From the NCBI GenBank assembly GCA_018267155.1, contig JAFDZE010000063.1, positions 1 through 36,372 on the forward strand: a stretch of 36,372 nt of DNA, written 5' to 3'. This DNA is from Bacteroidota bacterium. Its GTDB lineage: Bacteria; Bacteroidota; Bacteroidia; Flavobacteriales_F; PHOS-HE28. Shown one piece after another: positions 1 to 36,372 of this stretch (position 1 is its first letter; every line of letters begins with the position of its first letter). The position numbers and the translations under genes are program-made. The notes under the pieces are model-generated. The model saw nothing but the letters and a program-made list of their open reading frames with translations. It ran no database searches and was not told the origin of the DNA.

Positions 1-1
1 C

Positions 2-1054
2 AAGGCCACCGAAGCGCAGGAGGCAGCACGGGAGACCATCCGCAAGCACATCCACGCGGAGCACGTGCACGAGATCATCTTCACGAGTGGCACAACGGCG
101 AGCATCAACCTGGCCGCGGCAAGCCTTGGTCAACTGCTCCTGAAGAAGGGCGACGAGGTGGTGATCAGCGGGATGGAGCATCACAGCAACATCGTGCCCT
201 GGCAACTGGCATGCGAACGGCACGGAGCGATGCTGAAGGTGATCCCGATCACGGATAACGGGGAGTGGGATCTTGGCGCGATTCCGGCCCAAGGCCCGAA
301 TGACAACGCTCTTCTTTCAGAGAGGACACGCATCCTCGCGATCTCGCACGTCAGCAACACAATGGGCACGATCAACCCGGTGAAGAAGCTCATCGCACAG
401 GCGAAGAAGCAGGGGATCACAACCGTGGTGGATGGCGCGCAGGCGATGCCGCACCTTAACATCGATGTGCAGGACCTCGGTTGCGACCTCTATGCTTTCA
501 GCGGGCACAAGGCCTACGGACCTACCGGGACCGGCGTGTTGTACGGCCGCGAAGAACTGATGGGGTGCATGCCGCCTTGGCAAGGTGGCGGCGAGATGAT
601 CGATACCGTTACGCTGGAGAAGAGCACGTGGGCGAAGTTGCCGTTCAAGTTCGAGGCCGGCACGCCACACATCGCCGGCATCATCGGTCTCGGCGAGGCC
701 GTCCGCTGGATGGAGGACTACGACAAGTCAGCGATGGCCGTGCATGAACACCAACTGATCGAGCACGCGACAAAGGAGCTGCTCGCGATCGAAGGCCTGC
801 GCATCATCGGAACGGCGAAGGAGAAAGCGGGCGTGATCAGCTTCGTCATCGAGGGTGTGCATCATTACGACCTCGGCACCCTGCTTGACCAACAAGGTAT
901 CGCCGTACGCACGGGCCACCATTGCACGCAGCCGCTGATGGACCGCTTCGGCGTGAGCGGAACGACCCGGGCCAGCTTCGCGTGCTTCAATACGCTCGCG
1001 GAGGTGGATGCCCTGGTAGCCGGGGTGAAGAAAGCGGTGAAGATGTTGCGATGA
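2..1054 (+). CDS. sufS: SufS-type cysteine desulfurase, 5'-truncated by the window edge
   Basis: Pyridoxal-phosphate enzyme that takes sulfur from L-cysteine as a persulfide for Fe-S cluster assembly in the cytoplasm. The reading frame is open from base 2, so the start lies outside the window and about 350 C-terminal residues are present. The PLP lysine sits in SGHKAYGPTG (Lys codon 509-511), and the persulfide cysteine is in the group II motif RTGHHCTQPLM (Cys codon 923-925). That motif and the FTSGTTASINL segment point to SufS rather than IscS. The downstream sufE-like and DUF59 genes support a SUF operon. The stop is followed directly by an odd repeat and a four-helix-bundle gene that separates it from its partner sufE. 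Confidence 0.95.
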   Translation, partial: KATEAQEAARETIRKHIHAEHVHEIIFTSGTTASINLAAASLGQLLLKKGDEVVISGMEHHSNIVPWQLACERHGAMLKVIPITDNGEWDLGAIPAQGPNDNALLSERTRILAISHVSNTMGTINPVKKLIAQAKKQGITTVVDGAQAMPHLNIDVQDLGCDLYAFSGHKAYGPTGTGVLYGREELMGCMPPWQGGGEMIDTVTLEKSTWAKLPFKFEAGTPHIAGIIGLGEAVRWMEDYDKSAMAVHEHQLIEHATKELLAIEGLRIIGTAKEKAGVISFVIEGVHHYDLGTLLDQQGIAVRTGHHCTQPLMDRFGVSGTTRASFACFNTLAEVDALVAGVKKAVKMLR

Positions 1055-1058
1055 GATA

Positions 1059-1088
1059 GGTGAAAGTGGAAATAGTGGTGAAAAAGTG
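1059..1088. repeat. Left complementary repeat bracketing the four-helix-bundle gene
   Basis: A purine-rich run of GGTGAAAGT-like 9-base units begins 5 bases after the sufS stop. By hand alignment it matches the reverse complement of 1578-1607 at 23 of 30 positions, including the blocks GTGGTGA and AAAGTG. In RNA the two copies could pair and enclose the four-helix-bundle gene in one large stem. Confidence 0.6.
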
Positions 1089-1109
1089 AAATACAAGTAA
1101 CCCGTGATC

Positions 1110-1574
1110 ATGGAGAACATGACAAACGATCCAGTGAAGCGCGACTGGAACATGAACGGGCTCTATGATCTTGGGGAAACGATCTCCGTGGTGGCAGAAC
1201 AAGATGGCCGCAAGGTGAACAACTTCAAGGATCTTTGGGTGTGGAAGACCGGCATGGAACTGCTGAAGCCGGTCTATCAGGTCACACGTAAGCTCCCCAA
1301 GGAGGAACTCTATGGATTGACGTCTCAGTTACGTCGGGCTGCTGTATCCGTGCCGAGCAACATTGCCGAAGGGTGGGGTCGGAACAAGAAGGGATATCTA
1401 CTGCTTGGCCTGAGCTACTCGCGGGGCTCTCTTCATGAGATCGAGACGCAACTCCTCGCCTGCGTTGAGCTGGAATTCCTGAAGCATGAGGACATTCAAC
1501 CCCTGCTGGACAAGATCGCCGGAATAAGCACCGGACTTCTCCGATTCATGAATAACCTGGAGTCGAAGCGCTGA
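1110..1574 (+). CDS. Four helix bundle protein (23S rRNA intervening-sequence / S23 family)
   Basis: About 154 aa and all-helical in character. It carries the family signature LRRAAVSVPSNIAEGWGR (near residues 72-89) and a C-terminal ETQLLACVELEFL helix, as in TIGR02436 / 23S IVS-encoded proteins, which are distant relatives of the Avd accessory protein of diversity-generating retroelements. The molecular function of the family is not established. The first ~30 residues, before NNFKDLWVWK, are not part of the usual family core, so the start is uncertain: GTG 1104, ATG 1110, ATG 1119 and ATG 1152 are in frame, and none has a clear Shine-Dalgarno. It interrupts the suf operon in the sense direction and has complementary repeats on both sides, like an IVS inserted in protein-coding DNA. 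Base composition looks somewhat less GC-rich than its neighbours. Confidence 0.85.
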   Translation: MENMTNDPVKRDWNMNGLYDLGETISVVAEQDGRKVNNFKDLWVWKTGMELLKPVYQVTRKLPKEELYGLTSQLRRAAVSVPSNIAEGWGRNKKGYLLLGLSYSRGSLHEIETQLLACVELEFLKHEDIQPLLDKIAGISTGLLRFMNNLESKR

Positions 1575-1577
1575 GGC

Positions 1578-1616
1578 CACTTTATCACCACCCTCACCAT
1601 TCTCACCACCCTCACC
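1578..1616. repeat. Right complementary repeat; four 9-base TCACC-type units ending at the sufE start
   Basis: Directly after the four-helix-bundle stop the sequence runs in 9-base steps (TCACCACCC, TCACCATTC, TCACCACCC, TCACCGTGT). The last unit supplies the GTG start of sufE at 1617. The 1578-1607 part is the imperfect reverse complement of 1059-1088. A repeat this close to the start codon could affect sufE translation (inference). Confidence 0.6.
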
Positions 1617-2036
1617 GTGTCCCTCGCCCAAACCCAACAAGACCTCGTTGAGGAGTTCGCCCTGTTCACGGATTGGCAGGACCGCTACGAACACCTGATC
1701 GAATTGGGGAAGGACCTTCCGTTGATCGCACCAGAGAACAAGGTGGATGCGAACCTGGTACGCGGTTGCCAATCGCGCGTGTGGCTCCATGCGGAACTGA
1801 AGAACGGCGTCGTGCATCTCACCGCCGACAGCGATGCCATGATCACCAAAGGCATTGTGGCCCTGCTCGTTCGCGTGTACAACGACCGTACGCCGCAAGA
1901 GATCCTCGGGGCCTCCACGGACTTCATCGACCGGATCGGCCTGCGCGAACACCTGAGTCCCAACCGGGCGAACGGCCTGAGCGCGATGATCGACCAGATG
2001 AAGCGCTACGCACTTGCTTACTCCTCCAACTCATGA
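1617..2036 (+). CDS. sufE: SufE family sulfur acceptor
   Basis: 139 aa, the usual SufE length. SufE accepts persulfide sulfur from the SufS cysteine and passes it to the SufBCD scaffold. The acceptor cysteine is Cys51 in VRGCQSRVW, and the rest (DSDAMITKGIVALLVRVYN, then GLREHLSPNRANGL) follows the family. The start is a GTG at 1617; the sequence from it (SLAQTQQDLVEEFALFTDW) matches the normal SufE N-terminus, and no upstream in-frame ATG is plausible. The gene ends in an ATGA overlap with the following DUF59 gene, so the two are probably co-translated. It is separated from sufS by the inserted four-helix-bundle gene. Confidence 0.93.
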   Translation: MSLAQTQQDLVEEFALFTDWQDRYEHLIELGKDLPLIAPENKVDANLVRGCQSRVWLHAELKNGVVHLTADSDAMITKGIVALLVRVYNDRTPQEILGASTDFIDRIGLREHLSPNRANGLSAMIDQMKRYALAYSSNS

Positions 2037-2353
2037 CACCCGAGGACAAGCACCAGTTGGAGGAGAGCATCATCAATGCGCTCAAGTCGGTGTATGATCC
2101 GGAGATCCCCGTGGACATCTACGAGCTGGGGCTGATCTACGATGTTGTGGTCCACGACGATGCCAGTGTGTACATCAAGATGACCCTGACCAGCCCTGCG
2201 TGCCCCGTGGCCGGTTCACTGCCCGGTGAGGTGGAACAGAAGGCGGCCGGTGTACAAGGGGTGAAGAGCGCCAAGGTGGAACTCACCTTCGAGCCGCCTT
2301 GGGACCGTACCATGATCAGTGAAGCGGCGCAGTTGGAGCTGGGGTTCATGTGA
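2033..2353 (+). CDS. sufT: DUF59 / MIP18-type Fe-S assembly protein (SufT-like)
   Basis: 106 aa. It shows the MIP18/PaaD-like fold signature: VYDPEIPVDIYELGLIY at residues 19-35, then TSPACPVAGSLPGEV with the conserved cysteine, and a C-terminal FEPPWDRTMISEAA. Proteins of this family act in Fe-S cluster maturation or carrier steps and are commonly found at the end of suf operons. ATG 2033 overlaps the sufE stop by four bases (ATGA), which fixes the start. I am sure of the family; the SufT name rests on context, and PaaD-like is the alternative label. Confidence 0.88.
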   Translation: MTPEDKHQLEESIINALKSVYDPEIPVDIYELGLIYDVVVHDDASVYIKMTLTSPACPVAGSLPGEVEQKAAGVQGVKSAKVELTFEPPWDRTMISEAAQLELGFM

Positions 2354-2356
2354 TAC

Positions 2357-2376
2357 CCTCCCCCGGATAGGGGAGG
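2357..2376 (+). terminator. Possible hairpin terminator after the suf operon
   Basis: CCTCCCC and GGGGAGG form a perfect 7-bp G+C-rich stem around a 6-base loop, starting 3 bases after the sufT-like stop. No U-tract follows, so a classical intrinsic terminator is not demonstrated. It lies between the suf operon and the promoter of the next gene, which is where an end of transcription is expected. Confidence 0.35.
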
Positions 2377-2397
2377 CAGGACCGGGGTGTGGCTACC

Positions 2398-2405
2398 TAC
2401 ATTTG
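2398..2405 (+). promoter_or_regulatory. Bacteroidota -7 element (TACATTTG)
   Basis: This is an exact match to the Bacteroidota housekeeping sigma -7 consensus TAnnTTTG. No convincing -33 TTG is visible at the usual distance. An ATG directly abuts the element at 2406, which would be upstream of the predicted transcript start, so the next in-frame ATG at 2424 is the better start for the downstream gene. Confidence 0.55.
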
Positions 2406-2423
2406 ATGGAAAGTTCCCTGCCT

Positions 2424-3461
2424 ATGCTGACACGCTACATTTCCAGCACCTTCGCGCTCCTGACCGTGTTGTCGACCTCGGCACAGCTGAGCATCCTCAC
2501 CCAGTTCGATCCGTCCAACACCGCGGGCACCTGCGGCATCGCGTACAACGCACCGGACGGCGAGATCATGGTGATCGGTTGTTCGGCCAGCGTGATAGAC
2601 CGGTATACCGAGGCCGGGACCTTCCTTTCCTCGGCGAATGTCGTTGGTGAAGGTGCCAATGACGTGGACATCGATATGGCGCCGGCGGACCTGGTGATGA
2701 ACGGCACCTTCGTCGCGCAAGGCCAGTTGTTGTTGGTGAACGGAGAAGTCGGCGTTGCAGAGGTGTACGCGATCGACGAGGTGACCAACGAGGTGATCGA
2801 TACGCTTGTGAGCGGCTTCGGTGTGAGCCACGTGGTGGGCGGCTCGTACCATTCGCAACGGGGCACGTTCTTCCTGGTGCAGGACATCCAGCCTGGCGGG
2901 TTCGACCGCAACCGGATCGCGGAGATCGATGCCACCACGGGCGATACCCTCCGCACGTTCTCCTTGGATCCCTATTTCAATGTGAACTATGGCGACCTGG
3001 ATATTTCCCAGGTCTCAGGCAACCTTTTTCTCGTGAGCAGCGAAGAGAGCGGGATCGCGGAGTTCACCCCCGATGGCATGTTCATTGCCGAACATCCGCT
3101 GCCTTCCGGAGTGTCCGGCCTGAGCGGTATCGCGCTGGACAATGACCTTGAGGGGGCGTGGGTGTGCAATACCAGCGGCGTAGTATACAAACTGGGGAAT
3201 TTTCCCATGGGGACGTTCGGGAACATCGGGACCCCGGACCTTCACGTTCACCCGAATCCAACAAGCGATGTGCTATTGGTGACATGTGATCGCGCGAGCA
3301 CCAACGACGTTATCGCGATCGTCGATGCGGCAGGAAGGACCCTGTTGCGGGAACGCATCACGAACGCGCTCATGCGGTTGGATGTCTCCCCGCTCCCGGC
3401 CGGGCCGTACATCATGCGACTCGAAGCGAGCGGAAAGAGCCGTCGCTTCATGAAGGACTGA
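2424..3461 (+). CDS. Secreted beta-propeller-like protein with type A T9SS sorting tail
   Basis: About 345 aa from ATG 2424. The N-terminus MLTRYISSTFALLTVLSTSAQ is a good signal peptide. The middle has repeated beta-rich blades with DGEIMVIG, YAIDEVTNEV and IAEIDATTGDT-type turns, as in six- or seven-bladed propellers. The last ~75 residues (HVHPNPTSDVLLVTCD, then GPYIMRLEASGKSRRFMKD) match the Por_Secre_tail type A sorting domain, so it should cross the outer membrane by the type IX system and be released or anchored. No catalytic motif was seen, so the function is unknown. ATG 2406 is an alternative but lies against the -7 promoter box. It converges on pdxA with only 5 bases between stops. 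Confidence 0.85.
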   Translation: MLTRYISSTFALLTVLSTSAQLSILTQFDPSNTAGTCGIAYNAPDGEIMVIGCSASVIDRYTEAGTFLSSANVVGEGANDVDIDMAPADLVMNGTFVAQGQLLLVNGEVGVAEVYAIDEVTNEVIDTLVSGFGVSHVVGGSYHSQRGTFFLVQDIQPGGFDRNRIAEIDATTGDTLRTFSLDPYFNVNYGDLDISQVSGNLFLVSSEESGIAEFTPDGMFIAEHPLPSGVSGLSGIALDNDLEGAWVCNTSGVVYKLGNFPMGTFGNIGTPDLHVHPNPTSDVLLVTCDRASTNDVIAIVDAAGRTLLRERITNALMRLDVSPLPAGPYIMRLEASGKSRRFMKD

Positions 3462-3466
3462 ACGGA

Positions 3467-4528
3467 TCACTCCCCGCCCTTCTCCTTCTTCTGCGGCTGA
3501 AGCGGGTTGGCGCTCATTCGCTTCCACCGCTCACGGTTCCGGATGATGTCCAGCCCGAGCCACACGGCGTGTCGAAGGCTGCCGGGGTCCGCCTCGTTCC
3601 TGCCGGCGATGCCCAGTCCGGTACCGTGATCCGGTGATGTACGCACGATGGGCAGTCCGGCCGTATAGTTCACGCCATGTCCGAAGCTGAGGGCCTTGAA
3701 CGGTGCGAGCCCCTGGTCGTGGTACATGGCGAGCACGCCATCGAAGTGCTTGTAACTGCCGTTGCCGAAGAAACCATCGGCGGGGTATGGACCCATGGCG
3801 TTGATGCCTTCCTCCTGCAGCTTGCGCACGGCGGGCGCGATCCGTTCCTTGTCCTCACTGCCGATAGCGCCACCATCACCCGCGTGGGGGTTCAGGCCGA
3901 GCACGGCGATGCGAGGCTGATTGATACCGAAATCCGACTGCAACGACCTGTTGAACAACCGGGCTTTGCCGATGATGCGTTCGGTGGTCACGGCCTCGGC
4001 CACCTGATTGATCGGCAGGTGACCGGTGACCAGTGCCACACGCAGCCCATCGCCCACCAGGATCATGAGCACGGGCGAATCGCTACCCGCAAGATGGGAA
4101 AGGAACTCGGTGTGACCCGGGAACTGGAAGCCGGCCAGCTGCATGCTGTGCTTGTCGATCGGAGCGGTCACCAGCATGTCGATCTTGCCCTGGCCGAGGT
4201 CCTGCGCAGCGGCTTCAAGGCTTTGGATGGCGTACTTGCTCTGCTGCCCGCTGGGCTTGCCCAGCTCGATGGGCACATCCTCGTCCCACAGATCCACCAC
4301 GTTGAATTTGCGTGGTATGATATCGTTCACGCTTTTGACCCCGTGGATCTGCATGTCATCCAGCTTCAATGCCTTGCGATGGTGGCTCACGGCTTTCACC
4401 CCGCAGTACAGCACGGGCGTGATGTCCTGGTGCATCCGGTTGTCCTCAAAGGCCTTCAGCACCACTTCGAGGCCGACACCGTTGAGGTCGCCGCAACTGA
4501 TGCCCACTCTCATCGTTTTCTCGCTCAT
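3467..4528 (-). CDS. pdxA: 4-hydroxythreonine-4-phosphate dehydrogenase PdxA
   Basis: 353 aa. NAD-dependent oxidation of 4-phosphooxy-L-threonine in the DXP-dependent pyridoxal phosphate pathway. The metal-binding histidines are visible as His170 (TGHLPI), His215 (NPHAG) and His270 (YHDQG), and the C-terminal FGHGVNYTAGLP and RTSPDHGTG motifs are intact. The start MSEKTMRVGISCGDLNG fits the family N-terminus, and AGGAAAG lies just upstream as a ribosome-binding site. It follows the M17 aminopeptidase gene on the same strand with a 48-base gap, so it is probably in one transcript. The product cofactor PLP is what SufS, on the other side, uses; no direct link is implied. Confidence 0.96.
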   Translation of the reverse strand: MSEKTMRVGISCGDLNGVGLEVVLKAFEDNRMHQDITPVLYCGVKAVSHHRKALKLDDMQIHGVKSVNDIIPRKFNVVDLWDEDVPIELGKPSGQQSKYAIQSLEAAAQDLGQGKIDMLVTAPIDKHSMQLAGFQFPGHTEFLSHLAGSDSPVLMILVGDGLRVALVTGHLPINQVAEAVTTERIIGKARLFNRSLQSDFGINQPRIAVLGLNPHAGDGGAIGSEDKERIAPAVRKLQEEGINAMGPYPADGFFGNGSYKHFDGVLAMYHDQGLAPFKALSFGHGVNYTAGLPIVRTSPDHGTGLGIAGRNEADPGSLRHAVWLGLDIIRNRERWKRMSANPLQPQKKEKGGE

Positions 4529-4540
4529 TCTTTCCTGGTG

Positions 4541-4557
4541 CGGGGCGCCGAGCCCCG
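4541..4557 (-). other. Small G+C hairpin in the pepA-pdxA gap
   Basis: CGGGGC and GCCCCG form a 6-bp stem around a 5-base loop between the aminopeptidase stop and the pdxA ribosome-binding site. It could attenuate or stabilise the mRNA; no U-tract follows. This is weak evidence, listed because it is the only structure in the gap. Confidence 0.25.
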
Positions 4558-4576
4558 GTGTGTTGCCCGCCCCCCT

Positions 4577-6010
4577 CTACCGCCCGGTGGCGCGGCGTTT
4601 GATGAATTCGTAGAACAGCCGTACCCCGACACCGGTGCCACCTTTGGTGCGATATTGATCCCGCTTGTTGATGAAGGCAGGTCCTGCGATGTCCAGGTGG
4701 ATGAAAGGCCTGGTCGTGAAGCGCGCGAGGAACTTGCCGGCGGTGATGGCCCCGCCCAGGTCGCTGCCCATGTTCTTGATATCGGCCACATCGCTCTTGA
4801 TCTCCTCATCATACTCATCCCAGAACGGCATGCGGGCCAGGCGCTCGTACACCTGCTCACCGGCGTCGTTGAGCCGCTCGAACTGCTTGTCATCGGCCGT
4901 ACCCATGGTCACGGTGCCGTAGGTGCCGATCGCACGCATGGCGGCCCCGGTGAGCGTGGCGATGGTGAAGACGAGTTCGGCATCGAACTGCTCGCCATAG
5001 CTGAGCGCGTCCGCAAGGATGATCCGTCCTTCGGCATCGCTGTTCAGGTTCTCCACGGTGAGCCCGCTGTGCATGCGGATCACGTCACCAGGGGCGTAGG
5101 CGTTCCCACCGGGCCGGTTGTCGGTGGCGGGGATCAGGCCGATGACGTGGACAGGAAGTTCCTGCTTGGCCACGGCCGAGATCGCACAAGCCACCGCTGC
5201 GGCCCCGGCCATGTCACACTTCATGGAGTCCATGCTGTTGGGCGTTGGCTTCAGGCTCAGGCCGCCGGTATCATATACCACGCCCTTGCCCACGAGCAGG
5301 ATGGGCTTCCTGTTCACCGCGTTCTTGGGCTTCCATTCCAGCACATTGAAGGTGGGAGGATCGATACTGCCCTTGTTCACGGCCAGAAGACCGCCCATAC
5401 CCAGCGCCTCGATACGGCTCTTGTCGAAGGTCTGTAGTTTGAAGCCCGCGTTCCTTGACAAGGTCCATAGTTCCTTGCCGAGCTGCACGGCGGTGAGGAA
5501 GCTGTTGGGTTCATTCACCAGGTCGCGTGCGGTGAGCACGGCTTCGCACACGTCCACCAATTCGCCCAGCGCCTTGCTGCTCAGTTCCGGAGCCAGGATG
5601 GACAGTTTTTTCAACGAACCGTTCTTGCCGGAGGTCTTGTACTTGCGGAACTCGTACGCCCCGAGCACGGCCCCTTCCGCAAGGGCGAGTGTGATCGCGG
5701 TATCATTCTGCAGGCTGATCAACTGGGCCTCATCGCGCTTCGCCAGGATCAGTTTCTGGACCATCTCGTTGCCCGCACAACGGGCCCTTTCGAGTTGGGC
5801 GGTCTGCCGACCCTCCCGGATGCGATGCACGAGCACCAACCTTCCGCTGATGTCACACGTGGCCACGTTGGCATCGCCATTGAGTTGCTCCACCAGGTAC
5901 TGGCGGTCGTTCCGCTCCAGTTCGAGCCCGCGCAGTTGGGTCGGATCCTTCAGCACGACCAGTGTGTCCTTGGTCGCACTCGGGGTTTTCGCTTTTATCA
6001 GGTTGATCAT
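4577..6010 (-). CDS. pepA: M17 leucyl aminopeptidase family protein
   Basis: 477 aa from ATG 6010 (MINLIKAKTPS); the open frame runs further upstream to 6088, but that extension does not look like coding sequence of this family. It is a cytosolic hexameric metallopeptidase that removes N-terminal residues from peptides. The two-metal site is complete: Lys242 and Asp247 in VGKGVVYDTGG, Asp266 in MKCDMAG, Asp325 and Glu327 in NSDAEGR, with catalytic Lys254 and Arg329. The N-terminal domain is less conserved, as is usual. It is upstream of pdxA on the same strand. The pepA symbol is by family, and substrate preference is not readable. Confidence 0.93.
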   Translation of the reverse strand: MINLIKAKTPSATKDTLVVLKDPTQLRGLELERNDRQYLVEQLNGDANVATCDISGRLVLVHRIREGRQTAQLERARCAGNEMVQKLILAKRDEAQLISLQNDTAITLALAEGAVLGAYEFRKYKTSGKNGSLKKLSILAPELSSKALGELVDVCEAVLTARDLVNEPNSFLTAVQLGKELWTLSRNAGFKLQTFDKSRIEALGMGGLLAVNKGSIDPPTFNVLEWKPKNAVNRKPILLVGKGVVYDTGGLSLKPTPNSMDSMKCDMAGAAAVACAISAVAKQELPVHVIGLIPATDNRPGGNAYAPGDVIRMHSGLTVENLNSDAEGRIILADALSYGEQFDAELVFTIATLTGAAMRAIGTYGTVTMGTADDKQFERLNDAGEQVYERLARMPFWDEYDEEIKSDVADIKNMGSDLGGAITAGKFLARFTTRPFIHLDIAGPAFINKRDQYRTKGGTGVGVRLFYEFIKRRATGR

Positions 6011-6180
6011 GGGGGCGGGATCCGCTCTTGGGGCCAATGGAAGCAGTGCGGAAGCGGGGCAAGATAGAAACCGGGTCGCAGGCCTCATGCTCCCCGGGCC
6101 ACCACCGGCCCCAAGCGTCCTACCGTTCCTCGTTCGGCGTCGGTGCGGCCCGGGAATGTGCGAACTTCGGCCCGCTGCTC

Positions 6181-8814
6181 ATGAGCATCCTCTTCCGCTC
6201 CCTCCTCACCTGCTTTGTGCTGGCGGCCACGCTGCCCTCCTTGGCCACGCACAACGAAGCGGGCGAGATCCTGGTTTGCCACCTCGGGGGCCTGGAATAC
6301 GAGGTCACCATCGTTACGCATACGAACCCGAACTCCCAGGCCGACCGGCCGGAATTCGTGATCGAGTGGGGCGACGGGGAGTTGGATACCGTGCCCCGCC
6401 TGTCCGATACGATCCTCACCTTCGGCTCGGTGCAGGTGAAGCGGAACCTCTATGTGGCCACACACACCTACGCTGCGGCCGGGGTGTACACCCTGCAGTA
6501 CATCGATCCGAACCGTGTGGCGGGCATCATGAACATTGAGGGATCGGTGGACATCCCGATGTGCGTGCAGTCGCAGATCATCGTAACGGCTGCCCTGAAC
6601 GACTGCCTGCCGCGCTTCCTGAACGCACCGATCCAGTTGGCATGCATTTACCAGCCCTGGATCCACAATCCGGCGGCCTACGATGAGGATGGTGACAGTC
6701 TTTCGTATGAGCCGGTGATCTGCCTCGGGCCGGATGGTGATGACCCGAACAGCCTTGGGGATCCCATCAGCAACTACCTCTACCCTGACCAGTACATGCC
6801 GGGGCCGGGCAATCAGTACTCGATGGATCCGGTCACGGGCACCATCACGTGGGATTCACCCCCCATGCAAGGCTGGTACAATATCGCCTTCATCGTGCGC
6901 GAGTGGCGTGATGGGGCGATGATCGGCTGGGTGGAGCGCGATATGCTCATCATCGTGGTGTCCCCGTGCGCGAATGAACCACCGGAATTGGGTGAAATGA
7001 TCGATACCTGTGTGGTCGCTGGAACACCGCTCACCTTCCCGGTCTCCGCCACCGATCCGGACTTCGGACAGGTGATCACCCTTCAAGCATTCGGAGGACC
7101 CTTGGTGGTCGACCAGAGCCCTGCGGTCTTCACCACCAATCCGGGCACCAGCCCCGTTTCGGGCACGTTCGCATGGAATACGCAGTGCGCCCATGTCCGC
7201 CAGCAACCCTGGCAGGTCACGTTCAGCGTATACGACAACTACAACCCGTCGCTCTATGATTTCGGGGCCGCGTATGTGACCGTGGTAGCGCCGGCCCCAC
7301 TGAACCCTTCGGCCACACCGGACGGCAGCATCATGCATCTGGCCTGGGACCCGGACGCGTGTTCCAACGCCATTGGATACCGCATTTACAGGAGACAACA
7401 GTTGTACGGGTTCAGCCCCGACCACTGCGAGACCGGTGTGCCCGGCTACACCGGTTACACCCTCATCAGCACCACCACGGGCTGGGGAAGCACCACGTAC
7501 GATGACCATGACCTGTCCTTCGGGGTAACCTACTGTTACATGGTGACCGCCATTTTCGCGGACCTCGCCGAGAGTTACGCCAGCGTGGAGTTCTGCAATA
7601 TGCTCGAACGGGACGTGCCCATCCTGACACATGTGAGCGTGGGCGCCACGGATGTGATCGCCGGTATCGATACCGTTCGTTGGAGCAACGCCTGGGACCT
7701 GGACACCGTGCAGCATCCGGGCCCGTACCACTTCAAGTTGTTCGTGGGCGATGGTTTCACATCGGCGAGCACCCTGCTGTACACGAGCGGCCCTTCACCC
7801 TTCCTCCAGCATCCGGACACCAGCTACCTGCATACGGGCATCAACACGGTGAACGGAGCACATGCCTACCGCGTTGAATTGTACGGTGCGAACGACACTT
7901 TCATCGGCAGTGGCAACACCGCCTCCTCGGTCTTCCTGGTGCCGGAACCGAACGATGAAGCGGTGACCCTCCACGCGCAGCACAGCACACCTTGGATCAA
8001 CACGCTGTACGAATACTACCGGGAGACCTCCCCGGACGTGTTCACCCTCGTGGGCACCGGTACCACGGGCACGTACGTGGACACCGGCCTGGTGAACGGA
8101 CAGGAATACTGCTGGTACGTGCGCACCACGGGAGCCTACAGCGACCCGTCCATCGTAGCACCGCTCCTCAACTTCAGCCAGATCGTGTGCGCCAGCCCGG
8201 TGGACCTGACACCGCCTTGCCCGCCCACGGTGAGCCTGGACAACGATTGCGAGACACCGCTGAACTCGCTCACTTGGAACAACCCGAACGAGAGTTGCGC
8301 CGACGACACGTACCAGTACCACATCTGGTTCACGCCCTCGTTCGATGAGCCGTTGCAGGTGATCGCCACGCTGATCGGCGCGGAGAACACCTTTTACCAG
8401 CATACCGACGGACAGAGCGTGGCCGGCTGCTATGCCGTTTCAGCGATCGATACCGTAGGCAACGAAAGCCTGTTGAGCGATACGGTGTGCGGCGACAATT
8501 GCCCGACATACGAACTGCCCAACGTATTCTCGCCCAACAGCGACGGAACGAACGACCTCTTCGTCCCTTTCCCCTACCGTGGTGTGAAAGAGATCGACCT
8601 GCACATCTACAACCGTTGGGGCCAGCTCGTGTTCACCAGTACCGATCCGGACATCGAGTGGCCAGGCACCTACAAGAACGCCGGTGAGCCGGTGCCCGAT
8701 GGTGTGTATTACTACACCTGCGATGTGATGTTACGACGCCTGGCCGGTGACGAACCGCTCCGCTTGAAGGGCTACGTGCATGTGCTGCGCGGCAACCAGG
8801 CCCGTATCAACTGA
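6181..8814 (+). CDS. Large surface protein with fibronectin-type repeats and type B (CHU_C) sorting domain
   Basis: 877 aa from ATG 6181. The signal peptide MSILFRSLLTCFVLAATLPSLA is followed by a PKD-like region (ATHNEAGEILVCHLGG, then IEWGDGELDTVPR), two or three Fn3-like modules with repeated GYRIYRR, YCYMVTAIF and YCWYVRTTG strands, and a C-terminal CHU_C/TIGR04131 domain (LPNVFSPNSDGTNDLF, IYNRWGQLVF, PDGVYYYTCDV). The family is exported by the type IX system and tied to gliding-type surface proteins. The function is likely adhesion or matrix, with no enzyme motif seen. The frame is open upstream to 6028, but only the 6181 start gives a signal peptide. The stop overlaps the ribE start by one base (TGATG), which is unusual for such a large surface gene. 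Confidence 0.9.
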   Translation: MSILFRSLLTCFVLAATLPSLATHNEAGEILVCHLGGLEYEVTIVTHTNPNSQADRPEFVIEWGDGELDTVPRLSDTILTFGSVQVKRNLYVATHTYAAAGVYTLQYIDPNRVAGIMNIEGSVDIPMCVQSQIIVTAALNDCLPRFLNAPIQLACIYQPWIHNPAAYDEDGDSLSYEPVICLGPDGDDPNSLGDPISNYLYPDQYMPGPGNQYSMDPVTGTITWDSPPMQGWYNIAFIVREWRDGAMIGWVERDMLIIVVSPCANEPPELGEMIDTCVVAGTPLTFPVSATDPDFGQVITLQAFGGPLVVDQSPAVFTTNPGTSPVSGTFAWNTQCAHVRQQPWQVTFSVYDNYNPSLYDFGAAYVTVVAPAPLNPSATPDGSIMHLAWDPDACSNAIGYRIYRRQQLYGFSPDHCETGVPGYTGYTLISTTTGWGSTTYDDHDLSFGVTYCYMVTAIFADLAESYASVEFCNMLERDVPILTHVSVGATDVIAGIDTVRWSNAWDLDTVQHPGPYHFKLFVGDGFTSASTLLYTSGPSPFLQHPDTSYLHTGINTVNGAHAYRVELYGANDTFIGSGNTASSVFLVPEPNDEAVTLHAQHSTPWINTLYEYYRETSPDVFTLVGTGTTGTYVDTGLVNGQEYCWYVRTTGAYSDPSIVAPLLNFSQIVCASPVDLTPPCPPTVSLDNDCETPLNSLTWNNPNESCADDTYQYHIWFTPSFDEPLQVIATLIGAENTFYQHTDGQSVAGCYAVSAIDTVGNESLLSDTVCGDNCPTYELPNVFSPNSDGTNDLFVPFPYRGVKEIDLHIYNRWGQLVFTSTDPDIEWPGTYKNAGEPVPDGVYYYTCDVMLRRLAGDEPLRLKGYVHVLRGNQARIN

Positions 8815-9404
8815 TGTTCACGGGCATCGTGGAGGGGACGGGTGAAGTGACCGGGCTGTCGCGGGCCGGTTCGAATCTTGAACTCGTCGTGCGCGCGAAC
8901 ATCACCGGTGAGTTGCGCATCGACCAGAGTGTGAGCCACAACGGGGTGTGCTTGACGGTAGTGGAGCTGATGGGCGACCGCTATCGCGTGACCGCCGTGG
9001 AAGAGACCCTGCAACGCAGCAACCTCGGCGACTTGAAGCCCGGCGACCCCGTGAACCTTGAACGTTGCCTGCGCCTGGGCGACCGTTTGGACGGCCACAT
9101 GGTGCAGGGGCACGTGGACGCCGTGACCACCTGTACGGCCGTGGAAGACCGCGACGGCAGCTGGTGGTTCTCCTTCGCGCTGCCCGAGCAGAAGCACCTG
9201 CTGGTGGAGAAGGGCTCCGTCTGCCTCAACGGCGTGAGCCTGACCATCGCCCAGTTGACGGACCGCGACTTCAGCGCGGCGATCATCCCCTACACCTTCG
9301 CACACACCAATTTCCATGCACTGCGCCCGGGCCATCGGGTGAACGTGGAATTCGACGTGCTGGGGAAGTACGTGGAGAGGATCATGCACCTGCGGGCCGG
9401 ATGA
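8814..9404 (+). CDS. ribE: Riboflavin synthase alpha subunit
   Basis: 196 aa. It catalyses dismutation of two 6,7-dimethyl-8-ribityllumazine molecules to riboflavin. The characteristic start MFTGIVEGTGEV and two repeated lumazine-binding barrels are visible. The second begins near residue 97 (MVQGHVDAV), followed by LNGVSLTIAQL, and a C-terminal NVEFDVLGKYVERI completes the protein. ATG 8814 shares one base with the stop of the upstream surface protein gene, so it is probably translated by termination-reinitiation. No FMN riboswitch is visible or expected inside the upstream coding sequence. Other rib genes are not in the window. Confidence 0.96.
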   Translation: MFTGIVEGTGEVTGLSRAGSNLELVVRANITGELRIDQSVSHNGVCLTVVELMGDRYRVTAVEETLQRSNLGDLKPGDPVNLERCLRLGDRLDGHMVQGHVDAVTTCTAVEDRDGSWWFSFALPEQKHLLVEKGSVCLNGVSLTIAQLTDRDFSAAIIPYTFAHTNFHALRPGHRVNVEFDVLGKYVERIMHLRAG

Positions 9405-9441
9405 GCAGCGAGCGTGGAGCGGATCACGCCATCTTCGCGAC

Positions 9442-12303
9442 ATGTCCGCCCACCCCGATACCGACAAGCGCCTCTTCCTGCTCGACGCCTTCGCGCTGAT
9501 CTACCGCGCCTACTTCAGTTTCATCCGCGCACCGCGCGTGAACAGCAAGGGCTTCAACACCAGTGCGGCCTTCGGTTTCACCACCACCCTGCTGGACCTG
9601 ATCAAGCGGGAAAGACCCACCCACCTCGCGGTGGTCTTTGATACCTCTGCGCCCACCGAACGGCACGAGACCTTGCTGGACTACAAGGCCAACCGCGAGG
9701 AAATGCCCGACGACATCCGCAGCAATCTGCCATACATCCGCCGCATCATCGAGGCGCTCAACATCCCCATCCTCGAGAGCGATGGTTACGAGGCCGACGA
9801 TGTGATCGGCACCCTGGCCAAGAAGGCCGAACTCGAAGGCTACACCACCTTCATGGTGACACCGGACAAGGACTTCGGGCAGCTCGTTACGGACCGGATC
9901 ATCATGTACAAGCCCGGTCGCGGTGGCGATCCACCGGAGAAACTCGGACCCAAGGAGATCCGTGATCGCTGGGGCGGGCTCAGCAGCACCGAACAGGTCA
10001 AGGATATCCTCGGCCTCATGGGCGATGCGGTGGACAACATACCGGGCATACCAGGTATCGGGGAGAAAACCGCCATCAAACTGGTGCAGCAGTTCGGCTC
10101 ACTGGAAGGCGTGATCGACGGGGTGGAGCAACTGAAGGGCAAACAGAAGGAGAACGTGATCCAGTTCGCGGAACAAGGCCGGATGAGCAAGATGCTGGCC
10201 ACCATCAACACCGACGCGCCGGTGGATCTCGACCACGATGCGTTGCACCTCGATCCGCCGGACAAGGACAAGGTGATGGAGGTCTTCAGTGAGCTGGAGT
10301 TCAGGACACTGGCCGCCCGTGTGCTCAGCCCTGCGGATGCAGGTGGCGCCGATGCGGGTCCGAAGAGCAACGGGGCCACCGGTCGGCGCGGGTCCAACGC
10401 GCAGGAACCGTCCGCGCAAGTGGACCTGTTCGGCACCACCATGGATGCGGACGGCAACGTGGCGTTGACGGAGTTCTCCACCATCGACACGGTGAAGCAC
10501 CGCTACCTGCTGGAGGACACCAACGAGAAGATGTACATGCTCGCGGCCCAACTGAAGAAACAGCCGCGTTTCTGTTTCGATACCGAGACCACGGGAACCG
10601 ATGAGCGTACGGCGGAGCTGGTGGGATTGGCGTTCAGCTTCAAGGCGAACGAGGGCTACTACGTGCCCGTGCCGGCCGACCGCCAAGAGGCCCAACGCAT
10701 CGTGGACATCTTCAAACCCGTGCTGGAGAACGAGGCCATCGGCAAGGTGGCGCAGAACGCCAAGTACGACATCCGCGTGCTGGCGCGGTACGGCGTGGAG
10801 TTGAAGGGACCCCTCTTCGATACCATGGTGGCGCACTACCTGCTGAAGCCCGACCAGCAGAAGCACGGCATGGACGACATGGCCGAGGCTTACCTGAACT
10901 ACCGCCCTGTGAGCATCACCGCACTCATCGGCGAGAAGGGGCGCGGCAAGGTGCAGAAGTCCATGCGCGAGGTGGACCCGGAACTGGTGAAGGAGTACGC
11001 CGCCGAGGATGCCGACATCACCTGGCAGCTCGCCCAACGATTCGGGCCGCTGTTGGAGCAGGATGAAGTGACCGCGCTCTTCAACGAAGTGGAGATGCCG
11101 CTGGTGCATGTGCTCGCCGACATGGAGACCGAAGGCATCCGCATCGACATCCCCGCGCTGAAACAGTTCAGCGAAGAGTTGGGCACGGACCTGCTCCGCC
11201 TCCAGGAGGAGATCCATGCGGCCAGCGGTGTGCCCTTCAACATCGACAGCCCCAAGCAACTGGGCGACGTGCTCTTTGAAACGTTGAAGCTCGGTGGCGA
11301 CAGTGTGAAGAAGACCGCAAAGACGGGCCAGTACCAGACCAGTGAGGACATCCTCCAGGGTTTGAGCAACGCGCACCCGGTGGTACCGCTCATACTGGAC
11401 TATCGCAGTCTGCGCAAATTGAAGGGGACCTATGTGGATACGCTTCCGGAAGCCGCTGACCCTGTCACGCATCGGGTGCATACAAGCTACCTGCAGACCG
11501 TGGCGGCCACCGGGCGCCTGGCCAGCAACGACCCGAACCTCCAGAACATCCCCATCCGCACCGAGAAAGGCCGCGAGATCCGCAAGGCCTTCGTTCCGCG
11601 CGATGCGAACTACCAACTGCTCAGTGCCGACTACTCGCAGATCGAATTGCGGATCATCGCGCACATGAGTGGCGACAAGAACATGCAGGAAGCCTTCCGG
11701 CACGGGCTCGATATCCACGCGGCCACGGCGGCCAAGGTGTTCAACGTGGACATCGCTACGGTCACACGGGATCAACGGAGTCGGGCCAAGGCCGTCAACT
11801 TCGGTATCGCGTACGGCCAGGGTGCGTTCGGGCTTGCCCAGAATCTGGGCATCCCGCGTGCGGAGGCCAAACAGATCATCGATGACTACTTCGGGCAGTT
11901 CCCCGGCGTACGCAACTACATGGACGAGATGATCGGTTTCTGCCGGACCAACGGATACATCAAGACCCTCATGGGCCGTCGCAGGTATCTGCCGGACATC
12001 ACCAGCGGCAACAACACCGTGCGCGCACAGGCCGAGCGCATCGCCATCAACGCACCCATGCAGGGCTCGGCTGCCGACATCATCAAGGTGGCCATGGTGA
12101 ACATCCATGGCGACCTGAAGCAACGGGGCATGCGCAGCAGGTTGCTGTTGCAGGTGCATGATGAACTCGTGTTCGATGCCCACAACGACGAGACCGCTGC
12201 GTTGAAGGAGTTGGTACGTGATCGTATGGAAGGCGCCCTGGCGCTGGATGTGCCACTTGTTGTTGACATGGCGGTGGGGAAAAACTGGCTGGAGGCGCAC
12301 TGA
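9442..12303 (+). CDS. polA: DNA polymerase I
   Basis: 953 aa, slightly longer than the E. coli enzyme. Replication primer removal and repair. Domains in order: 5'-flap nuclease (residues 1-~300, with LLDYKANREEMPD and GYEADDVIGTLAKKA), 3'-5' proofreading exonuclease (FDTETTGTDERTAELVG near residue 375, with acidic residues kept, so it is probably active), and the family A polymerase (motif A LLSADYSQIELRIIAHM near 726, the O-helix region RSRAKAVNFGIAYGQG, and motif C QVHDELVFDAH near 903). A spacer of low-complexity Ala/Gly/Asn sequence (near residues 295-335) separates the nuclease from the exonuclease. It lies 37 bases after ribE on the same strand. ATG 9442 begins MSAHPDTDKRLFLLDAFALIYR, a normal PolA N-terminus. 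Confidence 0.97.
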   Translation: MSAHPDTDKRLFLLDAFALIYRAYFSFIRAPRVNSKGFNTSAAFGFTTTLLDLIKRERPTHLAVVFDTSAPTERHETLLDYKANREEMPDDIRSNLPYIRRIIEALNIPILESDGYEADDVIGTLAKKAELEGYTTFMVTPDKDFGQLVTDRIIMYKPGRGGDPPEKLGPKEIRDRWGGLSSTEQVKDILGLMGDAVDNIPGIPGIGEKTAIKLVQQFGSLEGVIDGVEQLKGKQKENVIQFAEQGRMSKMLATINTDAPVDLDHDALHLDPPDKDKVMEVFSELEFRTLAARVLSPADAGGADAGPKSNGATGRRGSNAQEPSAQVDLFGTTMDADGNVALTEFSTIDTVKHRYLLEDTNEKMYMLAAQLKKQPRFCFDTETTGTDERTAELVGLAFSFKANEGYYVPVPADRQEAQRIVDIFKPVLENEAIGKVAQNAKYDIRVLARYGVELKGPLFDTMVAHYLLKPDQQKHGMDDMAEAYLNYRPVSITALIGEKGRGKVQKSMREVDPELVKEYAAEDADITWQLAQRFGPLLEQDEVTALFNEVEMPLVHVLADMETEGIRIDIPALKQFSEELGTDLLRLQEEIHAASGVPFNIDSPKQLGDVLFETLKLGGDSVKKTAKTGQYQTSEDILQGLSNAHPVVPLILDYRSLRKLKGTYVDTLPEAADPVTHRVHTSYLQTVAATGRLASNDPNLQNIPIRTEKGREIRKAFVPRDANYQLLSADYSQIELRIIAHMSGDKNMQEAFRHGLDIHAATAAKVFNVDIATVTRDQRSRAKAVNFGIAYGQGAFGLAQNLGIPRAEAKQIIDDYFGQFPGVRNYMDEMIGFCRTNGYIKTLMGRRRYLPDITSGNNTVRAQAERIAINAPMQGSAADIIKVAMVNIHGDLKQRGMRSRLLLQVHDELVFDAHNDETAALKELVRDRMEGALALDVPLVVDMAVGKNWLEAH

Positions 12304-12360
12304 TCCGTTGCGGCCGAGCGGGACCTTTACCCCGACCTCTCCAAGCACCCCGGAACACAC

Positions 12361-13245
12361 ATGCGCACCAGTTGCTGGAACCTCGCCCCGTTGGCGCTGG
12401 TCCTCTTGGCGGCCTGCGGTGGCAATGCGCCCCAGCAGGACACGCTCACCACGGACCCCGTCGCCGACAGTACCCAGGCCGAACGCCTGCGGAAGACCAA
12501 GAACATCTTCCACAACATCCCGAGCCCCATGGAAACGGCCTCGCTCCTGAAAAAGGCCGGAGCCGGGTATGATAAGAGCGTGCTCAACGATGTGAAGAAC
12601 GTGGACAACTACACCAGCGCGAGCAAACAAGCACTCAACCTGGGCATCTACGGGGCCGATCTGAGCTACGCCGGCGTTTTCAACAACACCCAGGAGAGCA
12701 TGCTCTACACGGCTTGTGCGCAGAACCTGGCCAAACGGCTCGATGTGGCCAATGCATTCGGGCAGGAGACCGTGGACCGTATGGAGAAGAACCGCAACGA
12801 CCGCGACTCCCTGCTCGACATCATCAGCAGTACCTATTGGGATGTGGACGCTTACCTCAAGGACAATGGCCGCGACAACATCAGCGCACTCATGATCGCC
12901 GGTGGTTGGGTCGAGGGCCTGTACATGGCCACGCAGGTCTGCAAGACCCACGACACGCCCGAGCTCCGGCAACGCATCGCCGACCAACAGTACCCATTGG
13001 GCGAGTTGATCGAACTGATGGGCACGTACAGCACCGATGATCCCGCGGTGAGCGGTGTGAAGAGCGACCTGGACGCACTCGCGGGTCTCTTCGCCGCACT
13101 GCCCACGCCGGCCGCCAGCACCGTTACCCAGGAGAACGGCGTTGCCGTGATCGGCGGCGGGGCCGCCCCGGCCGCCATCACCGATGACCAGTTGAAGGCC
13201 ATCACCGAGAAGACCGCCACCATCCGCAACGGCTATATCAACTGA
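12361..13245 (+). CDS. Conserved hypothetical lipoprotein
   Basis: 294 aa. The N-terminus ends in the lipobox LLAACGG, so it should be acylated and envelope-bound. The mature part is mostly helical, with segments such as PSPMETASLLKKAGAGYD, NLGIYGADLSYAGVFNNT and LMIAGGWVEGLYMATQVC. No catalytic motif or named domain was recognised. It sits 57 bases after polA and 5 bases before another small exported protein, so the last two are probably co-transcribed. The Ala/Pro-rich stretch near residues 240-270 looks like a linker. The reading frame and lipoprotein signal are clear; the function is unknown. Confidence 0.85.
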   Translation: MRTSCWNLAPLALVLLAACGGNAPQQDTLTTDPVADSTQAERLRKTKNIFHNIPSPMETASLLKKAGAGYDKSVLNDVKNVDNYTSASKQALNLGIYGADLSYAGVFNNTQESMLYTACAQNLAKRLDVANAFGQETVDRMEKNRNDRDSLLDIISSTYWDVDAYLKDNGRDNISALMIAGGWVEGLYMATQVCKTHDTPELRQRIADQQYPLGELIELMGTYSTDDPAVSGVKSDLDALAGLFAALPTPAASTVTQENGVAVIGGGAAPAAITDDQLKAITEKTATIRNGYIN

Positions 13246-13250
13246 TCCCG

Positions 13251-13688
13251 ATGAAGCACCTCCATCTGCTCGCCCTCATCGCCGCGATCTCCGCATTGCC
13301 CACGGCCGCCACCGCGCAATGCCGTGCGTTCGTGAAGAACAAGTGCGCCGCGAACATGTTGCCGTACAAGTTCAACGAGACCTTCAATGCCGCCCAACTC
13401 GGCCCCGGCGAGGAGGCGGAGGTGGACCTGACCTTCTTCAGCGGCCAGGACTACAGGCTCATGGTGTGCGCCCACCCGATCATCGGCGAAGTGAACTGGA
13501 AACTTATGGATGGTACCGGTCAGACGCTTTTTGAAAGCCTCGCCAGCGCCCCCAAACCCAGTTTCGAGTTCAAGGTGGCCACCACGCAGAAGCTCAAAGT
13601 GCATATTGACGTGCCAGAGGACAAGTCTTCCGCGACCGAGATGCTCAACTACGGATGCGTCGGTATCCTGGTCGGCTTCAAGGAGTAG
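13251..13688 (+). CDS. Small exported hypothetical protein
   Basis: 145 aa with a signal peptide (MKHLHLLALIAAISALPTAATAQ). The mature domain is ~120 residues, beta-rich, with four cysteines (CRAF, NKCAAN, MVCAHP, NYGCVG) that could form two disulfides in the periplasm. The pattern FNETFNAAQLGPGEEAEVDLTFFSGQDYRLMVCA resembles a beta-sandwich, but I cannot name a family. It starts 5 bases after the lipoprotein gene, so it probably shares its transcript and perhaps its job. Confidence 0.8.
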   Translation: MKHLHLLALIAAISALPTAATAQCRAFVKNKCAANMLPYKFNETFNAAQLGPGEEAEVDLTFFSGQDYRLMVCAHPIIGEVNWKLMDGTGQTLFESLASAPKPSFEFKVATTQKLKVHIDVPEDKSSATEMLNYGCVGILVGFKE

Positions 13689-13818
13689 CCCTCCATCGAT
13701 ATTCAACCGGACAACGCGGTGGACCCGTCGAAGCGGTCGAACAAGCTCACCGTGTCCCGCCCTTGGTATGGCGCCGGACGATCGGAGCGGAGGTCCAATG
13801 GTCCCCGGCGCACCCGGT

Positions 13819-13838
13819 GATCCCTGTCGCCAGGGGTC
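13819..13838. terminator. Hairpin between convergent genes, possible bidirectional terminator
   Basis: GATCCCTG and CAGGGGTC pair over 8 positions (one G-T) around the loop TCGC, in the 168-base gap between the ends of two converging genes. There is no U-tract on either strand. The rest of this gap shows no gene or other structure that I can support. Confidence 0.35.
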
Positions 13839-13856
13839 AAGTTCCGGAGTTGGGCC

Positions 13857-15482
13857 CTACTTCGCAAGCACGTACCGTGCGTCCTGGAACACGTGCCGGT
13901 CCCGCAGGTTCACCGAGATCCCCAAGCGCAGGTAGTTCGTCATCAGGTCATCGCCCCGCTCCGGCACACGCACACGCAAGGTCCAGGCGGCCTCCAGCAT
14001 CCATCCGCTGCGCGGCTCGATGATCCAGCCGGCCCGTAGTTCGTTATGGTACAGATGTACCATGCTGGGTCCTCCCAGGTAGTAGCCGTAGTTCTCCAGG
14101 CGCCCATCGCTATCGCGCACAGGCCGGGCACTCTCGGGCAGGAACATGTTGTTGCCGTAGCTCTGGTCGTTCGCCGTACTGGTGTCCTGGCCCAGCACGG
14201 CGAAACTGAACACCTCGCGTACGAGCCAGTGGTCCTTCCGCCACTCGCCTTGGACGAGAGCCTCCCAGAAATTGCTCCCGTACGGGTGCGCCAACGGCTG
14301 GTTGAAATGCGCGTAGTTCTGCCGCGTGTCGCTGTGCGTGTACATGAAGGGGCGCACGTAATTGAACTCGGCACGAAGGGTGAGGCCCTTCCGGTTGAAC
14401 GCATCGTGGCCCACCGCACCGAACTGAACGCCCTGCTTGTTGGCGAACCATCCACGGCCCCCGCGCACTTCGCGCAACAGGAACTCGTCGAACATGAGCT
14501 GGCCGTACAGGAGCGTCCTGCGGCCCACCCGGGTATTCACCGCGAAACCGAGCAACGCGTTGTCCGGCGAGCCCAGTCCGAATTCGGCAGGCCGGTAGAA
14601 GATCACCGGGTTCAGGTAATTGATGTCGAAGCCCCGACGGTACGCCGGGTCGTTATCCTGCCAGATGATGGCTTCGAAAAGCGAGATGTTCAGTCGGCTC
14701 AACGCGTTCCAGCTGAGGTAGTGCATGCTGGTCCACTTCAGATCGAAGCTGTTCCACTGCCCGTTGGTGCCGCGTATGTCACTCATGGCGGCGAAGAGGT
14801 TCACGTACCGCACCTTCCACACGGTGGTCGTGATCCTCAAGTAGGGATAGCTGTACGCATTGTCGCTGAGGAACAAGGAGCGCAACCCCTCGCCGAAGAA
14901 ATTCTTGCCGCGCCCCAGGGTGATGTGGAAGTACTGTCCAGCCTTGTGGTCCACCCAAGCGCTCCAATCATGATGGGTGCGCACGGAGCCCGCCCCTGCG
15001 TCCCCGTACGCATAGCCCTCCCCGGGCGTCACATGGATGGACCGCACGACGCTGTCCAAATAATTGGGGAGTGTTTCAGCCCAGACCATGCCGTCCACGT
15101 GCAGGCTCCAACGCTTCCCGGCACTCCAGTCCAGTTGGCCACCCAGCCCGGTCCGGAACTTGATCGGATCCTTCTCGCCGAATGAACCACCGATCATCGC
15201 TTCGGCGAAGGGCGTACCGTACACACCATGCCGGGGTTTGGAGAGGCTGTCCAGCCAGGGCCGCCACGCCTTGGGGACCAATGAGTCCGCACCGGGGATC
15301 AGCTTCAGGTCCTCCCGCAGATAGGGGCGAATGCCACTGTGGAGTGCGGGATCGGCCTTGATGGACCGGATACGGCCTCCGATGGGGCCGTCGATGTCCG
15401 TGCTCAAAGGCAACCATCCCTGTTGGGCGGTAGCCATGAACGCGGAAAGCAAGGTGGTCACCACCAGACAGGTCCTTCTCAT
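13857..15482 (-). CDS. Wzi-like capsule-assembly outer-membrane protein (copy A)
   Basis: 541 aa from ATG 15482, giving the signal peptide MRRTCLVVTTLLSAFMATAQ; a longer frame upstream to 15617 overlaps the transferase gene. The mature part has the alternating aromatic strands of an outer-membrane barrel (GRGKNFFGEGLRSLFLSDN, YSYPYLRITTTVWKVRYVN, FDINYLNPVIFYRPAEFGLG) and ends in LRDRHVFQDARYVLAK. It resembles the capsule assembly Wzi family, which binds exported polysaccharide at the surface. ATG 15482 overlaps the stop of the sugar-phosphate transferase gene (ATGA), so it is coupled to it. The gene two places upstream is a paralogue: both carry a G-x-G-x-RS-LL/FL-DN-YPYL pattern. Confidence 0.8.
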   Translation of the reverse strand: MRRTCLVVTTLLSAFMATAQQGWLPLSTDIDGPIGGRIRSIKADPALHSGIRPYLREDLKLIPGADSLVPKAWRPWLDSLSKPRHGVYGTPFAEAMIGGSFGEKDPIKFRTGLGGQLDWSAGKRWSLHVDGMVWAETLPNYLDSVVRSIHVTPGEGYAYGDAGAGSVRTHHDWSAWVDHKAGQYFHITLGRGKNFFGEGLRSLFLSDNAYSYPYLRITTTVWKVRYVNLFAAMSDIRGTNGQWNSFDLKWTSMHYLSWNALSRLNISLFEAIIWQDNDPAYRRGFDINYLNPVIFYRPAEFGLGSPDNALLGFAVNTRVGRRTLLYGQLMFDEFLLREVRGGRGWFANKQGVQFGAVGHDAFNRKGLTLRAEFNYVRPFMYTHSDTRQNYAHFNQPLAHPYGSNFWEALVQGEWRKDHWLVREVFSFAVLGQDTSTANDQSYGNNMFLPESARPVRDSDGRLENYGYYLGGPSMVHLYHNELRAGWIIEPRSGWMLEAAWTLRVRVPERGDDLMTNYLRLGISVNLRDRHVFQDARYVLAK

Positions 15483-16594
15483 GGGGCCTTGCGGGAAGTG
15501 AGCGTGAAGGGAAGCACCGCCAGTACGAATGCGGTGACACCGAGAACGAGGAGCCCCTTGTTCGGCAGGATGTCGCGTGTGATCAGGCTGAGCGCGATCA
15601 TGGCCACCGCGTAGCAATAAAGGATGAGGGTGACGCTCCGGTGCCCGAGACCGAGATCCATCAGGCGGTGGTGGATGTGGTTGCGGTCGGCCGCCAGTGG
15701 ACTGCGGCCCTTGGCAAGGCGGATGCTGAAGATGCGCAGGGTGTCCACAAGCGGATAGGCGATCGCGCTCATGGCGAAGAGCGGCGTGGGCACGGCGGCC
15801 AGCCAGCGCGGCAGCTTGCTGACGTCGTGATCGATCACCCGCATGGCCAGGATGCTGATGATGGCCCCGATGATGAGCGACCCGCTGTCACCCATGAAAA
15901 TACGAGCGGGATGGTAGTTGAAGACCAGGAAGCCCACCAGGGCACCGGCCAGGGTGAAGGCCAAGAGGGCCAGCGCAACATCGCCCGCCCAGTACAGCCA
16001 AAGGCCATAGGCGCTGGCAGCGATCAGGCCGATGCCGGCGGCCAGGCCGTCCACCCCGTCGATCAGGTTGAATGCGTTCACCAGCACCACGTACGTGAAG
16101 CATGAGAACGCGATGGAGATCTCCTCCGGCAGCTCGTACACGCCGAGGATGCCGTGCATGTCCCGGATCCGCACCCCGCCCATCACCACCAGGATGTACG
16201 CCACGATCATGTGGCCCACCAGCTTCTTCACCGGGCTGAAGCCGATGATGTCGTCCTTCACGCCGATGAAGAACAAGAGCACCATCACCGCAATGGTGAA
16301 CTTGAAGTCCTTGTACGCCGCACCCATGTCCTGGTACAGGACCTTGAAATCCTCGATGCTGAAGCCCAACACCGAGGCCTGCGGGAACCACAGGCTGTAG
16401 CTGAAGAGGATCGCTGCGAAGATGATGATGCCGCCGATGGTGGGCACGCTACGGCTGTGGATCTTGCGTTCCTCGCTGGGCTCATCGACCAGGTGCTTCA
16501 TGCGCGCTACCTTGATCAGGCTGGGCATGGTGAAGAGGGTCACCACGAAGGAGGTGATGAACCCGAGGAGCAGGATGTACCGGTGCGGTCCCAA
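15479..16594 (-). CDS. Polyprenyl-phosphate sugar-1-phosphate transferase (WecA/MraY family)
   Basis: 371 aa multi-spanning membrane protein that should transfer a (N-acetylated) hexose-1-phosphate from a UDP-sugar to undecaprenyl phosphate, the first step of a lipid-linked glycan. Family motifs are present: EERKIHSRSVPTIGGI near residues 41-56, NLIDGVDGLAAG, FMGDSGSL, and the cytoplasmic NHIHHRL. Motif spacing suggests WecA/TagO/RfbF rather than MraY. The start is a TTG at 16594, 6 bases after the stop of the upstream Wzi-like gene. The next ATG would delete the first membrane helix, so TTG with translational coupling is preferred. It is flanked on both sides by Wzi-like genes, which suggests a dedicated surface polysaccharide. 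Confidence 0.9.
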   Translation of the reverse strand: MGPHRYILLLGFITSFVVTLFTMPSLIKVARMKHLVDEPSEERKIHSRSVPTIGGIIIFAAILFSYSLWFPQASVLGFSIEDFKVLYQDMGAAYKDFKFTIAVMVLLFFIGVKDDIIGFSPVKKLVGHMIVAYILVVMGGVRIRDMHGILGVYELPEEISIAFSCFTYVVLVNAFNLIDGVDGLAAGIGLIAASAYGLWLYWAGDVALALLAFTLAGALVGFLVFNYHPARIFMGDSGSLIIGAIISILAMRVIDHDVSKLPRWLAAVPTPLFAMSAIAYPLVDTLRIFSIRLAKGRSPLAADRNHIHHRLMDLGLGHRSVTLILYCYAVAMIALSLITRDILPNKGLLVLGVTAFVLAVLPFTLTSRKAP

Positions 16595-16600
16595 TCGGTG

Positions 16601-18181
16601 TCAGTGATCGTAGTAGCGGTTGAACAACCCCGTGCGCAAGCAGACGTAGAGGTAGTGGCAGTTCTGCGTGTCCGGAGCGGGGTTCACATCACGTGTACTG
16701 AGGCCGATGCTCAGGCTCGTGTTCTGGTTGTGGTTGATGCGCCACGCGAAACTCACGTCCAGCCATGCCCGGGTGCGCTTCACCGCCAGGCTGTCGGCCC
16801 CCATGGCATCGCGCGGATCGAAGATGTTCCCCCCGCTCACCGTGGTGGCCGTGGTGTCCACGGTGAAGGTGGCCAGGCTGCCCTGCACGCGGAACCACCA
16901 CGTCTGGTTGATGCCGTAGTCGAGGATGGCGACGGCTTCGTTGTATCCGGCACCCAAGGGGCTCGCCAGCGGTTCGTTGTACTGGCTGTAGCTGCCGCGG
17001 GTGAAGCTGCTGGTGTACGCGAACGGGGTTGCGCTGTTGTATTCGGCCAGAAGGTGCAGGTCGCGCACCAGGATGTCGAACCATTGGAACCCCGCCTGCC
17101 ACGCGTAGCGCTGTCGCGCCGGGTCGTCCAGGGCGAATTGGCCATAGACGAAGAACTTGTCGGTGATCCGGTATTTGGCATCCAGGCCGATCAGTTGCTT
17201 GTGCTCGCCATCGAAGCCGTTCACCAACGTGTTCACCACCGGCACGGGGTTCAGTTGCCAGGCATTGAACGGCCGCACGCCGGAGCTATCGATGGTGCGC
17301 CAGAGCGTGGCTTCGAACAGGCCGAGTTGAACGGGGCCCAGATTCACGCTCAAGTGCTTGAGACCGACCCGCCGCCACCAGAAGAGGCTTTCGGCACTCT
17401 CCCCGGTGGGCAGCCGGTCGGCCGGGTCGTTCACCGACTGGAAGCGCGCGTTGATCCAGGTGTACTGCAGGCGCTGATCCGGTGTAATAAAGCTGAACTT
17501 CAGGTATGGATACGGGAAGGTATTGTCTCCCAGCAGCACGCTCCGGTATCCGTTGCCAACGAAATGGCGTCCATTGCCGAACTGCACATTGATCCAGCGG
17601 CGAGGGCTCCAGCTCACGTTGCCCATGGCCCACGCGAAATCGAGGCCGCGCTGGTTGAAGGCCTTGATGCGCCCCTGCCCGGGCACCACGCCCGTACGTT
17701 GGGCGTACTGGTACAGGTACAAGGGAAGCACCGCCTGGTTCTCGTAGAACGTGGTCTGGAAGCTCACGTCCTTGCCCAGGTCGGCCTTGATCCAGAAGCC
17801 ACGCGCGTTGAAGTTGTTGGTGGCCTGGTTGGTGTTGGCCACGGAGGTCTCCACCATGTCGCGTCCCATCTCGAAGCGGAACACCGGATCGATGCTCAAC
17901 TTGAACCCCCCGTGTCTGGCGTTGATCAGGTGCTCGGCGAACAGCTTCTTGGTGAACAGGTAGTAGTGTCGCCCCTTGTCCGGCCGGAAGCCCATCACGT
18001 TGTCCAGATCGGCCCGACTCTCGATCATGGGTCGCAGGCCCGTGTGCATGGTGCTCGTGCGGCAGGCCCCGTTCCGGTCGATGTCGTAATAGATGTCCCG
18101 GTTCAAAGGCACGTCATTCTGCTGGCCGAGGCTCGCACAGGCGCAGCCGCACAGGATCAGGGTGGTCGCGCAGGAACGCAT
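16601..18181 (-). CDS. Wzi-like capsule-assembly outer-membrane protein (copy B)
   Basis: 526 aa from ATG 18181, with the signal peptide MRSCATTLILCGCACASLGQ (SPI more likely than a lipoprotein, since LCGC is a poor lipobox). Beta-barrel-type strands rich in Tyr/Trp/Phe run to the end (GRHFVGNGYRSVLLGDN, TFPYPYLKFSFITPD, VSFAWRINHNQNTSLSIGLS). The GxGYRSVLLGDN-FPYPYLK block aligns with copy A downstream, so the two are paralogues. It is the first gene of a three-gene minus-strand operon with a -7 element (18194-18201) 12 bases before its start. The sugar specificity cannot be read. The longer frame upstream has no signal peptide and overlaps that promoter. Confidence 0.8.
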   Translation of the reverse strand: MRSCATTLILCGCACASLGQQNDVPLNRDIYYDIDRNGACRTSTMHTGLRPMIESRADLDNVMGFRPDKGRHYYLFTKKLFAEHLINARHGGFKLSIDPVFRFEMGRDMVETSVANTNQATNNFNARGFWIKADLGKDVSFQTTFYENQAVLPLYLYQYAQRTGVVPGQGRIKAFNQRGLDFAWAMGNVSWSPRRWINVQFGNGRHFVGNGYRSVLLGDNTFPYPYLKFSFITPDQRLQYTWINARFQSVNDPADRLPTGESAESLFWWRRVGLKHLSVNLGPVQLGLFEATLWRTIDSSGVRPFNAWQLNPVPVVNTLVNGFDGEHKQLIGLDAKYRITDKFFVYGQFALDDPARQRYAWQAGFQWFDILVRDLHLLAEYNSATPFAYTSSFTRGSYSQYNEPLASPLGAGYNEAVAILDYGINQTWWFRVQGSLATFTVDTTATTVSGGNIFDPRDAMGADSLAVKRTRAWLDVSFAWRINHNQNTSLSIGLSTRDVNPAPDTQNCHYLYVCLRTGLFNRYYDH

Positions 18182-18193
18182 GATGCCGGGCGC

Positions 18194-18201
18194 CGAAGGT
18201 A
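18194..18201 (-). promoter_or_regulatory. -7 element (TACCTTCG) of the Wzi operon
   Basis: Reads TACCTTCG on the minus strand, one base from the Bacteroidota consensus TAnnTTTG. It ends 12 bases before the copy B start, which predicts a 5' leader of only a few bases. It has the same TAC-n-TTYG form as several other promoters in this window. Confidence 0.5.
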
Positions 18202-18263
18202 GAAGGACGGCCCAACCCGCGACCTGCTCCATGCGTACACCGTTCGCCCTTCGAGGGTCCACC

Positions 18264-18650
18264 ATGCGCTTTCCGCAAGAACGCAATGATCACCTGGTGA
18301 ACCTGCTCACTATCGCCCGGTTCGACCCATCATCCGAGAACCGCGCAGCCGTGCAGGAGGAATTGTTGCGTGGCCGTGCTTTGCTCATCGTTCAGGCTCG
18401 TCCCGTACCGGGTGATCCGCGCAGTCTGGAGTTCCTGCACGCACCGGTGCTCGATGGCCGCCCCACGCTGTTCGCCTTCACCAGCGAGGTGGCCTTGCGC
18501 AGCTGGTCCACGCAGGACATGGAACTGGTGATCGTGCCGGCCGGGGCATTTTTCCAAGGCTGTCTCAAGAACGGGATCGGTACCGTGGTGGTGGATGCGA
18601 GCACCCCCAACGAGTTGCGCATCGCACTGGGCCGTTCGGCCGCTGCCTGA
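18264..18650 (+). CDS. SseB-like N-terminal domain protein
   Basis: 128 aa soluble protein. The segment LLRGRALLIVQARP, then PTLFAFTSEVALRSW, then IVPAGAFFQGCLKNG resembles the SseB N-terminal family (PF07179), small proteins of unknown biochemical role named for serine sensitivity in E. coli. ATG 18264 has GAGGG about 10 bases upstream; ATG 18231 is an alternative that adds 11 residues. It is convergent with fcl and the two stop codons abut exactly (TGA/TCA), so transcription of the two must run into each other. Family assignment is moderate. Confidence 0.7.
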   Translation: MRFPQERNDHLVNLLTIARFDPSSENRAAVQEELLRGRALLIVQARPVPGDPRSLEFLHAPVLDGRPTLFAFTSEVALRSWSTQDMELVIVPAGAFFQGCLKNGIGTVVVDASTPNELRIALGRSAAA

Positions 18651-19589
18651 TCAGGCTTTCGCCAGCTCGCTCTTGGCGAACTCCTCATAAACCGCCGTGA
18701 TCCCCTCGCGCAAGCCGATGCGGTGCTTCCACCCCAACTTGTGCAAGCGCGAAACATCCATCAGTTTACGCGGCGTACCATCGGGCTTCTCGGTGTTCCA
18801 CTTCAGTTCACCGCTGTAGCCCACGATCTCCTTGATCATCTCGGCGAGCGCCTTGATCGTGAGGTCCTCGCCCGTACCGATGTTCACGAACAGTTCCTCG
18901 TCGTAGTTCTGCAGCAGGAAGAAGCAGGCGTCGGCCAGGTCGTCCACGTGCAGGAACTCGCGCATGGGCGAGCCCGTGCCCCAGACCTCCACACTCGGGG
19001 CGTTCGTGACTTTCGCCGTGTGGAACTTGCGGATGAGCGCGGGCAGCACGTGGCTGTTGTTCAGGTCGTAGTTGTCGTTGGGCCCGTACAGGTTGGTGGG
19101 CATCGCACTGATGTAGTTCACCCCGTACTGACGGCGGTAGCTCTCGGCCATTTTGATACCGGCGATCTTGGCGATCGCGTATGGCTCGTTCGTCTGCTCG
19201 AGCAGCCCGGTGAGCAGGCTTTCCTCCTTCAACGGTTGCGGGGCCATCTTCGGGTATATACACGAGGAGCCCAGGAACAGCAGCTTCTTCACGCCGTTGC
19301 GGTAGGCGCTGTCGATCACGTTGTTCTGGATCATCAGGTTCTCGTGCAGGAACTGCGCGCGGTACACGTTGTTGGCATGGATGCCGCCGACTTTCGCCGC
19401 TGCGAGCACCACGATGTCCGGCTTCTCACTGGCGAAGAAGTCGCGTACGGGCTGCTGCTCGCGCAGGTCGAGTTCCTTGCTGGTGCGGGTGACGATGTTG
19501 GTGAAACCGTCCTTCTGCAGACGGCGAACGATGGCCGAGCCCACCATGCCGCGGTGGCCGGCGACGAAGATCTTGTCTGTTTTGTTCAT
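18651..19589 (-). CDS. fcl: GDP-L-fucose synthase
   Basis: 312 aa. It is the epimerase-reductase that converts GDP-4-keto-6-deoxymannose to GDP-L-fucose. The NADP-binding [10 protein letters not shown] is at residues 12-21, followed by a Ser-Ser-Cys-Ile-Tyr-Pro catalytic segment and the short-chain dehydrogenase YxxxK pair in [20 protein letters not shown] and the C-terminal [13 protein letters not shown] fit the family. It follows gmd, which supplies its substrate, on the same strand with a 109-base gap full of palindromes. Confidence 0.95.
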
Positions 19590-19598
19590 CTGTCGAGG

Positions 19599-19704
19599 CG
19601 ACGTTCACGTCGTCCGGGATTTTGAAGGTCGTCCTTGAGGGATCCGCACGGATCGGGGCGACATGAATGTCGTCCCTGCGGAATGATCGCGAATGCGATC
19701 ATTC
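19599..19704. repeat. Cluster of four short palindromes between gmd and fcl (REP-like)
   Basis: Four inverted repeats follow one another. CGACGT-TC-ACGTCG lies at 19599-19612, GATCCG-CA-CGGATC at 19641-19654, CGACAT-GA-ATGTCG at about 19659-19672, and a perfect 10-bp stem GAATGATCGC / GCGATCATTC with loop GAAT at 19681-19704. The last one covers the gmd stop codon. The first and third share CGAC-n-T...A-n-GTCGTCC. The set resembles REP/MITE-type extragenic elements and may stop or stabilise the gmd transcript. No transposase is in the window. Confidence 0.5.
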
Positions 19705-20814
19705 CTGTTCGTGCAGGATCCTATGCCCTCCCTTCTTCAGGTACACGTCGCGCTTGAAAAGCTCCACATCGCTGCTCACCATTTCTTTCACCAGGGCCTT
19801 GAGGTCGTACTTGTGCTTCCAGCCGAGCACCCGCTGGGCCTTGCGGGGGTCGCCCTCCAGGTGGTCCACTTCCGCCGGGCGGTAGTAGCGCTTGTCGATG
19901 GCCACCAGGGTCTTTCCGGTTTTTTTATCGATGCCCTTCTCCTTCTCGCCCTTCCCCTTCCACTCGATCCTGATGCCCACCTCGGCGAACGCGAGCTCGA
20001 TGAAGTGGCGCACGGTGTACGTCTTGCCTGTGGCGAGCACGTAGTCGTCCGGTTTGTCGTGCTGCAACATCAGCCACATGCCCTCCACATAGTCCTTGGC
20101 ATGGCCCCAGTCGCGCTTGGCGTCCATATTGCCGAGGTAGAGTGTTTGCTGCAGGCCGAGCTTGATCTTGGCCACGGCGCGCGTGATCTTGCGGGTGACG
20201 AAGGTCTCACCGCGCAGCGGGCTCTCGTGGTTGAACAGGATGCCGTTGCAGGCAAAAATGTTGTAGCTCTCGCGGTAGTTCTTGGTGATCCAGAAGCCGT
20301 AGAGTTTGGCCACGCCGTACGGGCTCTTTGGGTAGAACGGCGTTTCCTCATTCTGCGCACGGGGCAGTACGCCGCCATACAGTTCTGAAGTGGAGGCCTG
20401 GTAGAAGCGGGTCTTCTTCTCCATACCCAGGATCCGTATGGCTTCCAGGAAGCGGAGCGTACCGATACCGTCGGCGTTGGCCGTATACTCGGGCATCTCG
20501 AAGCTCACCGCCACATGGCTCATGGCGGCCAGGTTGTAGATCTCGTCCGGTTGGATCTCCTTCACGAGCCGGAGGCAGTTCACGCTGTCGGTGAGGTCGC
20601 CGTAATGCAGGTGGAACGGGCGCCCCTGCTCATGCATGTCATGATAGAGGTGGTCGATGCGGTCCGTGTTGAACAGGGAACTGCGGCGTTTCACACCGTG
20701 TACCTCATACCCCTTGTTCAACAGGAATTCGCTGAGGTAAGCACCGTCCTGACCGGTCACACCGGTGATCAGGGCCACTTTACGCTTTTTGCCGGATGCC
20801 TTCTTCTTCGCCAT
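19699..20814 (-). CDS. gmd: GDP-mannose 4,6-dehydratase
   Basis: 371 aa. It converts GDP-D-mannose to GDP-4-keto-6-deoxymannose, the first step to GDP-L-fucose. The NADP motif [15 protein letters not shown] is at residues 18-32, the [17 protein letters not shown] loop and the catalytic STSELYGG segment follow, and [17 protein letters not shown] carries the YxxxK pair. A lysine-rich insertion ([17 protein letters not shown]) precedes [15 protein letters not shown], as in many Bacteroidota versions. The N-terminal [10 protein letters not shown] is a short basic extension. It lies between cysQ (upstream, 39-base gap) and fcl (downstream). Confidence 0.96.
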
Positions 20815-20853
20815 TTCGTCTGGGCGACGCTTGGATCGCCGTGATTTTGGTTG

Positions 20854-21693
<840 letters not shown>

Positions 21694-21698
21694 CGGGC

Positions 21699-21706
21699 CG
21701 AAAATA
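21699..21706 (-). promoter_or_regulatory. -7 element (TATTTTCG) of cysQ
   Basis: Reads TATTTTCG on the minus strand, 5 bases before the GTG start of cysQ. It predicts a transcript with almost no leader, beginning at or beside the start codon. Confidence 0.45.
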
Positions 21707-21754
21707 TCCCCGTCATCGCTTGTGACGGAGCCGCACGCGGAGGACTGTCAACGA

Positions 21755-23119
21755 TCAGGGTTTGGCATAGCGATCACGGTACTGCCGATAGAGCGCTTTT
21801 TGATGGTCGTCCAGCACGATGTGCCGCCCGTCGATGAACGCGTGGACCACGTTGTTGGTGCGCATGTCCAGCGCGTCGCCGGTGGAAACGAACAAGGTGG
21901 CGCTCTTGCCTGTGGTCAGGCTGCCGTAGCGCTGGTCGATACCCAGCACACGAGCGGCGTCGAGGGTGATGGCTTGCAGGGCCGCTTCGCGCTCCAACCC
22001 ATAAGCGGCGGCGGTTCCGGCCGTGAAGGCGAGGTTGCGCCCACCGGGCCGCTCCTGGTCCCCTGCATAACCCAGGCAGAACCGGACACCTTTGCTCCTT
22101 AACAGGACAGGCAGCCTGTAGGGCAGGTCCGTGTCGTCATCGTCGCGCAAGGGCAGGCTGTGAATGCGGCGCAGGATCACATCCACCTTCTTGTCCCGCA
22201 GGAGATCCGCCACCCGCCAAGCATCGTAGCCGCCCACGATCACGGTGCGTTGCACACCCATCGCCTGTGCGAACAGGACCGCCTCCTGGATCTCCTGCGC
22301 CCCATCGGCCTCCACATACAGCGTCATGCTCCCGTTGAAAAGTCCGCGCATGGATCCCATCCGCTGATCAACGAGGGGATGCTCCCGGCTGGCCGCGTAT
22401 GCCGCAGCCTTGCGGAAGAATTCCTCTATCTGTTGTATTTTTTTTGAGCGTTCGTCGGCGCTGGAACGACGGGTATCCCCTGGTTCGGCCCACCAGCCCG
22501 TGCGTTCGTAGGCCCGGGGCCAGGTCATGCGGATGCCGTCCACCGCACGGATCGGGGCCGCGGCGTTGTCCCAGGCATCCAACCGCACCACCGTGCTCGA
22601 TCCGGCGATGGTTCCGCCCCGCGGCGTGACCTGGGCGATCAGAACGCCGTTGGCCCGCACCGTGGGGATGATCCGCGAGTCGGTGTTGTAGGCCGATATG
22701 GCGCGCACCTCAGGCTCCATGTCACCGGTCTCCTCCTCATCGGCGGTGGAGTTCACCAGATCGATCTCGTGCAGACCGAGCGTGTTGTCCGGCAGGATCA
22801 GTCCGGGGTAGATATGCTGGCCGTCGGTATTGATAACGGTATCATATTTCGCCGTGGTGCCGTAACTGTGCCCTACGAAGTCGATCGTCCCGTTGCGGAA
22901 GCCGACCGCCGCATCGTCTATGACCGTTCCATCCCCCGCATGGACCGTACCGCCCTTCAGCAGGATGCTCCTTGTCTCCGGAGGTGCGGGCGTGGGCTTC
23001 TGGGCCTGTGCGGCAACGGACAACAGGCAGCACGCGATGAGCAGCGCCCCGAGGGTCACGGTACCTGGTTGGCCGCTGCTGCCCGCCTTCTGTCGCTTGC
23101 CGCTTGCTGGCATGTTCAT
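21755..23119 (-). CDS. Amidohydrolase-superfamily protein lacking metal ligands, exported
   Basis: 454 aa from ATG 23119, which overlaps the preceding stop (ATGA) and has GGGGAAG just before it. An N-terminal hydrophobic segment (LGALLIACCLLSVAAQAQ, residues ~22-40) is a signal peptide after a basic N-region. The protein has the amidohydrolase composite-domain layout (ILLKGGTVHAGDGTVIDDAAVGFRNGTIDFVG at the start; LDAARVLGIDQRYGSLTTGKSATLFV at the end), but where the barrel should give HxH it reads GLILPDNTLGL. I see no replacements for the other metal histidines; an Asp in GYAGDQERPG may or may not match the usual last ligand. It is therefore probably not a normal hydrolase. It is coupled to the 1017-aa gene upstream and may be a partner subunit or binding protein. 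Confidence 0.85.
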   Translation of the reverse strand: MNMPASGKRQKAGSSGQPGTVTLGALLIACCLLSVAAQAQKPTPAPPETRSILLKGGTVHAGDGTVIDDAAVGFRNGTIDFVGHSYGTTAKYDTVINTDGQHIYPGLILPDNTLGLHEIDLVNSTADEEETGDMEPEVRAISAYNTDSRIIPTVRANGVLIAQVTPRGGTIAGSSTVVRLDAWDNAAAPIRAVDGIRMTWPRAYERTGWWAEPGDTRRSSADERSKKIQQIEEFFRKAAAYAASREHPLVDQRMGSMRGLFNGSMTLYVEADGAQEIQEAVLFAQAMGVQRTVIVGGYDAWRVADLLRDKKVDVILRRIHSLPLRDDDDTDLPYRLPVLLRSKGVRFCLGYAGDQERPGGRNLAFTAGTAAAYGLEREAALQAITLDAARVLGIDQRYGSLTTGKSATLFVSTGDALDMRTNNVVHAFIDGRHIVLDDHQKALYRQYRDRYAKP

Positions 23120-26100
23120 GGCTCTTCCCCGATCGTTCCGCATTCCCAACGACCCCGACCCTCACGTTCGGCCTTCCGGACCGGCGCTCCCGCCTTCTTC
23201 GCCGCGATCATCTTGCTGATGAGCCGCTCGCGTTCCGCCTTGATGGCCGCTCGCAGTTCCCGGTCCACTTTCGCATCGAAGCGCCGCACGCCGTCCACGA
23301 AGGTCATCTCGGCCTTGGCACCGATGCTCAGCGGGTCCGTGTTCCAAAGCACGATGTCCGCGTCCTTGCCCGTTTCCACCGAGCCCATGCGGCCGTCCAG
23401 GTGAAGGGCCTTCGCGGGGTTCAACGTTACCATTTTCCAGGCATCTTCCGCCGGGACACCACCGTACTTCATGGTCTTCGCGGCCTCCTGGTTCAACCTG
23501 CGGCCCATCTCGGCATCGTCGCTGTTGATGCACGTGTTCACGCCCTGATCATGGAGCAACGCGGCGTTGTACGGGATGGCGTCCATGACTTCCATCTTGT
23601 AGGCCCACCAATCGCTGAAGGTGGCCGCGTTGGCATCGTGCTTCGCGAGCAGCTCCGCCACCTTGTACCCTTCCAGGACATGGGTGAAGGTGTTCACCCG
23701 GAAGCCCATGCTGTCGGCCACATGCATGAGCATGGCGATCTCGCTCTGCACGTAGCTGTGGCAGGTGATGTGACGCTTCCCTTCCAGGATCCCCACCACC
23801 GCATCGAGTTCCAGGTCAGGTCGTGGTGCGGATACCAAGCCGGTGTGATCGCCTTTCCCTCCCTTGGAGGCACGCTTCGCCTGGGCCCGGGCTATTTCAT
23901 CCCGGTATTCCTTCGCTCGGAAGAAGGCGTCGTACATCACCTGCTCCACGCCCATGCGTGTGGTCGGGAAGCGGCCCCCATCGCCCCAGTGGCTGCGCTT
24001 CACGTTCTCGCCGAGGGCGAACTTGATGAAGCCCTCCGCACCTTCGATCCTCATGTCATCGGCGTTCCGGCCCCAACGCAGCTTCACCAGTGCGCTCTGC
24101 CCACCGATGGGGTTCGCGCTGCCATGCAGGAGTTGCGCCGCCGTGACCCCGCCCGCGAGCTGGCGGTAGAGGTCGATGTCGTCCGGATCGATCACATCGC
24201 CGATGCGTACTTCGGAGGTCACGGCCTGCGAACCCTCGTTCACGCCCCGTGCGATGGCGATGTGCGAATGCTCGTCGATGATACCTGAGGTCAGGTGTTT
24301 GCCCGTGGCGTCGATCTCGGTGACCGCTGGCGGACGGCCCGCGAACAAGGCCGTTACCGACAGGTCACGCCCCACACCCAGGATGCGGCCGCCCGAGATG
24401 CACACATCGGCATCGGTCAGGATCCCCTGTGGCCCGTTGGTCCACACCGTGGCGTTCCGGAAAACCAGTAGTTCCGTATCGGGCAGCATGGGCACACCGT
24501 AGGCCCCCAGCGGGAACCATACCTGTCCTACGGGAGCTGACCAGAGGCTGTCCAGCACGTTCTTCTCTTTGGGCCCGCCGGTCAGCGCCCCATCCCTCTT
24601 CCCTGCCTGCCGCACGGCGCTCCAGGCGGCCCAATCCCCTCCCGGAAGCTGCCCTTGTCCATCCCAGATGCCACCACGTTCGTGGATGACCCCGTTCAGC
24701 CTGACCGGCCCGTTCATGCCGAATGGGCCGCCGTCGAACAACAGCGAGACCGATGAGCGTTCGATGGTGATGGCGGCCGTGGTGGTCCGCGTGCTGTCGT
24801 CGGGTCGTTGCACGGTGGCCTTCGGGCTGGCCGCCTCACCCGTCACCTTGAGCTTCAGGATATCGCTGCGCAGATTGAGTGTGAAGGTGCCGCGAGGGTC
24901 CTCCAACGGTACCGTCTGTTGGGTAAAGCGCGACCCGGCCACCCAGGTCTCGTGGATGGTGTTGCGCGGATCGAGCAGGTGGTGCGAACTGATGATGAGG
25001 TTGGCCAGCATCCCGGGCTTCAGCACGCCCAGCCGGTCGTCCAGCCGGAAGAACTTCGCGGGCACGGTGGTCAAGGCGGCGATCGCCGTGGAACTGTCCA
25101 GCCCGCAGCGGACCATGTGCCGCAGGGCTTCCCACATGGCCCCGGGTTCCTTCAGGCCGTTGCCGGTGAAGCAGAAGCTGCCACCCGCTTCCGCGATGCG
25201 CGCCGCGTTGGTGGGGGCCAGTTCCCAATGTTTCAGTTTCGCCAGGCTCACCTCGAGCGCGGCGAACGGGTCCTCCACATCGTACGCTTCGGGCAGGGCC
25301 AGCGGGACGATCAACGGGCATTTCGTGGCGAGCACGTCGCCCAGCCGTGCGTACGCATCGCCCGCTTCCTTCACGATGGGCACCAGCCCGTGTTCCTGGG
25401 CGATGCGTGCGATGCGCATCACATCGTTGCGCTCCGATGCCTCGAACACGAGCGGAAGATCCCGTTGCCCCGCCAGGGCCCGAAGGTCCGCGTCCACTTC
25501 GGAAAGCCTCCCTTGCGCCGCGTACCATTCCGCGTCGAACAGCGTTTGCCGCAACAGGGCGATGGCGCCCATGAGCGAACTCGGGTAGTCATCGGGACTT
25601 GTCCCCTTCCTGAAGGAGAAATGTGCCGATGCCGCGGGCAGGATCATGTCTTCCAAGGGCGACCTTCCGGCGGCCAGCACGGCGCAACCCGTACCCCGCG
25701 CAATGCCGTCCATCCGGTGGGTGATGAACGTGGTGATACCCTGTGCGCGCAATGCTTTCTGCCGGTCCCGGTCCACCACGAACAATTCATCGGCACGAAC
25801 ACCGGCACGAATGGCCCGGTTCCAGTGGCGATCGCCCCGATCGACCGAGGCATCCCGCTCCTTCTTCCCTGGGCCCAAGGGCTCGTACGGCTCAATGATC
25901 CCGGGCCACATATGCATCCCTCGGAGATCATGGATCACCGCGCCAACAGGTATGCTCACTTTCGGGCCCGTCGCGATGATGCGATCATCCTGGATGAGCA
26001 CGGTGCCATCGGCAATGACCTCCCCGGGGGCGGGATGCACCGTGGCATGCGTGAAGGCGATCACCGGACGGGCCTTGTCCGCCGGTCCGTTGGCGGGCGG

Positions 26101-26169
26101 CTTCACCTGGGCCGAGCTCGTCACCACGAACAGTGCGGTACACGCTGAAAGGAACTGGCGGCCGATCAT
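23116..26169 (-). CDS. Exported tandem amidohydrolase: inactive-looking N-half, active-looking C-half
   Basis: 1017 aa with an N-terminal signal peptide (MIGRQFLSACTALFVVTSSAQ). Two amidohydrolase units are fused. The first (residues ~30-440) has IAFTHATVHPAPGEVIADG and LGVLKPGMLANLII but reads GIIEPYEPLG in place of HxH and FCFTGNGLKE in place of the final Asp. The second (from ~545) is complete: His634-x-His636 in DEHSHIA, His804 in CHSYVQSE, His830 in FTHVLEGYK and Asp884 in NSDDAEMG, then MGSVETGKDADIVLWNTDP. The C-unit resembles imidazolonepropionase-like secreted amidohydrolases; the substrate is unknown. It starts 9 bases after a TACATTCG -7 element and overlaps the next gene. Confidence 0.88.
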   Translation of the reverse strand: MIGRQFLSACTALFVVTSSAQVKPPANGPADKARPVIAFTHATVHPAPGEVIADGTVLIQDDRIIATGPKVSIPVGAVIHDLRGMHMWPGIIEPYEPLGPGKKERDASVDRGDRHWNRAIRAGVRADELFVVDRDRQKALRAQGITTFITHRMDGIARGTGCAVLAAGRSPLEDMILPAASAHFSFRKGTSPDDYPSSLMGAIALLRQTLFDAEWYAAQGRLSEVDADLRALAGQRDLPLVFEASERNDVMRIARIAQEHGLVPIVKEAGDAYARLGDVLATKCPLIVPLALPEAYDVEDPFAALEVSLAKLKHWELAPTNAARIAEAGGSFCFTGNGLKEPGAMWEALRHMVRCGLDSSTAIAALTTVPAKFFRLDDRLGVLKPGMLANLIISSHHLLDPRNTIHETWVAGSRFTQQTVPLEDPRGTFTLNLRSDILKLKVTGEAASPKATVQRPDDSTRTTTAAITIERSSVSLLFDGGPFGMNGPVRLNGVIHERGGIWDGQGQLPGGDWAAWSAVRQAGKRDGALTGGPKEKNVLDSLWSAPVGQVWFPLGAYGVPMLPDTELLVFRNATVWTNGPQGILTDADVCISGGRILGVGRDLSVTALFAGRPPAVTEIDATGKHLTSGIIDEHSHIAIARGVNEGSQAVTSEVRIGDVIDPDDIDLYRQLAGGVTAAQLLHGSANPIGGQSALVKLRWGRNADDMRIEGAEGFIKFALGENVKRSHWGDGGRFPTTRMGVEQVMYDAFFRAKEYRDEIARAQAKRASKGGKGDHTGLVSAPRPDLELDAVVGILEGKRHITCHSYVQSEIAMLMHVADSMGFRVNTFTHVLEGYKVAELLAKHDANAATFSDWWAYKMEVMDAIPYNAALLHDQGVNTCINSDDAEMGRRLNQEAAKTMKYGGVPAEDAWKMVTLNPAKALHLDGRMGSVETGKDADIVLWNTDPLSIGAKAEMTFVDGVRRFDAKVDRELRAAIKAERERLISKMIAAKKAGAPVRKAEREGRGRWECGTIGEEP

Positions 26170-26178
26170 GAAGCGCGG

Positions 26179-26186
26179 CGAATGTA
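26179..26186 (-). promoter_or_regulatory. -7 element (TACATTCG) of the amidohydrolase operon
   Basis: Reads TACATTCG on the minus strand, 9 bases before ATG 26169. It is the same octamer as the two facing elements at the msbA-rbfA boundary. A short leader is predicted. Confidence 0.5.
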
Positions 26187-26305
26187 CCCTTCACCTCCGC
26201 TCAAGATGACATCCGGCCCGCTGGTGCGGAGGAGTCCGGATGGAATGCCACTGGCCATGCGCGTGTCCGACTTCCACTGACCCCGAAGCGGGCGGGTCCA
26301 CCGCC

Positions 26306-26313
26306 TACCTTTG
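26306..26313 (+). promoter_or_regulatory. -7 element (TACCTTTG) of the cytochrome-hflX operon
   Basis: Exact TAnnTTTG match, 21 bases before ATG 26335. A TTG start at 26311 lies inside the element and so cannot be used from this promoter; this favours ATG 26335. Confidence 0.55.
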
Positions 26314-26334
26314 GCGCGCTCCAACCTCGTGCCC

Positions 26335-26811
26335 ATGGCGGAAGCCAGCCTGCTCTCCCTTTTCCACAGCATCCTGCGCTGGCTCATCCTGCTCTCGGTG
26401 AGCGTGGCGGGTTTCGCAGCGCTGATCGGTTATTTGCGCAAGGCGCCCATCATCGTCTGGGAGCGCTCCGTCGCGATCATCGCCATGGTGCTCTGCCATG
26501 TGCAACTCGTGCTGGGTCTGGCCTTGTACGCCTTGCGGTTCAAATACTACGGGGAGTTGACCCCGAGCGGCCGGCAGTCATTCCTCGCACAGTCGGTGGT
26601 CCGCTTCTGGAAATTCGAGCACATCGGCATGATGATCCTGGCCATCGCGTTGGTGACCATGGGCCGCATGCTCAGCAAGCGTGCCAGGACCGAACCGGGC
26701 AAGCAGCTGCGCATCGCCATTTTCTACCTGTTGGGATTGATCATCATGCTGATGATGATCCCTTGGCCGTTCACCGGGGTCGGGCAGGCACAAGCGATCG
26801 GATGGTTCTGA
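26335..26811 (+). CDS. Four-helix membrane protein of the Bacteroidota 'cytochrome B' type
   Basis: 158 aa with four hydrophobic helices (about residues 8-32, 40-62, 92-112 and 128-148). Conserved histidines fall in helices or at their edges: SLFHSILRW, MVLCHVQLVLG and FWKFEHIGMM. The layout, including the final MMIPWPF, matches small Bacteroidota membrane proteins often labelled cytochrome B, although heme binding has not, to my knowledge, been shown. The next gene is a cytochrome c that overlaps by one base (TGATG), which supports an electron-transfer role. ATG 26335 is chosen because the TTG at 26311 sits within the promoter. Confidence 0.8.
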   Translation: MAEASLLSLFHSILRWLILLSVSVAGFAALIGYLRKAPIIVWERSVAIIAMVLCHVQLVLGLALYALRFKYYGELTPSGRQSFLAQSVVRFWKFEHIGMMILAIALVTMGRMLSKRARTEPGKQLRIAIFYLLGLIIMLMMIPWPFTGVGQAQAIGWF

Positions 26812-27140
26812 TGCGGAGAGGTGCCATTGTCCTGTGCATGGCCATCCTGGCGTGCGGTGGTGCGGGGGGTGATGCGCCCGGTACCGCATCCGAAGCGCCA
26901 CCTTCACAAGGTGAGATGCTCTTCAACACGCATTGCGCCACCTGCCACGGCCGCACCGGGGATCTCGGCATGAATGGCGCCAAGGACCTGGTGACGAGCA
27001 CGATCCCGCGCGACGAGGCCATCGCCGTGATCACCAGTGGCAGGGCCGGCATGATGGCGTACGGAACCATGCTCTCCAAGAAGGAGATCGCGGCCGTGAC
27101 CGACCATGTGCTCACCCTGCGTACGAAGTCCGCCCGATGA
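26811..27140 (+). CDS. Lipoprotein c-type cytochrome
   Basis: 109 aa. The signal sequence ends in the lipobox ILACGG with Cys15 as the lipidated residue, so it should face the periplasm on a membrane. One covalent heme site, Cys42-Ala-Thr-Cys45-His46, lies in a class I cytochrome c domain (GEMLFNTHCATCHG); a Met in GMMAYGTML is the likely sixth ligand. ATG 26811 overlaps the upstream stop; ATG 26802 is an in-frame alternative adding MVL. It overlaps hflX by four bases. Probably a small electron carrier paired with the preceding membrane protein. Confidence 0.92.
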   Translation: MRRGAIVLCMAILACGGAGGDAPGTASEAPPSQGEMLFNTHCATCHGRTGDLGMNGAKDLVTSTIPRDEAIAVITSGRAGMMAYGTMLSKKEIAAVTDHVLTLRTKSAR

Positions 27141-28399
27141 TCGACGTCAGGATCAGTGGCGCACAAGGTGAAACGGCGGTGCTCGTCGGACTCATCACCG
27201 CGCCCGATCGCGACCAGCCCGGGCAGTCCATCGAGCAGGTGACCGAGTACCTCGACGAGTTGGAGTTCCTGGCCACCACCGCCGACATCCGAACGCTGAA
27301 ACGCTTCACCCAGAAACTCCACAAGCCCGATGGCCGCACCTATGTAGGCAGCGGCAAGTTGATGGAGATCAAGATCTGGATGGAGGAGCACGGCGCGGAG
27401 ATGGCCATTTTCGATGATGAACTCACGCCCGCCCAGCAGCGCAACCTGGAGAAGGATCTGGGCAAACCGGTATTGGACCGTCCCCGCCTGATCCTGGACA
27501 TCTTCGCCCGGCGCGCCCGCACATCCCACGCCCGCACCCAAGTGGAACTGGCGCGGTACGAGTACATGCTGCCGCGACTCACCAAGCTCTGGACCCATTT
27601 GGAGCGCCAGCGCGGGGGTACCGGAACTCGCGGTGGTGCGGGCGAGAAGGAGATCGAGACCGACCGCCGACTGGTGCGCGACCGCATCGCGCTGCTCAAA
27701 GGCCAGTTGCGCGATATCGACAAGCAAATGGCCACCCAGCGCGGCAACCGGGGCAAACTTGTCCGTGTTGCGCTCGTGGGGTACACCAACGTGGGCAAAA
27801 GCACGCTCATGAACCTGCTGAGCAAGAGCGAGGTCTTCGCGGAGAACAAGCTCTTCGCCACGCTCGACACCACGGTGCGCAAAGTGGTGCTGGGCAACCT
27901 CCCATTCCTGCTGAGCGATACGGTGGGCTTCATCCGCAAGCTGCCGCACCAGCTGATCGAGAGCTTCAAGAGCACACTGGATGAAACGCGCGAGGCCGAT
28001 CTGCTGCTCCATGTGGTGGACATCAGCCATCATGCCTTCGAGGAACAATACATGACCGTGAAGCAGACGCTCAGCGGGATCGGTGCAGGGGACAAGCCCG
28101 TGATCACCGTGTTCAACAAGATCGACGCCTACCGACCCGACGCGTACGACCCGCATAGCCTCTCCCGCGACGGCGGGGACCTGTCGCCCAAGCGCTCCGG
28201 CCAGTTCACCCTGGAGGAACTCACCGAAACTTGGATGGCGCGCATGGCCGACGAGGAATGCGTCTTCATCAGCGCCGCCCAGCGCGCCAACATCGATGCG
28301 CTGCGCAAGCTGTTGTATCAGCGCGTGAAGGCCATCCATGTGGCGCGCTATCCGTACGAGAGCGACCTGCTGTTCAAGGACGAGTACCTGGAGCCTTGA
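27137..28399 (+). CDS. hflX: Ribosome-associated GTPase HflX
   Basis: 420 aa GTPase that binds 50S subunits and helps split or rescue stalled ribosomes. The N-terminal nucleotide-binding domain has FDDELTPAQQRNLEK and VLDRPRLILDIFARRARTSHA; a helical linker carries the glycine-rich RGGTGTRGGAGEKE; the G domain has P-loop GYTNVGKST near residues 215-223, DTVGFIRKLP (G3) and FNKIDAY (G4). A ~25-residue insert (YDPHSLSRDGGDLSPKRSG) follows G4. ATG 27137 overlaps the cytochrome stop (ATGA), so this translation factor is coupled to redox genes. Confidence 0.96.
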   Translation: MIDVRISGAQGETAVLVGLITAPDRDQPGQSIEQVTEYLDELEFLATTADIRTLKRFTQKLHKPDGRTYVGSGKLMEIKIWMEEHGAEMAIFDDELTPAQQRNLEKDLGKPVLDRPRLILDIFARRARTSHARTQVELARYEYMLPRLTKLWTHLERQRGGTGTRGGAGEKEIETDRRLVRDRIALLKGQLRDIDKQMATQRGNRGKLVRVALVGYTNVGKSTLMNLLSKSEVFAENKLFATLDTTVRKVVLGNLPFLLSDTVGFIRKLPHQLIESFKSTLDETREADLLLHVVDISHHAFEEQYMTVKQTLSGIGAGDKPVITVFNKIDAYRPDAYDPHSLSRDGGDLSPKRSGQFTLEELTETWMARMADEECVFISAAQRANIDALRKLLYQRVKAIHVARYPYESDLLFKDEYLEP

Positions 28400-28456
28400 G
28401 AAGCCCCGGCAAGGCCCGCGCATACACGGCCGTTCGCCCGCGTTACCGCTGAAGGA

Positions 28457-30727
28457 ATGGCCAAAAAACAAGCGTCCGGGAAGAAAGGGAAGAAGACCAG
28501 GGCCAGGGCGGGGACCAATTGGTTGAAGGTCGCGCTGGTCGTATTCGCGGTGCTGCTCATCGGCTTCTTCGGCTTCATGCAGGCCGTGCGAGCGGGCCTT
28601 TTCGGCAGGCTGCCCACCGAAGAGGAACTGCGATCCATCCGCCACGAACAGGCCACCCTGGTGCTCGCGGCCGATGGCTCACTCATCGGCAAGCTGTTCG
28701 CTGAGGACCGCACCAACGTGCGCTTCGAGGACTTGCCGCAACACCTCATCGATGCGCTCGTCAGCACCGAGGACGCGCGCTTTTTCAGCCATCAGGGCGT
28801 GGATGGAAGAAGTTATATGCGGGTATTTTTCCGGACCCTGCTCGGTGGCGATGCCAGTGGTGGCGGAGGGAGCACCATCAGCCAGCAGACGATCAAGAAC
28901 TTGTACGGACGCCAGAACCACGGCCTGCTCACTGTACCCGTGAACAAGATGAAGGAGGCCCTGGTCGCCCAACGACTCGAGCGTGTGCTCAGCAAGAACG
29001 ACGTGCTCACCCTCTACTTCAACTCGGTGCCCTTCGGGGAGAACGTCTTCGGCATCGAGGCCGCGGCACAACGGTTCTTCAACACCACCACGCGCCGACT
29101 CACCGTGGAGGAGAGTGCCGTGCTGGTGGGCATGCTGAAGGCGAACACCACGTACAACCCACGCCTCCATCCCGACCGATCACGCGACCGCCGCGACCAG
29201 GTCCTCACCCTGATGAAGGAGCACGGCCACCTCAGTCAGGCCGGCCTTGACAGCCTGAAGAACAGGCCCCTCGTACTGGACTATGAAGGCAACGATGCCT
29301 TCGACCTCTACGGCTACTTCAACGCACAGGTGGCGGCACAGGCCCGCACGATCCTGGCCGGAATTGAAAAAAGCACCGGAAGAACGTATGATATGTACAA
29401 GGATGGCCTGCGCATCACCACCACCATCGATCCCGCGCTCCAGGGAGCCGCGGAGCAGGCGCTGCACACCCAGCTCGCCACCATGCAGCAACGCCTCGAT
29501 CGCGAACTGCGCGCGGCCAAGGCCCGTGCCGCCTGGGAGAAACGCTACAAGCCGAAGGACCGCCGTTGGAAGACCAACGAACGCATCGTGTGCGGGCTGT
29601 ACGATCACGGTGGACGCCGGGTGGATACACTGAGCTACCGGGACAGCCTGTGGCACTACCACAAGATGCTGCACGGCGCCGTGCTCATGATGGAACCCGG
29701 GACCGGAGCCGTGCGCGCGTGGATCGGCGGGAACGACCACCGCTACCTGCCCTACGATCAGGTGCGGGCCCGACGCTCCGTGGCGAGTACCATCAAGCCG
29801 GCCGTGTACGCGGCCGCGATCGAACGGGGCCTGACGCCCTGCGACTACTTCAGCAACGAGAAGAAGACCTACGCCGCGTTCGACGACTGGGCCCCGGACA
29901 ACTTCGGGCACGATACCACCGGTGGGCAGGTGGCCATGTGGTACGCCCTGGCCCGCAGCATGAACCGGCCCACGGTAGACCTATACTTCCGGACCGGTAC
30001 GGATACACTGAGGCGCACCTTCGCCGCACTCGGTCTCCCCACCACCGATGTCGACAAACCCGCTGTGGCCCTCGGTGCGTCCAGCGTGGCGCTGGAAACG
30101 CTGGTCCCGGCGTATGGGGCCTTCGCCAACCGCGGCAAGCGGCTACCACCCCGGTTGATCACCCGGATCACCGATGCGCAGGGCAAGGTGATCCACGAGG
30201 CGAAGGCCCCCAAGCCCCTGCAGGCCCTCAAGGAGTCCACGGCGGCCGCGATCGCGGTCATGCTCCAGCGGGCGGTGAACGAGGGCACCGGCACCGCCCT
30301 GCGCACACGATACGGGCTCTCGGGTCCCTGGGCGGGCAAGACCGGCACCGCGCAGGACTACAGCGATGCCTGGTTCGTGGCCTTCACGCCGGGCCTGGTG
30401 ATCGGCACCCATGTGGGCGCTTTCGACCCGTCAGTACATTTTCAAAGTGCCCATGGTACCGGAGGCGCACTTGCCCTGCCTATCGCCGGGCAGGTGCTGC
30501 AACGGATCGAACGGAGGCCCGACCTGCGCGGGAAGTACGTGCGATCGTTCGACTGGGCCGATGCGTATGCGATCGACCTGGATTGCGACCCACGGCGGGA
30601 ACGTTCACCCTTCGGTGAATGGGTGAAGGATGTGTTCCGGCCGAAAGGCTCCCGAGCGGACAGCTTACCGGCCGCACCGAAGAAGGACAAGGGATTCTTC
30701 GACCGTTTGTTCAACCGGGAAGACTGA
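28457..30727 (+). CDS. Class A penicillin-binding protein (PBP1a type)
   Basis: 756 aa bifunctional peptidoglycan synthase anchored in the inner membrane by one helix (residues ~24-45, WLKVALVVFAVLLIGFFGFM) after a very basic tail (KKQASGKKGKKTRAR). The glycosyltransferase 51 domain has EDARFFSHQGVD near residue 105 and GGSTISQQTIKNLYG near 137. The transpeptidase has SVASTIKP (active Ser near 444), SMN near 500, and KTGTA near 628. AAGGA lies at the start codon. It follows hflX by 57 bases. It converges on the ABC exporter gene with a 58-base gap in which I see no terminator. Confidence 0.95.
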   Translation: MAKKQASGKKGKKTRARAGTNWLKVALVVFAVLLIGFFGFMQAVRAGLFGRLPTEEELRSIRHEQATLVLAADGSLIGKLFAEDRTNVRFEDLPQHLIDALVSTEDARFFSHQGVDGRSYMRVFFRTLLGGDASGGGGSTISQQTIKNLYGRQNHGLLTVPVNKMKEALVAQRLERVLSKNDVLTLYFNSVPFGENVFGIEAAAQRFFNTTTRRLTVEESAVLVGMLKANTTYNPRLHPDRSRDRRDQVLTLMKEHGHLSQAGLDSLKNRPLVLDYEGNDAFDLYGYFNAQVAAQARTILAGIEKSTGRTYDMYKDGLRITTTIDPALQGAAEQALHTQLATMQQRLDRELRAAKARAAWEKRYKPKDRRWKTNERIVCGLYDHGGRRVDTLSYRDSLWHYHKMLHGAVLMMEPGTGAVRAWIGGNDHRYLPYDQVRARRSVASTIKPAVYAAAIERGLTPCDYFSNEKKTYAAFDDWAPDNFGHDTTGGQVAMWYALARSMNRPTVDLYFRTGTDTLRRTFAALGLPTTDVDKPAVALGASSVALETLVPAYGAFANRGKRLPPRLITRITDAQGKVIHEAKAPKPLQALKESTAAAIAVMLQRAVNEGTGTALRTRYGLSGPWAGKTGTAQDYSDAWFVAFTPGLVIGTHVGAFDPSVHFQSAHGTGGALALPIAGQVLQRIERRPDLRGKYVRSFDWADAYAIDLDCDPRRERSPFGEWVKDVFRPKGSRADSLPAAPKKDKGFFDRLFNRED

Positions 30728-30785
30728 TCCCAACGGACGCGATCGCCGACCGCTGGGTGGCACCGCACGAACCGTTCCGTATGGA

Positions 30786-32609
30786 TCACTGCCCGAACGC
30801 CTGCATGTCGCACAGCTTGCGGTACTGCCCGCCCGCTGCGTACAGCTGATCATGCGTGCCACGCTCGATGATCCGGCCCTGGCCCATCACGCAGATCTCG
30901 TCGCAATGCTGGATCGTGCTCAGCCGGTGCGCGATCACCAGACTCGTACGGCCTTCGAGCATTTTGAAGAGCGCTTCCTGCACCAACCGCTCACTTTCGG
31001 TGTCCAGCGCGCTGGTGGCCTCGTCCAGGATCAGGATCGGCGGGTTCTTCAGCACAGCCCGTGCGATGGCCAGCCGTTGTTTCTGTCCGCCGCTCAAGCG
31101 GTTGCCACCGTCGCCGATGTTCGTCTGGTAGCCCTGTTCCAGTTGCGTGATGAAACCGTGCGCGTTGGCGATGCGGGCCGCCCGCTCGATGTCGGCCTGC
31201 GACACGCCCGGCGCGCCCAGGGCGATGTTGCCCGCCACGGTATCATTGAACAGGATGCTGTCCTGCGTCACGATGCCCATCAGCGCACGCAGGTCGCGGA
31301 TGCGCAGACCGCGGGTGTCCTTCCCGTCCATCAATACCGAACCTCCGGTAACGTCGTGGAAGCGCGGTAGCAGGTTCGCCAGGGTGGTCTTGCCGCCGCC
31401 GCTGGTGCCCACGAGTGCCACGCTGCGTCCCTTGGGCACAACGATGTTGATGTCCTGCAGCACAGGCGCGTTGTCGTACGCGAAGGAGACCTCCTTGAAT
31501 TCGACCTGATGATCGAAGGAATGCACCGCTTGCGCATCGGCCGCTTCCTTCACGGTGTTCTCCACCGCCAGCAGATCGAAGATGCGTTGGGCCGCCGCGC
31601 CACCCCGCGTTATCGCGCTCCAGCCCTGCGAGAAGCCTTTGATGGGAGCCAGCAGTTGCGAGAAGATGATGATGAAGCCCAGGAAGCTGTCGCCGCCCAA
31701 GCTGGGCTCCTGGCCCAGCACGAAGCTGCCACCGATGTAGGCGATGGCCGCCATCACCACCGCGCCCAGTGTTTCGCTCAGGGGCGATGCCAGGTCCTGC
31801 CGCCGCATCATGCTCACGTGGGCCCGCATCAATAGCTCGTTCTCGCGGGCGAAACGATGCTGCATGGCCGCCTCGCTGTTGAATGCTTTGATCACCCGGA
31901 TGCCCGTCAGGGTCTCTTCCACCCGCGCCAGCAGGTCCGCATCCTTCTCCTGCACCCGGGCGCTGCGCTTCTTCAGGCTGCGGCTCACCCGTGCGATCAG
32001 CAGGCCGCTCACGGGCAGCATCAGCAGCGAGATCCCCGTGAGGCCCGGACTCAAGGTCACCATCGTTCCCAGGAACATCAGCACGGCGATGGGCTCGCGG
32101 AAGACCATTTCGATGTACTGCATCACGGAGAACTCGATCACGTGCAGGTCGCTGGTCATCAGGGCCAGCAGGTCGCCTTTGCGCTCGTTGCTGTGGTAGC
32201 GCAAGGGCAGGTCCAGCAGCTTGCCGTACATCTGTTGGCGCAGGTCGTACACGATGTGGTTGCGGAAACGCGTGATCGCCAGCAGGGCCACGTACCGGAA
32301 CAGGTTCTTGCACGCGAAGAGGCCCACCACCAGAAGGCAGATGGTGAGCAGCGCGCCCATGTTGCCGTACACCTCGATCAGCCGGGTGAGGCCCCAGTTG
32401 AAGGTGCCCTCTAGTCCGTCCTTGGTCCACAGTTCCAGCGGGCGCTCGTGCACCGGCTTCACCTGCCCCAACAGCAGGCGGAGGAAGGGAATGAAGAGCA
32501 GCAGGGACAGCAGGTGGAACACCGTGGCCAGCAGGTTGAACAGCGCGTTCAACACCGCGAAGCGCCGGTACGGGCGGCCGATGCGGAGGATGCGCAGGAA
32601 CTGGTGCAT
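30786..32609 (-). CDS. MsbA-like ABC transporter, fused permease and ATPase
   Basis: 607 aa half-transporter of the lipid A / multidrug export class that works as a homodimer. Six-helix membrane domain (residues ~15-320), then an ATPase with Walker A GTSGGGKTTL, Q-loop VTQDSILF, signature LSGGQKQRL, Walker B ILILDEATSALD and the H-loop IAHRLS. The start ATG 32609 (MHQFLRILRIGRPYRR) is supported by a -7 element 11 bases upstream; the longer open frame to 32843 runs back over rbfA. The substrate cannot be told from the sequence; MsbA (lipid A flippase) is the likeliest essential role. Confidence 0.92.
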   Translation of the reverse strand: MHQFLRILRIGRPYRRFAVLNALFNLLATVFHLLSLLLFIPFLRLLLGQVKPVHERPLELWTKDGLEGTFNWGLTRLIEVYGNMGALLTICLLVVGLFACKNLFRYVALLAITRFRNHIVYDLRQQMYGKLLDLPLRYHSNERKGDLLALMTSDLHVIEFSVMQYIEMVFREPIAVLMFLGTMVTLSPGLTGISLLMLPVSGLLIARVSRSLKKRSARVQEKDADLLARVEETLTGIRVIKAFNSEAAMQHRFARENELLMRAHVSMMRRQDLASPLSETLGAVVMAAIAYIGGSFVLGQEPSLGGDSFLGFIIIFSQLLAPIKGFSQGWSAITRGGAAAQRIFDLLAVENTVKEAADAQAVHSFDHQVEFKEVSFAYDNAPVLQDINIVVPKGRSVALVGTSGGGKTTLANLLPRFHDVTGGSVLMDGKDTRGLRIRDLRALMGIVTQDSILFNDTVAGNIALGAPGVSQADIERAARIANAHGFITQLEQGYQTNIGDGGNRLSGGQKQRLAIARAVLKNPPILILDEATSALDTESERLVQEALFKMLEGRTSLVIAHRLSTIQHCDEICVMGQGRIIERGTHDQLYAAGGQYRKLCDMQAFGQ

Positions 32610-32619
32610 GGGGTCCGGT

Positions 32620-32659
32620 GCGAATGTAGGGGCATGGTTTTCCGCGCACCTACATTCGC
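32620..32659. promoter_or_regulatory. Divergent promoter pair built on an 11-bp inverted repeat
   Basis: GCGAATGTAGG (32620-32630) and CCTACATTCGC (32649-32659) are perfect inverted copies. Each contains the -7 octamer TACATTCG, one facing the ABC exporter (11 bases before its ATG) and one facing rbfA (6 bases before its ATG). The 55-base gap is thus two back-to-back promoters with minimal leaders; the symmetry could also be an operator. Confidence 0.55.
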
Positions 32660-32664
32660 GGCCC

Positions 32665-33006
32665 ATGGACAGTTTGCGCCAGAACAAGGTGAACAGCCTC
32701 CTGCTGAAGGAGATGGCGGCCATCCTCCAGACCGAGAGCCATCGCCTGCTGCCCGGTGGGCTCATCACCGTTACCGGCGTGCGGGTGAGCCCCGACCTCG
32801 GTGTGGCCCGTGTGTACGTGAGCCTCTTCCCGGTGAAGGACAAGGCCGCAGCGCTGGAGCGCGTACGCGAGGATGCCCATCACATGCGCGGCATGCTCGG
32901 GCGGCGCGTGGGCAAGCACATGCGCGTGATCCCCGAGATCCTCTTCTACCTGGATGATTCGCTCGACAAGGCCGAGGAGATCGACAAACTGCTGAAGGGG
33001 TCGTAG
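32665..33006 (+). CDS. rbfA: Ribosome-binding factor A
   Basis: 113 aa. KH-type protein needed for 16S rRNA 5' processing and 30S maturation. Start MDSLRQNKVNSLLLKEMAAIL; core ITVTGVRVSPDLGVARVYVSLF; end VIPEILFYLDDSLDKAEEIDKLL, all normal for RbfA. The start is fixed by the -7 box that ends 6 bases before ATG 32665. It is followed after one base by a methyltransferase gene. Confidence 0.95.
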   Translation: MDSLRQNKVNSLLLKEMAAILQTESHRLLPGGLITVTGVRVSPDLGVARVYVSLFPVKDKAAALERVREDAHHMRGMLGRRVGKHMRVIPEILFYLDDSLDKAEEIDKLLKGS

Positions 33007-33007
33007 G

Positions 33008-33817
33008 ATGCAGTACGACCCCGTCAAACGCCAGCTCGGTTCGGTCTTCAACCGATCGCCGCTGCTGCGCAAGTTCTTCTACGGTCTGCTGGACCTGCTG
33101 CTGCTGCGCGCCTGGCACATCCACAAGGAGTTGCGGGCGTGGGCGGTCGACAAGAAGGACCGCGCGCTCACCATTTACGATGCGGGCGCCGGCTACGGCC
33201 AGTACAGCTACTGGCTCAGTGGGCTATCTCCCCACTGGAGCATCTCCGCCGTGGATGTGAAGGAGGAGCAGGTGGCCGATTGCAACGCCTTCTTCCAACG
33301 CATCGGTCGTTCCCGGGTGACCTTCAGCGTGGATGACGTGACCACCCATGTGCGACCCGACACCTACGAACTGGTGGTGTGCGTGGACGTGATGGAGCAC
33401 ATCCTGGAGGACGAGCGCGCGCTGCGCTGTTACAGCACCAGCCTGAAGCCCGGCGGCATGCTCATCATCAGCACCCCCAGCGACCAGGGGGGCAGCGACG
33501 TGCATGGCGAAGGCGAGGGTTCCTTCATCGAGGAGCACGTGCGCGACGGGTACAATATCGACGACATCCGCGCCAAGTGCCTGCGCAACGGCTTCAGCAA
33601 GGTGGAGGCCCGCTACAGCTACGGCGCGCCCGGCAAGGTGAGCTGGAAGCTCAGCATGAAATGGCCCCTGCTGATGCTGAACGCCAGCAAGCTCTTCTTC
33701 ATCGTCCTGCCGCTCTACTACCTGATCGCCTATCCCATCGCGTACGTGCTCAACTGGTGCGATGTGGCCATGAAGCACACCACGGGAACCGGGCTCATTG
33801 TGAAGGCGTGGCGGTGA
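33008..33817 (+). CDS. Class I SAM-dependent methyltransferase
   Basis: 269 aa. Motif I YDAGAGYGQYSYWL (near residue 57), motif II ISAVDVKEEQ, and the post-motif VVCVDVMEHILEDE followed by LKPGGMLIISTPS define the Rossmann methyltransferase fold. A C-terminal hydrophobic stretch (LFFIVLPLYYLIAYPIAYVL) suggests membrane attachment, as in lipid or quinone methylating enzymes, but the substrate is unknown. It starts one base after rbfA and so should be on the same transcript. Confidence 0.88.
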   Translation: MQYDPVKRQLGSVFNRSPLLRKFFYGLLDLLLLRAWHIHKELRAWAVDKKDRALTIYDAGAGYGQYSYWLSGLSPHWSISAVDVKEEQVADCNAFFQRIGRSRVTFSVDDVTTHVRPDTYELVVCVDVMEHILEDERALRCYSTSLKPGGMLIISTPSDQGGSDVHGEGEGSFIEEHVRDGYNIDDIRAKCLRNGFSKVEARYSYGAPGKVSWKLSMKWPLLMLNASKLFFIVLPLYYLIAYPIAYVLNWCDVAMKHTTGTGLIVKAWR

Positions 33818-33902
33818 GGCACGCACCTCTCCAGCCTGTTGCGGAGCCAGCGTCGCGATCAGGATGCCATACAAACTCCTGATATCTAACAACATATCTC
33901 TC

Positions 33903-33943
33903 ATCCCTGCATTTTTACAATAGAATTATAAATTTGCAGGGAT
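33903..33943 (+). promoter_or_regulatory. -7 element inside a 9-bp inverted repeat at a leaderless start
   Basis: TAAATTTG (33929-33936) matches the -7 consensus TAnnTTTG and ends 5 bases before ATG 33942. The arms ATCCCTGCA (33903-33911) and TGCAGGGAT (33935-33943) are perfect inverted copies whose centres are about 32 bases apart, three helical turns, and the right arm overlaps both the -7 box and the start codon. This is the layout of an operator or autoregulatory site. The DNA here is much more AT-rich than the flanks. Confidence 0.5.
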
Positions 33944-35120
33944 GGCACACAATCCCTTGATAGACAGAGGGCTTCTTGTCGTTGTACTGGACCGACTGCA
34001 CCACTTCCCCGCAGCAGCCATTCTGGGCCCCCGGCAAATCGGCAAGACCACACTCGCACGCATGGTGGCGGAGCGCGTTGGCAGGCCGGTGTTGTGGCTC
34101 GATCTGGAGCGCCCTTCGGATCGCGCTCTCCTGACGGATCCGTACGCCTACCTGCCGCAACATGCCGACAAATTGGTAGTGATCGACGAGGTGCAGCGCA
34201 TGCCCGAGGTGTTCCAGGCGCTTCGCGTGCTGATCGACGAGCGCCGCCGCCCGGGGCGCTTCCTGCTGTTGGGCTCCTCATCGCCCGAGATCGTGCGCCG
34301 CGCTGCCGAATCGCTGGCAGGCCGCATCGCATACATGGACCTCTATCCGCTCAACATGCTGGAAGTCGGCATGGACCACGCACATGACCTGTGGCTGCGT
34401 GGTGGTTACCCCGATGCCTTCCTGGCCCCTTCGAACGGACAGGCGGCCCATGTGCAGCTGGCCATTCTACGTTCGTTGGTGGAGCGCGATCTGCCCCAAC
34501 TCGGCCTACCCGCCGCGCCGGAGGTCACGTTCACGCTCCTGCGCATGCTGGCATCGGTGCATGGCCAGCCGCTCAACATGAGCATGCTGGCCAAGTCCAT
34601 GGGCCTCACGGTGAGCACCGTGCGTACCTACATCGAATTCTTCGCGCAGGCGTACATCGTTTTCCGCTTGTACAGCCACCACACCAACACGCGCAAGCGG
34701 ATCACCAAGGCGCCTAAACTGTACATCACCGACAGCGGCCTGCTGCATGCGCTGCTCAACATCACGGAATTGGACCAGCTCCGCGCCACGGCCCTCATCG
34801 GGCTTTCGTGGGAGGGCTTCGTGGTGCAACAGGTACGAGCGTGGGTGGGCGGCAGGGCCGAACTGCACTACTTCCGCACACAGGACGGGGCCGAGCTCGA
34901 CCTGGTGATCACCCAGGGCACGCGGCCCATGGCGGCCATCGAGATCAAGACCACCGATGCTCCCACCTTGAGTCGCGGCAACCGCTTCGCCTTTGATGCG
35001 GTGGGCGCTCCCGTTGCGCTGATCTGCACACCAACTGCGCAGGACCATGCGCATGGCGGCGGGGTCCAGGTGTGCTCCTTGGGCACGCTGTGGGCGCATC
35101 TGGACCAGGCGCTGCGGTGA
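33942..35120 (+). CDS. AAA_14 / DUF4143 family ATPase
   Basis: 392 aa. Walker A GPRQIGKTTL (Gly29-Lys35-Thr36), Walker B KLVVIDEVQ (Asp82-Glu83), sensor region FLLLGSSSPEIV, then a winged-helix (LAKSMGLTVSTVRTYIEFF) and the DUF4143 C-terminal region. The C-terminus also keeps a PD-(D/E)XK-like pattern: Glu291, Glu318-x-Asp320 and Glu334-x-Lys336, so a nuclease-like fold is possible. The family is widespread in accessory DNA and its biological role is not settled. Start ATG 33942 is directly at the predicted transcript start, so it is probably leaderless. GC content is like the host. Confidence 0.9.
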   Translation: MAHNPLIDRGLLVVVLDRLHHFPAAAILGPRQIGKTTLARMVAERVGRPVLWLDLERPSDRALLTDPYAYLPQHADKLVVIDEVQRMPEVFQALRVLIDERRRPGRFLLLGSSSPEIVRRAAESLAGRIAYMDLYPLNMLEVGMDHAHDLWLRGGYPDAFLAPSNGQAAHVQLAILRSLVERDLPQLGLPAAPEVTFTLLRMLASVHGQPLNMSMLAKSMGLTVSTVRTYIEFFAQAYIVFRLYSHHTNTRKRITKAPKLYITDSGLLHALLNITELDQLRATALIGLSWEGFVVQQVRAWVGGRAELHYFRTQDGAELDLVITQGTRPMAAIEIKTTDAPTLSRGNRFAFDAVGAPVALICTPTAQDHAHGGGVQVCSLGTLWAHLDQALR

Positions 35121-35156
35121 TGGTCCTCCCGCGCGACTTGGCGCAGCACCGTGCAG

Positions 35157-35240
35157 GCGGCTATATTGGCGGCTGGGTTCGTAAAAGGCACACCCGTTCG
35201 GCGGATGAACGAAGATCTACGTCGATTCAACGTTAGCCGC
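35157..35240 (+). other. attC-like recombination site (left end of the AT-rich cassette)
   Basis: GCGGCTA at 35157-35163 pairs with TAGCCGC at 35234-35240, the latter inside AACGTTAGCCGC, which has the GTTAGSC form of integron attC core sites. Between them lie smaller stems such as CGTTC/GAACG (35195-35211). Size (84 bases) and ends fit an attC, but the left core reads GGCTATA rather than GGCTAAC, so it may be decayed or only a look-alike. No integrase is in the window. Confidence 0.4.
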
Positions 35241-35254
35241 AATTAAAACAGACC

Positions 35255-36295
35255 ATGAGTGTTGAGATAACTTTATATACTAAAAAATCAACCAAGACGG
35301 GATTGATAAAATTTCTGTCAGCAAATAATTTTAAGAAAGCTAGACATTTCATTGATGAGATGAACACGCCTGAGAGGATTGGTTTTATGTGGTTTGAATA
35401 TGACAACTATGAATCAACAACTGGTGTGGAGGCAACAGTAATAAAAATATCAGAGGAAGATAGATATAAATATAATTGCTCTGATTGGATATTACACACA
35501 AGAACACGAGCCAGTGGGTCATTTGAGGATAAACAGAAGCAGAATGAAATAATAAAAACTGCAAGACAGCAATTTGGAGGAACATTATACAACGATTGGT
35601 ACGGAACAAATAAATATACCAATTTAGATGACTACAGGAAGTTTTCTGCACTTGAAAAGGGTATATCAATTATAGCCAACGGTTCTTTGGAGAAACTCTC
35701 ACAAATAAGAAATTGCCTAAATGATTATAGGAACGAAATGTCAGAGACCCTGGCAAACATAAAACCAGAAAGTATGCGAACAATGCTTGTTTCAATAGAC
35801 CCAAGTATTGTTCTTTACAACAGTTTAATGCCTTTTCTAGTTTCTGTAATTGAATATTTTTTCGGACAAATCTTTGCAAATTATATAAAATACCATGAAT
35901 CTTCAAGGCGTATGTTAGCCGAAGAAAAAGTAAAGATTGAAATATCAGACGTTATAAGCATCTTAAAAAGTGAAGATTCCCTTGAACAAATTGTGATGAA
36001 GTCTTACAATTTTCAAAATCTTGACTCAATCAACAAAGCATTCAAAAAATACACCTCCATTGATATCAACGAAACTTTAAGTCAAAAGAAGAAAGTTAGC
36101 GGAAAGATAATTAGGGTTTTGACAAACCTAGAGGCCATATTGAACGCAAGACATAAGTTTGTTCACGAACTTGACATTGATTACTGTTTATCCAAAGAAA
36201 AATATTTAGTCAATGTTTCAACGGTGGAAAAGGCGATAGAGTTGACTATTCAACGAATTAAGAAAGATGGATTGAATATTGAAATTGAACACTAG
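35255..36295 (+). CDS. AT-rich accessory gene with HEPN-type RX4H motif
   Basis: 346 aa soluble protein, no signal peptide. The N-terminal ~110 residues are mixed alpha/beta and unrecognised. From about residue 125 it is helical (EKGISIIANGSLEKLSQIRNCL, then EQIVMKSYNFQNLDSINKAF). The C-terminal helix holds Arg299-His-Lys-Phe-Val-His304, an RX4H motif preceded by ILNA and followed by ELDID, as in HEPN ribonucleases of the RiboL-PSP / MAE_28990 class, where Arg and His are catalytic. HEPN proteins often act in defence, toxin-antitoxin or stress RNA cleavage, but no antitoxin partner is visible. Codon use and about 35% G+C (two lines counted) differ sharply from neighbours, a sign of transfer. 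ATG 35255 follows GCAATTAAAACAGACC with no clear ribosome site. Confidence 0.8.
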   Translation: MSVEITLYTKKSTKTGLIKFLSANNFKKARHFIDEMNTPERIGFMWFEYDNYESTTGVEATVIKISEEDRYKYNCSDWILHTRTRASGSFEDKQKQNEIIKTARQQFGGTLYNDWYGTNKYTNLDDYRKFSALEKGISIIANGSLEKLSQIRNCLNDYRNEMSETLANIKPESMRTMLVSIDPSIVLYNSLMPFLVSVIEYFFGQIFANYIKYHESSRRMLAEEKVKIEISDVISILKSEDSLEQIVMKSYNFQNLDSINKAFKKYTSIDINETLSQKKKVSGKIIRVLTNLEAILNARHKFVHELDIDYCLSKEKYLVNVSTVEKAIELTIQRIKKDGLNIEIEH

Positions 36296-36297
36296 CA

Positions 36298-36372
36298 GCG
36301 GCTAACACGGTTTTTGCGTCAGGAGGGCTGACGTGCAATCTTGGAACTTTGTGCTCCGAAACCCGCCCGAAC
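36298..36372 (+). other. Partial attC-like site at the right window edge
   Basis: GCGGCTAAC (36298-36306) starts 3 bases after the HEPN-gene stop codon. Then GGTTT (36309-36313) can pair with AAACC (36359-36363) leaving one bulged C before the outer CG pair, and CGTCAG/CTGACG form an inner hairpin at 36317-36333. The window ends in CCGAAC, just where the matching GTTAGCCGC core would be expected. This folds more like a real attC than the left site does. Confidence 0.45.

Follow-up and report, generated by a model that had tools for sequence, protein, structure and literature searches.

Background

The I2 domain of integron integrases is described as defining and as necessary for integron recombination (PMC9668308), has been termed 'essential for integron function' (PMC8138268), and was the feature by which a genome-wide survey picked integrases (PMC2426708). 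The IntegronFinder 2.0 survey recorded hardly any complete integrons in Bacteroidetes, Salinibacter being the case it named (PMC9024848). In a search confined to open PMC papers we found no earlier description of the system presented here. An integrase without I2 would be missed by surveys selecting for it, and this would account for the system having largely escaped them. Xer recombinases, for their part, act on dif and resolve chromosome dimers.

Here we analyze a window of 36,372 nucleotides from a Bacteroidota genome, the first 36372 bases of a contig of 36722 bases (G000:C124). Taken as a whole, the evidence is best explained if a gene near the window's right end is the cargo of a single integron-type cassette from a system whose recombinase has no I2, and we regard this as very probable. 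Like canonical chromosomal integrons with IntI (TIGR02249; IntI4, PDB 2a3v), this system has a tyrosine recombinase with PF13495 and PF00589, an attI-like stretch beside the integrase gene, arrays of AT-rich, mostly single-gene cassettes, and a hairpin site ending in AAC and GTT, with complementary cassette ends. Unlike them, it has an integrase without I2 (patch III) and with an extra N-terminal DUF5710-like domain, encoded upstream of the array and co-oriented with it, and a site of about 124 nt with a fixed mismatch at position 8 after GTT, the model of which misses canonical sites. Because the integrase fails the defining I2 feature, the system is classed as a variant and not as a canonical integron. 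XerA and archaeal-type Xer (NF040815; PDB 5hxy, 4a8e) have a similar catalytic core without I2, but the I2-less gene heads a cassette array and bears an additional N-terminal domain. Finally, CALINs and solitary cassettes inserted off-target at secondary sites resemble the window cassette, which stands alone with no integrase adjoining; however, the window cassette has just a single site, and that site is one of the I2-less system.

The window locus

The features of the locus are listed in Table 1. A first-pass annotation of the sequence had proposed an integron cassette with a sharply AT-rich gene between 9-bp inverted repeats. The inverted pair is indeed exact, and GC drops from about 0.64 to 0.405 over the gene. 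It had also been predicted that the left-end sequence would recur just past the window. There the contig reads NN (36373-36374), then CAAAGCCCGAAACCGTTAGCGGC, then a lolC/E-like gene; beyond the two N bases, which fall in the 3' half of the attC-like site, the sequence is CAAAGCCCGAAACC-GTTAGCGGC, and a GTT core begins at the 17th base past the window. The predicted core is therefore present, but it reads GTTAGCGGC and not GTTAGCCGC. Such a difference is to be expected, since whatever follows GTT is part of the adjoining DNA and not of the window cassette.

Table 1. Features at the right end of the window
Feature	Position	Strand	Basis or remark
Methyltransferase gene	33008..33817	+	Conserved chromosomal left neighbour of the cassette; Pfam, synteny
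AAA_14/DUF4143 ATPase gene	33942..35120	+	Accessory; synteny and Pfam
attI-like left flank ...GAACGAAGATCTACGTCGATTCAAC-GTT	35196..35234	+	Resembles attI of subtype-B integrases (L052, L061, L054)
Left cassette end GTTAGCCGC	35232..35240	+	Putative crossover inside GTT
Cassette gene, 346 aa, HEPN-like (R299-x4-H304)	35255..36295	+	
RHKFVH codons, candidate HEPN R-x4-H motif	36149..36166	+	Sequence
R'' end of attC-like site, GCGGCTAAC	36298..36306	+	Sequence, end complementarity
attC-like site, portion inside the window	36304..36372	+	Whole site G000:C124:36304-36391, closing in the GTT of GTTAGCGGC
Inner-stem 5' arm CGGTTTTTGCG	36308..36318	+	Partner (..CAAAGCCCG) beyond the window, two partner bases read N

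The cassette is solitary among ordinary chromosomal genes, with no array and no adjoining integrase. An assembly break within an array at the end of the window was considered and rejected, since the contig continues into the lolC/E-like gene. In several relatives, the methyltransferase and lolC/E-like genes are only 10-60 bp apart, which indicates that about 2.8 kb of accessory DNA was inserted here. The exact pre-insertion (empty) site of the cassette was not found in this locus comparison; the neighbours are adjacent in relatives. The AAA_14/DUF4143 ATPase gene beside the cassette is also missing at the same locus in relatives, and it was ruled out as a cassette since it is GC-rich and without attC. 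Its product matches the PADLOC candidate PDC-S01 (E 1e-83).

In the window genome, which is 82% complete, two copies of the site were found. The second (C29:4231) has a matching left end 167 bases upstream.

A family of attC-like sites

By DNA search, the element was detected in 12 of the 45 genomes of the genus; a covariance model built from 23 genus copies then located about 83 copies in 31 of the 45. In the phylum sample, the model found sites in 183 of 392 genomes. Its match in the window covers 36304-36391 (E 4e-13, this site being among the model's own seeds), in agreement with the foldable, attC-like site first proposed. An Rfam search gave no match. The site has the structure AAC-A-[10-bp stem]-[inner stem]-loop and then returns to AAACC-GTT; the whole genus site is about 124 nt long. 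The loop of genus sites (for example, L033 8079-8152) contains repeated TTTGTGCTtCnA-like motifs at near-constant length.

Single-sequence folding was set aside as proof of the window site because its fold z-score of -1.1 is not significant; covariation was therefore needed. The AAC/GTT ends are 97% paired, and the inner stem shows compensatory changes. In all, compensatory changes affect 12 of 17 pairs among the 23 genus copies, and 15 of 17 pairs among 89 copies from many taxa. In the 89-copy alignment, 93.7% of cells are paired versus 27-39% with the partners slid, although this alignment, unlike the genus one, was fitted to the model, which favours its pairing score. The compensatory changes support the hairpin. 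The 9-bp pair or one fold by itself would be unconvincing, but by comparative sequence evidence from the family the window site is far beyond chance.

Cassette ends and arrays

If the units are integron cassettes, each left end has to be complementary to the R'' of the same unit. Among single cassettes this is the case in 17 of 20 distinct ones, each scoring above every swapped-end control. The window cassette likewise exceeds every swapped-end control, which bears out its identification as a cassette; its ends match at 6/6 positions and have the A.C mismatch, after which come two pairs followed by a G.T. Within arrays, full 6/6 complementarity beyond GTT/AAC is seen for 75 of 99 consecutive pairs of sites, versus 24 of 835 non-consecutive pairs. 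The pairs with scores of 5 or 6 are complementary in about 99% of cases at positions 1-6, in 58% at position 7 and in 1% at position 8; the figure rises to 77-91% at positions 9-12 and is at background further out. The drop reflects a fixed mismatch (A against C) eight bases after GTT. Judged from these ends, each cassette circle would bear a 9-bp outer stem, the fixed A.C mismatch and about 4 further pairs. In canonical class 1 cassettes and in canonical arrays of the same phylum, the outer ends are uninterrupted over 11-12 bp. Long complementary ends were accordingly dropped as a peculiarity of the I2-less system, and among cassette-end features only the fixed mismatch sets it apart.

The largest array (G230) has 32 sites over 73 kb; others were found in G402 and G103. 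Array cassettes have a median length of 681 b and a median GC of 0.33, the units mostly carrying one short AT-rich gene, and 66 of 71 cassette ORFs point in the direction of the site. In one genome (L063 162-1230, G017:C30), two adjacent cassettes have identical attC sites and near-identical genes, likely a recent cassette duplication. The DNA after the last GTT is often GTTGAACGCCATnnCgC at array ends and beside some lone cassettes (L033, L039, L045, L053, L061, L063); this sequence may represent a preferred target or else the remaining right half of an ancestral attI.

An integrase without I2

The tyrosine recombinase that heads the arrays, in the genus and beyond, is 390-450 aa long and consists of PF13495, PF00589 and an N-terminal DUF5710-like domain. 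The catalytic R, H, R, H and Y are invariant. The spacing from GKGxKDR to HTLRH is 57-58 residues, compared with 99 in 12 canonical IntI from other classes of the same phylum; the missing I2 (patch III) insertion amounts to about 42 residues. In keeping with this gap, the TIGR02249 match is broken at profile positions 180-240 and stays below the cut-off, and the best whole-protein NCBIfam match is NF040815 (Xer; 230.6 versus a cut-off of 220 bits). The closest solved relative is the integron integrase 2a3v, which aligns on both sides of the I2 insertion, and 2a3v and XerA rank first for the predicted fold. In the phylogenetic tree, canonical IntI form one clade (100/100), which is joined weakly (85/82) and on long branches to I2-less enzymes of Spirochaetota, Nitrospirota, Bacillota and others.

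No canonical IntI exceeds the family cut-off in any of the 45 genus genomes. Across the phylum sample, 107 of 392 genomes have one, with just one such gene in the window's own class within the sample. The first-pass annotation had expected a chromosomal integron or a cassette array, with intI somewhere in the genome. The genome does contain a tyrosine recombinase gene, followed by an attI-like stretch, a cassette start and then the contig end (G000:C40); the integrase is not a canonical IntI, there is no array at the window, and an ordinary chromosomal integron is contradicted by the lack of I2. The attI of this integrase belongs to a different subtype from the window cassette's flank. That flank aligns to the attI of another integrase subtype with a score of 44, while the best of 1000 shuffles scores 21. 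Within integrase subtypes of the genus, the attI-like stretch from the integrase stop to the first GTT is conserved and measures 95-112 nt.

The link between integrase and sites is suggested by position and by co-occurrence. Arrays lie downstream of the recombinase gene and co-oriented with it. At 80 loci fetched by the integrase only, the 52 site matches with E<=0.01 all share the strand of the integrase gene, and 49 of them lie downstream. In the genus, sites occur in 23 of 26 genomes with the integrase versus 8 of 19 without a recognised one (p=0.0013), and in the class in 48 of 53 versus 26 of 50 (p=1.8e-5), both values being uncorrected for relatedness. Hosts include Flavobacterium, Winogradskyella, Algoriphagus, Chitinophaga, Pedobacter, Ignavibacteria and one Halonatronum. 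By comparison, the site model gave nothing significant in 205 kb around 12 canonical IntI genes, and no significant match in a class 1 integron.

In one genome (L033 2575-6089, G033:C2), the integrase gene is split by opposite-strand ORFs (3501-5604), an insert that looks like an IS66-type insertion, and cassettes persist downstream. I2-less integrases of similar architecture are also present in an Undinarchaeal MAG (two copies) and in Halonatronum (L146 and L199); the latter has a weak site downstream.

Possible mechanism and alternatives

By every feature that sequence can show, the I2-less system would work like an integron. The recombinase may join the two GTT ends of a cassette and so release it as a circle; the attC-like site would fold as a single strand and be recombined at GTT with attI or with attI-like chromosomal sites. 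All this would take place without the I2 domain of classical integron integrases, and the best candidates for replacing I2 in site recognition are the N-terminal DUF5710-like domain and the fixed A.C outer-stem mismatch. The window cassette was probably inserted in trans by an integrase into an attI-like chromosomal site between the methyltransferase and lolC/E-like genes. Alternatively, it may be what is left of a platform that has lost its integrase gene.

Could these be cassettes of ordinary integrons, with a canonical IntI overlooked in an incomplete genome? The 82% completeness of the window genome and the abundance of canonical IntI in the other classes of the phylum (107/392 genomes) would allow this. 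However, no canonical IntI passes the cut-off in the 45 genus genomes and a single one does in the class within the sample, the site model finds nothing significant around the 12 canonical genes or in the class 1 integron, and canonical cassettes of the same phylum have uninterrupted outer stems without the fixed mismatch. This alternative is already largely refuted, and we hold it to be highly improbable. A dispersed hairpin repeat, MITE- or REP-like, that trails genes by chance and is no recombination site is scarcely credible. Such a repeat would fit the solitary position of the window site and the finding of two copies in the window genome, but not the tandem arrays, most units of which hold a single short AT-rich gene, the constant placement behind an integrase, or the fact that a unit's left end complements its own right end and not those of its neighbours.

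The cassettes might also be mobilised by the chromosomal XerC/XerD, the adjacent I2-less recombinase having another job. Xer-like enzymes occur throughout the genomes examined, and mobile elements are known to make use of Xer. In the window genome, a XerD-like gene (G000:C110; TIGR02225 325.5 bits, cut-off 329.6; NF001399 322.4, cut-off 279) probably fills the dif/dimer-resolution role. Against mobilisation by XerC/XerD, it is the I2-less gene, with its subtype-specific attI-like stretch, that stands at the start of the arrays, and this gene co-occurs with the sites; we consider such mobilisation quite improbable.

With the I2-less integrase as the preferred agent, a broader proposal may be made: that I2 is dispensable for cassette capture via folded single-stranded sites, that an I2-less, DUF5710-fused integrase reading the outer-stem mismatch represents a second kind of integron, the common one in Bacteroidia, and that the I2-carrying IntI may derive from such an enzyme. 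We put this forward tentatively, its chance of being right in full being somewhat under even. Nearly half of the 392 sampled phylum genomes carry sites, some in arrays with tens of cassettes. Should the enzyme prove active, the I2 rule would be wrong, and a large stock of mobile genes, several of which resemble anti-phage defence genes, would have gone unnoticed; the question of how integrons arose could then be put to the test.

Cargo genes

The HEPN label originally given to the window protein (346 aa) is weak: the protein has an R-x4-6-H motif (RHKFVH, residues 299-304), and its match to Pfam RiboL-PSP-HEPN (PF18735) falls below the cut-off (21.3 versus 28.4 bits, E 2.7e-4). It may have a toxin or defence role. 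No homologue was found in 395 genomes of the class or in plasmids, no model matched this cargo in the defence-model search, and the structure model (pLDDT 40) is unusable. Among 64 array-cassette proteins scanned, matches include AbiU, AIPR, the AccI restriction enzyme, a CBASS-type 4TM effector, GmrSD, PemK and Cass2, and several of the array cargo genes resemble anti-phage defence genes.
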